From: Bacillus sp. Marseille-P3661
Lineage (GTDB): Bacteria > Bacillota > Bacilli > Bacillales > Bacillaceae_J
DNA length: 64,000 nucleotides
Assembly (NCBI RefSeq): GCF_900240995.1
Contig: NZ_LT965954.1
Location: 507,042 to 571,041, forward strand
Reading direction: 5' to 3'
Shown here: piece after piece, positions 1-64,000 of the stretch
How the letters are laid out: every line of letters starts with the position of its first letter
Position numbering within the stretch: the stretch's first letter is position 1
Notes under the pieces: generated by a model
Database searches by the model: none
The model's input: the letters and a program-made list of their open reading frames with translations, nothing else
What the model was told of the DNA's origin: nothing
Made by a program: the position numbers and the translations under genes

Positions 1-178
1 CTAACGGATGGGCTCTAACGCACCATAGTTAAGCGACCTTCCTCTCCCAGCCGTAGAATCAGTATTGACGGTTCTTAACCGTTTTCATTCTCTGTGGTGA
101 AGCGCTGATTTTTGCGTTTCATGGATGGCTAACGGGGCAGGAATGTGTAATAAGCAATAGTGAAACGATTGATAAAAA

Positions 179-216
179 TAGAGCAAAAATGACGGATATC
201 ATCTTTGCTCTATTTT
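179..216. terminator. Bidirectional terminator
   Basis: TAGAGCAAA and TTTGCTCTA form a 9-bp stem, with T-rich sequence on both sides. It lies just downstream of the minus-strand membrane gene that ends at 215. The first ~175 bases before it hold no gene that I can see, only a TAACGGGGC motif near 128. Confidence 0.7.
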
Positions 217-727
217 ACCTTGTTATTGGAAGACTTTGTTTACTTTTTAATGAGCCCATAATAAATCTAAAAAAAAGTATGTATATGGATGTAGCAAGAA
301 GGTAAAAAGCAAATGAATTAAGAAAAGTCCATCCACTAAACTTAAAAACATTAAAAAACACAGCTAAACATTCAAAGCCTAGAGCAAAAAGAGACCAAAG
401 GATCACATATGCAGTGATATAAATACCCTTTGGATCAAACTTGTCAAATAAGTACACACATAGTAATGCATAAGGGGAATACATCAAATATGTTATTATG
501 TCTGTTACCTCGTATTTTTTAAGATCATTAAGGTCATATAAATCCAAGGGTGGTGTTGCAATCAGGTGATCCATAATAATAGCAATAGTTACAGTGAACA
601 AAATCATTAAGATAGAAATTACAAGAGGGTATCTTTTTGGGAGGAACAATATCAATATGAAACCACAAACAATGGTAAGAATTATAAACCATTCATTTTC
701 GTTAAACTGTTCTGGCAATGGTAACAA
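215..727 (-). CDS. CBO0543-like membrane protein
   Basis: A 170-residue integral membrane protein with about five hydrophobic segments (roughly residues 13-30, 33-52, 78-95, 102-125 and 135-158) and a short basic tail. Length and layout resemble the CBO0543 family of Firmicute membrane proteins, whose function is unknown; this assignment is from memory. The start is TTG, immediately after the TAA of the upstream gene, with a GAGATGAG ribosome site inside that gene's last codons, so translation is probably coupled. The two genes look like a tandem pair of the same family. Confidence 0.65.
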   Translation of the reverse strand: MLPLPEQFNENEWFIILTIVCGFILILFLPKRYPLVISILMILFTVTIAIIMDHLIATPPLDLYDLNDLKKYEVTDIITYLMYSPYALLCVYLFDKFDPKGIYITAYVILWSLFALGFECLAVFFNVFKFSGWTFLNSFAFYLLATSIYILFFRFIMGSLKSKQSLPITR

Positions 728-1258
728 TTAGCTCATCTCTTTTCTAAGAATTTTTCTAAAGCTAGTAGAGAGGTAGCTTATAAGAAGTAAAATGACAACC
801 CACTCTATTATGGAGTAAAAAAGATTCCATTTTACAAAATCATATACATTAAGAAGGTTGGCTAGATATTCAATCCCTATCAAAAGGGGTATTAAAATAA
901 ATAGCATAATCCAATTTTCCCTGTTTTTTGCCCCTTGGATTTTATCTATATACCAAATAATAAGTACAGGAATAAGGAAGACCCTGATAAGTGCCATTGT
1001 CCAATAACTAGTTGAATGGCTATTAAAATTGATCATCTCCATATTCAATGCGAAGATGGTCATAAAGTTATGGTGAATAATGTTAGTTACCATCCAAATG
1101 AAGAATATTTCAAATAGATGAAGGTTCTTTTTGGATACGGCATATGTAAGATTTATTATCACTGTTAATGCAAAAAAAATTGAAAATGCCATAGCTCCTC
1201 CACTAAATTGCTTTTTTAATAGTTTTATCTTTCTATGTTTAAAATATTCCTTCTTCAA
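728..1258 (-). CDS. CBO0543-like membrane protein, first of pair
   Basis: A membrane protein of up to 176 residues with four to five hydrophobic helices, similar in plan to its downstream neighbour. The start is uncertain. The longest frame begins with TTG at 1258 but has no ribosome site, and its first codons (GTTGAAGAAGG) are part of a dispersed repeat. An ATG at 1192 preceded by GGAGGAGCT is the better start and would remove 22 residues. The repeat appears to have replaced the original 5' region, so expression may be altered. Function unknown. Confidence 0.55.
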   Translation of the reverse strand: MKKEYFKHRKIKLLKKQFSGGAMAFSIFFALTVIINLTYAVSKKNLHLFEIFFIWMVTNIIHHNFMTIFALNMEMINFNSHSTSYWTMALIRVFLIPVLIIWYIDKIQGAKNRENWIMLFILIPLLIGIEYLANLLNVYDFVKWNLFYSIIEWVVILLLISYLSTSFRKILRKEMS

Positions 1259-1260
1259 CT

Positions 1261-1320
1261 AAAGGGGGCGATTGTTCAATTGAGCAGTCGCTTCTTTCAC
1301 TATTGTTGGGCAGGATAGTG
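1261..1320. repeat. GGGGGC-type short intergenic repeat, copy 1
   Basis: Sequence of the form GGGGGCGATTGTTCAA...AGTCGCTTCTT...TATTG..GGGCAG...TAGTG, closely matched by 1993-2052. Shorter relatives lie at 128-137 and 2631-2640. It includes an internal dyad (GCGATTG / CAGTCGC). It carries no coding signal and looks like a small dispersed repeat that sits at gene ends. Confidence 0.6.
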
Positions 1321-1418
1321 GCAGAACCGAAATTACCTTTACAGTTATTCATCTCAATAATGGAGTAAGGCTTATTGGACATATATGCCGAAATTTTCAT
1401 AAGGAGGTAAGTTTCATT

Positions 1419-1571
1419 ATGAGCATAAAGGAATATTTTCAAAGGGTGAAGGAATTTACTATAAAAAAATATGGTAATGGATTAGAGGGTTATCAGAATT
1501 CTACCCCTGATTTGGAGGGAAGATTTCTAAATTGGTTAGCAACAAAAATAAAAAATGTTTTCAAGAAATGA
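1419..1571 (+). CDS. Small 50-residue protein, unknown
   Basis: An ATG preceded by a perfect AAGGAGG ribosome site (1401-1407) opens a 50-codon frame starting MSIKEYFQRVKEFTIKKYG and ending in a lysine-rich tail. The strong ribosome site and clean frame make it a credible gene despite its size. The product is basic, with no signal peptide and no family that I recognise. It overlaps a longer but unsupported minus-strand frame. Confidence 0.55.
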   Translation: MSIKEYFQRVKEFTIKKYGNGLEGYQNSTPDLEGRFLNWLATKIKNVFKK

Positions 1572-1692
1572 TAGTATCTAATAGAGACAGTTACTCTTTT
1601 ACTAACAGTGGTTTAGTGCAAGAAGGAAAGTTTAGGACAAGCAGTGAATATAATAAAACAATCTAATCTTATTAATGAAAAAGGAGCTTAAA

Positions 1693-1995
1693 ATGAAAAA
1701 GTTATCTTTCATATTGTGTTCATTAGTCTTTGTTTTCGCTGTGTTCCCCGTTGTTAGTGGAGCTATTAATGAAACTGCAAATAATAGTGAAAATCAACAT
1801 AAGGAAAAAAAGATATACAACAATCAACTTTCTAAAACTGAAAAACAACAACAGGAAAAAGAATTGGAGGAGTTCCTAAAAAAAGAGAATAAACCTAATG
1901 AACTCTTACCCCTGCCAAACCCTGAAAATAGAGTGAATTTCAATGGAATGCCTTTACCAGACGGAGAAAAAGTAGAACCCAAAAATATTTATTAA
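1693..1995 (+). CDS. Small secreted hydrophilic protein
   Basis: About 100 residues. It starts with a typical Gram-positive signal peptide (MKKLSFILC, then a hydrophobic core to about VVSGA), followed by a highly charged Gln/Glu/Lys-rich region and a proline-rich C-terminus. I chose the ATG at 1693 because AAGGAGCTTAAA precedes it; the in-frame ATG at 1675 has no ribosome site. A Cys in the signal region is not in a lipobox. Its TAA stop is the beginning of the second GGGGGC repeat. Function unknown; probably exported. Confidence 0.65.
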   Translation: MKKLSFILCSLVFVFAVFPVVSGAINETANNSENQHKEKKIYNNQLSKTEKQQQEKELEEFLKKENKPNELLPLPNPENRVNFNGMPLPDGEKVEPKNIY

Positions 1996-2052
1996 CGGGG
2001 GCAATTGCTCAACAAGAGTAGTCGCTTCTTGTACTATTGGGGCAGTTTAGTG
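1993..2052. repeat. GGGGGC-type short intergenic repeat, copy 2
   Basis: Starts TAACGGGGGCAATTGCTCAA, with the gene's stop codon forming its first three bases, and continues through AGTCGCTTCTTGTACTATT and GGGGCAG. It is the same element as 1261-1320. A truncated relative (CTAACGGGGGCGTTAG) lies at about 2629-2645, after the next gene. Confidence 0.6.
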
Positions 2053-2130
2053 AAAGAAGGGTTATGTAATTTTATGGTAAAATATTCATTAGTATGGAAA
2101 TAATGCTAAGGAATTATGGAGGTATAGACG

Positions 2131-2613
2131 TTGCGTAAGTATCTGGAAAGTGCGGCATTTACAGCATTTTTTTATTTCATTTCAGTAATGATTGGGTTCT
2201 TTTTCTATAACTTAATTTATGATGTTCCTTTTGACCGTAACAGAATAGTATCAGGTTTATTTGTTGGTTCGTTTGTTACAATCATTCCATATGTCTTATT
2301 AGGAATGTTTATAAGTGTCATTTATAAGAATAAACCATTACAAAATTCATTTCTAATTGGCTTATTTGTTATGTTGGGTGAACGTTTATCTCTGTATTTA
2401 ATTGGATTTAATTTTGTCAGAACAAGAATGGATGGTTGGACATATGAAAATTTATTATCTCCAATAAATTTTGTTTCGGCTGAAGCATTGTCGTATTTTA
2501 CACCGTTTTATATTAGTGTTGGGGGCATTATTAGTCTCATACTGTGTCTTGTTTCTACGTGGATTAGTTTTAAAGTTATGGATAAAAAAGAGTTGCAACT
2601 TAAAACAACTTAA
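2131..2613 (+). CDS. Four-helix membrane protein, unknown
   Basis: A 160-residue protein with hydrophobic segments at about residues 10-28, 40-64, 72-94 and 122-148 and a short basic cytoplasmic tail. The start is TTG at 2131 with GGAGGT eight bases upstream. I do not recognise a family. It sits alone between repeat fragments and is followed by a terminator at 2674-2704, which suggests a single-gene unit in an accessory patch. Confidence 0.6.
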   Translation: MRKYLESAAFTAFFYFISVMIGFFFYNLIYDVPFDRNRIVSGLFVGSFVTIIPYVLLGMFISVIYKNKPLQNSFLIGLFVMLGERLSLYLIGFNFVRTRMDGWTYENLLSPINFVSAEALSYFTPFYISVGGIISLILCLVSTWISFKVMDKKELQLKTT

Positions 2614-2673
2614 AAATTGTTATGTTGAGCTAACGGGGGCGTTAGTTGAAGAAGGTAAATATATCGCAACGTC

Positions 2674-2704
2674 AAAAAAGCTTAGAATTTATCTGAGCTT
2701 TTTT
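2674..2704 (+). terminator. Rho-independent terminator
   Basis: AGCTTAGA pairs with TCTGAGCT (one G-T pair) and is followed by a run of six T. It ends the 2131-2613 transcript. Confidence 0.7.
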
Positions 2705-3111
2705 ACTTGCTGTATTGCTGATTAATTGCCAAAGTAATGCTAATCGTTGTGTTATTTACATTATTCTTAGCATGTTTCTCTCCCAAAACGAACCAGTTAT
2801 CCTCTGGTGGACTATCTCATATTGCTCAAGTTGGTTTTTATCCTTCTTTGCTTTCCTGAACTAATAGCTAAGTAATATTATGGGTTAAACCTAAGAAATG
2901 ATATAATCATAATCACTTCGAAGTATTAATAATTCTGGATTAACATTTTTATTATAAAAGGCTTAATTACACGGTGGCACTTGGTGGCAACCTGGTGGCA
3001 CAATTAATCATACTGCCACCAAAAACATCTGTTTAAATCGTACACAGTAAATAATTAAGCCTATTAAATCAACAACTTCAAACGAAAACTGTTATATTCT
3101 GATTGGCATAA
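2705..3111. other. Intergenic stretch without a gene
   Basis: No frame with a credible start is present. Around 2970-3025 the sequence repeats GGTGGCA three times and then shows the complement TGCCACC, a short dyad of the sort found at recombinase sites. Together with the tRNA fragment that follows, it may be the edge of a lost integrated element (inference). Confidence 0.35.
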
Positions 3112-3158
3112 CTTGCTTGACAGGCAAGGGGCCACTGGTTCGAACCCAGTACAGACCA
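3112..3158 (+). pseudogene. 3' half of tRNA-Val(GAC)
   Basis: The right half of a tRNA is clearly visible. It shows an anticodon stem CTTGC/GCAAG around the loop TTGACAG (anticodon GAC), a variable loop GGGCC, a perfect T arm ACTGG-TTCGAAC-CCAGT, the 3' acceptor strand ACAGACC and discriminator A. No matching 5' acceptor strand (GGTCTGT) or D arm lies upstream. Such 3' tRNA halves are the usual trace of site-specific integration into a tRNA gene. It is immediately followed by a terminator. Confidence 0.75.
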
Positions 3159-3170
3159 TCACAAAACAGG

Positions 3171-3210
3171 AGCCTATATTCCTTGTGTAGCAAGGGGTAT
3201 AGGCTTTTTT
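3171..3210 (+). terminator. Terminator after tRNA fragment
   Basis: AGCCTATA and TATAGGCT form the stem, with a second pairing CCTTG/CAAGG inside, followed by six T. It fits as the native tRNA-Val terminator carried along with the 3' half. Confidence 0.7.
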
Positions 3211-3563
3211 ATTTTACAACAGATTAGCATAAAGCCCTTCTTTTGTTGTTTGCACACATTTTGCTGCCTTTGCATACAGAACCAATCTTCAACAAACTCA
3301 CAAAATATCTGTTTAATTGGTTCAATATATATATCCTCCTGCAATACAACTAACAATTTGCTTAACGCCGTTCGGAGATATTTCTTATATTAAATCCCCT
3401 TTTGACTTTTGTATCATTGTTATATTACTTCCTTTCATTTGTCATTACTCATATGAGCTTATTATTTGTTATTGTCTGTTAAATTTATTAACATAAAATT
3501 ATGAATTTTTAAAATTTATTTATAAAATAAAATGAACTTTTCTTGCAATAGCGAGGTGTAAAG
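3211..3563. other. AT-rich intergenic stretch
   Basis: Contains no credible gene. A short Cys-rich minus-strand frame runs into the terminator and lacks a ribosome site. The last ~120 bases are very AT-rich and probably carry the promoter of the MBL gene, but I cannot define boxes. Confidence 0.3.
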
Positions 3564-4532
3564 GTGAAGTATTTAAAAAAAGAAGATTGTACCGTTTTGC
3601 CAATAATTGTTCCTGTTAAATCGATTTTAAAAACCGTTAATTTCTTTTTAGTAAAACGAGCTCAATCTTTGACATTAATTGATGCAGGTTTTAATAACGA
3701 AGACTGTTGGAATGCTCTAAATGCTACGTTAATGGAAAATGATCATAGCTTAAAAGATATAACAGAAATTATTCTTACGCATCATCATATTGACCATGTA
3801 GGACTAGTTAACAAAATTGTTTCCAATCACCCACTGCCTGTATATGCATCTCCTCATTCCATTCCTAGATTAAAACGGGATCGAACTTTCCTTGAAATGA
3901 GAATAGATTTTTATGCTAACCTCTATAGAGAGCACGGCTGTGGTGAAGAGGGCAAGAAAAAAGTTGATTCATTAAGGCAAGCTAACAGAGAGAATCAAAA
4001 TCAAGCTCTTGAGGCCGATATCATCGAACTAAAACATACATCAATATTACATTTTAACATTATCGATACTCCTGGACATGCACCTGATCAGCTAGCATTT
4101 TGGGATCAAAATAGCAGATGGTTATTTACCGGTGATCTTTTACTTGGACATATTTCCAGTAATGCCTTGGTTGAACCCGACTATGAAGGAAAAAAAATAC
4201 TGACATTAAATCAACATTTGGAATCATTGAAAAGATGTGCGGTGCTTAACGCGGAAATCGTTTTTCCTGGGCATGGAGAGCTCATTTATAATGCAAACGA
4301 GTTAATCCAAATGAAATTAGAGAGAACTGAACAAAAATGTGAAAAGCTCCTTCAATTGATTGGCTCTGGAATATCGACCGCAAATGATCTCGCAATGGCC
4401 TATTATAATCGAATTTATCATGAACAATTCTCTCTTGTAATGTCAGAGGTAATTGGGCATCTTGATTACATGGAATTAAACAATAGAGTAAATAAGGAGT
4501 TTGTTCAGGGGCTGTGGCATTATTCTACATAA
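3564..4532 (+). CDS. MBL-fold metallo-hydrolase
   Basis: A 322-residue metallo-beta-lactamase-fold hydrolase. The dinuclear metal site is intact: THHHIDH at residues 72-78 (HxHxDH), His172 in DTPGHAPD, Asp191 in TGDLLL and His237 in FPGHGE. The C-terminal ~80 residues form the helical extension seen in the glyoxalase II-like and RNase Z-like cytosolic branch. No signal peptide. GTG start with AGGTG upstream. The substrate cannot be deduced; thioester or lactone hydrolysis is typical of this branch. It is a monocistronic unit closed by the terminator at 4725-4770. Confidence 0.85.
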   Translation: MKYLKKEDCTVLPIIVPVKSILKTVNFFLVKRAQSLTLIDAGFNNEDCWNALNATLMENDHSLKDITEIILTHHHIDHVGLVNKIVSNHPLPVYASPHSIPRLKRDRTFLEMRIDFYANLYREHGCGEEGKKKVDSLRQANRENQNQALEADIIELKHTSILHFNIIDTPGHAPDQLAFWDQNSRWLFTGDLLLGHISSNALVEPDYEGKKILTLNQHLESLKRCAVLNAEIVFPGHGELIYNANELIQMKLERTEQKCEKLLQLIGSGISTANDLAMAYYNRIYHEQFSLVMSEVIGHLDYMELNNRVNKEFVQGLWHYST

Positions 4533-4724
4533 ACATTTATAGCCATTTAAAGCCATAAGAACGTTAAAACAGACGTCACCTATGGCATAATTTGTATTTA
4601 AAGGGAACATACCCTCTTAAGTTATTAATCCAAGATGTATACTGGCCTAGAGAGTTTAAACAACCTTCTGTAAAAGGCACAATTAACCTTGGGTAGTTAA
4701 TTCCCCCCTTAATATTACCAATAT

Positions 4725-4770
4725 AAAAAACACGACTTTCCTCCAAGAATAACGAAAAGTCGTGTTTTTT
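4725..4770. terminator. Bidirectional terminator
   Basis: AAAAAACACGACTTT and its partner AAAGTCGTGTTTTTT form a long stem. It lies between the convergent MBL and FAH-family genes. Confidence 0.85.
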
Positions 4771-4811
4771 ATAATTTATTTATATTAACCAGGTTAATCT
4801 TCAGTAACTTT

Positions 4812-5606
4812 TTACTTAACTTTATTGCGAAGTTGACCTATATGCTCCACTTCAACTACTACAGTATCCCCCGATTTCATTGGACAGCTCCCTGCCGGTG
4901 AGCCAGTTGCAAGAACATCACCAGGCTCTAGTGTCATGACTTTTGAAATCCAACTTATTAAGAAAGGAATGGAAAATGACATTTGATTCGTATTACCCTC
5001 TTGCACAACTTCCCCGTTTAAAGTTGTAACAATTTTTAAATTGGTTGGATCTATATTGGTCACAATATAAGGACCTAATGGCCCAAACGTATCAAAACCT
5101 TTACCTCTTGTGAACTGGGGATCTGATTTAGTAAGGTCTCTTGCTGTCACATCATTAAAAATAGTACACCCAAAAACATAATCTAATGCTTCTTCTTCTT
5201 TCACATTTTTACAACGTTTTCCAATTACAAGTGCTAATTCCCCCTCCATTTCTACCTGCTTGGTTAAATCGGTAGGTGGCAAAATGATTTCACCTTGATC
5301 TGGAATAATAGAAGTAGTTGGCTTTAAAAACAGAAATGGTTCACCAAGATTAGCTTGTCCACCAGTTTCTTTTGCGTGTAGTGCATATGTCCAACCAAAA
5401 TTAACAATTTTTGAAGGAGTTACTGGCTCCAAAATCTTAACATCATTATATTTAACCCTTACTCCATCATACTTTAGTTCATTGTTAACAATTTCCGTAA
5501 AATCACTTGACAGTTGGATGATTTCATTATCCTCCAAAATTCCATAATACACTTTTTCATTATTCAGATAACGAACTATCGTTTCTGTTTTTGTCAATGT
5601 TTGCAT
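4812..5606 (-). CDS. Fumarylacetoacetate hydrolase-family protein
   Basis: A 264-residue FAH-family enzyme. The C-terminal FAH fold starts at about residue 65 (PSKIVNFGWTY). The divalent-metal ligands of the family are present: E121 and E123 in EMEGELALVIGK and the NDVTARD motif with D152. Gly-rich TGSPAG lies at 234-239. The family cleaves C-C bonds or isomerises and decarboxylates 2-keto acids (5-oxopent-3-ene-tricarboxylate, ureidoglycolate, acylpyruvates); the exact substrate is not readable. ATG start with GGGGAG. A degenerate aldehyde dehydrogenase of the ketoglutarate-semialdehyde type lies directly upstream, hinting at an eroded sugar-acid or aromatic catabolic operon. Confidence 0.85.
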   Translation of the reverse strand: MQTLTKTETIVRYLNNEKVYYGILEDNEIIQLSSDFTEIVNNELKYDGVRVKYNDVKILEPVTPSKIVNFGWTYALHAKETGGQANLGEPFLFLKPTTSIIPDQGEIILPPTDLTKQVEMEGELALVIGKRCKNVKEEEALDYVFGCTIFNDVTARDLTKSDPQFTRGKGFDTFGPLGPYIVTNIDPTNLKIVTTLNGEVVQEGNTNQMSFSIPFLISWISKVMTLEPGDVLATGSPAGSCPMKSGDTVVVEVEHIGQLRNKVK

Positions 5607-5759
5607 TCTCCCCGGAACCCCTTTTCAATTAGTCATATTACACATGTTGATTTGTTCTGCATAAATTTAATACAGAATATACTCTTTCACTTCCTCTATT
5701 GTAAAGCAAATAGCATGACCTATCCACGACAACTTTTTTTTTGTACAACTTTATTGCAC

Positions 5760-6115
5760 CCTTTTAGGGTACAAATAAACCACCATATAGAGCATAAGGA
5801 TCCACTTGTGCACTTTCTGCGTTAATTCTCACAAGCCTGTTTCCACTTCTTTGATAAAGGAGAGCGTTTTCTTTTTATTGGTTGTTAAAATAAATGAGCA
5901 CCACTTGTAACGTCTCTTCAATTGTAACGACATTTATTATTACTAGTACAGCGCCAATAATTTCCTATTGAGCAAATGTCATGGTGGAACTTACAAAATC
6001 CAATATAGTGGGTTCAACATAGTAAGCATCTACACTGTCTGAGCTAGTAAATGAAATAACGTTAATATCAGGTGTTTGAAGTTTTACTGGCGTAATGGGT
6101 GGAAAAATTAGGAGA
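5760..6115 (-). pseudogene. Aldehyde dehydrogenase C-terminal relic
   Basis: On the minus strand one frame reads DAYYVEPTILDFVSS, then a stop, then EIIGAVLVI. After further shifts it reads EVETGL and, one frame over, VRINAESAQVDPYALYGG. These match in order the C-terminal third of 2,5-dioxovalerate (alpha-ketoglutaric semialdehyde) dehydrogenase-type ALDHs: YxxPTIF, EEIFGPVL, GLVRINAESAGVD, APYGG. Stops, frameshifts and missing segments show an old pseudogene. The catalytic Cys region is absent. Confidence 0.75.
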
Positions 6116-6195
6116 AGCAACAAAATTATCTCCAACAATTTCTTAAACGTTGATACTGATACATAAGGAAGTAATCACATTTTGCGAGGAAAAAC

Positions 6196-6244
6196 AAAAA
6201 AGCTTGTAGATTTGTCTAGCATTAGTAGACCATATCTACAAGCT
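6196..6244 (-). terminator. Terminator of glutaredoxin gene
   Basis: AGCTTGTAGAT and ATCTACAAGCT form an 11-bp stem; on the minus strand it is followed by TTTTTTG. It lies 23 bases after the glutaredoxin stop. Confidence 0.8.
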
Positions 6245-6266
6245 GTAAAAAAATAAATTTTTCAAC

Positions 6267-6500
6267 TTATTTCTTCACATACTGCATTAGTTTTTCAGGA
6301 TCATAGCCTAGGACCCAGTTGCCATTGATCTTTGTCTGCGGTACGCCCATCTGGCCAGTTTCCTGTACTAGCTTTTGACCGGCAACAGGATCTAACTGCA
6401 CATTTACTTCTTTGTAGGTTAATCCTTGATCCTCAAGGAATTTTTTCATCATTGTGCAGTACGGTCAAGTATTTGTTGAATACACAGTAATATCGTTCAT
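6267..6500 (-). CDS. Glutaredoxin with in-frame UGA at catalytic Cys
   Basis: A 77-codon thioredoxin-fold glutaredoxin/NrdH-like frame. From the ATG at 6500, which has a strong AAAGGAGGG ribosome site, it reads MNDITVYSTNT, then TGA (6465-6467), then PYCTMMKKFLEDQG, and ends YVKK. The family motif is CPYC; here the first, nucleophilic Cys is encoded TGA. Every other codon is intact, including the cis-Pro region GQMGVPQT. Immediately downstream of the TGA a perfect 6-bp stem TCCTTG/CAAGGA with loop AGGAU (6423-6439) lies within the spacing described for bacterial SECIS elements. So it is either a selenoprotein (UPYC) or a gene with one recent TGC-to-TGA nonsense mutation. A start at the ATG at 6452 would lose the active site and has no ribosome site. 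Confidence 0.7.
6423..6439 (-). promoter_or_regulatory. SECIS-like hairpin after UGA
   Basis: A perfect 6-bp stem with a 5-nt loop containing GG. The loop starts about 31 nt after the UGA of the glutaredoxin. From memory, bacterial SECIS models require a stem-loop about 16-37 nt downstream with G among the first two loop bases; this fits. The bases also encode ordinary residues (FLEDQG), so chance cannot be excluded. Confidence 0.45.
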
Positions 6501-7071
6501 GCTGTGTTTACCCTCCTTTTTTTCCATTTACCCATAAAAGTATTTATCCCGGTAATGATGTTAAGTAACCTCGAAAAATAGTTACCGGAGACACCTTTGT
6601 TTTTCCCTTATTCGATAAAAATAACCATGGAAGAGTAGATCTTCTAAAACATTTGGCTGAAACCGAAATTTTGTCTTAACATCAGTCATATTATTTGTTC
6701 AAAAACTAACTTAAAATTGCCGCAAATCCGCTTATCCTATTCAATACACTAATTTGATTTGTTTCTTTATCAAACTGCATCGTACCACCGAATTTTTTCA
6801 TTCGAAACGTTCTATATATACTATTATTATGATATCCTTCATAATAATACCTCACCTTAATGTAGTGCTAAATTGATTTTATCTATGCGTAAGACAAGCT
6901 AACCGAAGTTATTATGCTCTAAGAGGGCAGCTTTGGTCATGATACGAATGTTGTCTTAACTATAAAATTAAAAAATTTTAGAACCAACGATGAAGTGACT
7001 GCCAACCTTACGGCAGTGTATTGACTTAATCTTTATATAAATTAATAATTTGTTTTATTTAAGGAGAATTT
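6501..7071. other. Intergenic stretch without a gene
   Basis: About 570 bases. The left edge carries the glutaredoxin ribosome site and presumably its promoter on the minus strand; the right edge carries AAGGAG for the next gene. I see no coherent frame or stable element in between. Confidence 0.35.
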
Positions 7072-7797
7072 ATGCTAAAACAAAAAGGAAAAGTCATGGA
7101 TGATTATTTCTATAGTGAATCATTAAAAGAAAATATTGAACTACTAATATATCTTCCGCCTTCTTATTCACCACTGTATACATATAATATTTTATTTACT
7201 CAAGATGGACGGGACTATTTCAACCTAGGCCGAATTGCACGTATAGCAGATGAGCTTCATCAAACATCCCAAATGGATCAAACGATTATTATTGGTATTC
7301 CTTATAAAAATCTTAATGATCGCAAACAAAAGTATCATCCAAGCGGTACTAAACATCGTGCATATATTCGTTTTCTTGCACATGAACTTATTGGATATAT
7401 TGATACTTGTTATCCAACCTATCAATTAGGTTCAACACGGGCATTAATTGGTGATTCACTGGCTGGAACAGTCTCACTACTAACTGCATTAGCATACCCA
7501 CATACATTTGGAAAAGTAATCCTCCAATCACCGTATGTGGATCAACAGGTAATTGAATCTGTAAAGCAATTTGATAAGCAATCTTTACTTGAGCTCTATC
7601 ATGTTATTGGTACGGAAGAAACGAATGTCAAAACTACTGATGGAATAGAGGAAAATTTTTTTAGTCGTAATAAAGAATTGGCAAGCCTACTCAAATCTAA
7701 TAATTATAACGTTTTTTACGATGAATTTTGCGGAAACCATACATGGACATATTGGCAACCAGACCTAAAACGAGCTCTGACAATGATGTTTAACTAA
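7072..7797 (+). CDS. yjcH: YjcH-like alpha/beta-hydrolase (esterase family)
   Basis: A 241-residue alpha/beta-hydrolase of the esterase D/enterochelin-esterase type. The nucleophile elbow GDSLAG is at about residues 128-133 (Ser130), and the catalytic His lies in CGNHTWTYW near the C-terminus, as in this family. An N-terminal beta-rich section (LIYLPPSY, LFTQDGRDYF) is typical. No signal peptide, so cytosolic. AAGGAG precedes the ATG. The gene precedes yjcG and yjcF as in the Bacillus yjcF-G-H block, which supports the name. The physiological substrate is not established. Confidence 0.8.
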   Translation: MLKQKGKVMDDYFYSESLKENIELLIYLPPSYSPLYTYNILFTQDGRDYFNLGRIARIADELHQTSQMDQTIIIGIPYKNLNDRKQKYHPSGTKHRAYIRFLAHELIGYIDTCYPTYQLGSTRALIGDSLAGTVSLLTALAYPHTFGKVILQSPYVDQQVIESVKQFDKQSLLELYHVIGTEETNVKTTDGIEENFFSRNKELASLLKSNNYNVFYDEFCGNHTWTYWQPDLKRALTMMFN

Positions 7798-7965
7798 TAA
7801 TAAAACGCTGTTATTCATTCCCTAATGTGAATTTTTTGGTGACTTTGCTATAATAATACATAATGAATAAAATGTTATTGTATATGCTAGTTACTATGAA
7901 TAAAATATACAAATATAGTGGAGTTATAGGAACTACATACAAATTACAAGGAGGATCTAGAGCCT

Positions 7966-8484
7966 ATGAAATATGGTATAGCTATCTTTCCATCCAAAAA
8001 ACTACAAGATTATGCTAATTCTTATCGAAAGAGATATGACCCACATTATTCACTCATTCCGCCACATGTTACTTTAGTGGATTCCTTTGAGGTAGCAGAT
8101 GATGAAACACAAACGGTTACTAAGAAACTAGACAAAATCGCTGAACAAATCTTACCCTTTTCACTGCAAGTATATAAAGTTAAAACATTTCATCCAGCTT
8201 CAAACAAAATCTATTTAGCAATAAAAAAGGATGAGCAATTACTTAAGTTGTACGATACCCTAAACACTGAGTTGCTTAATAATTATGAAAAAACCGATAG
8301 TTTTGTACCGCATATTACAATTGGCCAAAAGCTATCAAATCAAGAACATTCAGATGTAGTTGGACAACTGAACATGATGGACATTAATCATACTGAAACG
8401 ATCGACCGCTTTCATTTATTATACCAACTCGATGATCATCAATGGTCTAGCTATGAAACATTCCACTTAGGAAAGGACTCTTAA
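7966..8484 (+). CDS. yjcG: YjcG 2H phosphoesterase (2'-5' RNA ligase-like)
   Basis: A 172-residue 2H phosphoesterase. The two HxT motifs are present: PPHVTLVD (about residues 33-40) and VPHITIGQ (about 116-123), spaced as in YjcG. The family hydrolyses 2',3'-cyclic or related phosphodiesters; the in vivo substrate in Bacillus is unknown. ATG with AAGGAGG. It lies four bases before yjcF, so the two are one transcription unit. Confidence 0.9.
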   Translation: MKYGIAIFPSKKLQDYANSYRKRYDPHYSLIPPHVTLVDSFEVADDETQTVTKKLDKIAEQILPFSLQVYKVKTFHPASNKIYLAIKKDEQLLKLYDTLNTELLNNYEKTDSFVPHITIGQKLSNQEHSDVVGQLNMMDINHTETIDRFHLLYQLDDHQWSSYETFHLGKDS

Positions 8485-8488
8485 TCAA

Positions 8489-8914
8489 ATGAATGTAAAA
8501 ATTGCTACAAATGATAAAGAAATAGACGACGCCTTTTCTGTCCGACATGAAGTTTTTGTAAATGAGCAAAATGTTCCACTCGAAGAAGAGATGGACCAAT
8601 ATGATAAAGAAGCGACACATTTTGTTTTATATGACAATGGACAACCGATTGGGGCAGGCAGATGCCGTCAATTAGAAGACGTATTAAAGGTGGAAAGAAT
8701 TTGTGTTTTAAGTTCATATCGCAAAAAAGGCTGCGGTATACTATTAATGCAACAAGCGGAAGAAATAGCTACTAAAAAAGGAATTCATAAATTAAAGCTC
8801 AATGCTCAGACACATGCAGAAAACTTTTACAAAAAACTCGGCTACGAAACTGTATCGGAAGACGTATTCATGGACGCGGGTATACCACATGTAACCATGG
8901 TAAAACACGTATGA
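8489..8914 (+). CDS. yjcF: YjcF GNAT-family acetyltransferase
   Basis: A 141-residue single-domain GNAT. The N-terminal DAFSVRHEVFVNEQNVP segment and the acetyl-CoA loop RKKGCGILLM (motif A, R/Q-x-x-G-x-G/A form) at about residues 75-84 are clear. The family layout is the ElaA/YjcF type. The acceptor is unknown. It is the last gene of the yjcH-G-F block and has a terminator two bases after the stop. One residue of the loop (KKGCG) differs from the usual KGxG spacing but keeps the glycines. Confidence 0.85.
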   Translation: MNVKIATNDKEIDDAFSVRHEVFVNEQNVPLEEEMDQYDKEATHFVLYDNGQPIGAGRCRQLEDVLKVERICVLSSYRKKGCGILLMQQAEEIATKKGIHKLKLNAQTHAENFYKKLGYETVSEDVFMDAGIPHVTMVKHV

Positions 8915-8915
8915 T

Positions 8916-8942
8916 AAGCGACCCAATCAGGGTCGTTTTTTC
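8916..8942 (+). terminator. Terminator of yjcGF
   Basis: AAGCGACCC-AATCA-GGGTCG with a run of T. Confidence 0.85.
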
Positions 8943-9035
8943 ATACATGCTAACGACATTAGATAATTTACTTTCATATTTTCATCAGTTATGGACATTC
9001 TATAGAAGGAATTCTTTTATAGCGCAGGTGAAAAG

Positions 9036-9713
9036 ATGGAATATATCCAAACCTTGGTGGAACTTTTTGTCGGGTTTATAGCTTTGTTCGTCTTGACAAA
9101 AGTGTTAGGAAAAACACAAATAACCCAAATTACCGCGTTTGATTTTATTTCTGCGTTAGTATTGGGGGAACTTGTTGGAAATGCAATTTATGATGATGAC
9201 GTTAAAATTGGTATTGTTCTCTTTGGAGTAACAATTTGGGGATTACTCATCTACGTCCTAGAAATAATCACACAAAAAATGAAACGAACCCGCAAGTTTT
9301 TAGAAGGCGAACCTGCAATTGTTATTCGGAAAGGACAAATTCAGCGTGAAATTCTTAAGAAAAACCACTTAGATATTAATCAGCTCCAGCATTTATTACG
9401 CCTGAAAGATGTATTTTCAATTCAAGACGTAGAATATGCAATTCTTGAAACAGATGGACAAGTAAGTGTCTTAAAAAAATCAACGGTCTCTACCCCAACT
9501 CGCAAAGATTTAAATTTAACTCCACAAAATGTTGTATTACCTATTACCCTGATTATTGATGGTGAAATGGTAAGAGATAATTTACAGTCGATCGGATTTG
9601 ATGCAGTCTGGCTAAGAAATCAAATTCAAGCGTCAGGCGCTACTAGCATTAAGGACGTTTTATATGCAGAATATCAGGAAGGACAGGCGCTCCATGTACA
9701 AATGTACAAGTAG
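9036..9713 (+). CDS. DUF421 (YetF-type) membrane protein
   Basis: A 225-residue protein with three N-terminal membrane helices (about residues 7-25, 38-55 and 61-80) containing the signature TKVLGKTQITQITAFDF and LGELVGNAIYDD, followed by a cytoplasmic two-lobed YetF domain with RKGQIQREILKKN and two repeats. It belongs with YetF/YrbG/YkjA/YdfS of Bacillus. Related proteins were described as spore membrane germination components (5AF/FigP-type channels do not belong here). Role not proven. The stop overlaps a GC-rich hairpin (ACAGGCGCT/AGCGCCTGT, 9685-9721) that probably terminates it and the convergent csaA. Confidence 0.85.
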   Translation: MEYIQTLVELFVGFIALFVLTKVLGKTQITQITAFDFISALVLGELVGNAIYDDDVKIGIVLFGVTIWGLLIYVLEIITQKMKRTRKFLEGEPAIVIRKGQIQREILKKNHLDINQLQHLLRLKDVFSIQDVEYAILETDGQVSVLKKSTVSTPTRKDLNLTPQNVVLPITLIIDGEMVRDNLQSIGFDAVWLRNQIQASGATSIKDVLYAEYQEGQALHVQMYK

Positions 9714-9723
9714 CGCCTGTATT

Positions 9724-10056
9724 TCAAGATATTTTAGTGCCATTGGGAACAGCGTCATCTGGACAAAGAAGCACTACATCACCTTTTTCCGGTACAGCTC
9801 CTAAAATCAATACCTCTGACTTAAAACCCGCTATCCGCCTTGGTGGAAAATTAATAACACCGATCACTTTCCGACCTACAAGATCATTTTCTACATATCT
9901 TTTGGTTATTTGAGCACTAGATTGTTTAATTCCGACTTCTTCACCAAAATCGATTTCCATTTTAATAGCCGGAATCTTAGCCTCCGGAAACGGTTCCGCT
10001 TTTAACACAGTGCCTACACGCATATCAAGCTTTAAAAAATCATCAATAGTTGCCAT
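9724..10056 (-). CDS. csaA: CsaA, tRNA-binding-domain chaperone-like protein
   Basis: A 110-residue single-domain OB-fold protein of the EMAP II/Trbp111 type: LKLDMRVGTVLKAEPFPEAKIPA at the start, KQSSAQITKRY in the dimer core and GVINFPPRRIAGFKSEVLILG at the end. B. subtilis CsaA binds tRNA and the preprotein/SecA pathway with chaperone-like activity. Full family length, ATG start with AAGGAG. Single gene. Confidence 0.93.
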   Translation of the reverse strand: MATIDDFLKLDMRVGTVLKAEPFPEAKIPAIKMEIDFGEEVGIKQSSAQITKRYVENDLVGRKVIGVINFPPRRIAGFKSEVLILGAVPEKGDVVLLCPDDAVPNGTKIS

Positions 10057-10082
10057 GCTCTAGTCTCCTTTATAATAACTAT

Positions 10083-10112
10083 AAAAAGCCCTGCACATAT
10101 ACTTGCAAGGCA
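10083..10112 (-). terminator. Terminator
   Basis: GCCCTGCA/TGCAAGGC stem followed on the minus strand by five T; it serves the 94-codon gene to its right. Confidence 0.6.
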
Positions 10113-10158
10113 GTTACCGTATTAACAATTTCACACATAAATACACTCTTAAAATGTA

Positions 10159-10428
10159 TTAAACAACCTCATTAAATAATGTACCTTTTCCTGTAATATC
10201 AGCCATATAGATATCAGCATTTTTACCTTTAGGCTCATGTAGTACGCGCTCATCAACCGGTTTTGGCTTTTCATTCTGTTCGTTAGGTTCTGCACTATTA
10301 TTCATTTTAGTATGCAGAGTTACTTTATAAACAGGAGCTAATGTGAATGATCTTACATGTTTCTTCATAATCGTTCTGTTCGCATATTGTGTATATTGTT
10401 CATGATTGAGTGGTAATATATAGCCCAT
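10159..10428 (-). CDS. Conserved small Bacillus protein, unknown
   Basis: About 89 residues, starting MGYILPLNHEQYTQYANR. A central disordered, Asn/Glu/Lys/Pro-rich section (SAEPNEQNEKPKP) is followed by HEPKGKNADIY and a short hydrophobic-polar tail. I place the start at the ATG at 10428, where GAGGGGGATAATA is the ribosome site; the longer TTG frame would bury that site. The MGYILP opening is familiar from uncharacterised Bacillus proteins found in sporulating species. No enzymatic motif. Confidence 0.6.
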   Translation of the reverse strand: MGYILPLNHEQYTQYANRTIMKKHVRSFTLAPVYKVTLHTKMNNSAEPNEQNEKPKPVDERVLHEPKGKNADIYMADITGKGTLFNEVV

Positions 10429-10544
10429 TATTATCCCCCTCAAATGAAATTTTGTATATACAACCTAAATTCTTTATACCCTTAATCAAGAGAGACGAAA
10501 CATATTTTATAAGATTATATGTAACTCAATTCATATATGATACA

Positions 10545-11075
10545 TCAGCTTAAAAATAAGGCTCCATATCCTAACGCAGCGATGATAATATAAGCAGGGT
10601 GAATTTTTAATTTTTCTAATAAAACATAACTACTAATTATAAGAAAAACCGTATGAAGGATGCCGCTACCCTCATAAGAAGTTACAAAAAAGCGATAAGC
10701 CATTCCTCCCAGAAGAATAGCAATTGTTGGGCGTATATAAGCAGTCATTTTCTTCACTCGTGGTGAATCCTTAAATCTATAAAGTATACTCAATAATCCA
10801 ACCATTAATATTAATGAGGGTGCAACTGTTGCAAAAATCCCTACAGCAGCACCTGCAACTCCAGCTAAGTCATATCCAATATAACCAGCCATTTTAGTAG
10901 CAATGGGACCTGGCAGTGCATTGCCAATAGCTAGCACCTCGCTAAATTCATGTACAGTTAACCATCCGTAGCGATGAACAACCTCATTTTCAACAAGCGG
11001 AATGGATGCAGGCCCACCACCATATCCTACAATCCCAGGAATAAAAAAGGCCAAGAAAATTTGCCAATATATCAT
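10545..11075 (-). CDS. Chromate transporter half-protein, second subunit
   Basis: A 176-residue short-chain CHR-family protein with six or so helices. Signature residues are present: FIPGIVGYGGGPASIPLV near the N-terminus and GNALPGPIATKMAGYIGY at about 52-69. Short CHR proteins act in pairs of opposite topology (B. subtilis YwrA/YwrB) to export chromate or sulfate-like oxyanions. Its ATG overlaps the stop of the upstream partner by four bases, so the two are co-translated. Regulator not seen nearby. Confidence 0.9.
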   Translation of the reverse strand: MIYWQIFLAFFIPGIVGYGGGPASIPLVENEVVHRYGWLTVHEFSEVLAIGNALPGPIATKMAGYIGYDLAGVAGAAVGIFATVAPSLILMVGLLSILYRFKDSPRVKKMTAYIRPTIAILLGGMAYRFFVTSYEGSGILHTVFLIISSYVLLEKLKIHPAYIIIAALGYGALFLS

Positions 11076-11641
11076 TGCTCCTTGCCTCCATTTCGGGAGT
11101 GCTCATCATTATTGAGTGGTTTTACTAAAGCAGCAATTAGTAACCCCACTATAACTATAGCCGGATGAATCCCAAGAAACTGTATGATCACAAATGATCC
11201 TATTGTAAGAGCAAGGGTTTTACCAAAGCTCATTTCTTTAAGAGAATGTTGAAAAAATCCCCACGTTAAGACTGCCAGCATCACTCCTACGACAGGAACA
11301 ACAGCCTTAGTCATCCCAGCGACCCAAGGCAGATCCTTAAAAGACGAAAGGGAAGATAATAAAACAATCATTAAAATTATAGTTGGAACTGTCGTGGCTA
11401 TAACAGCATTAATCATGCCAAGCATACCTGCCCTACGATAGCCAATATACCCTGCTATCTTCGTGGCAATTGGACCGGGCAACGTATTCCCCAGTGCCAA
11501 CATATCAGAAAACTCATCGTTACTCATCCATTTATACCTCTCAACTACTTCCTTATGTACTAATGGAATGGATGAAGGCCCTCCGCCATAACCGAGCATT
11601 CCTACTTTAAAAAATGCTAAAAATATTTGTTTATGTATCAT
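11072..11641 (-). CDS. Chromate transporter half-protein, first subunit
   Basis: A 189-residue short-chain CHR protein, paralogous to the next gene: FFKVGMLGYGGGPSSIPLV, GNTLPGPIATKIAGYIGY at matching positions and a charged C-terminal tail. It is the first gene of the two-gene operon and forms the other half of the heteromeric transporter. ATG start. The promoter is not defined in the 160 bases upstream. Confidence 0.9.
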   Translation of the reverse strand: MIHKQIFLAFFKVGMLGYGGGPSSIPLVHKEVVERYKWMSNDEFSDMLALGNTLPGPIATKIAGYIGYRRAGMLGMINAVIATTVPTIILMIVLLSSLSSFKDLPWVAGMTKAVVPVVGVMLAVLTWGFFQHSLKEMSFGKTLALTIGSFVIIQFLGIHPAIVIVGLLIAALVKPLNNDEHSRNGGKEQ

Positions 11642-11756
11642 CTAGTACCTCTTCCTTTAAATATCTATCATCTTTTATAATATACGTCCAATCCATTTCC
11701 TATTACTATTTGAATTAGATACCTCCCCTTAGTATACTTGCTACTTAGAAGCTTGC

Positions 11757-11800
11757 AAAAAAACCTCCAAGTATTTAAAGACTTAATACATGGAGGTTTT
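11757..11800 (-). terminator. Terminator of fapA-like gene
   Basis: AAACCTCCA/TGGAGGTTT stem; the minus strand continues with seven T. It lies just after the FapA-family stop. Confidence 0.8.
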
Positions 11801-11807
11801 ACTATTA

Positions 11808-13790
11808 TTAATGAATAACTAATTCGCCATTTTCATCTATCCTCGCAGCAATGTTTGAGATATCCTTTGTAAACGTATATCTTTTCTTTCCAATTTGGAT
11901 TGTGGTATCGGCGAGCACATTTTTGATTTTAATGGTTTGATCATATGGCACAATAATAAGTGTAGATGCCCCCCCCTTGCTACCAGCCTCATCAATCAAA
12001 GTGCCCATCCCAGCATACACTCTTCCACCTCGGATAAATCCTTTCACTTCAAGTTTGCCCAGAGCATATATAATTGTATTGTAGCATCCTTGCTTGGTTA
12101 TGATCACATCACCCGCAGAATAGATATCGCTATTCATTGCCGATGGAAGTACAGCAGCAGTACCTGTTTCAACAGGTATACTTGTAATTTGAATTAAGTG
12201 TTTAAACTGATCAACCAAGCTATCAAAGTCATTAGTTGTTAGAAAACAACTAGGATCCATTAATAAAAAACCTTGATGTAGACGTGTAATTAGCGTCTGC
12301 CATTCTGAATCTAACATTTCAAGATCTTTTTTCATCTCAATAATAAATTGTCTTAAATTAGTAATTAGAGGTGTATTTTTAGTCTGGATTAACAATTTGA
12401 TTAAAGGCATGATACCCTCTTCAAGTTTATGCTTTGAAAAAGAAGGATTTTTACTAATTTGGTGCAAGTCACTTTGAAGTGAACTTAACTCACCACTAAT
12501 TTCTTTTAATAACTTTGATTTTTTCGCAATAATTTTATTGCTATTACCTGCTACAATCTCGCTCGAAATAACATTACTATAAAGAACAACAGACTGTCCT
12601 GCCTTGATGGTTGCATTACTAGTTGTTCCTTTGACCTCGATATCTCCTGATGCAATAATACACATATTCTCTTCAACATTACCACTTATTAGAATATCGC
12701 CAATAAACTTTATATTTCCGGTTGCCATATTCACATCTGTATTATGTTCTAATTTCGGAACTACATTTAAGATAACCTGCATACCTCTTTTTTCGATCGA
12801 TGGCCTTCCAATCGAAGTTGATATAATCATATTTTTATCATCTTCTTTGAAGGCTGTCCCATTTCCAAGCTTGATCAAGATTGGACTTACAACTTTTGGT
12901 AGAACCATTTCACCAGAAAGCGAAGTTCCTGCTACACCTTCAATCGGCTCATGAATATATGCTATATCAATTCCAGCTTTAACCTGTGGAATGACATAGC
13001 CTTCTCGATAATCAATTGAGCCATCTTCTCGCTCTAAGTAATACTTTGTTTCTTTCATTTCAACCTTATATTCTAGCCAACCATTTTTCCCTTCTGTTGG
13101 CCTTGTTCCTCTGGCTATAACAAATTCGCCTTTTTGATTCGCTAAGCAAGCATTATCAATTTGTTCCTGTTGAATTCCAAAGGTGATACCTAACTTTTTT
13201 AATTGGCCATGAATTTCAGTCGGCGATAATGTTAAATTAGGAAGAACTTTAGTCGTTGTCTTTAAAGTAATCTCCTTAACTGGCTGTTGATCAACCAGAG
13301 AATAAATAACTTTTGAACCTGGTTCAACTATTAATTTTGCTTCTAAATTATCACTGCTTTTTTCGATCGCCCATTTAGTCGGGCTCTCTTCAGATATAAA
13401 TTCAACCCTTAGAACATCTTTCTCAGAAATTGTCCCCTGTTCCTTTATAAGCTCATTATTTTTATAAAGCATGACCATCGGTGGGATATGGACTATTAGC
13501 TCACCATCATCAGGATCTTCACAATGAATCAAGCCATTCTCTACCCATACTTTCCCGGTATTTACGGATACAATTTCAGGTTTATCGGTGTGAGTTTTTT
13601 CAGTAGAGTTTTCATTCTTCTTTTTGATCAGACGTACTTTTGCCTCTTTTTGTCCAATCATAAAAATACTCTTTTTGCCTTCATTAAGTATTTCAATCGT
13701 CACATCTTCTAGAGCTAGTCCTAACTTTGCTAAGCCTGTCTCAATTGCTTCTTCGACTGTTTTTCCTTTAAAAACTAAACTCTCCTTCAA
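11808..13790 (-). CDS. FapA-family (DUF342) protein with Jag-N domain
   Basis: About 660 residues. The N-terminal ~55 residues (ESLVFKGKTVEEAIETGLAK ... VTIEILNEGKKSIF) are a Jag N-terminal domain. The rest is the FapA/DUF342 region: a globular section with GTRPTEGKNGW and EDGSIDYREG (about 235-265), the beta-helical part rich in SGNVEENMCIIASGDIEV repeats (about 370-410) and a coiled coil at about 430-520 before the final beta-helix. The start is TTG at 13790 with AAGGAGGTG upstream; a longer TTG frame would contain the ribosome site. DUF342 proteins of Vibrio (FapA) affect polar flagellar assembly; in Bacillus the role is unknown. No flagellar gene is nearby. Confidence 0.8.
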   Translation of the reverse strand: MKESLVFKGKTVEEAIETGLAKLGLALEDVTIEILNEGKKSIFMIGQKEAKVRLIKKKNENSTEKTHTDKPEIVSVNTGKVWVENGLIHCEDPDDGELIVHIPPMVMLYKNNELIKEQGTISEKDVLRVEFISEESPTKWAIEKSSDNLEAKLIVEPGSKVIYSLVDQQPVKEITLKTTTKVLPNLTLSPTEIHGQLKKLGITFGIQQEQIDNACLANQKGEFVIARGTRPTEGKNGWLEYKVEMKETKYYLEREDGSIDYREGYVIPQVKAGIDIAYIHEPIEGVAGTSLSGEMVLPKVVSPILIKLGNGTAFKEDDKNMIISTSIGRPSIEKRGMQVILNVVPKLEHNTDVNMATGNIKFIGDILISGNVEENMCIIASGDIEVKGTTSNATIKAGQSVVLYSNVISSEIVAGNSNKIIAKKSKLLKEISGELSSLQSDLHQISKNPSFSKHKLEEGIMPLIKLLIQTKNTPLITNLRQFIIEMKKDLEMLDSEWQTLITRLHQGFLLMDPSCFLTTNDFDSLVDQFKHLIQITSIPVETGTAAVLPSAMNSDIYSAGDVIITKQGCYNTIIYALGKLEVKGFIRGGRVYAGMGTLIDEAGSKGGASTLIIVPYDQTIKIKNVLADTTIQIGKKRYTFTKDISNIAARIDENGELVIH

Positions 13791-13973
13791 ACTCCACACC
13801 TCCTTCAACTAATTTGATGTTGGCTTAACCGTAAGAATTTAGGACGAAATTCCACAATGACATAAGAGGATTGGCAGGCTAAAAAAACTAACTATTCCTT
13901 CTTTGATATTTCTGATTTTTGATACAAGCATTCATGTAATGCTGGCTAGTAGTCGTCATTTTTTCGCTTTATT

Positions 13974-14171
13974 TTAATCATTTGGGGCTGAAAAGTCTTT
14001 TTCGATTAAGGTGTCCGGAAGGGCTACATCAACAATATTATCTGGAAGAGTTGCTTTTACACGGATACTAGGAAGAAAACTCTCCCCTTCCGGTCGGTGG
14101 AGCGGCTCGCAAATTTCTAATAAAAATCCATTTGTTTGTTCATAAAAAACAACGGTATACGTATCTGAAGT
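13974..14171 (-). pseudogene. C-terminal fragment of an unidentified protein
   Basis: A clean minus-strand frame encodes SDTYTVVFYEQTNGFLLEI... LHRPEGESFLPSIRVKATL... ALPDTLIEKDFSAPND and stops at 13974. It is preceded by a TAA at 14172 and has no start codon. About 65 residues of good coding quality with no beginning suggest a truncated gene. I do not recognise the family. Confidence 0.45.
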
Positions 14172-14351
14172 TTACTATTTATTAAGATAATTATACTCCT
14201 AAACTTATTCGCTCACAATAAACAGGACGAAATCCAAGTGACAGTTTAGTGTATTAAATAGCATAACATATGTATTCCATCATAGAGTATGGTGCCTTTC
14301 TATGATGGTAATAAAAGGAGAGTGTAACCTATACTTTTTTAATTTATCAGC

Positions 14352-14471
14352 TCATTGACCTCTTCTTTTTTTTCCGCAGCCACACCCTGTTTTTTTCTGT
14401 ACAGTATTTGATCCCTGTGCTGACTTTTTATTACTAACTGTTGTATTTGAAGGTCTTGGTCGTTTTTTCAT
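14352..14471 (-). CDS. Tiny basic Gly/Cys-tailed protein
   Basis: A 39-residue frame with GGAGGGAGAAAGAAT before its ATG. It reads MKKRPRPSNTTVSNKK and ends GCGCGKKRRGQ. Strongly basic, with two cysteines in a CGC motif. Its position beside yjcA and the coat cluster and its composition suggest a small spore-associated protein (inference). Confidence 0.55.
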   Translation of the reverse strand: MKKRPRPSNTTVSNKKSAQGSNTVQKKTGCGCGKKRRGQ

Positions 14472-14557
14472 ATTCTTTCTCCCTCCAATAATTTAAAGTT
14501 AATATTAAGTATATTCTTCTTAAAAAGACTTGGTCACGGCAGTTATATCAAGACTTA

Positions 14558-14911
14558 CTAAGCTAATATTCTTTGTAATATAGCTTCTAATAAAGCAGCA
14601 CATCCAGCAATGGCTAAAACAATGATGATTGGATTTATATAGAAAGGAACAAACAAGTAACATGCATATAATACAATGGCACACCATAAACCAGTACACC
14701 AATAGCAACTTAATAACTCTCCAATAAATTTTCTTAAACCAGTTCCTTTAATCTCAATAAAAGTTTCAACAGTACCATCCTCTAATGTCTCTTCATATTC
14801 ATTATGGAAAGGGCGCCGAATAAAATTTGTTATCTTATCATATACAAGAAGTCTTGTCAGTCTAAAAGTCGCTAGAAATAACAATATAAAATCAAGTATA
14901 TTAGCAATCAT
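14558..14911 (-). CDS. yjcA: YjcA-like sporulation protein (DUF1360)
   Basis: A 117-residue membrane protein. It has an N-terminal helix (IANILDFILLFLATFRLTRLLVYD), a charged loop EEYEETLEDGTVETF and two C-terminal helices separated by the DUF1360 signature LLSCYWCTGLW. Start with AAAAGGAG. In B. subtilis yjcA lies next to the cotVWXYZ cluster and belongs to the sporulation regulon; the same neighbourhood is seen here. Molecular role unknown. Confidence 0.85.
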   Translation of the reverse strand: MIANILDFILLFLATFRLTRLLVYDKITNFIRRPFHNEYEETLEDGTVETFIEIKGTGLRKFIGELLSCYWCTGLWCAIVLYACYLFVPFYINPIIIVLAIAGCAALLEAILQRILA

Positions 14912-15029
14912 TCAACTAATCTCCTTTTGCTTTTTATACTACATTGTATGATGAAATATTGTATCCTGAACGTTTCTAATAAGTTTTTGAAAACTCAAAC
15001 AAGTACTATAACCTGCAAGGTAAGTTAAT

Positions 15030-15065
15030 AAAGACGACCATTCTTATAATTGAATGATCGCCTTT
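15030..15065 (-). terminator. Terminator of 15079-15456 gene
   Basis: AAAGACGACCATTC and GAATGATCGCCTTT pair with a short loop; the minus strand ends TTTATT. Confidence 0.65.
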
Positions 15066-15078
15066 ATTAACACTTACC

Positions 15079-15456
15079 TTAGAAAAAAAACGGAAAAAAG
15101 AAACCACCAATTGAATAAAATGGGAAACGGTGTCTTCTAAACCGCCGAAATCGCCGTGGATATCCACCATATCCATACCCCCACGGAAAGCCATACCCAT
15201 AAGGTACACCGAAACCTACACCAAACCTTTCATCCATCGTCTCCTCATCACCATCAGGTACCAGCATATACACATTTTCCTGATCCATGCCATCGATAAT
15301 TCCATCAAATTGCATTCCATCTTGAGTTTGCATGTTAACATAATGATGCATGTATTTCTTGCAAAAGTCTTTCAAATCATGTTGCGGGCCCATCCCGCCT
15401 CCTGGCATTTGCTGATAAGGCATTTGGGTAATCGGCATTTGGCCATATTGATTCAC
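15079..15456 (-). CDS. Small coat-type protein, Sm-like core and Gly/Tyr/Phe tail
   Basis: 125 residues. The first 25 are Gln/Met/Pro/Gly-rich. Residues 27-75 (DLKDFCKKYMHHYVNMQTQD, GIIDGMDQENVYML) resemble the small beta-barrel repeats of the CotB group. The tail is a Gly/Tyr/Pro stretch (VPYGYGFPWGYGYGGYP), an Arg run (RRFRRFRRHR) and a terminal SIGGFFFPFFF. GTG start with AGGAGG. This composition is typical of structural spore-coat proteins in Bacillus, and the gene sits between yjcA and coat-associated genes. Gene name not recognised. Confidence 0.7.
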   Translation of the reverse strand: MNQYGQMPITQMPYQQMPGGGMGPQHDLKDFCKKYMHHYVNMQTQDGMQFDGIIDGMDQENVYMLVPDGDEETMDERFGVGFGVPYGYGFPWGYGYGGYPRRFRRFRRHRFPFYSIGGFFFPFFF

Positions 15457-15556
15457 TTGTATTCCTCCTAAACCAGATTCATTATATGCTATTCATCTAA
15501 ATGAATTTGGTTCTTTGTACTTAATCGTTTTTTTCCATAACTTACCAGCAATAACT

Positions 15557-15580
15557 AAAAAAAATAACCCCTAAAGGGTT
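15557..15580 (-). terminator. Terminator of hydrolase pair
   Basis: AACCCCTAAAGGGTT stem with a minus-strand T8 run; it overlaps the stop of the amidase. Confidence 0.7.
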
Positions 15581-16283
15581 AACCATTTTTTTTGCTGTAT
15601 TGGTTATATATTCTATACAGTACAGTTGCCTCTGCCCATAGCGGCAATCCTTTTTCTAGTGTTTCCTTCCAATTCTCCGATGTTAATAAACCTTCTTCAA
15701 ATAAACAATCAATCGCATTTTGTTTCCATTCAGGCGCTTCTGTATAAGGAGTTGGTGATGTGATACCTTTAACCGCCGTCACTTTTCTGTTTTTTACTTG
15801 GTCTAAAAACCAAGCTTTAGTAATACCGGTTCCGGGGCAAGATTTTGTTGCATGCTCACGATGGAACACAATATCATCAAATCCTAATTTGAATTTATCA
15901 AGTAAGACTCTAATTGCAATAACAATCGCATCTAATTGCTTACCTTCTAGTACCTCTTCACCTTTATCAAAGTTACCTATCATCTCAAACATAATACCAC
16001 CCGTATTATGACCTGAAATTCCAGCTGGATTATGTTCGAGAGAACGACCATCCCAAATTAATCCATCAGGAGCTACAGAAAAATGTTGACCAATATCATT
16101 CCAACCTCTTTCCTGGGTATGATATCTCCACATTGCTGCAATCGTTGATTCACCTTTATAATCTGATTTTCTCGGTTTCCATGTATGATGGATTTGAATA
16201 TGAGAAATCCTTCTTTTAACAGTGACCGTTCTAATAAAAGACTGAAATTCATTTATAGTATAGCTTGTAAAGTTAGGGGCCAT
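15579..16283 (-). CDS. N-acetylmuramoyl-L-alanine amidase (Amidase_2)
   Basis: A 234-residue zinc amidase. The ligands are visible: His in IQIHHTW (residues 30-35), HREHA (141-145) and Cys149 in SCPGTG. GWNDIGQHF (60-68) is the substrate-side motif. It cleaves the MurNAc-L-Ala bond of peptidoglycan. There is no signal peptide, so release by mother-cell lysis or deposition on the spore is more likely than secretion. Residues ~180-228 (PEWKQNAIDCLFEEGLL ... LPLWAEATVLYRI) form a domain shared with the upstream glucosaminidase. Start ATG overlaps the upstream stop by one base (TAATG). Confidence 0.88.
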   Translation of the reverse strand: MAPNFTSYTINEFQSFIRTVTVKRRISHIQIHHTWKPRKSDYKGESTIAAMWRYHTQERGWNDIGQHFSVAPDGLIWDGRSLEHNPAGISGHNTGGIMFEMIGNFDKGEEVLEGKQLDAIVIAIRVLLDKFKLGFDDIVFHREHATKSCPGTGITKAWFLDQVKNRKVTAVKGITSPTPYTEAPEWKQNAIDCLFEEGLLTSENWKETLEKGLPLWAEATVLYRIYNQYSKKNG

Positions 16284-17026
16284 TAGCTCGAACCACCTCC
16301 TTTTAGCTCTCTTATTAATCTATTATATACTGTAGCTTGCGCCCATAACGGCAGCGGCTCTTCGATTTTCTGTTTCCATTCATCCGAGGTTAAAAAGCCA
16401 TTTTCATACAGCCATTCCACGGCATTTATTTTCCATTGTTCAGTACCTTCTGGATAGCCTTGATTGTTTGGCACCACATTCCCTCCCTCTTCAGCAATTA
16501 ATCTTTCATGTATATTAATGATCAGTTGACCATACGATTCACCTGCTGCAAATGCTTGCTGTAAACTCTTAAACTTCCTTGTATTATAGCCTGGATACGC
16601 CCACTTACCAGCTAAATCTTCCCAATAAGGTGCACTTCCACGCTTAACCAAATTAAAACGAGGATCTACTAAAGATTCCCCCTGTGGGAGGTTTACAGTA
16701 GTTGCGTAAGCAAAAAGATGTTGTATTTGCGCTCTCACTCCTTCTTCAACTGTTGAAAATGCATTCCCTCGTGCTCCGCCACCTACGGCTCCAATTCCAG
16801 CAAAATTATTTTGCGTGGGATTAACATCACCAGTAAATCTAAACCAGTCTGTTTCGTGGATAGCTTGACAAAAAGCTACATCTCCACGAATCCCATAAAT
16901 TGGTGCAATATTAATAAAAGCCTCGGCTATTTTATTATTAAAGTTCGGATTCCTTTTTTTCACAAAGTCAATTAACTGACTTGCAGTTATACTCGTTTTC
17001 CCCATAATTGGATTCTTCTGAATCAT
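16283..17026 (-). CDS. Glucosaminidase-type peptidoglycan hydrolase
   Basis: About 247 residues. It has a lysozyme-like glucosaminidase domain, with catalytic Glu in CQAIHETDWFRF (about residue 58), NNFAGIGA (the family's N-N-F/Y-x-G-I/L-G motif) and GESYGQLI. The C-terminal ~45 residues (QWKINAVEWLYENGFLT ... LPLWAQATVYNRL) match the same region of the next gene. No signal peptide. The ATG at 17026 is preceded by AAAGGTGG; a longer frame from 17038 includes that site. Together with the amidase it could open both glycan and peptide links of the wall. Confidence 0.85.
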   Translation of the reverse strand: MIQKNPIMGKTSITASQLIDFVKKRNPNFNNKIAEAFINIAPIYGIRGDVAFCQAIHETDWFRFTGDVNPTQNNFAGIGAVGGGARGNAFSTVEEGVRAQIQHLFAYATTVNLPQGESLVDPRFNLVKRGSAPYWEDLAGKWAYPGYNTRKFKSLQQAFAAGESYGQLIINIHERLIAEEGGNVVPNNQGYPEGTEQWKINAVEWLYENGFLTSDEWKQKIEEPLPLWAQATVYNRLIRELKGGGSS

Positions 17027-17114
17027 CAACACAACCACCTTTCAAATAATAAATAGCAACAAATTTAGTAAAAGTGGGAAAAGAGATAAATTTATTTGTA
17101 AAAGTAAGAACTAT

Positions 17115-18422
17115 TTAAAATCCAGCTAAATATTTAGCATATTCAATAGGTGTAACCATTAACTTTTGATATAATTGGTATTCTTTTAGGATTTTTAGAC
17201 TTTTACATGTATATGCTTTATTAATTTCTAACACCCAAATTCTTAAATCTTTATCAATTATAAAATCAATTGCTACATCCCCATAATGTCCGAAATACGT
17301 ATCAATCGCTTGACACGCTGCACAACACTGCTGCTTGACTAATTCCTCTAGCGACGTTACTTTAGATTTATCAATTGTTACAAGTTGTTCCAACGCTTCT
17401 TTTCCCATTAATAATTTTTCAACATATGCTAAATTCGTGACTATACTCCCTTTTTTAGCTTTACGGGCTACAAAACCTTGGACTTCCCATTGACCGGAAT
17501 TAACTTTTTGCATATATGCTCTGAAATCTATATGATGACCATTATGTTTGGTTGGTACTCCTTGCTGTATGAGATAGCTTTTATTTTGAATGATATTCTT
17601 TATTGTATGTTCAGTTTCCATGTTATTGTTTAATATCTTTACTTGGTTTTGGTTTTTCAATGATAGTTGTTGATCATTTATCTTCTCTATTTGGAAAATC
17701 CCCCTGCCATGTGAGCCATCAGCAGGTTTTAAATAAACGACATTGAAACGATCTAAAAAAGTTACAAGCTGATCATAGCTTTTATAACGTTCTGTATATG
17801 GTAACAAATCCTTAATTGTCGACTCTGTTGAAAGGTATTCCATCAATTCCTCTTTATTAAACAGATAAGAATTAAAAATTCTATCTCCCATGACTGAAAC
17901 GAGTGAGTCATAAAGTCTTCTTCTCAATCTAACGCGATTATAAATAACATTGGGATAAGGAAAGGTACCTTTAACCCATTCAGATGGGCCTCTCCCATTT
18001 GGATTGTAGTAATACCCATTAATGGTGTGTGTTTTAGTATTAATACTATTTGAAGCAGCAACAAAAAATAATCCTCTTATCGAATCATAATTTACTAATC
18101 TATTTTTATACGAATTTAATGTTTTATGCGTCAATTTCCTCTTATTTGCTGTCGGTATAAAGGCAATGACTGGACCAATCCGTAACACTCTGTTTTCCAT
18201 CACGATATCAAAAGGGATATTCTTGGGAATAGTAACTCTTGCAAAGAATTCTAGTGGGAGTCCAATAGACTCCTCAGATAACTTATCATTTGCTACGACC
18301 TTTAATTCGTGTTTTAATACTCCAAATTGTACGATTAATCGTTTAGATATTATATTATATTTATTAATTATATTCGGATGTAAATGGATCGTGTCACTCA
18401 TATCAAGCGTTTGTATATACAT
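17115..18422 (-). CDS. YheC/YheD-family ATP-grasp, spore-associated
   Basis: A 435-residue YheC/YheD-type protein. Residues 1-90 form the small N-terminal beta domain (LHPNIINKYNI, VMENRVLRIGPVIAF); 100-220 the family-specific region (INGYYYNP, VIYNRVRLRRRLYDSLV); 225-435 the ATP-grasp fold with glycine loop LKPADGSHGRG (231-241), HIDFRAY (297-303) and the metal/ATP segment DVAIDFII...WVLEIN (382-401). B. subtilis YheC and YheD are spore coat-associated under sigma-K control with unknown reaction; ATP-grasp enzymes usually join a carboxylate to an amine. It is divergent from two paralogs to the right. A CATATAGTA sigma-K-like -10 lies at 18466-18474. Confidence 0.88.
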   Translation of the reverse strand: MYIQTLDMSDTIHLHPNIINKYNIISKRLIVQFGVLKHELKVVANDKLSEESIGLPLEFFARVTIPKNIPFDIVMENRVLRIGPVIAFIPTANKRKLTHKTLNSYKNRLVNYDSIRGLFFVAASNSINTKTHTINGYYYNPNGRGPSEWVKGTFPYPNVIYNRVRLRRRLYDSLVSVMGDRIFNSYLFNKEELMEYLSTESTIKDLLPYTERYKSYDQLVTFLDRFNVVYLKPADGSHGRGIFQIEKINDQQLSLKNQNQVKILNNNMETEHTIKNIIQNKSYLIQQGVPTKHNGHHIDFRAYMQKVNSGQWEVQGFVARKAKKGSIVTNLAYVEKLLMGKEALEQLVTIDKSKVTSLEELVKQQCCAACQAIDTYFGHYGDVAIDFIIDKDLRIWVLEINKAYTCKSLKILKEYQLYQKLMVTPIEYAKYLAGF

Positions 18423-18632
18423 TCATACACTACTTCCTTCCGATTAGATAAACAGTCTTATAGTTTACTATATGAAGAACGCTTTAAGATTGAATGTACG
18501 AAACTCACATAAATCTTAAATTATTGCTCCATTTATGTAAAAATTCCCCACTCTAATCAAAAAAGTATTATACAAATTAAGTACCCTCTACATAAACTGT
18601 TATAAGTATTATTCTTAATTGGAGATGATGAA

Positions 18633-19976
18633 GTGACTAATGTATTAGCGATCGTATCCATACATGATGAACAAAATGTTATTGCCTTTCATCCGGAACA
18701 AAAAAATGGTATTGAATTGATGAAAGTATCTCAAGGTACTGTTCAATTTGGGCAAGCAATATGCAAGGTTTATTACAAACTAGATCCTAATATAAAGATA
18801 AATGAAATGGGCATATCAATTAATCTTATTAATAGTCTTAAAATACCAACTACACTAGAATATGAAATACGATACGACCAACATCAAAATATCCTAAAAG
18901 TGGGTCCTTGTATTGGAATTCTAGCTTCCAAAACGAATGGAAAGCTTAAAAGAAAACTTAATGTTTTAAGAAGATATTTGAGGCAATACAGTGAAATTAA
19001 TGGTTGTATAATTGTTTTTTCATTAGAAGGTATTGATTTTAATTCAAAAAAAATCAATGGTTTTATGTACAAACCCGATACTAAGAGTTGGAAAAGGGGG
19101 ATCTTTTTATTTCCGGCAGCTGTTTTAAGAAGACGAATTTCACTTTCAAAGGAAAAAAGCAGGGCTTTTAGATCAGCTTTTGGGCATTGTTATATCAATA
19201 ACAAAACTTTCAATAAATGGGAGATGTACCAATGGTTGAGTACAAACGAAACTGTAAATTGTTATTTACCACCAACTCTGCTTTATCAACATCCAATGGA
19301 CTTAATCCAATTTATAAGTACTTATAACTGTGTTTATTTAAAGCCACTAACAGGGATGATGGGACGACAAATTATAAAGGTAACAAAAAAAGATGATTCT
19401 TATGAAGTTAGCACCTCTAAAAATAAAAAGTTACATTTACATTCAACAAATGAATTAATGGATTACTGCAAACAATCGTTAATCCCAAACAAGTATATTA
19501 TTCAAAAAGCGCTCGATCTTACTATTATTGAAGACCACATGATCGATTTTCGCGTAGTAATAATAAAAAACAAAGTTGGAGATTGGGAATACGTTGGTTC
19601 GATCGCACGGTATGGCACCTTTAAGGGAATTGTAAGTAATTACGCAGCTGGAGGGAAATTATATAATCCACAACAATTATTACAGCTTGCTTTTAATATC
19701 TCTGAGGAGGAAGCAAGTAATCTTGAAAATCAAATGGCTATTGTAGCCATAAAGGCTGCCGCCGAACTCGAAAAATACGATATTCAATTTCACAAGTATG
19801 GGGTTGACATAGCACTCGATATTAATAGACAAATTTGGCTAATTGAAATGAACCATCGGTATCTTAGCGATTCTGTTTTTAAATTAATTGGTCAACCCCA
19901 GAAAGATATGACTTTAAAATTAAATACAATGTTATTCGCAAAATATATTGCAGGGTTTGCAAATGAAAATGGATAA
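18633..19976 (+). CDS. YheC/YheD-family ATP-grasp paralog
   Basis: 447 residues with the same plan as the minus-strand paralog: N-terminal beta domain ending VGPCIGILASK (90-100), INGFMYKP, FPAAVLRRRIS, glycine loop LKPLTGMMGRQ (236-246), MIDFRVVIIKN (303-313), SNYAAGGKL and VDIALDI...WLIEMNHRY (391-410). GTG start after GGAGATGATGAA. Twelve bases separate it from the next paralog, so both are one operon. The last Glu and Asn of the metal site are conserved, so it should be active. Confidence 0.87.
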   Translation: MTNVLAIVSIHDEQNVIAFHPEQKNGIELMKVSQGTVQFGQAICKVYYKLDPNIKINEMGISINLINSLKIPTTLEYEIRYDQHQNILKVGPCIGILASKTNGKLKRKLNVLRRYLRQYSEINGCIIVFSLEGIDFNSKKINGFMYKPDTKSWKRGIFLFPAAVLRRRISLSKEKSRAFRSAFGHCYINNKTFNKWEMYQWLSTNETVNCYLPPTLLYQHPMDLIQFISTYNCVYLKPLTGMMGRQIIKVTKKDDSYEVSTSKNKKLHLHSTNELMDYCKQSLIPNKYIIQKALDLTIIEDHMIDFRVVIIKNKVGDWEYVGSIARYGTFKGIVSNYAAGGKLYNPQQLLQLAFNISEEEASNLENQMAIVAIKAAAELEKYDIQFHKYGVDIALDINRQIWLIEMNHRYLSDSVFKLIGQPQKDMTLKLNTMLFAKYIAGFANENG

Positions 19977-19988
19977 AGTGGTGAGATC

Positions 19989-21311
19989 ATGAGAAGGACA
20001 TTTATTATTGAAAAAAATGATAAGACAAGAAACTGTATAACTGTTCACCCTGCAATTGTACAAGAACTTCAATTATATAACATTGAAAATCCCGTTCTTA
20101 AGTTCGGAACCCAGCAAACAAAAGTAATTATAAAAACATCGCGACAATTAAATGAAAACAACTGGCTTTTATCAACCAATCTTATTAATAAACTCCATAT
20201 TCCCTTAAGCCCTACTTATGAAATTACGATCCTTAATAATGAAATTAATATTGGACCATTTATAGGAATCCTAATTGGAAACTCTGATGAAGAGTTGAAA
20301 AAAAGACTCCCACATCTATTAGATTATGTTTATAGTTATCCTAAAATAAATGGCATGATTGTTACATTCTCTGCGGAACAAATTCAACCGTCCAAACCGT
20401 TAATCAATGGTTATTTCTACGACCATATTGATAAACTTTGGAAACAAGGAAAATTTCACTATCCATCAGCCATATTACTTCGAACTATATTAACACCAAC
20501 ACGGAGAAAACTCCTTCAAAAAGCAGTTGGAAATCGCATCATCAATAGTCATGTATATAATAAATGGGAATGTTATCAAGCCTTCGCTCCTCTTAAAGAG
20601 TATATACCAAATACTTATCTATATAGTGAACCCACTCAAATCTTCAGTTTATTAAAACAATACAACTCTTTATATATTAAACCCATAAACTCATATGGTG
20701 GCCAAAAAATCTGTAAAGTTTTATTGGATGATAATCAAGATATTAAACTTGTTATTAACAAAAAACATTCTAATAAAACCATAACTTTCAACACTAAGGA
20801 TCGAGCGATAAGGTATTTTCGCCGTTTATTAATAAAGGACAAATGGATTTTACAGGAACCCATTAATATGATCTCTTCTAATGATTGTCTTATTGACTTT
20901 AGATGTATTGTCATAAAAGGAAAAAATGGGAAATGGGGTATTGCCGGTATTATTGGAAGGTATGGTCCCCCTAGTAGTATTGTAAGCAATATACATGCCG
21001 GTGGGCGAGCGGAGATGGGAATGAAGACATTAATGAAAACCCTAAAATTTACTAAGCAGGAATCAATTCTACAATTAAGAAAAATATCACGTCTTGCTCT
21101 TGAAGCCGTTCAACTTCTCGAAGCTCGTGGTGGACATTTTGGAACTACCGGTGTTGATATAGGTATGGATAAAAACCGAAATCTATGGTTAATCGAGGTG
21201 AATCATCGTTTCCCTGCACATAATATTGCATTAGATGCAGGAAATAGTAAACTATATTACCGCATCACTAAGAAAATCATGGTTCACTTAAAAGAACTTG
21301 CTGGATTTTAA
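19989..21311 (+). CDS. YheC/YheD-family ATP-grasp paralog
   Basis: 440 residues, third paralog in the cluster. INIGPFIGILIGN ends the N-terminal domain; YLYSEP, IKPINSYGGQK (glycine loop), LIDFRCIVIKG, SNIHAGGRAEMG, VDIGMD...LWLIEVNHRFP mark the ATP-grasp part. The linker and glycine loop differ from the neighbour (YGGQ versus MMGR), which suggests different acceptors. ATG after GTGGTGAG. The downstream flank is a hairpin-repeat fragment and then decayed group II introns, so any original third operon gene could have been lost there. Confidence 0.87.
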   Translation: MRRTFIIEKNDKTRNCITVHPAIVQELQLYNIENPVLKFGTQQTKVIIKTSRQLNENNWLLSTNLINKLHIPLSPTYEITILNNEINIGPFIGILIGNSDEELKKRLPHLLDYVYSYPKINGMIVTFSAEQIQPSKPLINGYFYDHIDKLWKQGKFHYPSAILLRTILTPTRRKLLQKAVGNRIINSHVYNKWECYQAFAPLKEYIPNTYLYSEPTQIFSLLKQYNSLYIKPINSYGGQKICKVLLDDNQDIKLVINKKHSNKTITFNTKDRAIRYFRRLLIKDKWILQEPINMISSNDCLIDFRCIVIKGKNGKWGIAGIIGRYGPPSSIVSNIHAGGRAEMGMKTLMKTLKFTKQESILQLRKISRLALEAVQLLEARGGHFGTTGVDIGMDKNRNLWLIEVNHRFPAHNIALDAGNSKLYYRITKKIMVHLKELAGF

Positions 21312-21339
21312 AAGTTTAGACCACACATGCCTGTGGCCC

Positions 21340-21419
21340 AAATCTAAAAAGTCTCAGTATATTCACTTCCAGTCGCAGGAAAATGTTCTATCGCCTGATG
21401 TGAAACGCTTTTGCCACAA
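21340..21419. repeat. Fragment of the GGAAAATGTTCT hairpin repeat
   Basis: Contains CGCAGGAAAATGTTCTATCGC and flanking dyad bases related to the structured repeats at 41122-41374. Only the 5' half is present; it is cut by the 3' end of the group II intron at 21420. Confidence 0.5.
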
Positions 21420-23233
21420 ATCGAGTAGGAGGCACGGTGCCGTGCCTACCTTTCATACCACCGTAGATACCGTTCAGTATACGGCGGTTCGAGAGTTTTA
21501 TGAAATCTCATTAAGTAAAGATTTTAAGCCTAAGTCTTGCCAACATTGATTATTTAAAGCGGAATCCATAATAGGACTTTTGGACATACGCCAATAACCC
21601 TTACGGGTGTTGGCGTTTTTTCCATGCTTCCTCTTTAAAAATTCCAAGTTTCATTAGGTTTCGGTATTTAAATTTTGACCTTTTTCCATTCCTTCCAACG
21701 ACATGCTCTTAGTCTATGTCTAATACTGCCATCGATTCTGGAAGAGTACTTCTTGATATCACCGATCTTGAAGTAATTCCCCATCCTTGGATTAATTCAT
21801 TAATCTTTCGAATACGATGTTCCATACTTACTCACCAAATTCGATTTGTGAGTTTCTTAATTTTCTCCTCAAACCTTAACTTCGATTTCATTGGCACGTA
21901 TATTCTTGTTTTCTTTCGGTAAAAACTCATGCCTAAGAATACACGTACGCTCAGCTTTCCCACAGCGCTTTTCTCCTCATTTACTTTAAGGCTTTGTTAA
22001 TATGCCTTAAGGCAGAATACCTTTCAGATTTGTAGAACTTTCCATAGTAATTATTCCAGCCTCGAATATTAGAGTTGAACATATTGGACAGGTCGAAAAT
22101 ATATCTTTATCCGCTTTTAGTTGAAGTTTCCAATTTCTTACCTTTTGTCGAATTGATCTCTTTGATTTACTGCTGATGGCATGGGGATGTTCACAAAATG
22201 TTTACCCCATCTATTTTTTGAGAGCCTTGGTCTGAACGTGTACCCTAGAAAATTAAAAGTTATGTTTTCATTCTTTCCTTTTCTATCTGCATCCTTACAG
22301 TATACAATTTTTGTTTTGGTTAGATGGAGCTCAAGTTTACATTCGTTCAATCTCTTATTTAGTGATGTGACTTCTAGTACCTGAATTGCACTTTTCCCGG
22401 GTCTATATCCATAGGAGTCCTCATGAAAGAAAGAGTCCACTAATGGTTCCAAACATAATTTAACTACCATTTGTACAACTCTATCTCCTACTGTTGGTAT
22501 TCCTAGTGTTCTAGTACCCCCAGTCTTCTTAGGTATTTCTACAGCTTTAACTGCTGGTGGAAAATAACTTCCCGAAGACATTCGGTTCCACAGTTTGTAG
22601 AGATTATCTTTTAAGTTTAATTCATACGCTAGTATTGATTCTTCATCAATTCCGGCTACCCTTTTGTTTGCTTTAACTCTCAAAAAGGCTTCATATACTT
22701 TGTTCTTAGATATCTGATATGGCTTTGTTTTATTCATAAGTTCCTCCCATTTTTATGGTTGACTTGTTTATAAAACTGACTAACATAACCCCTTTGCTCC
22801 ACCTCCGTTAGGAGGTTTCATTACTACTACGGGTTATTCCGCCCCTATACATGGTATTGGTACTCTGATTCTCTTGGGATCTCCACTTGAAATCTCTCCC
22901 TTGGCATCCTTGTCGTAGGTTCCCACGTTCCACACAAAAGCCTGTGTTAAGTTCACGCCGCCTTTATACCGGTCACAGAACGGACAGTAAACAGGTTTCC
23001 TCCGAACTTATCCTGAGTTAACGACTCCCCTTCAGTTTTGATGAAACCTCTACATTTCGATACTTTCTCAGCGGTTCAATGGTTTTCGTCTCCTTAACAC
23101 GTACCTGACAGAGTCTAGCTCTACCCTTTCCCTAACGCTCAATACCATAGCTTTTGACCATAAGGCACCATAGGGCGGTTTAGAATAGCTCCTAAGTGTG
23201 CTTACGCACACTTAGGTAGCTTTCGTGGCACAC
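21420..23233 (-). mobile_element. Group II intron (inner), with decayed maturase
   Basis: On the minus strand the intron starts GTGTGCCACGAAAG at 23233 and has about 500 bases of domain I-III sequence before its ORF. It ends with a domain V-like hairpin (GAACCGCCGTATAC ... GTATCTACGGTGG, about 21455-21495) and a domain VI hairpin (AGGCACGGCACCGTGCCT), finishing CCTACTCGAT at 21420. It lies inside the YADD codons of another intron's reverse transcriptase. Its own maturase gene is deleted internally and frameshifted, so it cannot move on its own. Confidence 0.75.
21560..22737 (-). pseudogene. ltrA: Group II intron reverse transcriptase/maturase, broken
   Basis: The frame starts MNKTKPYQISKNKVYEAFLR, runs through VDEESILAYE, AVEIPKKTGGTRTLGIPT and SYGYRPGKSAIQVLEVT, then jumps directly to LNKRLNECKLELHLTKTKI, so the palm with the catalytic YADD box (roughly 110 residues) is deleted. 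After FLGYTFRPRLSKNRWGKHFV a frameshift near 22175 ends the open frame. The maturase X region (WKLQLKADKD, NIRGWNNYYGKFY, FYRKKTRIYVPMKSKLRF, RACRWKEWKK) continues in other frames to about 21560. The ribosome site is ATGGGAGGAACTT. Confidence 0.85.
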
Positions 23234-24188
23234 AATCGTCTGCATAGCGGTCGTAGTGCAGCCCTCTCTTTTCCAATTCCTTGTCTAATTCGTTAAGGAT
23301 GATATTACTCAGTAACGGACTTAATGGTCCTCCTTGAGTTGTGCCCTCTCGGTTTACTGTACTACTCCATTTTCCATTACTCCGGCATATAGATATCTAC
23401 AAATTAGCTTCATTGTGGCTTATCTGTAATGGTATTAGCTATCAGTGACATTAATTTATCGTGTTGAACTTTATCAAAGAATTTCTCAAGGTCGATGTCG
23501 ACTACGAAATTGTCGTCATGAGCACTTTTCTTCGGTCTAAAAACGTAACTATATGGACTAAATTGCTTTTCAAAGATAGGCGTAAGCTTTTGGGTAATAG
23601 CTTTTTAGATAATTCTGTCTAATATAGTAGGAATGCCAAGTTTTCTTTTCCAACAATTAATGTTGATTTCATATTGTTTCTATGCAATGGAGGATTGCAC
23701 AAGTAAAACTCCACTCTATATGAAGGCTTCCTACTTTCCGAGCAATCAGCACTTCTTTTAGTCAGTATTGTTGGCTGTGTCCTTGTTCTCTTGTAAAGAC
23801 CTCTAGTAAAGTCGCTCCTTTCGTTTAGTCTTTCGACTAATACTATGACTTCTGATGACTTCCCTTAGTTCACCTATTCATCACAGAATAGGTTCTTTCA
23901 TCAAGTTACCTAAGAAATATCCCACGTAAGTCCATCCACTTTCCTCTCATATATCTGCCACTTTTATCTCGGTTTCATCTGGGGATATTCGGACTTCATT
24001 TTGGTTAGCAAACTCGTCCTGAAACAATCGACCTCAAATGTGATTCGTGTACCTCAGACCGAGAGTTTGCCTAGGGCTTCCTTCAGATTCCACGTCACCA
24101 TGGACACCCTTCCTTCGGCTAATGGTTCTCATATCCCAACGCCCATAGCGGACTTTCAACGCCTAGTTGATGGACATGCCTGGCACAC
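23234..24188 (-). mobile_element. 5' part of a second (outer) group II intron
   Basis: On the minus strand it begins GTGTGCCAGGCATGTCC at 24188, a typical group II 5' end, directly after a terminator hairpin (24195-24218). It contains degenerate reverse transcriptase codons: LTPIFEKQFSPYSYVFRPK, FVVDIDLEKFFDKVQHDKL, NELDKELEKRGLHYDRYADD, with stops and frameshifts. The frame is interrupted right after YADD by the inner intron. No 3' half of this intron is present beyond the inner one, so it is truncated. Confidence 0.75.
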
Positions 24189-24218
24189 TAAAAAAGCGAG
24201 CACATATTTGTGCTCGCT
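24189..24218 (-). terminator. Terminator of the 24282-27048 operon
   Basis: AGCGAGCACA/TGTGCTCGCT stem with six T on the minus strand. It lies after the CotZ-like gene and forms the insertion site of the outer group II intron. Confidence 0.85.
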
Positions 24219-24281
24219 ACTTTATTTGGAAACAGAGTCCTGTTTCTCATTTTAATTTATTTCCTTATTATAAATTTGATA

Positions 24282-24716
24282 TTAACATTTTGGTTCAATA
24301 ATTGGCAACGCTCTGTTAACTATTTTAGGTGGGAGAGGGGTAAAAGCAAAAATACAACTTAAATCCACTTTAATACAACAACCGGTTTTTACCAATGTAT
24401 ATAAATCATCACAGTCAACTTGACAGCCATCCATATCAACAGGCTTTAATAAAGAAAACACAGCACAACAAGTATCTAAATCTAAATGTTCGATACGAAA
24501 GAACATTGAAGTAAGACAATTATCATTATTAAAACAACTAGCTTTAAATGGCTTATGACAATTACTAGAATGATAAAGAATCAATGGAATCGTATCCATA
24601 CCAAATGGATTAGATACATATTGAAATTCACTACCAGAAATTTGATTTTGTTCATAAAGAACTTGTTCGAGTTCAAAACAAATGCAACCTAATGGGTCCC
24701 GCTCTCGATTCCCCAT
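24282..24716 (-). CDS. CotZ/ExsY-like Cys-rich coat protein
   Basis: 144 residues with 13 or so cysteines. Order of family motifs: ERDPLGCICFELEQVLYEQN, MDTIPLILYHSSNCHKPFKAS, SMFFRIEHLDLDTCCAVFSLL, DDLYTLVKTGCCIKVDLSCIFAF. CotY, CotZ and ExsY self-assemble into disulfide-linked hexagonal crusts or exosporium basal layers. It lacks the usual second CxC-rich N-terminal section, so it is a short divergent member. It follows two ATP-grasp genes on the same strand (80-base gap), which makes it a candidate partner or substrate. GGAAGGAGGTCGGTGTTGA precedes the ATG. Confidence 0.82.
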   Translation of the reverse strand: MGNRERDPLGCICFELEQVLYEQNQISGSEFQYVSNPFGMDTIPLILYHSSNCHKPFKASCFNNDNCLTSMFFRIEHLDLDTCCAVFSLLKPVDMDGCQVDCDDLYTLVKTGCCIKVDLSCIFAFTPLPPKIVNRALPIIEPKC

Positions 24717-24796
24717 TCAACACCGACCTCCTTCCGTTTGTACTATTTTATTTCTATAATTTTACAATGGTGATAAAATAAACAACAAATAGGCAC

Positions 24797-25822
24797 TTAG
24801 CCTTGATTTTCGGATGCAAGGTAAACAGCATATGGAATTGTATTCATAGCAGCTTCAAGTTCTCGATATATATAACCTGGACGCCAATTCACTTCGTAAA
24901 TCCAAAGCTTTTTATTTTCGTCAATCCCTATATCAATTCCTAATTCATCTAATGGTTTTTTATACATTTTGTCAAAGTGTTCTGAAAAGCGGATAGCAAA
25001 TTGTTCCAAACTTTGCTGAATATCATAACCTTCGATACCAAACTCCTTTTCTAAAAAACTTTCAAGTTTAGCAATATACCCTCCCTGACTTATGTTGCTA
25101 ATGATCCCTGCTTTGGATCCAATCCTAGGATAGATAAGAGTTATTCCCCATTGGCCCGTTCCATTTTTTTGCACATGAATTCGAAAATCATAAGGAAATC
25201 CATTCTTTGTTTTACAAGAGATATACGGTTGAACTAAAAATGATTTTTCATTAATTAATTGGTCTATAAAATTATTGAACATATTTTCGTCTAAAGTTTT
25301 TGTATTTTCGCCTTCGATTACTTCAAACAAATTATTGTTCTTCTCTATAAAAAAAACCTGTTTGCCTTGATTACCTTTAAGTGGTTTCATCACTACTCTT
25401 TGATTATCAGTTATTTGTTGCAAAACTTGCTTACAATCTTTAACCTTCATAGACGGAATTAAAAAGTGGGAGAACTCCGAAATCGTGCTAATTATTTTAA
25501 ATACTTTCATTTTATTGCCAATAGGGTAGCTTGTAAAAGGTATCTTTTTTTTCAGGCGTCTATATACTTCTTTTTGAAATGGTGTTTTCATTGGTGTGGC
25601 GTTAAAGATTACATCCGGAAACGGTTGATCCTTCTCCCGCCAGGTTCCTTCTTCAAAAACATAGCCCAGTATTGTTTCTTTTTCGAAATTTACCTTTCCT
25701 GGTGAAAAAAAGAAAAAATGAACTCCTTCCATTTTTGCGACTGCTGCACAAGCATAAGCTTTCATAATTGAATCAGGATGTTTTCGATAATGTAACATAC
25801 CAATTGAAGTCATAACTTTCAC
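24797..25822 (-). CDS. YheC/YheD-type ATP-grasp, short form
   Basis: 341 residues. It lacks the N-terminal beta domain of the long YheC/YheD proteins and begins directly at MLHYRKHPDSIMKAYACAAV. The rest fits: LGYVFEEGTW, FPDVIFNA, glycine loop MKPLKGNQGKQV (about 139-150), YDFRIHVQK, SNISQGGYIAK and LGIDIGID...WIYEVNWRPG. The start lies two bases after the stop of the ATP-grasp gene upstream, with AGGAGTGAAAGTT overlapping it, so the two are co-translated. Probably mother-cell and coat-associated (inference from family and neighbours). Confidence 0.85.
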   Translation of the reverse strand: MKVMTSIGMLHYRKHPDSIMKAYACAAVAKMEGVHFFFFSPGKVNFEKETILGYVFEEGTWREKDQPFPDVIFNATPMKTPFQKEVYRRLKKKIPFTSYPIGNKMKVFKIISTISEFSHFLIPSMKVKDCKQVLQQITDNQRVVMKPLKGNQGKQVFFIEKNNNLFEVIEGENTKTLDENMFNNFIDQLINEKSFLVQPYISCKTKNGFPYDFRIHVQKNGTGQWGITLIYPRIGSKAGIISNISQGGYIAKLESFLEKEFGIEGYDIQQSLEQFAIRFSEHFDKMYKKPLDELGIDIGIDENKKLWIYEVNWRPGYIYRELEAAMNTIPYAVYLASENQG

Positions 25823-25824
25823 TC

Positions 25825-27048
25825 CTATAAAACAGGTTCTAAATAAAATTTTATTTCCTTAGCTGCTTCCTGTGCGTTTTCCTTTGCAATCTCGGGAGAT
25901 TCACCAGATGCCATTACATAACCATAACGATGGCCCATTGAAATTGGCGGTGTCATATAGGCTCCTTTACGCGGCTTTATATAAACTTCCCGAACTCCAG
26001 CCATCTTAGAAGCTCTATTTTTACCTGTTACTTTTAACAATCTTCCATATGATTCAATCGTTATATAATGAGTATAAATAAAGGTTTTAAATTTTTTCTC
26101 GAGTGTGACTTGTTTGCCAAGATAATGCAACACAGTCTGCTCAACTAAATTAATACCATAGGCCTCTTCAATCATACTATTCATGGCTCCGCCCGAAATC
26201 CGCGGATTAATTTCAATTAATTTCCATATACCATTTACATATCTCATTTCTAAATGACAAGCAGCATTTACTACCCCTAGATCATTAATGACCGATTCTA
26301 CAGCACAAAAAATAGAATTAAATAATTTTTCTTCCATCCTTAGACATACTGAGTATCCAGTCACAATAAATTTCCTTTTCTTTGTTATTTCTTGTTCCAC
26401 AATAGCTACAATGTTGATATTTCCTTCTATTACCATAACTTCAACTAAGTATTGTGGACCAACTAAGTATTCTTCAAATAATATTTCTTGACTAGGATAT
26501 TCGTTTCTAATTGCTTTTACAGCTTTATTGAATTCTTGTTCATTTTGAACAAGATAAACGTCTTTGGATGCCTTTGAAACAGGAGATTTTACAACAAAAG
26601 GAAACGTAATGTTACTCATTTTTAATAAATTATCTAATGATTGTGATCGTTCCACCACACCGAAAAATGGGGATGAACTATTGTCTTTTAGATATTCTCG
26701 TGTTTTTATTTTATCTTCCATTATTTCCAATTGCTCAGCTGATATCTTCGTTTGACACCACTCATTACACAAATTAGCAGCTAATGAAACAAACGGATCT
26801 ACAAAACTTATAATTCCTCTAACCTTTTTCCCCTGTTTTAATACCTTTTTTACTTCTTCCTGAATAGTTTCTTTATCGACTTTTTTGACATAGATCATTT
26901 GATGAACCTCAGGAAATTCCTTTCGTTGAGAGATGAATTGCTTGCGTTCTGTTATGAGGACTGTAAAATACCCCATACGATTTATAGCTTTTATTGCATC
27001 TCTACTTGAACCGGACTTCGTCGTTTCAATAATTATAATTGTATCCAT
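25825..27048 (-). CDS. ATP-grasp ligase of carboxylase/CarB-like type
   Basis: 407 residues from a different ATP-grasp branch. It has an N-terminal Rossmann-like section (TIIIIETTKSGSSRDAIKA), a lid region VVKSPVSKASKDVYLV (about 173-188), EEYLVGPQYLVEVMV and the metal site LEMRYVNGIWKLIEINPRISGGAMN (Glu and Asn conserved). A C-terminal ~100-residue domain follows. Similar proteins are annotated as biotin carboxylase-like or amino acid ligases (L-amino acid ligase, BtrJ-type). First gene of a three-gene operon with a YheC/YheD protein and a CotZ-like protein. Substrate unknown. Confidence 0.8.
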   Translation of the reverse strand: MDTIIIIETTKSGSSRDAIKAINRMGYFTVLITERKQFISQRKEFPEVHQMIYVKKVDKETIQEEVKKVLKQGKKVRGIISFVDPFVSLAANLCNEWCQTKISAEQLEIMEDKIKTREYLKDNSSSPFFGVVERSQSLDNLLKMSNITFPFVVKSPVSKASKDVYLVQNEQEFNKAVKAIRNEYPSQEILFEEYLVGPQYLVEVMVIEGNINIVAIVEQEITKKRKFIVTGYSVCLRMEEKLFNSIFCAVESVINDLGVVNAACHLEMRYVNGIWKLIEINPRISGGAMNSMIEEAYGINLVEQTVLHYLGKQVTLEKKFKTFIYTHYITIESYGRLLKVTGKNRASKMAGVREVYIKPRKGAYMTPPISMGHRYGYVMASGESPEIAKENAQEAAKEIKFYLEPVL

Positions 27049-27304
27049 CTTTCACTCTCCAATTAAAACATTCCAAGAGCTTGAATTGAAGAAATGCTCT
27101 TAATTTATAATTGCAAACACAAATAACAGCTAATGCCGAATAATTTTTAACAATTTATATGCTTGTGAACTACTACATACATACTATTCAATTAGCTCAA
27201 TGGGGTTCTTTAAAAACTCCCTTAAAGTGACTTTATAATTAAAAGTAATATATAACAAACTCTTGTACTTAAATAAAAAATTATCCCCTAGGACAACTAT
27301 CCAT
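27049..27304. other. Divergent promoter region without genes
   Basis: About 330 AT-rich bases between the divergent ATP-grasp operon and the CotY-like gene. The right side holds the sigma-K-type promoter listed next; I could not define the leftward promoter with confidence. Confidence 0.4.
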
Positions 27305-27331
27305 ACATGTAAACAATACATGCATAGTCTA
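27305..27331 (+). promoter_or_regulatory. Sigma-K-type promoter of CotY-like gene
   Basis: A -10 box GCATAGTCTA (27322-27331) matches the sigma-K consensus GCATANNNTA, with an AC -35 core at 27305-27306 and a 15-base spacer. It lies about 50 bases before the ribosome site of a late coat gene. Confidence 0.65.
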
Positions 27332-27379
27332 TAAAAGAGGCGGAGTATCCAGCCAAGTCATTTAAAGGAGAGATATTTT

Positions 27380-27967
27380 ATGTGTTCATCTTGTAAAAAA
27401 CATCACCATCGCCACAACCACCATCATCATGATCATCATCATGACCATCATCATGATCACGATAACAAGCACGATGATAAAAATTGTGTTTGTGAGATTG
27501 TCAGAAAGATTGCAGATGCACAAGATCAAATTGATCAAGGTAATTGTTGCAAGGTTAGTTGTGAGAAATCAATACAACAGCTGCTAAATCCTGCAGGTAT
27601 GCATACAGCTAACACAATCCCATTTACCTTAGATTATGCATGTAATGGGATATTTTGGGCAGAAGGCGTTGTTTCATTTAAAGGTTGTTTTAAAACAATC
27701 TGCAGCCCTTATTTGCGCGTTAAAAATTTTGTAGATGGATCTCATTGCTGTGCTATTGTAGAGTTATTATTACCTACAAAAAATGGTAAACCTTTTTTCC
27801 CCGATAACAAGAAAAAATGTAATCATAGTGACGCCTTTGATGGCTTTGTAGCAACTGGTGCATGCTTAACAATTGAACTTGAAAATTTTTCAAGCATTGC
27901 ATGTTTTCCACCTTTTAACGTGCAACAATTAAACTTCTCATCTCGTAAAGAGTTTGTAGGAATGTAA
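27380..27967 (+). CDS. CotY/CotZ-like protein with His-rich N-terminus
   Basis: 195 residues. After MCSSCKK comes a tract of about 30 residues made almost only of His and Asp (repeats of HHDH and HHHD, residues 8-34). Then follows the CotY/CotZ/ExsY fold: NCVCEIVRKIADAQDQ, CEKSIQQLLNP, TIPFTLDYACNG, SPYLRVKNFVDGSHCCAIVELL, FDGFVATGACLTIELENFSSIACFPP. The His/Asp tract is a plausible Zn, Ni or Cu binding tail. AAGGAG lies before the ATG, and a sigma-K-type promoter upstream. Expected in the crust or exosporium. Confidence 0.88.
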   Translation: MCSSCKKHHHRHNHHHHDHHHDHHHDHDNKHDDKNCVCEIVRKIADAQDQIDQGNCCKVSCEKSIQQLLNPAGMHTANTIPFTLDYACNGIFWAEGVVSFKGCFKTICSPYLRVKNFVDGSHCCAIVELLLPTKNGKPFFPDNKKKCNHSDAFDGFVATGACLTIELENFSSIACFPPFNVQQLNFSSRKEFVGM

Positions 27968-28060
27968 ATCCAACAAATTATTCCTCTATAGGTTAGAACC
28001 ACAAAAGAACTGTATAACCTAAGTCTATTGACCTAGTAGCATATTATGTTAGTACATGGA

Positions 28061-28138
28061 AATGCGAGCATGGACAATTATTTGCTAATAAATATGAAGT
28101 GAATTTTTCCCACGAATAATTGTCGGCTCGCATTTTTT
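28061..28138 (+). terminator. Terminator after CotY-like gene
   Basis: AATGCGAGC...GACAATTATT pairs with AATAATTGTC..GCTCGCATT around a ~35-base loop and is followed by six T. Confidence 0.7.
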
Positions 28139-28277
28139 AATAGGAATTCCTACTTAAAGATAAAATTAGTAGGTATTTTACATAAAAATTTAGACGATTG
28201 CCCACACATATCATTCACCCATACATATTCTGTTAGGGACGATAGTCAATTAGATAAAAATTCTCAAGGAGATGATT

Positions 28278-28802
28278 ATGGATATGAGTTGTGGAAAAGG
28301 TAAACACTCTACCGGAAATTGTGTTTGTGATGTTGTAAGAGCAATTGCTGATGCTCAAAATGATGTTATGGATAATTGTTGTGATGTAAGTTGTGATAGA
28401 TCTATTGATAAATTACTATCTCCTGCATCAAATGATCTTGACACTGTACCATTCATCCTTTATTGTGATGGTTGCAAACCGTTCAAGGCATTCGGGGTTG
28501 ACTTCCAAAACAATAGAAGAAATGGAAATAACAACAATATTAAATTCGAATGCGTAGAAAGCTTTTTGTTCCGTGTGAAATCTGTTGATGAAGATTGCTG
28601 CGCACTATTAGAATTATTAGCATTTGCTGATGGTGACAATAATGGCAAAGGCGGTGGCGGTAAGGATAAGGACGAAATGGATCCATGCGATCAAATTAAC
28701 AATCAGGAATTAGATGATCTTGTAGCCACAGGCATTTGTATAACAGTTGATCTTAGCTGTTTCTGTGCAATTACATGTTTACCAGCTGTAGCATTAAATT
28801 AA
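28278..28802 (+). CDS. cotZ: ExsY/CotZ-like Cys-rich coat or exosporium protein
   Basis: About 174 residues. NCVCDVVRAIADAQNDV, CCDVSCDRSIDKLLSPAS, DTVPFILYCDGCKPFKAFG, SFLFRVKSVDEDCCALLELL and DDLVATGICITVDLSCFCAITCLP are family hallmarks; a Gly/Asn/Lys/Asp-rich insert lies at about 122-145. Such proteins form cysteine-linked crystalline outer layers. Three ATGs occur in a row; the one at 28278 is best spaced from AAGGAG. The position in the conserved cotO-cotZ neighbourhood supports the name, though ExsY is equally good. Confidence 0.87.
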   Translation: MDMSCGKGKHSTGNCVCDVVRAIADAQNDVMDNCCDVSCDRSIDKLLSPASNDLDTVPFILYCDGCKPFKAFGVDFQNNRRNGNNNNIKFECVESFLFRVKSVDEDCCALLELLAFADGDNNGKGGGGKDKDEMDPCDQINNQELDDLVATGICITVDLSCFCAITCLPAVALN

Positions 28803-28813
28803 TTAGAAAAACA

Positions 28814-28850
28814 CGTAATTTGCCTACAATGGCAAATTACGATGTTTTTT
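28814..28850 (+). terminator. Terminator of cotZ-like gene
   Basis: CGTAATTTGCC/GGCAAATTACG stem then GATGTTTTTT. A mutated copy of this terminator occurs at about 32618-32660. Confidence 0.85.
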
Positions 28851-28901
28851 CTTATTCTTTATTCCCTTAAAGAAATTATACTTTCTTAAAGTATATACCA
28901 T

Positions 28902-28931
28902 AAAACAATGAGGGGAGATTTTCCCCTCATT
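28902..28931 (-). terminator. Terminator of CotB-like gene
   Basis: AATGAGGGGA/TCCCCTCATT stem; minus strand followed by GTTTTA. Confidence 0.65.
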
Positions 28932-29601
28932 ATGGTAAATGTACGGTTTTAATATGCCGTACATTTATATATGTTTTTATCTGTCTTGCTGTAATCAACT
29001 CAATGATGCTATCATCAATTGCTTTTAATTGTCCAATTTTTTGATTATCCCGTCCCAGATCGAATACAACCATGTGATTTATTAATTTTTTAAGTTGTTC
29101 CTCTAATGTTCTTGCAAGAGGGATTCTAGTTGGATTAACTGGTAGGTATTCTTTATTGAGTGCATATGGTGAAATTTGTTGATTATATGGAGTTAACCAT
29201 TTTAAATGGTGCAAGGAAATGTACATTGTTTTAAAAACTGGTGAATAAAAGACAAAATAATTGTTCATAATACTTACAACATACCCATGTATTGGTTGCT
29301 TTTTTGCAACAACTATTTCAGAAAATACACCTCTAGCGTTATTCAATATTTTCCGAATTGATAATGTTTCATTTAAATTATCAATTTGTGATCCTTGAGA
29401 TAAATCTATTGAAATTTGATCATCTTCTTGATCAACTTTTTTTATTTTTTGAATATGCATTAGTGGTATATACAAATAATTTGTACCATCAAATAGAACA
29501 ATAAGATCTGACCCTTTATCCACCAGTATTCCATTGAGTATTAGATTACCTGAAATTTCTACAACTACCTGTTCTTTTAAATAACTATCAAGTAAATTCA
29601 A
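28930..29601 (-). CDS. CotB-like three-repeat coat protein
   Basis: 223 residues without Cys-rich or membrane segments. Three related ~50-residue units end in a characteristic H-x-K element: LNGILVDKGSDLIVLFDG..LMHIQKIKKV (5-57), IHGYVVSIMNNYFVFYS..LHHLKWLTP (about 103-140) and IGQLKAIDDSIIELI..VRHIKTVHL (about 188-222). This is the architecture of CotB, without the GGPE motif and the low-complexity region. I infer a structural coat protein. It lies on the same strand as cotB, 17 bases after the ArsB-like permease gene, which implies one transcript. Confidence 0.6.
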   Translation of the reverse strand: MNLLDSYLKEQVVVEISGNLILNGILVDKGSDLIVLFDGTNYLYIPLMHIQKIKKVDQEDDQISIDLSQGSQIDNLNETLSIRKILNNARGVFSEIVVAKKQPIHGYVVSIMNNYFVFYSPVFKTMYISLHHLKWLTPYNQQISPYALNKEYLPVNPTRIPLARTLEEQLKKLINHMVVFDLGRDNQKIGQLKAIDDSIIELITARQIKTYINVRHIKTVHLP

Positions 29602-29617
29602 ATTTCTCCCTTCTTCC

Positions 29618-30964
29618 CTAGTAAAATAACCAATTTATCCAAAAGTATAGCCCTAGTAAACTTACTATCAACCCTATTGGAATAACCATAATTGTAACTT
29701 TAATGTAGCTTCTCCAAGAAATCTTTATTCCATGTTGCCGTAACAAAAACATCCAAATTAATGTTGCAAGGGTTCCTACTGGAGTAAGTAACGCTCCAAT
29801 ATCACTACCAATTACATTTGCTAAATATGCAATTTGTAATGTGGGTACATCCAAACCCATGTCAGTCAATGTTAAGGTACCTATCATCACCGCAGGTAGA
29901 TTATTAAATAGATTGGACATAATTGTTAATAGTAAGCCCATTATTAGACTTGCATTCAAATGATGGCTAGTGATCCATTCTTTAAGCCACTCAACCAATA
30001 GTGAATTGAATCCAATGTTTCTGAGGCCATAAACTAATACATACATACTGAATGCGAATATTAAAATGTGCCAAGGTGTCTTTTTTATAATATCTGTCAC
30101 ACCTTCACGGGTGTGATACCATCTGACGAATACTAGAATTACTGCACCTAAAATTGCAAGCCATTCAATCGGGATACCAAATGGAGAAAGGAGGAAAAAG
30201 CTTCCCCTTGTCACTACAATAATTAACATACAAATTTTTAATAGTTTCCAGTCTACTTCAATAGTTTTCTGTGGCGTTATTAGTGGGTGTAATGATGGAG
30301 AATAGGAGCTTTTCACTTGATGATTGATACCAATCTTCTTTGGAATGTCACTTCTAAAGTAATAGAATAATAGGAACGTTATTGTCATAATTCCCACCAT
30401 TGAAGGGACAAACATCATCTTTACATAGTCATTCAAGTTAAGTCCAACAATTTTCAATGCTATTAAATTTGCTATATTACTTACAGCAATAGGGGCGCTA
30501 GCTGCAGTAGCAATTAATGCACCTGATATGAGGTAAGGAATTTTTTGATGCATCTTTAAATTTAATAATGTTAATATCCTAATAATGATAGGAGTAGTAA
30601 TTAATATGCTGCCATCATTGTTGAAGAACATCGTCATTAAAAAACACAATAATATAATATAGAAATAAAGTAACACTCCTGAACCGCGTGATTTTTTTAT
30701 TATGTTTAATGCAACCCATTTAAAGAAACCGATACTATCTAATATTATCGACATTATAATTGTCGATAATATTGTAATTGTAGCTCCGCTAATAATTCCA
30801 GCTATTACCTTTAAGTCTGTTATAGGTACAATTCCAACCATTAATATCAAAGCTGCCCCAATTGCTGTTGGAATAGTCTCATTTATACCTTTTGGTCTCC
30901 ACATTATGAATAGAACTGTAGAACAAAACACAACCATCATAAACGTCGTCATAAAACTAGACAT
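29618..30964 (-). CDS. ArsB/NhaD-type ion permease
   Basis: 448 residues with 11-12 membrane helices in the ion-transporter superfamily plan: GATITILSTIIMSIILDSIG, then FFNNDGSILITTPIII (helix-break motif with N-N-D-G), ASAPIAVSNIANLIAL, and in the second half NLFNNLPAVMIGTLTL and GSDIGALLTPVGTLATLIWM. These repeats are typical of arsenite (ArsB) and related anion/proton exchangers (B. subtilis YdfA-type). No arsR or arsC is nearby. Its ATG overlaps the stop of a 50-codon membrane peptide. Location inside a coat gene operon is odd. Confidence 0.82.
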   Translation of the reverse strand: MSSFMTTFMMVVFCSTVLFIMWRPKGINETIPTAIGAALILMVGIVPITDLKVIAGIISGATITILSTIIMSIILDSIGFFKWVALNIIKKSRGSGVLLYFYIILLCFLMTMFFNNDGSILITTPIIIRILTLLNLKMHQKIPYLISGALIATAASAPIAVSNIANLIALKIVGLNLNDYVKMMFVPSMVGIMTITFLLFYYFRSDIPKKIGINHQVKSSYSPSLHPLITPQKTIEVDWKLLKICMLIIVVTRGSFFLLSPFGIPIEWLAILGAVILVFVRWYHTREGVTDIIKKTPWHILIFAFSMYVLVYGLRNIGFNSLLVEWLKEWITSHHLNASLIMGLLLTIMSNLFNNLPAVMIGTLTLTDMGLDVPTLQIAYLANVIGSDIGALLTPVGTLATLIWMFLLRQHGIKISWRSYIKVTIMVIPIGLIVSLLGLYFWINWLFY

Positions 30965-31109
30965 TAGACTTCACTTCTTTATTAGCTATAACTTCTTGCT
31001 CTAGATTCTTTTCCATGTTTATTTTATGAATTGGGCCCTCTTTAATCGGGGGTATTAGTAGTGAATAAAATACTGCTCCTGAAAATAGAACTATTAAAAA
31101 TATATCCAT
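30957..31109 (-). CDS. 50-residue single-helix membrane peptide
   Basis: An ATG at 31109 behind GGGGAGGAGTATC opens 50 codons: MDIFLIVLFSGAVFYSLLIP, then PIKEGPIHKI and a charged tail EKNLEQEVIANKEVKSNV. One transmembrane helix. Its stop overlaps the permease start by eight bases (ATGTCTAG), so translation is coupled. Probably a small accessory subunit of the permease (inference). Confidence 0.7.
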   Translation of the reverse strand: MDIFLIVLFSGAVFYSLLIPPIKEGPIHKINMEKNLEQEVIANKEVKSNV

Positions 31110-31135
31110 GATACTCCTCCCCTAAAAATTTTTTA

Positions 31136-31181
31136 CTTGAAATGAGTGCACTGAAGTTCTTTTCAATGCACTCATTTCAAG
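31136..31181. terminator. Long hairpin after cotB
   Basis: CTTGAAATGAGTGCA/TGCACTCATTTCAAG, a perfect 15-bp stem with a 16-base loop; the minus-strand continuation is T-poor (TAAAAAATTTTT), so it may be a partial terminator or processing site between cotB and the permease genes. Confidence 0.6.
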
Positions 31182-31190
31182 TGGTTGAAT

Positions 31191-32159
31191 TTATGATCTC
31201 CTTTTTTTCTTATCACGGTTTTGCTTTTTGGCTAATGCTAAAGAACTAACACCACTGTTTTGCTGTTTATTTTCCTGTTCTTCATTATTGCTATCATTTT
31301 TTATTTTTTGGCTAATGCTCTTGATATGATATTTACTAATTCTAAATACGTCGTGGTGAATAACTAAAGTCAATAAACTTCCATCCGTATTAACTAATAC
31401 TCCTTCTACCTTCTCAGGGCCCCCACGATTAATAGTTACAAAACTATATAACATTTCATCAAATAACTCATCTAAATCATCAACTTGGATAAAGTTTGAC
31501 TTGTTACTGTGTCTGTGTTTTTTTTCTTTTTCCTTGTTTTCACCCTTTTCTTTGCCTTTATTATTTCCTTCTTCTTTGCTTTCTTCTTTTCCTTCTTCTT
31601 GGCTTTCTTCTTTGCTTTCTTCTTTGCTTTCCGCTTTTCCTTCTTCACCTTTTCCTTTGTCTTTATCTTTGTCTTTATCTTTGTCTTTCCCTTTATCTTT
31701 ACCTTTTTTATCCTTAATATTTACTTTGCCTAATTCCTCTAGCTTTATGCTTACGCTTTTAATATGCTCTATGCTGTAATAAATAACTTCATCCTTATGT
31801 GTTTCGAGTGCAAGGTAATCTTCGGTTACATATAATAGTGCTCCTTTCCTGGACTCTGGCCCACCTCGGTTTATTCGAATCAATTGTCCTACTAAATTAC
31901 TTAATAATTTATGAAAATCGTCAGCCACCAGTAAAGTTTCAGGTACAATTGAGATCATATTTGTTTGTGAGTTTTCGATTACACTCTTAATATGTTGTGT
32001 TTGATAATAAATAACTTCATCTTTCCCACTAAGAAGAGTAAAGAAGTCCGGTCTAGCCCCTACTAATTTACCATGGGAAGCTTCAGGTCCCCCTTTAAAA
32101 ACTCTAACTTCTTTTCCAATTATTGAAGATAAATAAGAATAACCTTTTTTTCCATACAT
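31191..32159 (-). CDS. cotB: Spore coat protein CotB
   Basis: 322 residues. Three CotB units each carry GGPE and end in HIKS: VFKGGPEASHGKL..QHIKSV (18-60), INRGGPESRKGAL..EHIKSVS (about 93-140) and INRGGPEKVEGVL..YHIKSIS (about 245-290). Between units two and three lies a ~75-residue stretch of Lys, Glu, Asp, Gly and Ser (KDKGKDKDKD, ESKEESKEESQEE, EKGENKEKEKKHRH). In B. subtilis CotB the low-complexity part is C-terminal and Ser-rich, so here it has moved and changed composition. Outer coat protein. ATG with GGAGG. A CATAAAGTA sigma-K-like -10 is at 32205-32213. Confidence 0.9.
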   Translation of the reverse strand: MYGKKGYSYLSSIIGKEVRVFKGGPEASHGKLVGARPDFFTLLSGKDEVIYYQTQHIKSVIENSQTNMISIVPETLLVADDFHKLLSNLVGQLIRINRGGPESRKGALLYVTEDYLALETHKDEVIYYSIEHIKSVSIKLEELGKVNIKDKKGKDKGKDKDKDKDKDKGKGEEGKAESKEESKEESQEEGKEESKEEGNNKGKEKGENKEKEKKHRHSNKSNFIQVDDLDELFDEMLYSFVTINRGGPEKVEGVLVNTDGSLLTLVIHHDVFRISKYHIKSISQKIKNDSNNEEQENKQQNSGVSSLALAKKQNRDKKKRRS

Positions 32160-32364
32160 TTTTAAGTTCCTCCTATATAGTCATTTGTACTTAAGGTATA
32201 GCTGTACTTTATGTATATGTACCCTAGTAACAAATGGTTTAATATAAAGACCTATTTACTAAAAATTCAGCTATAGTCTAGTGAGCAATCTGATAAACTC
32301 AATTATTGGTATACGACTAAAGAGATACAGATTGTCTAGGATATATTTTTGGTTAAGAAAATTA

Positions 32365-32608
32365 GAATCGAGTAGGAGGCACGGTTAAGATCTTTGCATC
32401 CTCGATACGGTCAATTAGTGTCTTTTTTTATATTCAATATTGTTCTCATATCATGGAGATTGCACTAAGATAGCTCCACACTATATTTGGGTTTCCTGTT
32501 TTCCGAACATTGTTCCCTAAAAAGTTGGATGTTGGCTAGCTATTGGGTTCGCAAATTCAATGCCCATAATCGATTTTCACTGTCTTGCTGATGAACATGC
32601 CTGATACA
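32365..32608 (-). mobile_element. Relic of a group II intron 5' region
   Basis: On the minus strand it begins GTGTATCAGGCATGTTCATC near 32605 and continues with ATTATGGGCATTGAA, matching the 5' end of the intron at 24188. The stretch 32430-32500 (ATGGAGATTGCAC, ACTATATTTGGGTTTCC) matches the ORF-proximal part at 23680-23740. The left edge ends in AATCGAGTAGGAGGCACGGT, the same 3'-end sequence as at 21420-21440. So both tips of introns are fused with almost everything between deleted. It follows a terminator-like hairpin. Confidence 0.65.
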
Positions 32609-32617
32609 CAAAACACA

Positions 32618-32700
32618 CTACTTGCCCAAAATGGCAATTTACGATGTCTTTTACTTTAATTCTTAAAAATTTATACTTTCTAAACGTAAAAAGAGAGGAC
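32618..32700. repeat. Duplicated cotZ terminator region
   Basis: CTTGCCCAAAATGGCAATTTACGATG followed by TTCTTAAAAATTTATACTTTCT mirrors 28814-28890 downstream of the cotZ-like gene, with mutations. It suggests that a cotZ-like gene once stood to the left and was lost or moved. Confidence 0.5.
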
Positions 32701-32714
32701 TACTTTAGTCCTCT

Positions 32715-33740
32715 TTAAAAGCTCACTCTATTTATTGAAATGATATCCTCCAAGTTAATTTGAATACGATTGGGTTTAGTGTTTCTTATTATTTGAACAA
32801 TTCCATTTTTAAAACCTTCAACAACTCCAATATGGGTTTCTTCCTTCGTTTGAAATTCACACTTTACTTTTGGTAATACTGCTGGAACATCTAGCAAATA
32901 CTCAACCTTCTCCTGAATATTCAATTCTCTAAATGGTCTCGGTTTCTGAACCTCAATTACTTCAGTCTCAACAGTATCCTCGTTACCTTCATTAATAGTT
33001 GCAACTACATCCTTGTTGCCAGGATTTTCTATCTCTTCAATATCAAGAGACTTAACCTGATTCTCAACTTGCCCAATAGGTTTTTCTACCTTTTTTACTT
33101 TTTTCTTAGCATTGTTACCCATTTCAAAGCTGTTTTTAATTATTCCAGTTACAACTGACTTCCTTAGAGTTGTTTGTACTTCGTCTACATTTTTTTCAGT
33201 AGACATGTTTGTTTCAGTAGACTCATTTGTTTCAGTTGAAATTACCGGTAACACTAGTTTAATTGGATCAGGTACTGATCCAGTATAGTTAGGTATTGCA
33301 TCTTCGGTAGTTGATTGTATCTCCTGTTTAGGAGCTCTAATTGTTTGAATTTTATTAAAGGAATGTATCCGTGATTTAGCGGGTCTAGTTGGTTCAATGT
33401 TACCTTTATGTTTTTGAGTATCCAATGTAGGCGACGATTCAGATTCAACTGAATGTAATACTGGTTGAAGAGATGAAGTTGTTTCAGATTCAGGTACTGG
33501 CAGTGCTTTTGTAGTAAGAGAAGTTGTTTCAGATTCAGGAGCTACTTGCAATTCCACTGATTCTTTCTTATCAATTTCTGAGTTTTGCCTGTCATGTGCT
33601 GAAAATGGGGTCTCTTCAGAATATTTTATTATAGGTCTAGAAACATAACTATGTTGCATTTTTGCTTTTGTTTCAGTATAGGCTGGTTGTGTAATATATA
33701 ATAGTGGCCTATTAATTGTACCTGCAAATTTTTTTCCCAT
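32715..33740 (-). CDS. cotO: Spore coat protein CotO
   Basis: 341 residues. The N-terminus NRPLLYITQPAYTETK and the C-terminal ~75 residues (RPFRELNIQEKVEYLLDVP, KCEFQTKEETHIGVVEGFK, NLEDIISINRV) are the conserved ends of CotO (YjbX). The middle ~210 residues are low-complexity Ser/Thr/Glu/Pro/Val and clearly disordered, longer than in B. subtilis. CotO is a late outer-coat morphogenetic protein needed for crust or exosporium attachment. ATG with GGGAGGGAGG. Synteny with fabI and a sigma-K-type promoter support it. Confidence 0.88.
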   Translation of the reverse strand: MGKKFAGTINRPLLYITQPAYTETKAKMQHSYVSRPIIKYSEETPFSAHDRQNSEIDKKESVELQVAPESETTSLTTKALPVPESETTSSLQPVLHSVESESSPTLDTQKHKGNIEPTRPAKSRIHSFNKIQTIRAPKQEIQSTTEDAIPNYTGSVPDPIKLVLPVISTETNESTETNMSTEKNVDEVQTTLRKSVVTGIIKNSFEMGNNAKKKVKKVEKPIGQVENQVKSLDIEEIENPGNKDVVATINEGNEDTVETEVIEVQKPRPFRELNIQEKVEYLLDVPAVLPKVKCEFQTKEETHIGVVEGFKNGIVQIIRNTKPNRIQINLEDIISINRVSF

Positions 33741-33774
33741 AACTATTCCTCCCTCCCTAAGTTATTCTCGTACC

Positions 33775-33802
33775 TATCTTATGCAACTATTATGGTAATG
33801 TG
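33775..33802 (-). promoter_or_regulatory. Sigma-K-type promoter of cotO
   Basis: Minus strand: -10 box GCATAAGATA (33775-33784) is a full match to GCATANNNTA, with a -35 CACA core at 33800-33801 after a 15-base spacer. It lies 35 bases before the cotO start. Confidence 0.7.
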
Positions 33803-33932
33803 CCCATTTTTTACTTTTAAATTTTATCTTCTTTACAATTAGCCTTCTTTCTACATGAACACTGTAAATGATTCTCGTTTTCTAACTAAGTGCATTTGAG
33901 CAAAATACAAAAAACAACGCCCAAATTGAAGC

Positions 33933-34537
33933 TAACGGGTTTACTTGTGAGGTGCAAAACGGTAAATCGCAGACCGAATCAAATAGCTAATCACATAAAC
34001 TTCACAGTAAAAAGGCTTAGAGATGCAATATCTCTAAGCCCTTTTTAATTTTCATTTTTTCCCGAAACAACCCGTAAGTTGTCCAATTTCATTAGATGCC
34101 AAAGCGAGTTTGATATATAAGCGGAGAAATTTCGCTTAATTAGGAAATAGCACTGAAAATAGCTTAAATAGACAGAAAGATTCCGCCTATTTACTCGAAA
34201 AACGTAAAAATGGGTACCTTTGCTTTGCTTAATCGGAAAATCTCCGCTTATATACCCCAAACCAAGCTCTATCCTGCTGTTTAACCGAAAAATCTCCGCT
34301 TATTATTAATAACTCTGATTACTCAATTATAATCTACATACTAAATCGCAAAATCAAGGCCCTCCAATAATTATTTCATACCCTGTGATTTACTATGTGA
34401 ATTAGGAGACGATAAGTTATTAAAATTCGCCAACATGTTTATAAATCAATAAAAAACGCACTGTGAATTATAAAGTGAATTCAAGTGCGCTTTCCTATGT
34501 GTTTTACAATGTTTGCACCTCTGAAGTAAACCTGTTA
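33933..34537 (-). mobile_element. 605-bp MITE-like element, copy A
   Basis: Non-coding element with imperfect terminal inverted repeats: one end TAACGGGTTTACTTG.GAGGTGCAAA, the other (complement) TAACAGGTTTACTTC.GAGGTGCAAA. It is flanked by a perfect 10-bp direct duplication AAATTGAAGC on both sides (33923-33932 and 34538-34547). It is almost identical to 53806-54409 in the opposite orientation. Inside are two terminator-like hairpins (34009-34046 and 34452-34495) and several GCGGAGATTTTCCGATTA-type dyads. No transposase; presumably mobilised in trans. Short frames inside are not genes. Confidence 0.8.
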
Positions 34538-34560
34538 AAATTGAAGCGTTGTTTTTTATT

Positions 34561-35334
34561 TTAGTAACCAATAATATGATAACCAGAGTCAACGTGTATA
34601 TTTTCTCCAGTAACACCTCTTGAAAGATCGCTGAATAAGTACAGTGCAGTGTCTCCGACTTCTTCAGGAGTTGTTGTACGGCGTAAAGGTGATCTTTCCT
34701 CAATATCCTTCAGAATAACATTAAAATCACTAATACCTTTTGCAGATAGGGTGCGGATTGGGCCTGCGGAAATTGAATTCACTCTTATTCCATGTTTCCC
34801 AAGATCGCTAGCTAAATAACGGACACTAGCATCAAGCGAAGCCTTTGCTACACCCATTACGTTGTAATTTGTCATAACTCGTTCGCCGCCTAGATATGTT
34901 AGAGTTACAATGCTGCCGCCTTCAGTCATTAAGTCTTTTGCAACCTTAGCCACTGCAGTTAATGAATATGAGCTAATATTATGAGCTAACAGAAAACCAT
35001 CGCGTGTAGTGTTCATATAGTCACCTTTTAACTCTTCCTTATGAGCAAATGCAATACAATGGGCAATGCCATGAATAGTACCTACTTCTTCCTTAATTTG
35101 CATAAATGCTTTCTCTATATCTTCATCACTTGTAACATCACAAGGTAATACTATTGAATCATTGCGTTCCAATGTTTCTGTCAATTCACGTACACTCTTT
35201 TCTAGTCGTTCACCAGCATATGTAAAAACTAGCCTTGCCCCAGCATTATGTAGTGATTGTGCAATACCCCAAGCAATACTTCTTTTATTCGCTACACCCA
35301 TTACAACATATGTCCGCCCTTGTAAAGATAACAT
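34561..35334 (-). CDS. fabI: Enoyl-ACP reductase FabI
   Basis: 257 residues, the full length of Bacillus FabI. NAD(P)H-binding start GRTYVVMGVANKRSIAWGIA, HCIAFAHKEELKGDY, catalytic Tyr/Lys in TNYNVMGVAKASLD (Y and K six residues apart) and HVDSGYHIIGY at the end. It catalyses the last step of fatty acid elongation. ATG with AAGGAGG. In B. subtilis fabI is separated from yjbQ by the thi genes; here they are direct neighbours. The 3' end is close to the mobile element. Confidence 0.97.
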   Translation of the reverse strand: MLSLQGRTYVVMGVANKRSIAWGIAQSLHNAGARLVFTYAGERLEKSVRELTETLERNDSIVLPCDVTSDEDIEKAFMQIKEEVGTIHGIAHCIAFAHKEELKGDYMNTTRDGFLLAHNISSYSLTAVAKVAKDLMTEGGSIVTLTYLGGERVMTNYNVMGVAKASLDASVRYLASDLGKHGIRVNSISAGPIRTLSAKGISDFNVILKDIEERSPLRRTTTPEEVGDTALYLFSDLSRGVTGENIHVDSGYHIIGY

Positions 35335-35465
35335 TATATTTCCTCCTTTTAAACCTAGTACAAGATATTAGTACCAAGTGCTATAATTTTGATTATACCA
35401 TACAATATTCTCTCTGCCTAAAGCAAAATCCTTCTATACGCTATGCGTTCTTGTATTATAAATAT

Positions 35466-35500
35466 AAAAAAGCCCATTGGTCTAATAACACCAATGGGGA
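35466..35500 (-). terminator. Terminator of yjbQ-like gene
   Basis: GCCCATTGGT/ACCAATGGG stem followed on the minus strand by six T. Confidence 0.85.
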
Positions 35501-35510
35501 ATCTACCTAC

Positions 35511-37358
35511 TTAATACCACTCACTATGTTCAAACAGCATCCTCAATTCTTCAACATATTCTTTAGAACCTGTTACAATTAAACGGTCATTTACATTTAA
35601 TTCCGTATCGCCATGCGGAACAATTGAATCTTTACCTCTAAATATTCGTACCATGATCACATCTCCCGTAAAAGGAAAGTTCCGTAAAAGGATACCATGA
35701 TATTTTGGATTATTCATATTTATTTGATATAAAGCACTTTCTTCCTTCGTTAATAAATTCATAACACTAGGTGATTCGATAAGCGCTTTAAGTAACGTCT
35801 TAGTTGAAAGGAAAACAGAAAATACATCAATTTGTAGTTCTCGTAATGACCTTTCTAATTCCGGTGTTTCAACTCGTGCAATCACCCTGTCAGTTCCATA
35901 TTGTTCTTTAGCAAAAATAGCAATGCTACTATTGGTTTCCTCTTTCCCGGTAGATACAACTAGAATATCTGCTTCAAAAACCTTTAGCTTTTCAAGAGTT
36001 TCAATTGAGTAATCACTTACCTCAATAATTTTAAATAAAGACGAGGAAACATCATTATCTATTTTCTCCTGCTTTAGATGATAAATCTCTGCGTCATAAT
36101 GATCCACATCCAACTCCCTTGAAACAGGAAGAGTCATTGTATTTGCACCAATAAATGCCACTTTTGCACGCTGTACTGTAGTTTCTTGTTTTGGGAACAG
36201 TTTGCGGAATGCAATTGGTGAAACAATACAAGAAATTACAGCAACCAATATTAACGCACCTGAGACTTGTTCGGATATCACTTCCATGCGTTCACCAATA
36301 TGCGCTGCGGCAATTACAAGTGATAATGTAGAAGTCAATATAAAACTGGTAGCTAAGACAGTTTGCCAATCATACCACTTTTTCATAACAAGTGCCGGTA
36401 TAACTTTTGATATGAATAATGCTATCAGCAATAGCGGTATAAGTAACAAAACTTTTGGTTCTTCTACTAGTTCCCATAAATTAAGTTCTACCCCAATCAT
36501 AACAAAAAAGATTGGTATTAAAAATCCATAGCCAAAAGAATCAAGTTTATGCACCATATCAGGATTAGGTGATAATAGCGAAACAAGCACACCTGCTAAA
36601 AACGCGCCAAGGATATTTTCGGCACCCACTGTTTCAGATAATGCAACTAGAAATATAATTAGAGCGAAAATGGCTCTCGTATCAATCTGGATCGTCCCTT
36701 TTGACATTGTTTCCAGAAACGATTGATGTCTAAAATATTTGCCAAGGAAATATAGAAGGAGCCCCACTACAAACAGAATAAGTAATAACCACATATTCCC
36801 ATGACCTTCACCATATAAAGAAACAAATACTGCCAACAGTATCATCGTTACTAAATCAGCGATAACTGCAACTAATAAAATAGTTTGGCCGATATTTGTT
36901 TTCATAAGTTGTGCATCTTTTAGCGTTGGGACAACTACGCCTAAGGAAATTGTAGAAATAATCAGTGTCATTAACAAAGCATTATCAATAAATCCGCCCC
37001 AGACAAAAGCAAGAGATAATAAATAAGATAAAACAAATATACCAACAAAATAAAGAGACGATATTAAAAATGGATTAGGCCCATTCTTTTTCTTCTTTTT
37101 TCCACCTGCAAATGCTGAAAAATCAATTTCTACCCCACTCAAAAACATTAAAAAGATAAATCCTAATAATGATAAAGTTTCCAGCCACATGTCTGGTTGA
37201 ACAAGATTAAATCCACTTTCGCCAATTATCATACCCACAATAATTTCAGCCACAACGACTGGAATAATGTTTAACCTTAAGCGATGAAGAACAATAGGAG
37301 TAAGAAAAGCTGCTAAAATAACAATGACAAGGGAAGTTACCGATGCATGTCCTTCCAT
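35511..37358 (-). CDS. yjbQ: CPA2 cation/proton antiporter with TrkA domains (YjbQ)
   Basis: 615 residues. Residues 1-385 are a 12-13 helix Kef/CPA2 antiporter (FLSGVEIDFSAF, LGAFLAGVLVSLLSPN, FGFLIPIFFVMIGVELNL). This is followed by a TrkA-N-like segment (KVAFIGANTMTLPVSREL, about 407) without a complete GxGxxG motif, and a C-terminal RCK/TrkA-C domain from about 530 (KYHGILLRNFPFTGD ... NDRLIVTGSKEYVEELRMLF). It probably exports K+ or Na+ in exchange for H+. ATG with GAGAGAGGTGAG. Single gene with its own terminator; same place as in B. subtilis. Confidence 0.9.
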   Translation of the reverse strand: MEGHASVTSLVIVILAAFLTPIVLHRLRLNIIPVVVAEIIVGMIIGESGFNLVQPDMWLETLSLLGFIFLMFLSGVEIDFSAFAGGKKKKKNGPNPFLISSLYFVGIFVLSYLLSLAFVWGGFIDNALLMTLIISTISLGVVVPTLKDAQLMKTNIGQTILLVAVIADLVTMILLAVFVSLYGEGHGNMWLLLILFVVGLLLYFLGKYFRHQSFLETMSKGTIQIDTRAIFALIIFLVALSETVGAENILGAFLAGVLVSLLSPNPDMVHKLDSFGYGFLIPIFFVMIGVELNLWELVEEPKVLLLIPLLLIALFISKVIPALVMKKWYDWQTVLATSFILTSTLSLVIAAAHIGERMEVISEQVSGALILVAVISCIVSPIAFRKLFPKQETTVQRAKVAFIGANTMTLPVSRELDVDHYDAEIYHLKQEKIDNDVSSSLFKIIEVSDYSIETLEKLKVFEADILVVSTGKEETNSSIAIFAKEQYGTDRVIARVETPELERSLRELQIDVFSVFLSTKTLLKALIESPSVMNLLTKEESALYQINMNNPKYHGILLRNFPFTGDVIMVRIFRGKDSIVPHGDTELNVNDRLIVTGSKEYVEELRMLFEHSEWY

Positions 37359-37469
37359 CTACTCACCTCTCTCTTTTTATTTTATATTCTAATACCATAA
37401 TTATTTATTACGAATTAGCACTTTTCGGTGATGTATATTGGAAAGCTTATAAGTACATTATTTAATAAT

Positions 37470-38834
37470 TCATATTAAATAATTCATTAATACGGTTGCT
37501 AAGCCAAAATAAATCAAAATACTAATAATATCATTGATTGTGGTAATAAAAGGACCGGAAGCAACTGCAGGATCGATATTAAAACGATGCATAATAATTG
37601 GAACCAAGGCCCCAGCTAATGTGGATACAGTTAATGTCACAAAAATTGAAATCCCCACTAAAACACCTAACATTAGATTGTGTTGCCAGATATTTACAGT
37701 TATCATAACTAACGTACCACATGTTAGACCAACTATTATCCCTGTACCTATTTCCTTTTTTAAAATTTTTAACTTTCTGCCATTAGCTATTTCACCTGTT
37801 GCAATACCGCGCACAGCTACAGCAAGTGCTTGTGTTCCTGTATTTCCAGCCATACCTGCGATTAAAGGAATAAAAACAGCTAATATAGATACTTTATTCA
37901 AAGTTTCTTCAAATCTACCGATTAAGCTAGCAGTAAACATTCCTAAAAATAATAAAACAATTAACCATGGAAGCCTTTTACGTGCGGCTGAAAATGATGA
38001 ATAATCAGTACTGTCAATATCGGGGACTGCAGCTAATTTTGAATAATCATCAGATGCCTCCTCCTCCATAACATCGATGATGTCATCGACTGTGATTATA
38101 CCTAAAAGATGTTTTTGGAAATCGACAACTGGGAGGGCTAAAAAGTCATAATCCTTCATCATCTTTGCAACATCTTCTTGGTCATCACCAACAGAAACGG
38201 AGACAACACGATCATTCATTAATTCTGAGATTAGTTTATGATAATCTGCTACAATTAAATCACGTAATGAGATTACACCAACAAGTCGCTTTTGATCATC
38301 AATGACATATATATAGTAGATTGTTTCTGCGTCCGGGGCTTTTGATTTTAGAATTTTCATTGCATTTTCAATCGTTTGATTAGCTGAAATAGCAACAAAC
38401 TCTGTTGTCATAATACTTCCAGCTGTTTTTTCTTCATAATGGAGCAAATCTTTAATTTCTTGAGCTGCATCATCATCCATTATTGTTAAATAACTGACAA
38501 CCTGATCCTTTTCAAGCTCATTTAACACGTCAACAGCGTCGTCTGCATACATTTGTGCTAGCATATCAGCAACGAAGGACGGTTCCATCTCTTGAAGGAC
38601 TTCTTCTTGAGATTCGATCTCCAAATTTTGGAATATTTCGGCCATTTCTGATGGGGACAAATAGGAAGTAATTTGTATTCTAACATCTTTCTCTTGCTTG
38701 ACAAAGAATTTTGCTTGATCATATGGATGGACTTCAAGAAATTCCGCCCGAAAAGCATCCATATCATGATTTGAGATCGCATCATTAACTAACTTTTCAT
38801 ATTGTTCATCCAATGTCTTTTTAGAATCTGGCAT
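37470..38834 (-). CDS. mgtE: Magnesium transporter MgtE
   Basis: 454 residues: acidic N-domain (PSEMAEIFQNLE, EVLQEMEPSFVADML), two CBS domains (about 140-255; ETIYYIYVIDDQKRLVGVISL, DFLALPVVDFQKHLLGIITVDD), plug helix, and five membrane helices with RLPWLIVLLFLG, GMAGNTGTQALAVAVRG and MHRFNIDPAVASGPFITT. The Mg2+ selectivity Asp in FNIDPA is present. Homodimeric Mg2+ channel gated by cytosolic Mg2+. ATG with AAGGAGGGG. The upstream 330 bases show no M-box riboswitch, unlike B. subtilis mgtE. Confidence 0.95.
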   Translation of the reverse strand: MPDSKKTLDEQYEKLVNDAISNHDMDAFRAEFLEVHPYDQAKFFVKQEKDVRIQITSYLSPSEMAEIFQNLEIESQEEVLQEMEPSFVADMLAQMYADDAVDVLNELEKDQVVSYLTIMDDDAAQEIKDLLHYEEKTAGSIMTTEFVAISANQTIENAMKILKSKAPDAETIYYIYVIDDQKRLVGVISLRDLIVADYHKLISELMNDRVVSVSVGDDQEDVAKMMKDYDFLALPVVDFQKHLLGIITVDDIIDVMEEEASDDYSKLAAVPDIDSTDYSSFSAARKRLPWLIVLLFLGMFTASLIGRFEETLNKVSILAVFIPLIAGMAGNTGTQALAVAVRGIATGEIANGRKLKILKKEIGTGIIVGLTCGTLVMITVNIWQHNLMLGVLVGISIFVTLTVSTLAGALVPIIMHRFNIDPAVASGPFITTINDIISILIYFGLATVLMNYLI

Positions 38835-39168
38835 GTGGTTTCCCCTCCTTTTTCAGGATAATAATTACAGAAATGCAGTAATCATCTTCCACTTGCTTAC
38901 CTATTTTGTAAAATAACTTCTGATTACGCCTTGCCAATATAAGTAATAAAGGGTGCTGTATAGTAAAAAACCTTAATAATCGTAAATGCTCAACCAAAGT
39001 TTGTCAAACGATAAATTAATCGTTCATGGTTTTCATTTTAGATAAATTTCGATAAGATTATAAAGGATATAAATGATAATTACTATCCTTATTTAGCCTA
39101 TATGTAGTATTTTTAAAAGAACATCATAGAATCTTTAAGGATTAGTCTAGAAAGGAATTTAATACATC
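38835..39168. other. Divergent intergenic region mgtE/rodA-like
   Basis: About 330 AT-rich bases holding two divergent promoters that I cannot place exactly. I looked for the conserved M-box and found none. No gene. Confidence 0.4.
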
Positions 39169-40350
39169 ATGGAAATGGAAAAGGATAAAGCTCCTTATCA
39201 GAAGATAGATATTTCTTTAATTTTAATAATTATTGCACTAGGGTGTATTAGTGTATTCGCTATCTATAGCACTACACCCTCATTACCTGTTAAATTACAA
39301 AATGTTAATTTTGCAGGTAAACAAGTACTATGGTACTTCATTGGATTCATAGCAATCGTAGGGACGATGATTGTTGACTTTGATCGATTTAAAAATTTAG
39401 CTTGGTATTTATATGGATTTGGAATCATGCTTTTACTGGGCTTAGAAGTATTAGGTCCATCGAAAATTGCACCTACTATCAATGGAGCGGTCAGCTGGTA
39501 TGTTCTTCCTGTTATTGGTAACTTTCAACCTTCTGAATTGATGAAAATCTTTTTGATTTTGGTTCTTAGTCAAATTATTGTAAAGCATAATGAAACACAT
39601 CCTGATCGGACACTAAAAGATGATTATTTACTAATTGGTAAGTTTGCTTTAACCTCAATGGTCCCTTTATTGTTGCTATTAAAACAACCAGATTTAGGTA
39701 CGTCTATTGTAATTGTTGCAATTGTTGGTTCGCTACTTTTAGTTGCTGGCATTCGTTGGCGGGTTATTTTTACACTTGTATTTACTGTCTCTCTATTTAT
39801 TGCTTCACTCGTTTTTATTTATTTTAAAAACCCGACGTTTATTACAACTTATATTTTGAAAGATCATCAAATGAACCGTTTTTATGGATGGTTAGCGCCA
39901 GAGGAATATTCCAGTAATTTTGGATTCCAACTAGTGAAATCTTTACTAGCTATCGGATCAGGCCAATTACAAGGTAAAGGACTGATGAATGGTCAAGTCT
40001 ATTTTCCTGAAGCTCACACCGACTTTATATTTGCTGTTATTGGGGAACAATTTGGATTTGTTGGAGCAAGTATCGTAATTTCGTTGTTTTTCCTGCTGAT
40101 TTATCGAATGGTACATGCTGCTCTAGAAAGCCATGATCCATATGGAAGTTATTTATGTACTGGTGTTATTGGTATGATTACCTTCCAAGTGTTTCAAAAT
40201 ATAGGCATGACAATTCAGTTAATGCCAATTACAGGACTTACCCTTCCTTTTATAAGTTATGGTGGTAGCTCACTACTAACTAGTATGATCGCTGTTGGCA
40301 TTGTCTTAAATGTCCGTTCCCGAACAAGAAAGTATATGTTTGGAGATTAA
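39169..40350 (+). CDS. SEDS-family protein (RodA/FtsW-like)
   Basis: 393 residues, ten membrane helices. Signature motifs: [53 protein letters not shown] (contains the catalytic Asp of SEDS glycosyltransferases, near residue 288) and [15 protein letters not shown]. It polymerises lipid II together with a class B PBP; RodA is the closest fit. The usual GEE after the catalytic motif is GEQ here. ATG start. A rodA-like gene beside prpE is not the B. subtilis arrangement, so it may be an additional, sporulation- or stress-specific paralog (inference). Confidence 0.88.
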
Positions 40351-40373
40351 AATGGCGAGGTGGACGTGCTAAT

Positions 40374-41114
40374 ATGTTTGATATTATTGGTGACATTCAT
40401 GGCTGTTATGAAGAATTTGTAGCTCTAACAAACACGTTAGGCTATAAATGGATGAATGGGACTCCTATTCATCCACAGGGCCGAAAGTTAGTCTTTGTTG
40501 GTGATTTGACTGATCGAGGACCTGAGTCAATAAAAGTAATGGAGCTAGTCTATACGCTAGTCATTGAGAAAAAACAAGCATATTATACTCCAGGTAATCA
40601 TTGTGACAAGTTATACAGATATTTTTTGGGGAGAAACGTTCAAATAAAACACGGATTAGAAACAACAGTGGCAGAATATGAAGGTCTAACGTCAAAAGAA
40701 CAAGCAAAGGTTCAATCACATTTTATGAAACTATTCGAAAAGGCCCCTCTTTATCTTCAATTAGATGAAGGTAACTTAGTAGTAGCACATGCTGGAATTA
40801 AACATGATTATATTGGCAAGTCCAGTAAAAAAGTAAAAACATTTGTATTATATGGTGATATTACTGGTGAAACAAATCCTGATGGTACTCCCGTCCGCCG
40901 TGATTGGGCAAAAAACTATTTTGGAGAGAGTTGGATTATCTATGGCCATACTCCAGTAGAGCATCCTCGAAAAATAAATAAAACATGGAATATAGATACC
41001 GGCTGTGTATTTGGCGGAAGCCTTACTGCACTGCGTTATCCTGAAATGGAAACAATTTCGGTACCATCAACCATGCCAAAAGTACCCGAAAAATTCAGAA
41101 CCTTTGATGATTAG
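40374..41114 (+). CDS. prpE: Bis(5'-nucleosyl)-tetraphosphatase PrpE
   Basis: 246-residue calcineurin-like phosphatase: metal motifs GDIHGCYEE (6-14), [12 protein letters not shown] (about 42-53), PGNHCDK (about 79-85), AHAGI and YGHTP. Matches PrpE of Bacillus, which hydrolyses Ap4A symmetrically and dephosphorylates proteins affecting germination. ATG with GAGGTGG. Only about 23 bases after the SEDS gene on the same strand. Confidence 0.93.
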
Positions 41115-41121
41115 TTGAAAT

Positions 41122-41252
41122 GCGAAAGCGCCTGTGTAAGCCCCGACAGGAAAATGTTCTTTCGCGGATATGAGACGCGCTTTTCGTCTCATTCCGCGGA
41201 AGGTTATTTGACCCCGAGGGGCTAGGCGCTGTAGCTGGACAAATAGAAAAGC
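41122..41252 (+). repeat. Structured intergenic hairpin repeat, copy 1
   Basis: Nested stems: AGCGCC (41127-41132) with GGCGCT (41225-41230), AGCCCC (41139-41144) with GGGGCT (41218-41223), and an inner stem GGATATGAGACG/CGTCTCATTCC. Conserved single-stranded blocks are GACAGGAAAATGTTCTT, GAAGGTTATTTGAC and GTAGCTGGACAAATAGAAAAGC. Similar GC-rich elements occur widely in Bacillaceae intergenic DNA (recollection). Confidence 0.75.
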
Positions 41253-41374
41253 GAAAGTCGATTGGTCAGCCCTACAGGAAAATGTTCTTCCGACGAAGAA
41301 GTCGATAGACTTCCCGAGGAGGAAGGTTATTTGACTCGTAGGGCTATCGACTGTAGCTGGACAAATAGAAAAGC
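41251..41374 (+). repeat. Structured intergenic hairpin repeat, copy 2
   Basis: Tandem to copy 1, with the same unpaired blocks but different stems: GTCGAT (41257-41262) pairs with ATCGAC (41346-41351), and AGCCCTAC (41268-41275) with GTAGGGCT (41338-41345). Compared with copy 1, the base changes in the outer stem are compensated on the other side. Confidence 0.75.
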
Positions 41375-41605
41375 AGAAACGCCTGTGTTAGCCTCGACAG
41401 GAAAGCACCGACTAAAACTGCTACGTCCTGTGGCAACGTCGGTACAAGAACATCCTGTGCGCCGGACTCGAACTACTTGATTTGTGCATGCCCTGTCCGA
41501 ATTTGTCTCTTTCGTAGTGGTCTTTCGCCAGTATTGAACGCTTTTCAACAATTTGTGCTGAAGGTTATTTTAATCGTAAGGCTATGAACCTGGACACTTT
41601 CAAGA
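41375..41605 (+). repeat. Degenerate hairpin repeat, copy 3
   Basis: Starts ACGCCTGTGTTAGCCTCGACAGG and ends GCTGAAGGTTATTTTAATCGTAAGGCTATGAACCTGGAC, the two ends of the same element, with a ~150-base different middle containing ACGTCCTGTGGCAACGTCGG. The outer stem is partly decayed. Beyond it, 41606-41698 holds nothing that I recognise. Confidence 0.5.
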
Positions 41606-41698
41606 TTTTTTGGCAAGCTATGCCATTTTGGTGTTTACTATAATTTGGGAACGCTGGCCTAGCTCTCCTTGACCTTACCCATTGCTCAAAATTCGTAT

Positions 41699-41736
41699 AA
41701 AAAAACACATGACGTACTAATAATTGTCATGTGTTC
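41699..41736 (-). terminator. Terminator of gtaB-ugd operon
   Basis: AACACATGAC/GTCATGTGTT stem with seven T on the minus strand. Confidence 0.75.
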
Positions 41737-41856
41737 TCCTATAAAATTCAAAAAATGCCTATAATTAACATTTGATTTGATAGTAATTTTTCCAATCAAT
41801 ATTTAACGGAACTTCTCCATTATAATAAGTGTACTCAATTTAATTTTACTACTACC

Positions 41857-43173
41857 TCATTTTTTTATAATAGCTGGTCTTCCAACAGGATAATATTCTA
41901 TATTCTCACATTCTCTAACTCTATCTTCTTCAAAACAATTTCTGCCATCAAATACAATCGGTTGTTTCATAAATTTGGTTAACTCCGTAAGTTTGATTTG
42001 TTTGATTTCATTCCACTCAGTAATAATAAACACTGCATCTGCATTTTTTATAGCTGTCTGAATAGAATCTTCATAGCGAATTACATTGCCTATTACTTTC
42101 TTTGCATTTTCGTTGGCAACTGGGTCATATGCTACAACTTCTGCACCCTGCCTGACCAAAGAGTGTGCGATTGGTATCGAAGGGGCTTCCCTCATATCAT
42201 CTGTTTCCGGCTTGAAAGCTAGCCCTAACATTGCAATTTTTTTCCCTTTTAATTCACCAAATCGCTTTAACGCTTTTAACACAATAAGTTCTCGTTGATA
42301 ATCATTAATTTCAATAGTGTCCTTTAGCAAAGAAAAATCTAGTCCATGTAATGCTGCTGTATGAATCAATGCCTTAACATCTTTTGGAAAGCAAGACCCA
42401 CCGTAACCAATACCCGCTCGTAAAAAAGCCTCACCAATTCTTAAATCCTTTCCCATTCCCTTTGCTACATCCTCAACATCTGCTCCTACCGCCTCACATA
42501 AGTTAGCGATTTCATTAATATAACTTATTTTAGTTGCCAAAAAAGCATTGGATGCATACTTTATCATTTCGGCACTTTTAATACTAGTTAGTAAAACTGG
42601 GACATTTAACGGACGATACATTTCTCTTATTTTCTTTGCAGCATCTCTATTATCGGCTCCAATGATAATTCGATCTGCTTGCATTGTATCCATGATTGCA
42701 GATCCTTGTCTTAGAAATTCAGGGTTAGAAATCATCTGTACATTAATATTTTTATTTTTTAATTGGTCATTGAAAATTTCTTTAATCTTTTCATTTGTAC
42801 CAACAGGGACTGTACTCTTTATTGCAACAATCGTATCCTTTGAGAGATGAGTGGAAATATCTTTAGCGGCTTGTTCAAGATATGAAAGATCGGCTGCTCC
42901 ATCATGTCTTTGTGGAGTACCGACTGCAATAATTATAATCTCCTTATCTTTTAAACCATCCAGATGTGAGATTGTAAATTTTAATCTCCCAGCATGTATG
43001 TTCTTAAATAGCAGGTCTTCCAATCCCGGTTCATAAATTGGTGATATTCCATTATTCAATTTCTTAATCTTCTCATGATCCAAATCAATACAATGTACAA
43101 AATGCCCAATTTCAGCCAAAACAACACCAGTAGACAACCCAACATAACCCGCTCCTAATATAGCTATCTTCAT
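41857..43173 (-). CDS. ugd: UDP-glucose 6-dehydrogenase
   Basis: About 438 residues. Rossmann start MKIAILGAGYVGLSTGVVLA, STVPVGT, NPEFLRQGSAIMD, catalytic Cys in GIGYGGSCFPKDVKAL (about 255-265), LGLAFKPETDDMREAPS. It oxidises UDP-glucose to UDP-glucuronate with NAD+ (TuaD/YtcA type). The ATG at 43173 lies one base after the gtaB stop and has AAGGAAG; a longer TTG frame is unlikely. With gtaB it makes UDP-Glc and UDP-GlcA; the glycosyltransferase and kinases upstream point to a spore-surface polysaccharide as in the B. subtilis ytcABC-ytdA group. Confidence 0.94.
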   Translation of the reverse strand: MKIAILGAGYVGLSTGVVLAEIGHFVHCIDLDHEKIKKLNNGISPIYEPGLEDLLFKNIHAGRLKFTISHLDGLKDKEIIIIAVGTPQRHDGAADLSYLEQAAKDISTHLSKDTIVAIKSTVPVGTNEKIKEIFNDQLKNKNINVQMISNPEFLRQGSAIMDTMQADRIIIGADNRDAAKKIREMYRPLNVPVLLTSIKSAEMIKYASNAFLATKISYINEIANLCEAVGADVEDVAKGMGKDLRIGEAFLRAGIGYGGSCFPKDVKALIHTAALHGLDFSLLKDTIEINDYQRELIVLKALKRFGELKGKKIAMLGLAFKPETDDMREAPSIPIAHSLVRQGAEVVAYDPVANENAKKVIGNVIRYEDSIQTAIKNADAVFIITEWNEIKQIKLTELTKFMKQPIVFDGRNCFEEDRVRECENIEYYPVGRPAIIKK

Positions 43174-43174
43174 A

Positions 43175-44080
43175 TTAATCAAACTTCCTTTTAATTTGCT
43201 GAAGATTTTCTTTCTCCATTACGTTTTTTAAATAATCGAGTATTTCACCTTTTATATCATCTCTTTGTAAAGCGACATCTATAGTTGCCTTAATGTATCC
43301 CACTTTATCGCCAATATCATAACGAGTTCCTTCAAAATTATATGCTAAAATAGATTGCCGCTTATTTAACTCATTCAATGCATCAGTAAGTTGAAGTTCA
43401 TTGTCTTTTCGAGGTGTTGAATTCTCTAAAATCTCAAATATTTCAGGACTCAATAGATACCGCCCCATAATTGCATAATTCGAAGGAGCATTTTTATTAC
43501 TTGGCTTTTCAACCATAGAATCAATATAGTAAAGATTCGGTTCAACCATTGACTTTTTTGGTTTTATAATTCCATATTTACTTACATCTCTTTCCATTAC
43601 TCTTTGAACAGCAACTAAAGAATTATTATAACGAGCAAAAACATCCAACATTTGTTTTAAACAAGGTGTCTCAGACATCACAATATCATCTCCTAATAAA
43701 ACAGCAAAAGGCTCATTGCCAATAAAACTTTTAGCACAAAGTATGGCATGGCCCAGCCCCTTTGGTTCTTTTTGCCGAACATAATAAATATTTAATAAGC
43801 TTGATATTTTTTGTATCTCTTTTAGTAGTTCCAGTTGTTCTTTCCTTAATAGCACATCTTCTAGTTCATATGATTTATCAAAATGGTCCTCAATTGACCT
43901 TTTCCCTCTGCCGATGATGATAATAAGATCCTCTATCCCAGAGGCAACAGCTTCTTCAACAATATATTGAATCGTTGGTTTATCAACAATCGGTAGCATT
44001 TCCTTTGGTTGCGCTTTAGTAGCAGGCAAAAATCGAGTCCCAAGGCCGGCTGCAGGAATGATAGCCTTACGAATTTTCAT
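43175..44080 (-). CDS. gtaB: UTP-glucose-1-phosphate uridylyltransferase
   Basis: 301 residues. Nucleotidyltransferase signature KAIIPAAGLGTRFLPATKAQPKEMLPIVDKP at 5-35, GLGHAILCAKSFIG, LLGDDIV (metal Asp), VEKPS, GTRYDIGDKVGYIKATI near the end. Converts Glc-1-P and UTP to UDP-glucose. Member of the GtaB/YtdA/YngB group; which one cannot be told, but the downstream ugd suggests the sporulation-type YtdA role. ATG with AAAGGAGGT. Confidence 0.94.
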   Translation of the reverse strand: MKIRKAIIPAAGLGTRFLPATKAQPKEMLPIVDKPTIQYIVEEAVASGIEDLIIIIGRGKRSIEDHFDKSYELEDVLLRKEQLELLKEIQKISSLLNIYYVRQKEPKGLGHAILCAKSFIGNEPFAVLLGDDIVMSETPCLKQMLDVFARYNNSLVAVQRVMERDVSKYGIIKPKKSMVEPNLYYIDSMVEKPSNKNAPSNYAIMGRYLLSPEIFEILENSTPRKDNELQLTDALNELNKRQSILAYNFEGTRYDIGDKVGYIKATIDVALQRDDIKGEILDYLKNVMEKENLQQIKRKFD

Positions 44081-44817
44081 ATGCTACCTCCTTTGAATTC
44101 CTTTACTAACTGTTATATGTAAGCCATTATCCACTGGTCACGTTAGGAGCCTATAAATAGCATTAAAAAGTCTAATTATTCCAAAAGAATATTTAGGTTT
44201 AGGTGCTGTTTTAACATTACCTTTAGTGAACATTCAAGACTTCGTAACATAATTGATTCGTAAGGTTCCAATACGAACATGAGTGTAGATCAATCGAATA
44301 TAAAAATCTTAGAATGATCTAAAGTCAACTAACAGAAACAAAGAAAAAAACTCCTTAGCCGTGTAACAAGGGGGTTCGGTTGACAGGGAGAAAACAGTAA
44401 ATAACATAGATTTTAGAGGTAGGATTAGCATACGAATTCGCACCTCTTTTTTTCGTTGATAAACAACATCTATGGATAAAATTTACAATTCAACATACGA
44501 ATTATCACCTTTTTTATTACACCAATTCGCAAGCGTACAATAATTTTTGCACACATGTTTAAAGGTGTGTTAAACAGTTGCTGATTATTTTGTTTTTTGT
44601 GTGCTAAGATCTAACTGAATATTCGAACCTATAAACATTATTCAAGGCATATTGGTAATTTGTGTTAAAATAACTAAGGGTATGTGAAAGATTGTACTTA
44701 AACGCTAACGAAGTAGATTAGTTGAGCAAATAAGTCGATATAAAGTAATCCATCAAAATAAGATTCTCTTGGATTTTCAAGATAAAACTCACTTCCTTTT
44801 AAAAGCTGTGTTGACCA

Positions 44818-45065
44818 CTATCGAGTAACCAGTAAAAGTGAAATAAGAGGAGATTTTCCGGTTAGATGAGAATGGAGCTCGTTTTTGGGGTAAATAAGGG
44901 GAGATTTTCCGATTATGCAAAGCAAAATCTCCTATTTTCGTATTTTTCGGGTTAATAGGCGGAATCTCTCCCTCTATTTAAGCCATTTTAATAAATCGTT
45001 ACTTATTAAGAGGAATTTTTCCGTCTATTTATTTATCAGATTGGGTGCTTAACCTGATTACCAAA
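44818..45065 (+). repeat. Divergent core of the 605-bp element
   Basis: GAGTAACCAG, GGAGATTTTCCGGTTA, GGGGAGATTTTCCGATTA, GCAAAGCAAA, AATAGGCGGAATCTCTCC and TATTTAAGCC occur in the same order as in 54015-54240 of copy B. The terminal repeats are missing, so this is a core-only or eroded copy. Confidence 0.6.
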
Positions 45066-45154
45066 CTGAGATAAGTGCGGATCTTTTCATTAATCAAGGT
45101 ATACAATTTGTTCTATCTTTAGCAAAAATTATTTAAGCCTGTAATCTCAGATCA

Positions 45155-45184
45155 AAAAGGATCAGATTATAATCTGATCCTTTT
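45155..45184. terminator. Symmetric terminator-like hairpin
   Basis: AAAAGGATCAGATT/AATCTGATCCTTTT, perfect 14-bp dyad; serves the minus-strand kinase-glycosyltransferase genes or both strands. Confidence 0.65.
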
Positions 45185-45321
45185 GTTTTGCTATTTGTTA
45201 TGCGGTTTTCTTTCAAAAACCTACGTTAATTTATATACTATTTACCGTGTGAAATTGTATTTTCTCCTTATGAACCGAACCCGTTACCGTGTAACATAGG
45301 AGTTTTTATTATTCTTATAAG

Positions 45322-46077
45322 TTAATTTACTTTCTTAATAAACTTTTTAATTACATTGGATAACATCTCTTTGCGGCGCCCAACTAAAGTGCTAACCAAT
45401 GCCTTTTTCTCTTCTTTTGACATCATCCAATCGTCAGGGATTAGTGTTACAATTTCTTCAATTAGAAAAATAGGGATAGCCTTAATTAACTCTATTTGTT
45501 TTGCAAAGTATTGCTCATCTTCAACGAATCGTGACATTAATTCGTGCGTTGCGCTTTTCATTAAATCCGTTGATAAATGATCCAATTCAGAAAGAGTCCA
45601 GTTATAGGAACCAAAAGTTTCTGCATGGTCAATGATCCATAATTTATAGCAATCTTGCTTTTCCTCCTGGAGAAGAATGTTCTTGCGCGTTCGGTCTCGA
45701 TTGCATAGCCAATAATCAAAGACAATTATACCTGCTAATAATTCCTTATTAGTAATATCTAAAATTGTAGATACTTGGTGACCATCCAAACAGTCTGGTA
45801 CAAATAATGAAACAAATTGAGATTGGGTTGTGGTACTCATACTCGCAAGTTCAGGTGTTTCATAAGTGAAACTTTGTGGGATTTCTACTATTTTGGCGAA
45901 TGGGACAGGTAATCCTAGATATCTTGCCAGACAATATGAGACCCATTCATTTGGTAAGCTCTTTTCAAATCCTGATTGAAAGAATTTTACTACATAATCT
46001 CTACCATCATCAAATGTGATTAAGTGCGCATTAGACTTCCCCTCAAGTTTTTTACGGTAAGCAATAGGATTAATCAT
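45322..46077 (-). CDS. HipA-like kinase-domain protein
   Basis: 251 residues. LITFDDGRDYVVKFFQSG supplies the ATP Lys; NEWVSYCLARYLGLPVPF follows; the catalytic region is VFDYWLCNRDRTRKNILL (about 134-151) with Asp and Asn, and the metal Asp is in WIIDHAETFG (about 163-172). This is the shape of compact HipA-type kinases found alone in Bacillus, not the toxin pair: there is no HipB. It overlaps the glycosyltransferase stop by four bases (ATGA). Possible role: phosphorylation of a coat or glycan component (inference). Confidence 0.75.
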   Translation of the reverse strand: MINPIAYRKKLEGKSNAHLITFDDGRDYVVKFFQSGFEKSLPNEWVSYCLARYLGLPVPFAKIVEIPQSFTYETPELASMSTTTQSQFVSLFVPDCLDGHQVSTILDITNKELLAGIIVFDYWLCNRDRTRKNILLQEEKQDCYKLWIIDHAETFGSYNWTLSELDHLSTDLMKSATHELMSRFVEDEQYFAKQIELIKAIPIFLIEEIVTLIPDDWMMSKEEKKALVSTLVGRRKEMLSNVIKKFIKKVN

Positions 46078-47189
46078 AATGCATTCATCTCGCCTTCTGT
46101 ACCTTCCTCTTTTTGAACTAGTTTTTTCAGTAATTTAACATATTGTTCAGCTACTACCTTAATCTCAAAATGTTCATGAACACGATTAATTCCAGCCTTA
46201 GATAGTTGTTGGTGTAAATTTGGATTATCTAAAATACTATATAACTGTTTGACTGCATCGTCTACATTTTGTCCACGATAAAGCATTCCAGTCTCTCCTT
46301 GAGCAACTAATTCTGTTACTGGCATCATATTTGACGCTACCACTGGAACACCACAAACCATTGATTCGATGAAGGTATTGCCGAATGATTCAGATTTTGT
46401 GACTGAAAGTGTACATCCTCCTGATTCGCGTACTTTTGAATACATGTGTGGCATCTGTTGATAAGGAATGACCGGGTACCACTTAACAATATCAGTCAGT
46501 TGTTCTTCCTGCCATTTAGCAGCAAATTCTTCACGTTGTACACTGTGCGCACCACCAATCACCCAAAATTCAATATCATCACGATCCTTTTTGATTTGTT
46601 TGGCAATTTCTAGTAACATTGGCCAATTTTTGCGTTTATCTAATCGACCAATATAAGCAATAACTTTTTTACCTTTAGGTAATACAGGATCGGACTCAAA
46701 ATCTATCTCTTGTGTTGATAACGCGCTAAAAAAGGACGTATCCACCCCATTGTAAATTACGTTAATGGATATGTCTTCCGTCAGTATTGAAACTAATCTT
46801 TTTTGATACTCTGAAGGAACGATTATAGATATTGGTTGAATACCGTTGAAAGATTTTAGATGAGGTTGTAGTTTGATTAGTTCAGGGGTACGAGCCTCGA
46901 TGATGACAGGACCGTGGTAGTTGGCCTTTTTAACCCAATTATATGCTTTTCCTGTATCTACAATAATAATTGCATCATAGTTGTTTTCTTTAATTATTTT
47001 AACAATCTCATGCTTATCTTTTGTTAAATACACAGTTGCAACATCTTCCATAATATGAAGTCCACCGTGATCTTTCATATATAAAAACTCTGTTTCAATT
47101 CCATGTTTTTTAAAATAGATCGCACGATTCCGCCATCCAGCATTTACCCCTCCTACAGTCAGCAAACGCCAGATTACAAGTACTTTCAT
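46074..47189 (-). CDS. GT4 glycosyltransferase (CotSA/YtcC-like)
   Basis: 371 residues. GT-B fold: N-terminal ILVIWRLLTVGGVNAGWRNR-like acceptor side, then SIIVPSEYQKRL, VIYNGVDTSFFS, VIAYIGRLDKRKNWPMLLEIA (about 175-195) and the donor-binding EX7E motif in VTKSESFGNTFIESMVCGVPVVASN (about 283-307). Cytosolic retaining transferase, likely using UDP-sugars made by gtaB and ugd. Related B. subtilis proteins CotSA and YtcC are spore-coat or spore-polysaccharide enzymes. Same strand as the two kinase genes. Confidence 0.85.
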   Translation of the reverse strand: MKVLVIWRLLTVGGVNAGWRNRAIYFKKHGIETEFLYMKDHGGLHIMEDVATVYLTKDKHEIVKIIKENNYDAIIIVDTGKAYNWVKKANYHGPVIIEARTPELIKLQPHLKSFNGIQPISIIVPSEYQKRLVSILTEDISINVIYNGVDTSFFSALSTQEIDFESDPVLPKGKKVIAYIGRLDKRKNWPMLLEIAKQIKKDRDDIEFWVIGGAHSVQREEFAAKWQEEQLTDIVKWYPVIPYQQMPHMYSKVRESGGCTLSVTKSESFGNTFIESMVCGVPVVASNMMPVTELVAQGETGMLYRGQNVDDAVKQLYSILDNPNLHQQLSKAGINRVHEHFEIKVVAEQYVKLLKKLVQKEEGTEGEMNAL

Positions 47190-47243
47190 ATAAAACTCTC
47201 CTCTTGTATTCCTATATTTCTCTTTTGGCTAAAAATTTAATAA

Positions 47244-48263
47244 CTATTTATGTTTCTTACTCTTTTCAGAGCGTTCTCCCTTTTTTATATTTTTGTCTTT
47301 ATTATCCCACTTCGCTTGTTTTTCCTTTGAACTAGGTCTTCCCCAATTCTTTTTCTTCTCTCTTTCTCTTTTCTTTTCCGCAAGTAGACCTCTGTAATTG
47401 TTCTCCCAGCTTTCATTGTTATTATCGCTTTCAAAATCACCAAAATGTTGATCGATTCTTTCCATTACTGCGTCTGGATCAGTTCCTTGAGCGAGCATTA
47501 CCTTAATCCATTCCTCTTTAAAAACCTTGTGTACTAATCCTTCTAACAGAACAACATAATTTTTTTCATCTTTTGTAGTTTCAAGCTTTTTCGTTTGTTC
47601 TTTTATTTTTTTGTCTTTTCCAGAAGAATCTGTCAAATGTTCCTGAAGAATTTGACGTGACAAATCTTCCATTTTAATGTAATGTAGCCACTCACTATAC
47701 AGCTCCGGTGCAAGTTCTTGAACATGTGATAAAAATAATTGCTTATATTCTTCACCTAATGAATTCAGCAATTTTCTAGGATAAGGATATACTCGATCTC
47801 GCCATACCGTCCTTGCCACGTCAATAACTTTAAGTGTACCATCACGTTGAAGATATATTTGGCGTTTGTGATGGTCAATTCGCTCATAACCTATTTCCTT
47901 AAATGTTATTAACATCTCAATTAATTTTATTGAAAGTTCTTTTGTAAGTGGCTGAGATTGTAAATATTCGCGAATATCAACCCCTTTGATAATTTCCATA
48001 GCAATGTATAGGGATCCTTTTGCATAGACTTTTGGAAGAAGATTTGTATGCTGACCTAATGATAAAGCATAATATTCTCGTTCGCAGTCTTCAACATTAC
48101 CAAAAACTTTTACGCAAATGTCATCAGAGTATTGAAAAACAGCTCCTTGTCGCCCTTTTCCAATCATTTTTAACGGTGATTTATTAACCACTTCTACATC
48201 TGCATTTATCATATTCGTTACTGTTATTCTATTTACACACTTTTCTAGATACCTCGTATTCAT
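47244..48263 (-). CDS. YrzF-like atypical protein kinase with basic tail
   Basis: 339 residues. Residues 30-205 are a reduced kinase fold: glycine loop MIGKGRQGAVFQYSDD, VKVF Lys, MEIIKGVDIREYL hinge, the catalytic-loop equivalent IDHHKRQIYLQRDGTLKVIDVAR (His-Lys-Arg instead of HRD; IDV instead of DFG). The C-terminal ~130 residues are Lys/Glu-rich and unstructured (EKKREREKKKNWG, KKGERSEKSKKHK). B. subtilis YrzF has a similar catalytic core but is shorter. Probably sporulation-related given the neighbours; catalytic activity uncertain. Confidence 0.72.
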   Translation of the reverse strand: MNTRYLEKCVNRITVTNMINADVEVVNKSPLKMIGKGRQGAVFQYSDDICVKVFGNVEDCEREYYALSLGQHTNLLPKVYAKGSLYIAMEIIKGVDIREYLQSQPLTKELSIKLIEMLITFKEIGYERIDHHKRQIYLQRDGTLKVIDVARTVWRDRVYPYPRKLLNSLGEEYKQLFLSHVQELAPELYSEWLHYIKMEDLSRQILQEHLTDSSGKDKKIKEQTKKLETTKDEKNYVVLLEGLVHKVFKEEWIKVMLAQGTDPDAVMERIDQHFGDFESDNNNESWENNYRGLLAEKKREREKKKNWGRPSSKEKQAKWDNKDKNIKKGERSEKSKKHK

Positions 48264-48440
48264 ATATACCTTACCTCCTACATCAATAAGTTACTAACCA
48301 TTCGACTCCCCTCAATATAATTTACAAATAAACCTATACTACTAGTTAATTCGGGATTGTATAATAAGGTACAGGCAATTACCTAATTACACTAAAAATT
48401 TGTATTTTTTTACCTTTTTTTGTAAACAAAGAACAAATGA

Positions 48441-48560
48441 CGTAAGTACCTGGTTATACCTAACAGGAAAATGTTCTTTCAACGTATAAGAGGTGGTTAC
48501 CCTCATAGCACTGGAATTGTTATTTTTCCCGAAGGGCTGTAGGTTAAGCTGGAATGCACT
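48441..48560 (+). repeat. Structured hairpin repeat, dispersed copy 4
   Basis: TACCTAACAGGAAAATGTTCTTTC at the left and GTAGGTTAAGCTGGAATG at the right correspond to the ends of the 41122-41374 elements; TACCTA/TAGGTT form the outer stem. The middle contains GAGGTGGTTACCCTC. Located between rpiA and the kinase gene. Confidence 0.55.
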
Positions 48561-48609
48561 AGTATTCTTGAGTAATCCACATTATTGCCACTTTATAAAT
48601 TCCTGCAAC

Positions 48610-48637
48610 AAAAAAGTCCCAGCATATCACTAGGACC
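48610..48637 (-). terminator. Terminator of rpiA unit
   Basis: GTCCCAG/CTAGGAC stem with six T on the minus strand. Confidence 0.6.
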
Positions 48638-48666
48638 CTACATTTTATATTAAAATTAATCATTAA

Positions 48667-49362
48667 TTATTTTGGCTCTTTCCTATTTACCAACCTCAAA
48701 CCGTTTTCTTCACCGACAACCACTACGTCTACCAAATTTATAAAAAGACCCGTTTCAACAACCCCAGTTAGTAACTTTAATTGTTTGTGTAATTGTTGCG
48801 GATTTACAATTATATTGAAATCACAATCTAAAATGTAATTACCATTATCTGTAATAAAAATATCATCATCTTTTTTTCTTAAAATTGGATGACATCCGAG
48901 CTTCGAAATTCTTTGTGCTGTAACTTCCCAGCCAAACGGACTAACTTCTACGGGAAGAGGGAATTTCCCTAATGTTTGAACTAACTTTGATTCATCTACA
49001 ATAATTATCAGTTGCTTACTAAACGCATCAACAACTTTTTCCCTGTAAAGTGAGCCGCCTCCACCTTTAATTAAATTAAAATCTTCATCAACTTCATCAG
49101 CACCATCAATTGCTAGGTCTAGTTGCCTTTCGACATTTGAAAATTCAATTAACGGAATTCCGAATTCTTTTGCCCATCTTTCTGTACGTCGGGAGGATGG
49201 AATTCCTTTAATTTTCATTCCATTCTCAATTAATTCTCCTAACTTTTTCAAAGTCCAATAAACAGTTGAACCTGATCCTAATCCTAACAACATCCCATCT
49301 TTAACAAACTCCGCAGCTTTTTCACCCGCTAGTTTTTTTCTAAAATTAGCTTGATCCATCAT
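48667..49362 (-). CDS. rpiA: Ribose-5-phosphate isomerase A
   Basis: About 231 residues, family length. GLGSGSTVYWTLKKLGE (24-40), SSRRTERWAKEFGIPL, DLAIDGADEVDEDFNLIKGGGGSLYREKVV (about 90-120, catalytic Asp and Glu), ESKLVQTLGKFPLPVEV. Interconverts ribose-5-P and ribulose-5-P. Start at ATG 49362 after GAGGGA. It is placed 13 bases after the pseudouridine synthase; rpiA is not in this position in B. subtilis, so it was inserted here or is a second copy. Confidence 0.93.
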   Translation of the reverse strand: MMDQANFRKKLAGEKAAEFVKDGMLLGLGSGSTVYWTLKKLGELIENGMKIKGIPSSRRTERWAKEFGIPLIEFSNVERQLDLAIDGADEVDEDFNLIKGGGGSLYREKVVDAFSKQLIIIVDESKLVQTLGKFPLPVEVSPFGWEVTAQRISKLGCHPILRKKDDDIFITDNGNYILDCDFNIIVNPQQLHKQLKLLTGVVETGLFINLVDVVVVGEENGLRLVNRKEPK

Positions 49363-49378
49363 CAAAATCCCTCACATC

Positions 49379-50272
49379 CTATCTGTTAACCACTAGCTGC
49401 ATATCCTCAGGTAAAGTCGATATAAATTCAAGTTCCTCTTTTGAAATTGGGTGTTTAAAGCTAATTCTTTTACTATGTAAAGCCTGACGTTCGATTAAAT
49501 CTTTGGCGCCCCTATATAAGCTGTCTCCTAATAATGGATGTCCGATATGTGCCATATGAACTCTAATTTGATGTGTTCGCCCTGTTTCCAACTTTAAAGA
49601 CAACCATGTACATTCACTATAACGTTGAATAACATGAAAATGAGTAATTGCAACTTGGCCATCTTGTCGAACTTCACGTTCAATTATGCTTGTTTCCTTT
49701 CTGCCAATAGGTGCAACTATATCCCCGGTATCTGGTTTTACAATTCCATGAACTATTGCTTCGTATTGCCTATTTATTGTACCTTTCTTTTGTTCAAGTG
49801 ACATTAAGTGATGAATATATCGGTGTTTAGCAACAATTAATAAACCAGATGTATCCCGATCCAAACGATTTACAATGTGAATCGTTGAATCAATGTTATT
49901 ATTTTCATAATAATATAATAGTGCATTCGAAAGCGTACCATTTCGGTGTTCTCTAGATGGAATAGTAGCCATAGCGGGCGGTTTATCGATTACAAGTATG
50001 TATTCGTCTTCGTAAACAATATTTAATGGAAGGTTTTCCGCTACAATCCCAATACTTCTTTCTTCAGGGGGGAAAAGCACGGTTAATACATCTCCATCTT
50101 TTAATATTGAGCGAACAGTAGTGTGCTGGCCGTTGAGTAATATATCGCCACCCATAAATTTAATATCTGTCAACGCCCTTTTGGAAATCCCCTTCACTTT
50201 TAATAAATATTCCCTAACAAGCTGTCCATCATTTGTCTGGTCTATTTTCCACTGCAATTTGAAAGCAGTCAT
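49379..50272 (-). CDS. yjbO: RluD-type 23S rRNA pseudouridine synthase (YjbO)
   Basis: 297 residues. N-terminal S4-like RNA-binding segment (LVREYLLKVKGISKRALTDI, GDILLNGQ, LKDGDVLTV), then the RluA/RluD catalytic domain with YEDEYILVIDKPPAMATIPS, IVNRLDRDTSGLLIVAK (catalytic Asp) and LKLETGRTHQIRVHMAHIGHPLLGD. Forms pseudouridine in large-subunit RNA. ATG with GAAGGGG. Position downstream of nadF and relQ matches B. subtilis yjbO. Confidence 0.93.
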   Translation of the reverse strand: MTAFKLQWKIDQTNDGQLVREYLLKVKGISKRALTDIKFMGGDILLNGQHTTVRSILKDGDVLTVLFPPEERSIGIVAENLPLNIVYEDEYILVIDKPPAMATIPSREHRNGTLSNALLYYYENNNIDSTIHIVNRLDRDTSGLLIVAKHRYIHHLMSLEQKKGTINRQYEAIVHGIVKPDTGDIVAPIGRKETSIIEREVRQDGQVAITHFHVIQRYSECTWLSLKLETGRTHQIRVHMAHIGHPLLGDSLYRGAKDLIERQALHSKRISFKHPISKEELEFISTLPEDMQLVVNR

Positions 50273-50289
50273 AGTTTAACCCCTTCACT

Positions 50290-50727
50290 CTACAGTCCAT
50301 AATAATAAAATCTTGTGTTTTCACTTTCAATAAAACCCTGTTTCTCATAAAATCTTGCAGCAATATATGTCCGTTCTGTTGATAAGATAACCGAGGAATA
50401 TTGATACCTTGTTAGAATTTTTTTTACATCATCCATTAATCTGGAGCCTAACCCTGTTCGATGATTTGTAGGCTGCACACACATTTCATACAAATAGTAA
50501 ACATCTCCGCTCCACCATTTCTTTCTAGTACCAAAAACAAACCCCTTTACACCGTCAGTATCTTCAAGTATAAAACCATTAAAGCCTGGGGTATTGATAA
50601 TATCATTAAAATAATTCATTGCTAATGGAAACGTCCATCTGTCGTTCCAAGGCTCATTATTAAAAACTTCAATGAATAATTCCGCACACACCTCTAAATC
50701 TTTACCTTCAAAATCTCTCGTAATCAT
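50290..50727 (-). CDS. GNAT-family acetyltransferase
   Basis: 145 residues with a complete GNAT fold: ELFIEVFNNEPWNDRW near the N-terminus, DTDGVKGFVFGTRKKWW, YLYEMCVQPTNHRTGLGSRLMDDVKK (motif A with R-x-G-x-G in NHRTGLGSRL), and AARFYEKQGF at the C-terminus. Acceptor not known. It sits between nadF and the pseudouridine synthase, an insertion relative to B. subtilis; 17 bases precede the next gene, so co-transcribed. Confidence 0.85.
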   Translation of the reverse strand: MITRDFEGKDLEVCAELFIEVFNNEPWNDRWTFPLAMNYFNDIINTPGFNGFILEDTDGVKGFVFGTRKKWWSGDVYYLYEMCVQPTNHRTGLGSRLMDDVKKILTRYQYSSVILSTERTYIAARFYEKQGFIESENTRFYYYGL

Positions 50728-50782
50728 TTATGCTCTCGCTCATTTCCAATTTTTAAATTTTTACAAAAGTCTCATTAAGTCT

Positions 50783-51586
50783 CTATTTGTGGTCGGAAAC
50801 AAATGAATCACGTACTCTCCGCCAAAAAGGAAACGGTCGAAATCTTGCAAATCGCACCTTTTCGTCGGCCACTCTACATTGAATAGATTTGACATCTCTA
50901 TGCACAACCGTGTTATGGTCAATTGTCACAACCAAATCAGTTTCCTTTTCTGGCTTTAATAACAGGGTGTGGTGCCGTGGTAAAATTAACGGTGAACCAA
51001 TTGTTCTGAATACTCGATTATTAATTGACGCCATTTCTGCCACCTGAATAGCTTCGAGTGTAGGATGGAGGATGGCACCTCCAAGCGCTTTATTATACGC
51101 CGTGCTCCCAGATGGTGTAGATATACATAGTCCGTCACCGCGAAATGTTTCAAATCTCTGTCCTTTAATATCTACCCCAATCACTAGCGAAGATCCTTCT
51201 GTTGCTTTAACTGTTGCCTCATTTAAAGCTAAGTAAACAACCTCTTTACCACCATCTATATGACGAACAATCGTTTCCAAAATAGGGTACTCAACAACAG
51301 AAAAAGGCGTTTTTGCAATTTCTATGACTAATTTTTCAACCTCACTCGGAACCCAGTCTGCATAAAATCCTAGATGTCCTGTATGGACCCCAACAAATGC
51401 GGTCTTATCAAGTCTGTGTATATATTGATGAAATGCATACAAAAGCGTCCCATCTCCACCAATTGATATTACAATGTCTGGCTCTTTTTCATCTAATACT
51501 AAATCAAAATCAATAAGGTAATTTTTTATTTTCATTTTCAATGCATTGGAGGTCTGATCTCCTCGAGATGAAATCGCAAATTTCAT
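50783..51586 (-). CDS. nadF: NAD kinase
   Basis: 267 residues. Signature [11 protein letters not shown] (about 43-53), [23 protein letters not shown] and [26 protein letters not shown]. Converts NAD+ to NADP+. Full family length, ATG start. Between relQ and yjbO as in other Bacillus. Confidence 0.96.
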
Positions 51587-51648
51587 AAGTACCGACTTCC
51601 CATTCTAATATAGTATATGTAGAATTTCACAGATTTCATATGTCTTTC

Positions 51649-52275
51649 TTAGCTGTCCTGCTTGTGCATAAAGATTCGTTGCGCCTCTTGAATTTCTCCA
51701 CGAATTAATGACATTTCTTTATCAAGCCTTGAAGCTGCTTCTGACGCACTTTGGAGTCTTTGCTGTATATCTTTCGGAATGTCTCCTTTGTATTTATAGT
51801 TTAATGAGTGCTCTATAGTCGCCCAAAAGTTCATGGCAAGCGTACGTATTTGAATTTCGATGAAAATCTTTTTTTGTCCACCAATTGTTTCAACTGGATA
51901 ATTAATAACTACATGATAAGATCGATATCCACTATCCTTCATATTATTTATGTAATCACGTTCTTCTATAATCTCAAAATCCTTACGACCCTTTAATATT
52001 TGGATAACATGATGGATATCATCAACAAATTGACACATCATGCGAATACCTGCAATGTCATATAGACTGTTTTCAATTTCTTCTAGCGGGATCCCTTTAC
52101 GTTTTGCTTTCTCTAAAATACTTGGTATTGGTTTCACTCTTCCTGTCACAAATTCAATCGGTGAATGGACAGATTGTATTTCAAATTGTTTCCTCATCCC
52201 TTTAAATTTAATTTTCAGCTCCTCAACTGCCTGTGCATAAGGTGCTAAAAAAATATCCCAATCTAGCATGCTCAA
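51649..52275 (-). CDS. relQ: Small alarmone synthetase RelQ/SasB (YjbM)
   Basis: About 208 residues. SYNTH domain: IEFVTGRVKPIPSILEKAKR, YDIAGIRMMCQFVDDIHHV (metal Asp), DYINNMKDSGYRSYHVVINYP and EIQIRTLAMNFWATIEHSLNYKYKG (catalytic Glu), with a C-terminal amphipathic helix used for tetramerisation. Makes (p)ppGpp without a hydrolase domain. The start is ambiguous between TTG 52275 and ATG 52269, both after GGTGG. Divergent from yjbK, as in B. subtilis. Confidence 0.93.
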   Translation of the reverse strand: MSMLDWDIFLAPYAQAVEELKIKFKGMRKQFEIQSVHSPIEFVTGRVKPIPSILEKAKRKGIPLEEIENSLYDIAGIRMMCQFVDDIHHVIQILKGRKDFEIIEERDYINNMKDSGYRSYHVVINYPVETIGGQKKIFIEIQIRTLAMNFWATIEHSLNYKYKGDIPKDIQQRLQSASEAASRLDKEMSLIRGEIQEAQRIFMHKQDS

Positions 52276-52471
52276 GTTTCACCACCGAATCTAAGTTTAC
52301 CCTATTTTTATTTCTGCTAAAGAAACTATTTTCCTGCTGCTGTATCTTAGTTTAACATATTAAGCGTTTCCCTATTAAACCAATTGATTTTAAAATTATT
52401 TTACTGCATAATAAAGTGAAACTTACAACTGAAAAAATACTGTAAATCCTTTTACTAAAAGGAGTTTTTTT

Positions 52472-53056
52472 ATGAATCAGGAAATCGAAATTGAATTTAA
52501 GAACATGCTCACCGGTGAAGAATTTGAACGAATTAAACAATATTTTAAACTTCAATCAGAAGACTTTATTGCTCAGGAAAATCATTATCTAGATACAATG
52601 GATTTTCTCTTAAAAGCCAAAAATGCGGCACTACGAATTCGGAAAAAACAAGGTGTTTATACACTTACCTTAAAACAGCCTCTTGAAAAAGGATTGTTAG
52701 AATCCCATCAACTTATATCTGAACAACAAGCCCTGGCATTATTTAACGGTAGTTCTTTAAGTACAATTAAAGGAGAAATTAATACTTTAATTTCAACAAT
52801 GGGCATTGAGCCGAATGATATTGTTTACTTGGGCTCTTTAAGAACGCAGCGTGCAGAAATAAAGCTCGGTGATCATTTACTCGTACTTGATCATAGTTTT
52901 TATTTTAATAAGGAAGACTTTGAGCTTGAGTTTGAGGTCAAAGATTATGATATTGGGAAAAAAGAATTTATTAATCTTCTTCAAAAATATAATATCCCCT
53001 TAAGGGATACAAGAAATAAGATTGTTCGTTTTTTTATGGAAAAAGAAAATCAATAG
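52472..53056 (+). CDS. yjbK: CYTH-domain triphosphatase-like protein (YjbK)
   Basis: 194 residues. The N-terminal EIEIEFK gives the ExExK metal-binding signature; YLDTMDFLLKAKNAALRIRKKQGVYTLTLKQP and further charged strands (RAEIKLGDHLLVLDHS, FELEFEVKDYD) line the tunnel. CYTH enzymes hydrolyse inorganic or organic triphosphates. AAAAGGAG upstream of the ATG. 46 bases before the lytic transglycosylase gene. Confidence 0.9.
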   Translation: MNQEIEIEFKNMLTGEEFERIKQYFKLQSEDFIAQENHYLDTMDFLLKAKNAALRIRKKQGVYTLTLKQPLEKGLLESHQLISEQQALALFNGSSLSTIKGEINTLISTMGIEPNDIVYLGSLRTQRAEIKLGDHLLVLDHSFYFNKEDFELEFEVKDYDIGKKEFINLLQKYNIPLRDTRNKIVRFFMEKENQ

Positions 53057-53102
53057 TATATTACCCTCAACAAAAAGCATTTAAAATCATAGAGGTGTTA
53101 AA

Positions 53103-53741
53103 ATGAAGATAAATGCCACACATTTAAAAACTTTAATGGAAATACAAGCGTTACGTAATTTTAACAACTCGGGTGCAACCTCCTTTGATTTAACTGATAA
53201 AGATCCATTTTCGAGTTTGCTTGAATTAGAAATTGCCAAGCTGCAAAGTGGTAAAGCAGAAACCCCGACGACAACAAACGTAGTTTTAAGAGAGCTACAG
53301 GCACTACAGCCACATAATTTCAAAGTTACTAGTACTAGTAACCAAACAGAAACATCAAATTTAGCGAATCCCTTTAACGAGTTTATTGAAAATGCTGCCC
53401 TAAAGTTTAATGTAGATCCAAAACTTATTCGCTCAGTTATTCAGCATGAATCTAACTATGATCCAAATGCAAAAAGTCATGCTGGTGCAACTGGCTTAAT
53501 GCAGCTTATGCCTGCAACCGCGAAATATTTAGGGGTTAAGAATATCGACGATCCTCAAGAAAACATTGAAGCTGGAACAAAGTATTTAAAACAAATGTTA
53601 GATAAATACAATGGTGATCTAAAGCTTGCTCTTGCTGCTTATAATGCTGGGCCTGGTAATGTCGATAAATACAACGGGATACCACCCTTTAAAGAAACTC
53701 AAGCATATGTAAAAAAAGTAACGGAAAGCTTTTTTTCGTAA
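53103..53741 (+). CDS. yjbJ: Lytic transglycosylase (YjbJ)
   Basis: 212 residues. An SLT domain starts at about residue 95: [20 protein letters not shown] with catalytic Glu, [38 protein letters not shown] and [13 protein letters not shown]. The N-terminal 90 residues are low-complexity and lack a signal peptide, as in B. subtilis YjbJ. Cleaves the MurNAc-GlcNAc bond with 1,6-anhydro ring formation. AGAGGTG before the ATG. The gene normally following it (yjbI, truncated haemoglobin) is missing; a mobile element is found instead. Confidence 0.9.
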
Positions 53742-53805
53742 CTTCTACTTAAAGAAATAGTTTTCTGACATAATACCAAAACCAAAAAAACATACCAACA
53801 TAAAG

Positions 53806-54409
53806 TAACAGGTTTACTTCAGAGGTGCAAACATTGTAAAACACATAGGAAAACGCACTTGAATTCACTTTATAATTCACAGTGCGTTTTTTATTGATTT
53901 ATAAACATTTTGGCGAATTTTAATAACTTATCGTCTCCTAATTCACATAGTAAATCACAGGGTATGAAATAAATATTGGAGGGTGCTTGATTTTGAGATT
54001 TAGTATGTAGATTATAATTGAGTAACCAGAGTTATTAATAATAAGCGGAGATTTTTCGGTTAAACAGCAGGATAGAGCTTGGTTTGGGGTATATAAGCGG
54101 AGATTTTCCGATTAAGCAAAGCAAAGGTACCCATTTTTACGTTTTTCGAGTAAATAGGCGGAATCTTTCCGTCTATTTAAGCTATTTTCAGTGCCATTTC
54201 CTAATTAAGCGAAATTTCTCCGCTTATATCAAACTCGCTTTAGCATCTAATGAAATTGGACAACTTACGGATGGTTTCGGGGGAAAATGAAAAGTAAAAA
54301 GGGATTAGAGATATTGCATCTCTAATCCTTTTTACTGTGAAGTTTATGTGATTAGCTATTTGATTCGGTCTGCGATTTACCGTTTTGCACCTCACAAGTA
54401 AACCCGTTA
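53806..54409 (+). mobile_element. 605-bp MITE-like element, copy B
   Basis: Starts TAACAGGTTTACTTCAGAGG and ends with the complement of TAACGGGTTTACTTGTGAGG. Perfect 10-bp direct repeats CAACATAAAG flank it (53796-53805 and 54410-54419). Near-identical to copy A but inverted. Contains GCGGAGATTTTTCGGTTA, GCGGAGATTTTCCGATTA, GCGGAATCTTTCCGTCTA and GCGAAATTTCTCCGCTTA dyads and a terminator-like hairpin at 54290-54330. No coding capacity for a transposase. Confidence 0.8.
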
Positions 54410-54580
54410 CAACATAAAGGTATGTTTTTTGTTTAAGAATTATATAGAGATTATTATTATTACAATAATAATAATGTATATAAATTTGGGAATATATTAC
54501 TATTAATGCACAATGTTTGCCCCTAGTTTAGCAGCTTGCTAAAATAGAAATATAATTTCCTGATTAGAAAGGAGATACGC

Positions 54581-55456
54581 ATGTTTCTAGATGGTTCTAA
54601 TACCTGCAACGAAACGGGGAAAATCGGTTGGAAAAATTTGGTCACAAAACCCATTGAAATATATGTTTTTATAGATCCTTTATGTCCTGAATGTTGGGCA
54701 CTTGAGCCTATACTAAAAAAATTCCAGATTGAATATGGTGACAAGTTTTGTATCCGTCATGTATTAACAGGAAAATTAACTGCCCTGAATTTAACAAATA
54801 CCCCTACTCAAATTGCAAAAGCTTGGGAACGAACAGCCAGTAAATTTGGTATGTCGTGCGATGGTGATATTTGGTATGAGGACCCTATATATTCTCCTTA
54901 CTTAGCTTCAATAGCAATTAAAGCTGCAGAGTTACAAGGAAAAAGAGCGGGATTACGATTTTTAAGAAAGCTACAAGAAGTTCTCTTTCTTGAAAAGCAA
55001 AATATATCAAAAAAAGAAATTTTAATCGAGATAGCAGAGTGTGCAGGCCTTGATATTCAAGAATTTGATAAGGACCTCAACTCAGAAACAGCTATAAAAG
55101 CGTTCCAATGTGATTTGAAAATTACAAATGAGATGGGAGTAACGGAAAATCCTACACTCGTATTTTTTAATAATGAAAAAATTGAGGAAGAAGGAATTAA
55201 GCTTTCTGGTTGTTATCCTTATGAAATTTATGTTGAGGTGTTAGCAGAGATTTTACAGAGAAAGCCTAAACCACGTTTAGTTCCACCATTAGAAGAGTTT
55301 TTGTCTTATTTTAAATTTGTAGCAACCAAAGAAATATCAGTAGTGTATAACCTAAGTTGTCCAGAAGTTGAAAAAGAGATGAAAAAATTATTGCTAACAC
55401 AAAAAGTCGAACGGGTACCAGTCAAATATGGAACATTTTGGCGATATCATGGATAA
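54581..55456 (+). CDS. spxH: Spx adaptor, DsbA-like protein (SpxH/YjbH)
   Basis: 291 residues. Thioredoxin/DsbA fold with [18 protein letters not shown]: the CxxC (CPEC) near residue 34-37, a helical insertion ([18 protein letters not shown]) and [13 protein letters not shown] (cis-Pro region). The C-terminal extension is YjbH-like. YjbH presents Spx to ClpXP for degradation. spx, mecA and this gene are all in the window. ATG with AAAGGAG. Followed by a terminator. Confidence 0.9.
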
Positions 55457-55536
55457 GGTTAATGGACACATCTAAATTAATTGTGATCAATCAGCCTTTT
55501 GCATAGCATTTGGATGCTAGAACTTATAGCACACAT

Positions 55537-55572
55537 AAAAAGAAGGCTAGGTAAGTACCTAACCTTCTTTTT
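55537..55572 (+). terminator. Terminator of spxH
   Basis: AAAAAGAAGG..AGGTA/TACCT..CCTTCTTTTT, 17-bp imperfect stem followed by T. Confidence 0.85.
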
Positions 55573-55794
55573 ATGTCTCATCGACAGGGGGGGAGAAAGT
55601 TTCACGGTCAAACAAAGGGGTTATGTTTGTTAGTGATTAACTCTACAACATTATGTTATCAAGTTTTAAATCGATTAACAATTAATATGTGACCTGTTTC
55701 ACAAAACTGTCAAATATTTAGATGTTATTCGACACACTTTGTTCATCATTACTTGATAAGCACGTACATATAGTTAAATAGGAGGGGGGATTAA

Positions 55795-55986
55795 ATGTAT
55801 AAGTATTCTCTATTAATTGGGATAGTTTTCGTCATATTATCTTTTATATTTTACCTATTCGGTTTAATGCGTGTATTTCCTGTTTATTTCACTGCAATTC
55901 CCTTATTCTTATCCATCCTATTTACTGTTCACATGTGGAATAATCGCAATCGTTTTAATGGGAAAAACATTAAAATTAATCACTAA
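55795..55986 (+). CDS. Small two-helix membrane protein
   Basis: 63 residues: MYKYSLLIGIVFVILSFIFYLF forms the first helix, VYFTAIPLFLSILFTVHMW the second, then a basic tail NNRNRFNGKNIKINH. GGAGGGGGG before the ATG supports translation. Occupies the position of yizD of B. subtilis between yjbH and pepF, but I do not claim homology. Function unknown. Confidence 0.65.
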   Translation: MYKYSLLIGIVFVILSFIFYLFGLMRVFPVYFTAIPLFLSILFTVHMWNNRNRFNGKNIKINH

Positions 55987-56000
55987 AAATAAATGCATCT

Positions 56001-56041
56001 AACGAAAACTCCCGCTACGGAAAATAGAGGGAGTTTTCGTT
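56001..56041. terminator. Bidirectional terminator
   Basis: AACGAAAACTCCC/GGGAGTTTTCGTT, between the convergent small membrane gene and pepF. Confidence 0.8.
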
Positions 56042-56046
56042 AGGTC

Positions 56047-57864
56047 TTAACTATTTAGCAATTGTTCCATCTCTGTAAGTTTTTGATCAAATACTTGTAA
56101 CGCTTGCTTAATTGGTTCGCTTGAAGTCATATCAACTCCAGCACGTTTTAATACTTCGATTGGATAATCAGAATTGCCTGCCTTCAAAAATTCAACATAA
56201 CGATCAACAGCTGGTTGGCCTTCTTCTAAAATTTGTTTTGCAAGAGCTGCGGCTGCACTAAAACCTGTCGCATATTGATATACATAATAATTATAGTAAA
56301 AATGTGGTATTCTTGACCACTCTAAACCTATCTCTTCATCTATTGTTATCTCATTCCCAAAATATTTTTTATTCAAATCATAATATAGAGAGGTTAATAA
56401 ATCTGCTGTTAATGCCTCACCTTCACGAGCTTTTTCATGTATCAAATGTTCAAACTCAGCGAACATTGTTTGACGGAAAACAGTACCACGGAACCCCTCT
56501 AGGTAATGATTTAAAATATACATTTTCTTTTGTTTATCATCTTCAGTTTTTAGCATGTAATCATTTAATAATGCTTCGTTACACGTTGAAGCCACTTCCG
56601 CCACAAATATTGAATAATTAGCATATGGATACGGCTGTGTCTTTCGAGTGTAATAGCTGTGAACCGAATGACCAAGTTCATGTGCTAATGTAAATAGATT
56701 ATTTACATTATCCTGCCAATTCATTAATATATATGGATTTGTTCCAAACGTCCCTGATGAATAAGCTCCACTTCTTTTCCCTTGATTTTCATAAACATCC
56801 ACCCAGCGATTATCATATGCTTCTTGTAGAATATTTTGGTACTCCTCACCCATTGGAGCAAGGCCATTTTTGACCAACTCTTTAGCCTCTTCATAAGGGA
56901 TTTCCATTTTTACATCTTTAACAAGTGGTGTATATAAGTCATACATATGAAGATCATCTAATCCTAGTACCTTTTTCCGAAGAACTATGTAGCGATGTAA
57001 TAAGTGCAAATGATCATTTACAGTTTCAACTAAAGTATCGTATACACTTTCAGGAATATTATTCCCATCTAATGCCGCTTCACGGGCTGTTTTATAATTT
57101 CGCACTCTTGCATAGAAATTATCTTTTTTAATATTCCCACTTAGTGTACTTGAGAATGTATTTTTAAATTTACCGTATGTATCATAGACGGCTTTAAAAG
57201 CTTCTTCACGAACACGGCGATCACTACTTTCTAGAAAACGGATATAGCGGCCATGTGTGATTTCTGTTTCTTCACCATTTTCATCTTTAATACTAGGGAA
57301 TTTTAGGTCGGCATTATTTAGCATTCCAAAAGTAGTACTTGCATTACCTGTGACCTCTGCTGCTTGAGCAAGTATTGCTTCTTCTTTTACAGAAAGGACA
57401 TGTGGACGACCCCGATTTAACTCATCTAAAATATGCTGATAAAGCTTTAAACCATCGTGTTCATTAATATATGCTTTAATTTTATCCTCTTCTATAGATA
57501 AAATTTCAGGGTCTATAAATGAAAAAGCACTACTTGCTTGAGTTAACAAGTTTTCGGCACGATCGTTTAAACCTTGATAAAAAGAATTAGTTGTATCTTG
57601 ATCGTAGCGCATATGTGCATACGTATAAAGCTTTCCTAATCTTTCAGACAGTCCATATTGCGTCTCCAAAGCTTTATATAACGTTTCTGCTGATTCTGCT
57701 AATTTCCCTTTAAACTCTTCAATAGATGGAATTAATGATTTTATTTCTTTAAATTCCTGTTCCCAGTCTTGATCTGTTTGAAAGATATCTTCTAACCGCC
57801 AAGTATTTTCAACTTCGATTTCACTGCGCTTTGGTAACGATTTCGGTTTTTCTTGTTCCGCCAT
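56047..57864 (-). CDS. pepF: Oligoendopeptidase F
   Basis: 605 residues, normal for the M3B family. Zinc motif HELGHSVHSYY at about residues 390-400, with the third ligand in FVAEVASTCNEALL (about 417-430). N-terminal helical lid includes RLGKLYTYAHMRYDQDTT. Cytosolic hydrolysis of 7-17 residue peptides; B. subtilis PepF (YjbG) inhibits sporulation initiation when overproduced through PhrA degradation. ATG with GGAGGTTTTAAA. Same position as yjbG. Confidence 0.95.
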   Translation of the reverse strand: MAEQEKPKSLPKRSEIEVENTWRLEDIFQTDQDWEQEFKEIKSLIPSIEEFKGKLAESAETLYKALETQYGLSERLGKLYTYAHMRYDQDTTNSFYQGLNDRAENLLTQASSAFSFIDPEILSIEEDKIKAYINEHDGLKLYQHILDELNRGRPHVLSVKEEAILAQAAEVTGNASTTFGMLNNADLKFPSIKDENGEETEITHGRYIRFLESSDRRVREEAFKAVYDTYGKFKNTFSSTLSGNIKKDNFYARVRNYKTAREAALDGNNIPESVYDTLVETVNDHLHLLHRYIVLRKKVLGLDDLHMYDLYTPLVKDVKMEIPYEEAKELVKNGLAPMGEEYQNILQEAYDNRWVDVYENQGKRSGAYSSGTFGTNPYILMNWQDNVNNLFTLAHELGHSVHSYYTRKTQPYPYANYSIFVAEVASTCNEALLNDYMLKTEDDKQKKMYILNHYLEGFRGTVFRQTMFAEFEHLIHEKAREGEALTADLLTSLYYDLNKKYFGNEITIDEEIGLEWSRIPHFYYNYYVYQYATGFSAAAALAKQILEEGQPAVDRYVEFLKAGNSDYPIEVLKRAGVDMTSSEPIKQALQVFDQKLTEMEQLLNS

Positions 57865-58118
57865 TTTAAAACCTCCATTATGAAAAATTTTCCTATATTC
57901 TATTATATCATTTGAACAAGAAAATAAAACGAAACTTCCATCAGTGTAGTTTTTTTCCTCCTCAACTGTGAGTTAGTACCTAAAGGCCCCCTTAGTCAAT
58001 CGGAATTACGGGATAGAACTTTAGAACCGATTAACAATATAGCTCTACTGAATCTAAAAACTGTAATTACACCAATTAAGTCGATTTGGAATATATTTTA
58101 CTATGGAGGTGTTAGGCT

Positions 58119-58268
58119 TTGGCATCAAAAAAGGATACTAATAAGCAGGTCAAATGTCCAAGATGCTACATTCCAATGCAAAGACTATATGAGCGGAGTT
58201 TCGGAGTAGTAGGTAGTGGTGTATATGAATGTCCTAGATGTAAAGGAATAATCAACTATCACAATTAA
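58119..58268 (+). CDS. 49-residue zinc-ribbon protein
   Basis: TTG start after GGAGGTGTTAGGCT opens a 49-residue frame with two CPRC pairs: VKCPRCYIPM and VYECPRCKGIINYHN, 20 residues apart, an ideal structural zinc ribbon. N-terminus basic. Too small for most gene callers. Possible nucleic-acid-binding or accessory role; unknown. Confidence 0.65.
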   Translation: MASKKDTNKQVKCPRCYIPMQRLYERSFGVVGSGVYECPRCKGIINYHN

Positions 58269-58311
58269 GTAAATAGTATCTTGGTTTATATCCCAGCTAC
58301 TCAATTATGTA

Positions 58312-58370
58312 GACAAAAAAAAGCTGACACAAAAATTATGCATTTTTAGGTCAGCTTAATAATTTTTTTA
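58312..58370. terminator. Terminator hairpin
   Basis: AAGCTGAC/GTCAGCTT stem with an 21-base loop; A8 before and, a few bases later, T7 after it. Confidence 0.6.
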
Positions 58371-58435
58371 ATTAATTTATTTCAGATAAAGCAAAGCAAG
58401 CATTGTTTGCACTATCTTCTTGTGCATCACCAATT

Positions 58436-58690
58436 ATACGCCTTCTGAGATGAATACTGGTGGCTTAGGCCCAATTCGAATATCTTTAATTCCTAAAACA
58501 TAGTAAAATCGCTACTGCTTTTTGCTCGAACCTAGATAGCACTATACTTACTGGTAAATCATTAATCTTACATTCAATTGCATCCGCTAATGCTTTTGCA
58601 ATCTTTACAGTTGAACTTGAATTAAGATCATAGTGTCTTGTAGACTAGCAATAGTCTCATCCTAACCACATACACCAACAACTTACAGCC
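58436..58690 (-). pseudogene. hcp: Hybrid-cluster protein (hcp) C-terminal relic
   Basis: Minus strand frames read [20 protein letters not shown], then [20 protein letters not shown], then after a stop [18 protein letters not shown]. In order these match the C-terminal part of hydroxylamine reductase/hybrid-cluster protein (VLSWFEQKAVAVLL, LGIKNIRLGPKLPAFISPNV). Stops and a lost start show an old deletion remnant. Confidence 0.75.
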
Positions 58691-58844
58691 GCCTGGTGCA
58701 ACTTACATACATTGATGACCAATACGTTATTACCTTTCCCCTTTTTTTAAAGAATAAGGAAGTTTCGTATAAAATAGAGTGATTATATCACAGACTTTGC
58801 ATTGTCAAAAAATGATCGAATTCCTATATGCCTATAGCTAATTT

Positions 58845-60032
58845 TTACTTACCAAAGTAATTTCTTTTGTTCAAAACCAGTTTGTCCATTTCACATGCAT
58901 TGTTCATATTTTTTGGAAAGGCTACTTCTTTTACCTTTTCAAACTCAGTAAGGTTGTTTGTATTTCTCAGAATCCCCAAATAAACTAGTTGTTGTAAGTA
59001 GTTCATGATGGCAAAAGAATAGTGGCTATTATTAATGCCAGGAAGTTGTCTTATTGTAAATTTTTTCGCATTTTTAAAGGCATTAAAGCCGTCATATACT
59101 TGCCTAAATGTTAGAAATTCACCTATTCTAAGAGGGCTAATATATTTAAGCAGAATCCATCCTTGCCAAATCATGACGTTCGTATTAATCCATATCATTT
59201 CTGAGACTGGAATACCAACCTCAGAGGGTAGTAATGGTAATAGACTTCCTTGATTATAAAACCACTCTTTCCAGAATCCTTCTGTAAATCGATATCCTGC
59301 CGCTCTCCATCCGGTTTTTAATTTTAGCCATGATATATTCATATTCGGGTTTGTATGGTTATGAAAATTTAACATTGTTGAAAAGGTTAATTGATTGGGT
59401 GATAGAAAAGAAGTGTTTGCAACAAAGGTATTAGATGAAAACGAATTTAACGATGAAGATAGTGCAAACTTGTTTGTAAGAGGACAAAAGTAAAGCAATA
59501 GGTGATTAGCATTTTGTGACTGATATGTCATTAATAAATCAAATGTGGTAGGTCTTTGAATAGATTCTGAATTCCTTTTAAAACGTTTGCCACCTAAAAT
59601 CCAAACAGGAAAAATATTTTCACGTTTGTAGCTTAGTGTTCGTGATATAAGTTGACTACTAGATATTGAAGCACATTGATATTCAATAGCATATTTAATA
59701 TCACTTATTTCAACGAAAAGGTCTGGTCTTTGCTGCAACTTGGGGAAATAGCGTTCAATTTCAACTTTGAGATCCTGATCTTTTAACCAATGGTAGAGCT
59801 TTTGTTTTCCATGCATATGATATTCTGTTTCATTTTCAAGCTTTAGTTTACAATTCGAGTTGGGCAAGTGTGCAAAATGCCACAACCTCTGCTCACCTAA
59901 TTTCATTTGGACAGGTTGTTTACAAATGGTGCAATAGAGTTGTTCATTATTCCTTAGATTTTCTAATTCATTTTTGGGCCATGGATCGACTAGTGAATAC
60001 TTTTTTCCATCCATTGTTTGGGCAGTAAACAT
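58845..60032 (-). CDS. coiA: Competence protein CoiA
   Basis: About 395 residues. N-terminal Zn-like CTICKQPVQMKLGEQRLWHFAH (about 35-56), then a nuclease-like core: EYHMHGKQKLYHWLKDQ, VEIERYFPKLQQRPDLFVEISDIKYAIEYQCASIS with the PD-(D/E)xK-type DL..E.Q pattern (about 93-130), and LSYKRENIFPVWILGG. CoiA assists recombination of transforming DNA. I place the start at ATG 60032, behind AAGAGGTG; the GTG at 60041 overlaps that site. Located between mecA and pepF as in B. subtilis yjbF. Confidence 0.9.
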   Translation of the reverse strand: MFTAQTMDGKKYSLVDPWPKNELENLRNNEQLYCTICKQPVQMKLGEQRLWHFAHLPNSNCKLKLENETEYHMHGKQKLYHWLKDQDLKVEIERYFPKLQQRPDLFVEISDIKYAIEYQCASISSSQLISRTLSYKRENIFPVWILGGKRFKRNSESIQRPTTFDLLMTYQSQNANHLLLYFCPLTNKFALSSSLNSFSSNTFVANTSFLSPNQLTFSTMLNFHNHTNPNMNISWLKLKTGWRAAGYRFTEGFWKEWFYNQGSLLPLLPSEVGIPVSEMIWINTNVMIWQGWILLKYISPLRIGEFLTFRQVYDGFNAFKNAKKFTIRQLPGINNSHYSFAIMNYLQQLVYLGILRNTNNLTEFEKVKEVAFPKNMNNACEMDKLVLNKRNYFGK

Positions 60033-60110
60033 TAAAAACACCTCTTTTCATTTTCAATAGCTTTCGACGAAAAGATGGGCTTTCCTGCACAAAATATTAT
60101 AGTTTCATAT

Positions 60111-60141
60111 AAAAAACGATTCCACTTTACGCGGAATCGTT
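60111..60141 (-). terminator. Terminator of mecA
   Basis: AACGATTCC/GGAATCGTT stem; minus strand continues with six T. Confidence 0.85.
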
Positions 60142-60841
60142 AATCCTTTAAAGGAAAATGCTTACTAACTTGTTCTAGCGCATCTTCTTGCATAATCAGT
60201 TTTCCATATTCTTGGACTCTGTGGATAGATAATCTTGACTCAAAGCCGTATTCAAGAATTTGGCAAAGTATATCATCTTCGATCTCTTCTTCAAATTGTT
60301 CCTCGATAAAACCAATATATAAATAGTATTTTCCTTCAAAATGATATAAGCTGCTAGTTATTCCATCTGAAAAAATACTATGACTTAATCTTATGATGTC
60401 TTCGAAGTCATGGAAACCAATAAGAAACCGTAGTTCCTCTTCATCAAGTCCTACTTGTTCATATGGGTAATCATCTTCGTAATCATTGTCTTTATCGACA
60501 TTGAAGGTTTGATCTAACAAGGATTCAATTTTTTCATCCACAGGTAAATCAATTTGTTTATCGTTGCCAATTGGTAGTTCAAGCTTATGTCCATCTTTTG
60601 ATAGTTGTGCCTTTGTTACAACAACCTCAAGTCCTTTTTCTAAAGCTTGGACTTGAATCCAAAGTGGGCCTTCAACGGTGAAGTCTTCACTACTATTAAC
60701 TTCATCCATCATTTCCCAAAACAGCTCTTCACTTCGCTCGCGATTGTACCAAATTTCATCTCGATCAAAACCCCGATCTTCTATATCCCGATACGTTACA
60801 TAGAACTTTACTGTGTGCTCATTAATGCGTTCAATTTCCAT
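60140..60841 (-). CDS. mecA: Adaptor protein MecA
   Basis: 233 residues. N-terminal MEIERINEHTVKFYVTYRDIEDRGFDRDEIWYNRE substrate-binding domain, acidic linker (NVDKDNDYEDDYPYE, about 118-132), and C-terminal ClpC-binding domain EELRFLIGFHDFEDIIRLSH ... YYLYIGF ... ILEYGFESRLSIHRVQEYGKLI. MecA recruits ComK, ComS and others to ClpCP. GGGAGAGAGG upstream of the ATG. Confidence 0.97.
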   Translation of the reverse strand: MEIERINEHTVKFYVTYRDIEDRGFDRDEIWYNRERSEELFWEMMDEVNSSEDFTVEGPLWIQVQALEKGLEVVVTKAQLSKDGHKLELPIGNDKQIDLPVDEKIESLLDQTFNVDKDNDYEDDYPYEQVGLDEEELRFLIGFHDFEDIIRLSHSIFSDGITSSLYHFEGKYYLYIGFIEEQFEEEIEDDILCQILEYGFESRLSIHRVQEYGKLIMQEDALEQVSKHFPLKD

Positions 60842-61268
60842 TCTTCCTCTCTCCCTTCTATACCAAGATTCAAAACCTGAAGGGACTACCTACCCCCGAG
60901 CAAATGCTCTTAGATACTTAGTTTTACTCTTTATTCAAGGAACATAATAGCTGAAAAAATTAGTGTATAATCTAAACATTCCCTAAAATGAAGAGAAATA
61001 ACCTTGTACTTTTATTTTATGATAAAAACAATAATAATGGAAATAAAAAATTCTATTTAAATAAAAACAGGCTTACGTCCATTATGTTTATTTATAATCG
61101 TGCATATTCGTTTCGCAATAGTCCTTTATAAAAATACTTGTTTTGATATATGTATATAAATATAGGCTGATTTATTCCTAAACCAAGCATTTTGTCTTTA
61201 TTGGTGATTATTTAGGCTTGTTTGCATATACATAGTATTGATTGAAATGGACGAGGGGGGCTCTAATT
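60842..61268. other. Intergenic region mecA/terC-like
   Basis: About 430 AT-rich bases with divergent promoters. I searched for a manganese (yybP-ykoY) riboswitch because of the downstream TerC gene and found none. No coding frame. Confidence 0.4.
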
Positions 61269-61937
61269 TTGGATTTTGAAATTATTAGTCAAATACTTAT
61301 TATAATTGGTATTGATCTAGTACTTGGAGGTGATAACGCTATAGTAATTGCACTAGCCAGTCGCAATTTGCCTGTTTCTAAACGAAATAAAGCGATCATT
61401 TTTGGAACTTTGCTTGCTATTATTATGCGGATACTATTAACCGTTATGGCGGTATATTTATTAATGATACCTTATTTACAGTTAATAGGAGGACTTTTCC
61501 TAATTTGGATTGCTTATAAATTACTGGCTGACAATAATGATGATCCTTCTAATATAAAGGGTGGTACAACGCTTATACAAGCTGTTAAGACCATTGTTGT
61601 TGCTGATATTGTAATGGGCTTCGACAACGTCCTTGCAGTAGCAGGTGCTGCGGAAGGTCATGTCGTCCTAGTAATGATAGGATTATTATTCTCAATACCA
61701 ATTATTGTCTGGGGTAGTAAGATTATTCTACACTACATGGAACGTTTTCCAATCATCATTTATCTTGGTGCAGGTATCCTAGCATATACTGCTGGAACCA
61801 TGATAATTAATGAAGAAAGAATTCAGCCAATATTGGAAAGTTATAGCTATGGGTATTTTATAATTCCTATCATAACTATTTTATTGGTTCTTATTTCAGG
61901 AGCGTTAAAAAAGACTTTAACTAACTTTTCTTCATAG
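61269..61937 (+). CDS. yjbE: TerC-family integral membrane protein (YjbE)
   Basis: About 222 residues, seven helices. LIIIGIDLVLGGDNAIVIALASRNLP (acidic D-x-x-L-G-G-D-N motif) near the start and IVVADIVMGFDNVLAVAGAAEGH in the middle are the two TerC metal-site motifs. The TTG at 61269 (preceded by GAGGGGGG) is the start; a longer frame from 61242 contains this ribosome site. YjbE-type proteins export Mn2+, partly to metalate exported enzymes. Same neighbourhood as in B. subtilis. Confidence 0.9.
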   Translation: MDFEIISQILIIIGIDLVLGGDNAIVIALASRNLPVSKRNKAIIFGTLLAIIMRILLTVMAVYLLMIPYLQLIGGLFLIWIAYKLLADNNDDPSNIKGGTTLIQAVKTIVVADIVMGFDNVLAVAGAAEGHVVLVMIGLLFSIPIIVWGSKIILHYMERFPIIIYLGAGILAYTAGTMIINEERIQPILESYSYGYFIIPIITILLVLISGALKKTLTNFSS

Positions 61938-61961
61938 GATTTACAAAATATCTACAAATTT

Positions 61962-61995
61962 AAAAAAAACTTCTACAATAGTAGAAGTTTTTTTT
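61962..61995. terminator. Bidirectional terminator terC/spx
   Basis: AAAAAACTTCTAC-AATA-GTAGAAGTTTTTT, a perfect dyad between convergent genes. Confidence 0.9.
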
Positions 61996-62390
61996 TAATT
62001 TACTAAACGTTGTGCTTCTCGTAATTGAAAAGTACGCACTCGTCTTGGTAAGAATCGGCGAATTTCATCTTCATTATAGCCAACTTGCAAACGTTTTTCG
62101 TCAATAATAATAGGACGACGAAGCAAACCAGGGTTCTCACTAATCAATTTAAATAATTCTTGTAAAGGCATTGTTTCTAGATCGACATCTAGTTTTTGGA
62201 AGATTTTAGATCTTGTTGAGATAATTTCATCTGTTCCATTCTCAGTCATTCTCAAAATCTCTTTTGTTTCATCTATAGTTAGCGGCTCTGTAAATATGTT
62301 TCTTTCTCTGTATGCTATTTCATGTTCTTCAAGCCAAGCCTTTGCTTTTCGGCATGAAGTACAACTTGGTGATGTATACAACGTTACCAT
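61995..62390 (-). CDS. spx: Transcriptional regulator Spx
   Basis: 131 residues. The redox switch [14 protein letters not shown] (Cys10/Cys13) and conserved [54 protein letters not shown]. Spx contacts the RNA polymerase alpha CTD and drives the thiol-stress regulon; it is degraded by ClpXP with SpxH, also present in this window. ATG start, full length. Confidence 0.98.
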
Positions 62391-62802
62391 TCAAAGCTCA
62401 CTCCTCTAATGTTTAACAAATTTATATAAAAACTGACTATTATTTTAAAATTATTTTTAATAAGCATTATTTGTAATTATTATACAACAAACCGGGCTAT
62501 AAATATATAGTTTTTAAAAATAAATGTTTAAAAAGTACATTTTTACTGGCTGTTATACAATAAATTGACCTTTAATTGAGAATAAGATTGTATGTAGAGT
62601 CTTCTTAAATTGGTTTAATATTTTTATATCGCTCCTTTCGAAATTAATAATATGTTTGCATATATATATACGTTAAACCTTAACAAAAGGTTTCAACTAA
62701 TCTGTGAATTTTTTAACAAAAAAATTAAAGAATTCCAATAGGGATAATTAATGATTATGAATTAAACCTTTAGCGAGTTGATGTTTATTCAATTCTGTTT
62801 GA
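62391..62802. other. AT-rich region upstream of spx
   Basis: About 410 bases without a gene. It should contain the spx promoters (several are known in B. subtilis) on the minus strand, but I cannot assign them. The right edge passes into the tandem array. Confidence 0.4.
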
Positions 62803-62814
62803 ATACGGACAGCC

Positions 62815-64000
62815 GATTTCCCTTCAGAATCTGGGCAGGATTCTGACTCCTCATGCCATCTTTCTTTCAATCTGTCAGAATCACACTAGGATTCTGACTC
62901 CTCATGCCGATTTTCAATCAATCCTGTCAGAATCACACCTGGATTCTGACTCCTCATGCGCATTTTTCTTCAATCCTGTCAGAATCACACCTGGATTCTG
63001 ACTCCTCATGCCCATTTTCTTTCAATCCTGTCAGAATTACACTAGGATTCTGACTCCTCAAGCGCTTTTTCTTTCAATCCTGTCAGAATTCGGGCAGGAT
63101 TCTGACTCCACATGCCGATTTTCACTCAATCCTGTCAGAATCACACTAGGATTGACTCCTCAAGCGCATTTTCTTTCAATCCTGTCAGAATCACACCTGG
63201 ATTCTGACTCCTCAAGGGCATTTTCTTTCAATCCTGTCAGAATTCGGGCAGGATTCTGACTCCTCATGCCGATTTTCACTCAATCCTGTCAGAATCACAC
63301 TAGAATTCTGACTCCTCAAGCGCATTTTCTTTCAATTCTGTCAGAATACAGGCATAGTTCTGACTCCTCATGCCGATTTTCACTCGATCCTGTCAGAATC
63401 ACACCTGGATTCTGACTCCACAAGCACATTTTCTTTCAATCCTGTCAGAATTCGGGCATGATTCGGACCTCCTCATGCCGATTTTCACTCAATCCTGTCA
63501 GAATCACACTAGGATTCTGACTCCTCAAGCGCATTTTCTTTCAATCCTGTCAGAATTCGGGCATGATTCGGACTCCTCATGCCGATTTTCACTCAATCCT
63601 GTCAGAATCACACTAGAATTCTGACTCCATATGCGCATTTTCTTTCAATCCTGTCAGAATCACACCTGGATTCTGACTCCTCAAGGGCATTTTCTTTCAA
63701 TCCTGTCAGAATACAGGCATAGTTCTGACTCCTCATGCCGATTTTCACTCAATCCTGTCAGAATCACACTAGAATTCTGACTCCACATGCGCATTTTCTT
63801 TCAATCCTGTCAGAATTCGTGCATGATTCTGACTCCTCATGCCGATTTTCACTCGATCCTGTCAGAATCACACCTGGATTCTGACTCCACAAGCACATTT
63901 TCTTTCAATCCTGTCAGAATCACACCTGGATTCTGACTCCTCAAGCGCATTTTCTTTCAATCCTGTCAGAATTCGGGCAGGATTCTGACTCCTCATGCCG
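62815..64000. repeat. Tandem array of ~52-bp hairpin units
   Basis: About 22 units, continuing past the window end. Each has an inverted repeat GTCAGAAT..ATTCTGAC (8-bp stem, ~9-base loop) followed by ACTCCTCA..GC..ATTTTC..TCAATCCT. Two unit types tend to alternate: loop CACACCTGG/CACACTAGG with spacer AAGCGCATTTTCTTTC, and loop TCGGGCAGG/ACAGGCATA with spacer ATGCCGATTTTCACTC, giving a ~104-bp higher order. Unit length is not a multiple of three, so the frames through it are not genes. Confidence 0.88.

Follow-up and report, generated by a model that had tools for sequence, protein, structure and literature searches.

Candidate selenocysteine-containing glutaredoxins with a conserved SECIS-like hairpin in Bacillus sp. 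Marseille-P3661 and related Bacillaceae

Glutaredoxins with selenocysteine (Sec) in a UxxC active site are known from relatively few bacteria, Geobacter and Clostridium oremlandii among them (PMC13188914). Geobacter, Alkaliphilus and Moorella are the hosts named in a 2006 survey, which credits the Bacillales with only three selenoproteins (PMC1794560). The proteins of Geobacter sulfurreducens (WP_010943784.1), Clostridium/Alkaliphilus oremlandii, Alkaliphilus metalliredigenes and Moorella are PF00462 members with Sec in the first position of UxxC (PMC13188914, PMC1794560), as is the predicted product of the Bacillus sp. Marseille-P3661 gene analysed here. The UXX-star families (NF041212, NF041114, NF041211, NF047338) are likewise short and glutaredoxin-like, with Sec first in the active site. 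No report of a Sec-glutaredoxin from the Bacillaceae (Neobacillus, Mesobacillus) was found in the open literature, which is without most subscription journals.

The window, meaning the whole 64,000-nucleotide stretch of DNA that was analysed, carries the gene on the minus strand at 6267..6500. It runs from an ATG at 6500 to a TAA at 6269–6267 and, when TGA is translated as U, has 77 codons with a predicted UPYC active site. The frame is MNDITVYSTNT-(TGA)-PYCTMMKKFLEDQGLTYKEVNVQ...YVKK, in which the sole irregularity is the TGA at codon 12 (6467–6465), where the first, nucleophilic Cys would stand. Direct reading of the minus strand also gives a strong ribosome binding site, AAGGAGGG, at 6518–6511 and an intrinsic terminator of the gene's own at 6194..6244, with an 11 bp perfect stem (AGCTTGTAGAT/ATCTACAAGCT, 6244–6234/6211–6201) followed by TTTTTT. 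This terminator is absent from the output of the consensus terminator scan, which has a loop limit of 8 nt. The earlier note had described an otherwise intact glutaredoxin gene with both of these signals, and the description holds.

With Cys replacing the TGA, the product scores 65.5 bits against PF00462, where the gathering cut-off is 22.9, and is therefore a member of the glutaredoxin family. It also matches the PDB glutaredoxins 7c10 (E 2.4e-12) and 1fov (E 2.4e-8). A single-sequence AlphaFold2 model (pLDDT 79) has a thioredoxin-like order, with residue 12 directly preceding helix 13–24, which is the site of the catalytic nucleophile in glutaredoxins. Only one other match, at 34%, was found in the genome. 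The best NCBIfam match is GlrX_YruB (TIGR02196), which aligns over 72 of 74 positions and scores 83.4 bits, narrowly under the cut-off of 88.55. The scores against the UXX-star models are well below their cut-offs (42.9 bits against 66, 29.9 against 97, 29.2 against 100 and 20.3 against 72). The gene falls short of the cut-off of every NCBIfam selenoprotein model, so annotation would probably begin it at Met17 and lose the active site.

The codon 12 UGA is common to 18 loci of the main clade, from Mesobacillus, Neobacillus, Bacillus dakarensis, B. suaedaesalsae and others, which without the copy in genome G386 comprise 16 distinct sequences. Most of these loci have 78–86% protein identity and the remainder of the frame is intact. 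Cys homologues have TGT or TGC at this codon, so that the in-frame UGA aligns with their catalytic Cys, as is expected of a bacterial selenoprotein gene. In a scan of 397 genomes of the order, TGA was found at codon 12 of the glutaredoxin family in 13, and 11 of these have an intact gene with at least 78% identity to the query. Six carriers, every one of them selB-positive, come from the contig collection: Neobacillus paridis, Neobacillus terrae, Bacillus suaedaesalsae, Mesobacillus subterraneus MITOT1, Bacillus dakarensis and a Bacillota MAG. The two sets overlap, since L057 (B. suaedaesalsae) and L027 (G009) are apparently the same genome. No TGA form was found outside the order at E <= 1e-30 among 399 genomes across the class. 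The nearest matches in the plasmid collection have only 58–67% identity, therefore the Sec form is on no plasmid in the collection searched.

Two of the copies differ from the rest. In the selA-positive genome G386 the gene (L139) has a degraded 5' end, having lost the start codon and the first strand, and is an apparent pseudogene. The copy in G037 (L138, 1479–1719) is divergent, with UPHC and 51% identity; its UGA is followed, equally far downstream, by a hairpin of its own, and it possibly represents another clade.

The genome of Marseille-P3661 (5.37 Mb, 99.8% complete) has what decoding UGA as Sec would require. The earlier note had made this reading depend on selA, selB, selC and selD, and the tRNA-Sec (anticodon UCA), SelA (570 bits) and SelB (374 bits) all score above their curated cut-offs. 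The selD gene is also present and carries its own in-frame UGA in the usual place (AG-U-GCKIG), and MnmH (L021, named from its sequence) is also encoded. Single in-frame TGA codons at the canonical Sec positions are present in fdhA (G000:C2:438355-440373; ...NRT-U-HAPSVAGL, with a GGUCU-loop hairpin) and in the gene of an FdnG-like formate dehydrogenase of the Tat-signal type (G000:C6:250697-253507). A SelW-like (Rdx) gene on the minus strand between selA and selD (L020; G000:C1:2294191-2294403) has a single in-frame TGA (CMQU), with a CUGCGA-GUU-UCGCAG hairpin after it, and is likely to encode a further selenoprotein. In selD and fdhA, as in the SelW-like gene, the UGA is followed by a hairpin with a small, G-bearing loop. 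Counting the glutaredoxin, at least five selenoproteins are predicted in this genome, as sampled by family search. A tandem of Sec-glutaredoxin and Sec-MsrA, as in Clostridium oremlandii, is unsupported, as the sole MsrA match in the genome is without an internal stop.

The same evidence bears on whether the UGA is read as Cys by a variant tRNA-Cys, or as Trp through a suppressor or a change of code. Such a reading would fit the presence of Cys at position 12 in every non-UGA homologue. It is nevertheless highly improbable, given the canonical tRNA-Sec, SelA, SelB and SelD, the SECIS-like hairpin, and the standard Sec positions in FdhA and SelD. Since TGA closes 3 of the 39 long frames in the window, a wholesale change of code is also unlikely.

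Within the order, selA was found in 181 of the 397 genomes, as the earlier note had anticipated for some Bacillus relatives, therefore Sec in a relative of Bacillus is not itself unusual. The unusual feature is the Sec-glutaredoxin, rather than the machinery. All 13 of the TGA genomes are selA-positive. These come from five families, with 9 of the 13 from one genus, and so do not represent 13 independent co-occurrences. Among 14 controls, the selA search was above its cut-off only in E. coli, so selA serves as a specific marker.

The putative bacterial SECIS is a hairpin at 6423..6439 on the minus strand, with a perfect 6 bp stem (UCCUUG/CAAGGA) and an AGGAU loop. The stem begins at nucleotide 26 past the UGA, which agrees with the earlier note's stem and GG-containing loop. 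It therefore has the stem-loop soon after the UGA, with a G in the apical loop, of a bacterial selenoprotein gene at the sequence level. The folding energy of the segment is −7.6 kcal/mol (z = −2.35). The sequence that follows the UGA in the Sec forms is TTCCTTGAGGnTCAAGGATTA. Numbering the U of UGA as 1, the six pairs (29–34 with 40–45) and the G at loop position 2 are found in all 18 Sec loci. The stem pairs are intact in all 10 distinct sequences; among these is the divergent G037 copy, where a G-C pair has become U-G and pairing is retained. The near-invariance of the stem leaves little covariation: a single two-sided change and a single one-sided one, a level reached by 52 of 500 shuffles and not significant alone. 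A scan of the gene with Rfam gave no SECIS match; its weak snoRNA matches are far under the gathering scores and are taken as chance.

It is similarly improbable that this structure is a coincidence of coding or a terminator for the opposite strand, rather than a SECIS. On the plus strand it reads TCCTTGATCCTCAAGGA followed by ATTTTTTC, which the terminator scan flagged as terminator-like, and hairpins with a GG loop at a suitable distance follow 20 of the 2406 TGA triplets in the window by chance (0.8%). At this chance rate the hairpin alone is modest evidence, and it is the conservation that counts. In other carriers the T run is interrupted (sense strand AAACAATTCC or AAAGAATTCC), yet the stem and the loop G are retained. 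The signal is also specific to the Sec forms: in contrast to its presence throughout these, the hairpin with its loop G occurs in 1 of 95 Cys loci, L063 from Niallia, which is nested in the Sec clade.

Codons 19–31 (6408..6446, minus strand), which span the hairpin, have frozen synonymous sites among the Sec forms. Synonymous identity, being the use of the same codon in pairs of Sec forms with the same amino acid, is 0.99 here as against 0.57 over the remaining codons (permutation p ~5e-6), and 0.98 as against 0.54 once the sequences are thinned to less than 90% identity. Codons 21–27 are 100% frozen in the Sec forms and 40% in the Cys homologues. This freezing is, on these alignments, stronger evidence for the putative SECIS than is covariation, and codon use across the Sec forms establishes that the predicted hairpin is under selection.

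The least probable alternative is a recent TGC/TGT-to-TGA nonsense mutation, leaving a fresh pseudogene or a 61-residue fragment translated from the ATG at 6452: the 61-codon frame from Met17 and the degraded 5' end of the G386 homologue would suit it, but a private mutation cannot explain TGA in 18 loci of several genera with the frame otherwise intact, nor would a fragment without the active site be expected to freeze synonymous sites past the UGA. Because TGA is conserved in related genera, both a sequencing error at 6466, the middle base of the codon, and the single recent mutation that the earlier note had offered as a competing explanation are ruled out. The Sec reading that the note favoured is instead supported by this conservation and by the sel machinery.

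The gene therefore very probably encodes a real selenium enzyme, as judged by comparison of genomes. There is little doubt that it specifies a functional Sec-containing glutaredoxin with a UPYC active site, in which UGA12 would be decoded through tRNA-Sec, SelB and the hairpin. Given the conserved machinery, signal and codon, SelB would recognise the hairpin just 3' of the UGA and carry the tRNA-Sec that decodes it, so incorporating selenium into the glutaredoxin. By analogy with the glutaredoxin family, Sec12 at the N-terminus of helix 1 would be the nucleophile that attacks disulfides or oxidised thiols, and Cys15 would resolve the selenenylsulfide, giving the protein a redox role. Bacilli are mostly without glutathione and mostly use bacillithiol, therefore bacillithiol or thioredoxin reductase is a plausible reductant in vivo.

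No conserved gene neighbourhood was found: on clustering, the flanking ORFs differ between almost all genera, and a function cannot be inferred from an operon. Elsewhere in the window, three genes of the ATP-grasp, YheC/YheD-like spore-coat type, named from their sequences, are clustered at 17115–21311. A short reverse-transcriptase-like ORF at 22138–22737 on the minus strand resembles a group II intron maturase that has lost an internal segment, and is probably a decayed element.

In a tree of 96 glutaredoxin sequences, from which the Geobacter, Alkaliphilus and Moorella Sec proteins were left out, many of the forks are unresolved because there are only 76 columns. All 17 Sec rows group together, two Cys rows lie inside this group, and the tree requires three label changes. 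This is most simply fitted by one Cys-to-Sec gain and two losses. The G037 copy sits on a long branch, and its placement is uncertain. The nested Cys rows are L026 (G071), which has the loop ATTCT without GG and in whose genome searches for selA and selB found neither, and L063 (Niallia endozanthoxylica), which has TGT, an intact hairpin and selB. The latter is apparently in the state expected just after reversion to Cys. Genomes of genus g64 carry, beside the Sec gene, a Cys paralogue that is approximately 70% identical. It is rather likely that this represents a separate origin of Sec-glutaredoxins inside the CPYC family of the Bacilli, caught while being lost through the Niallia and G071 reversions. 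If so, Niallia, G071 and g64 form a natural series on what Sec buys the spore-forming Bacillaceae.

The Marseille-P3661-type genes should therefore be seen as a new clade of the already known Sec-glutaredoxins. They differ from those of Geobacter, Alkaliphilus and Moorella in belonging to a different subfamily, with the CPYC glutaredoxins of the Bacilli as nearest kin, and in having Bacillaceae as hosts. This adds a conserved selenoprotein clade in the spore-forming Bacillaceae, in which Sec/Cys paralogue pairs and revertants at differing stages of SECIS decay make the retention and loss of Sec testable in culturable organisms. The description of the best-matching family, GlrX_YruB, makes no mention of Sec. 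In contrast to the UXX-star families, the gene of Marseille-P3661 retains the resolving Cys, in UPYC.
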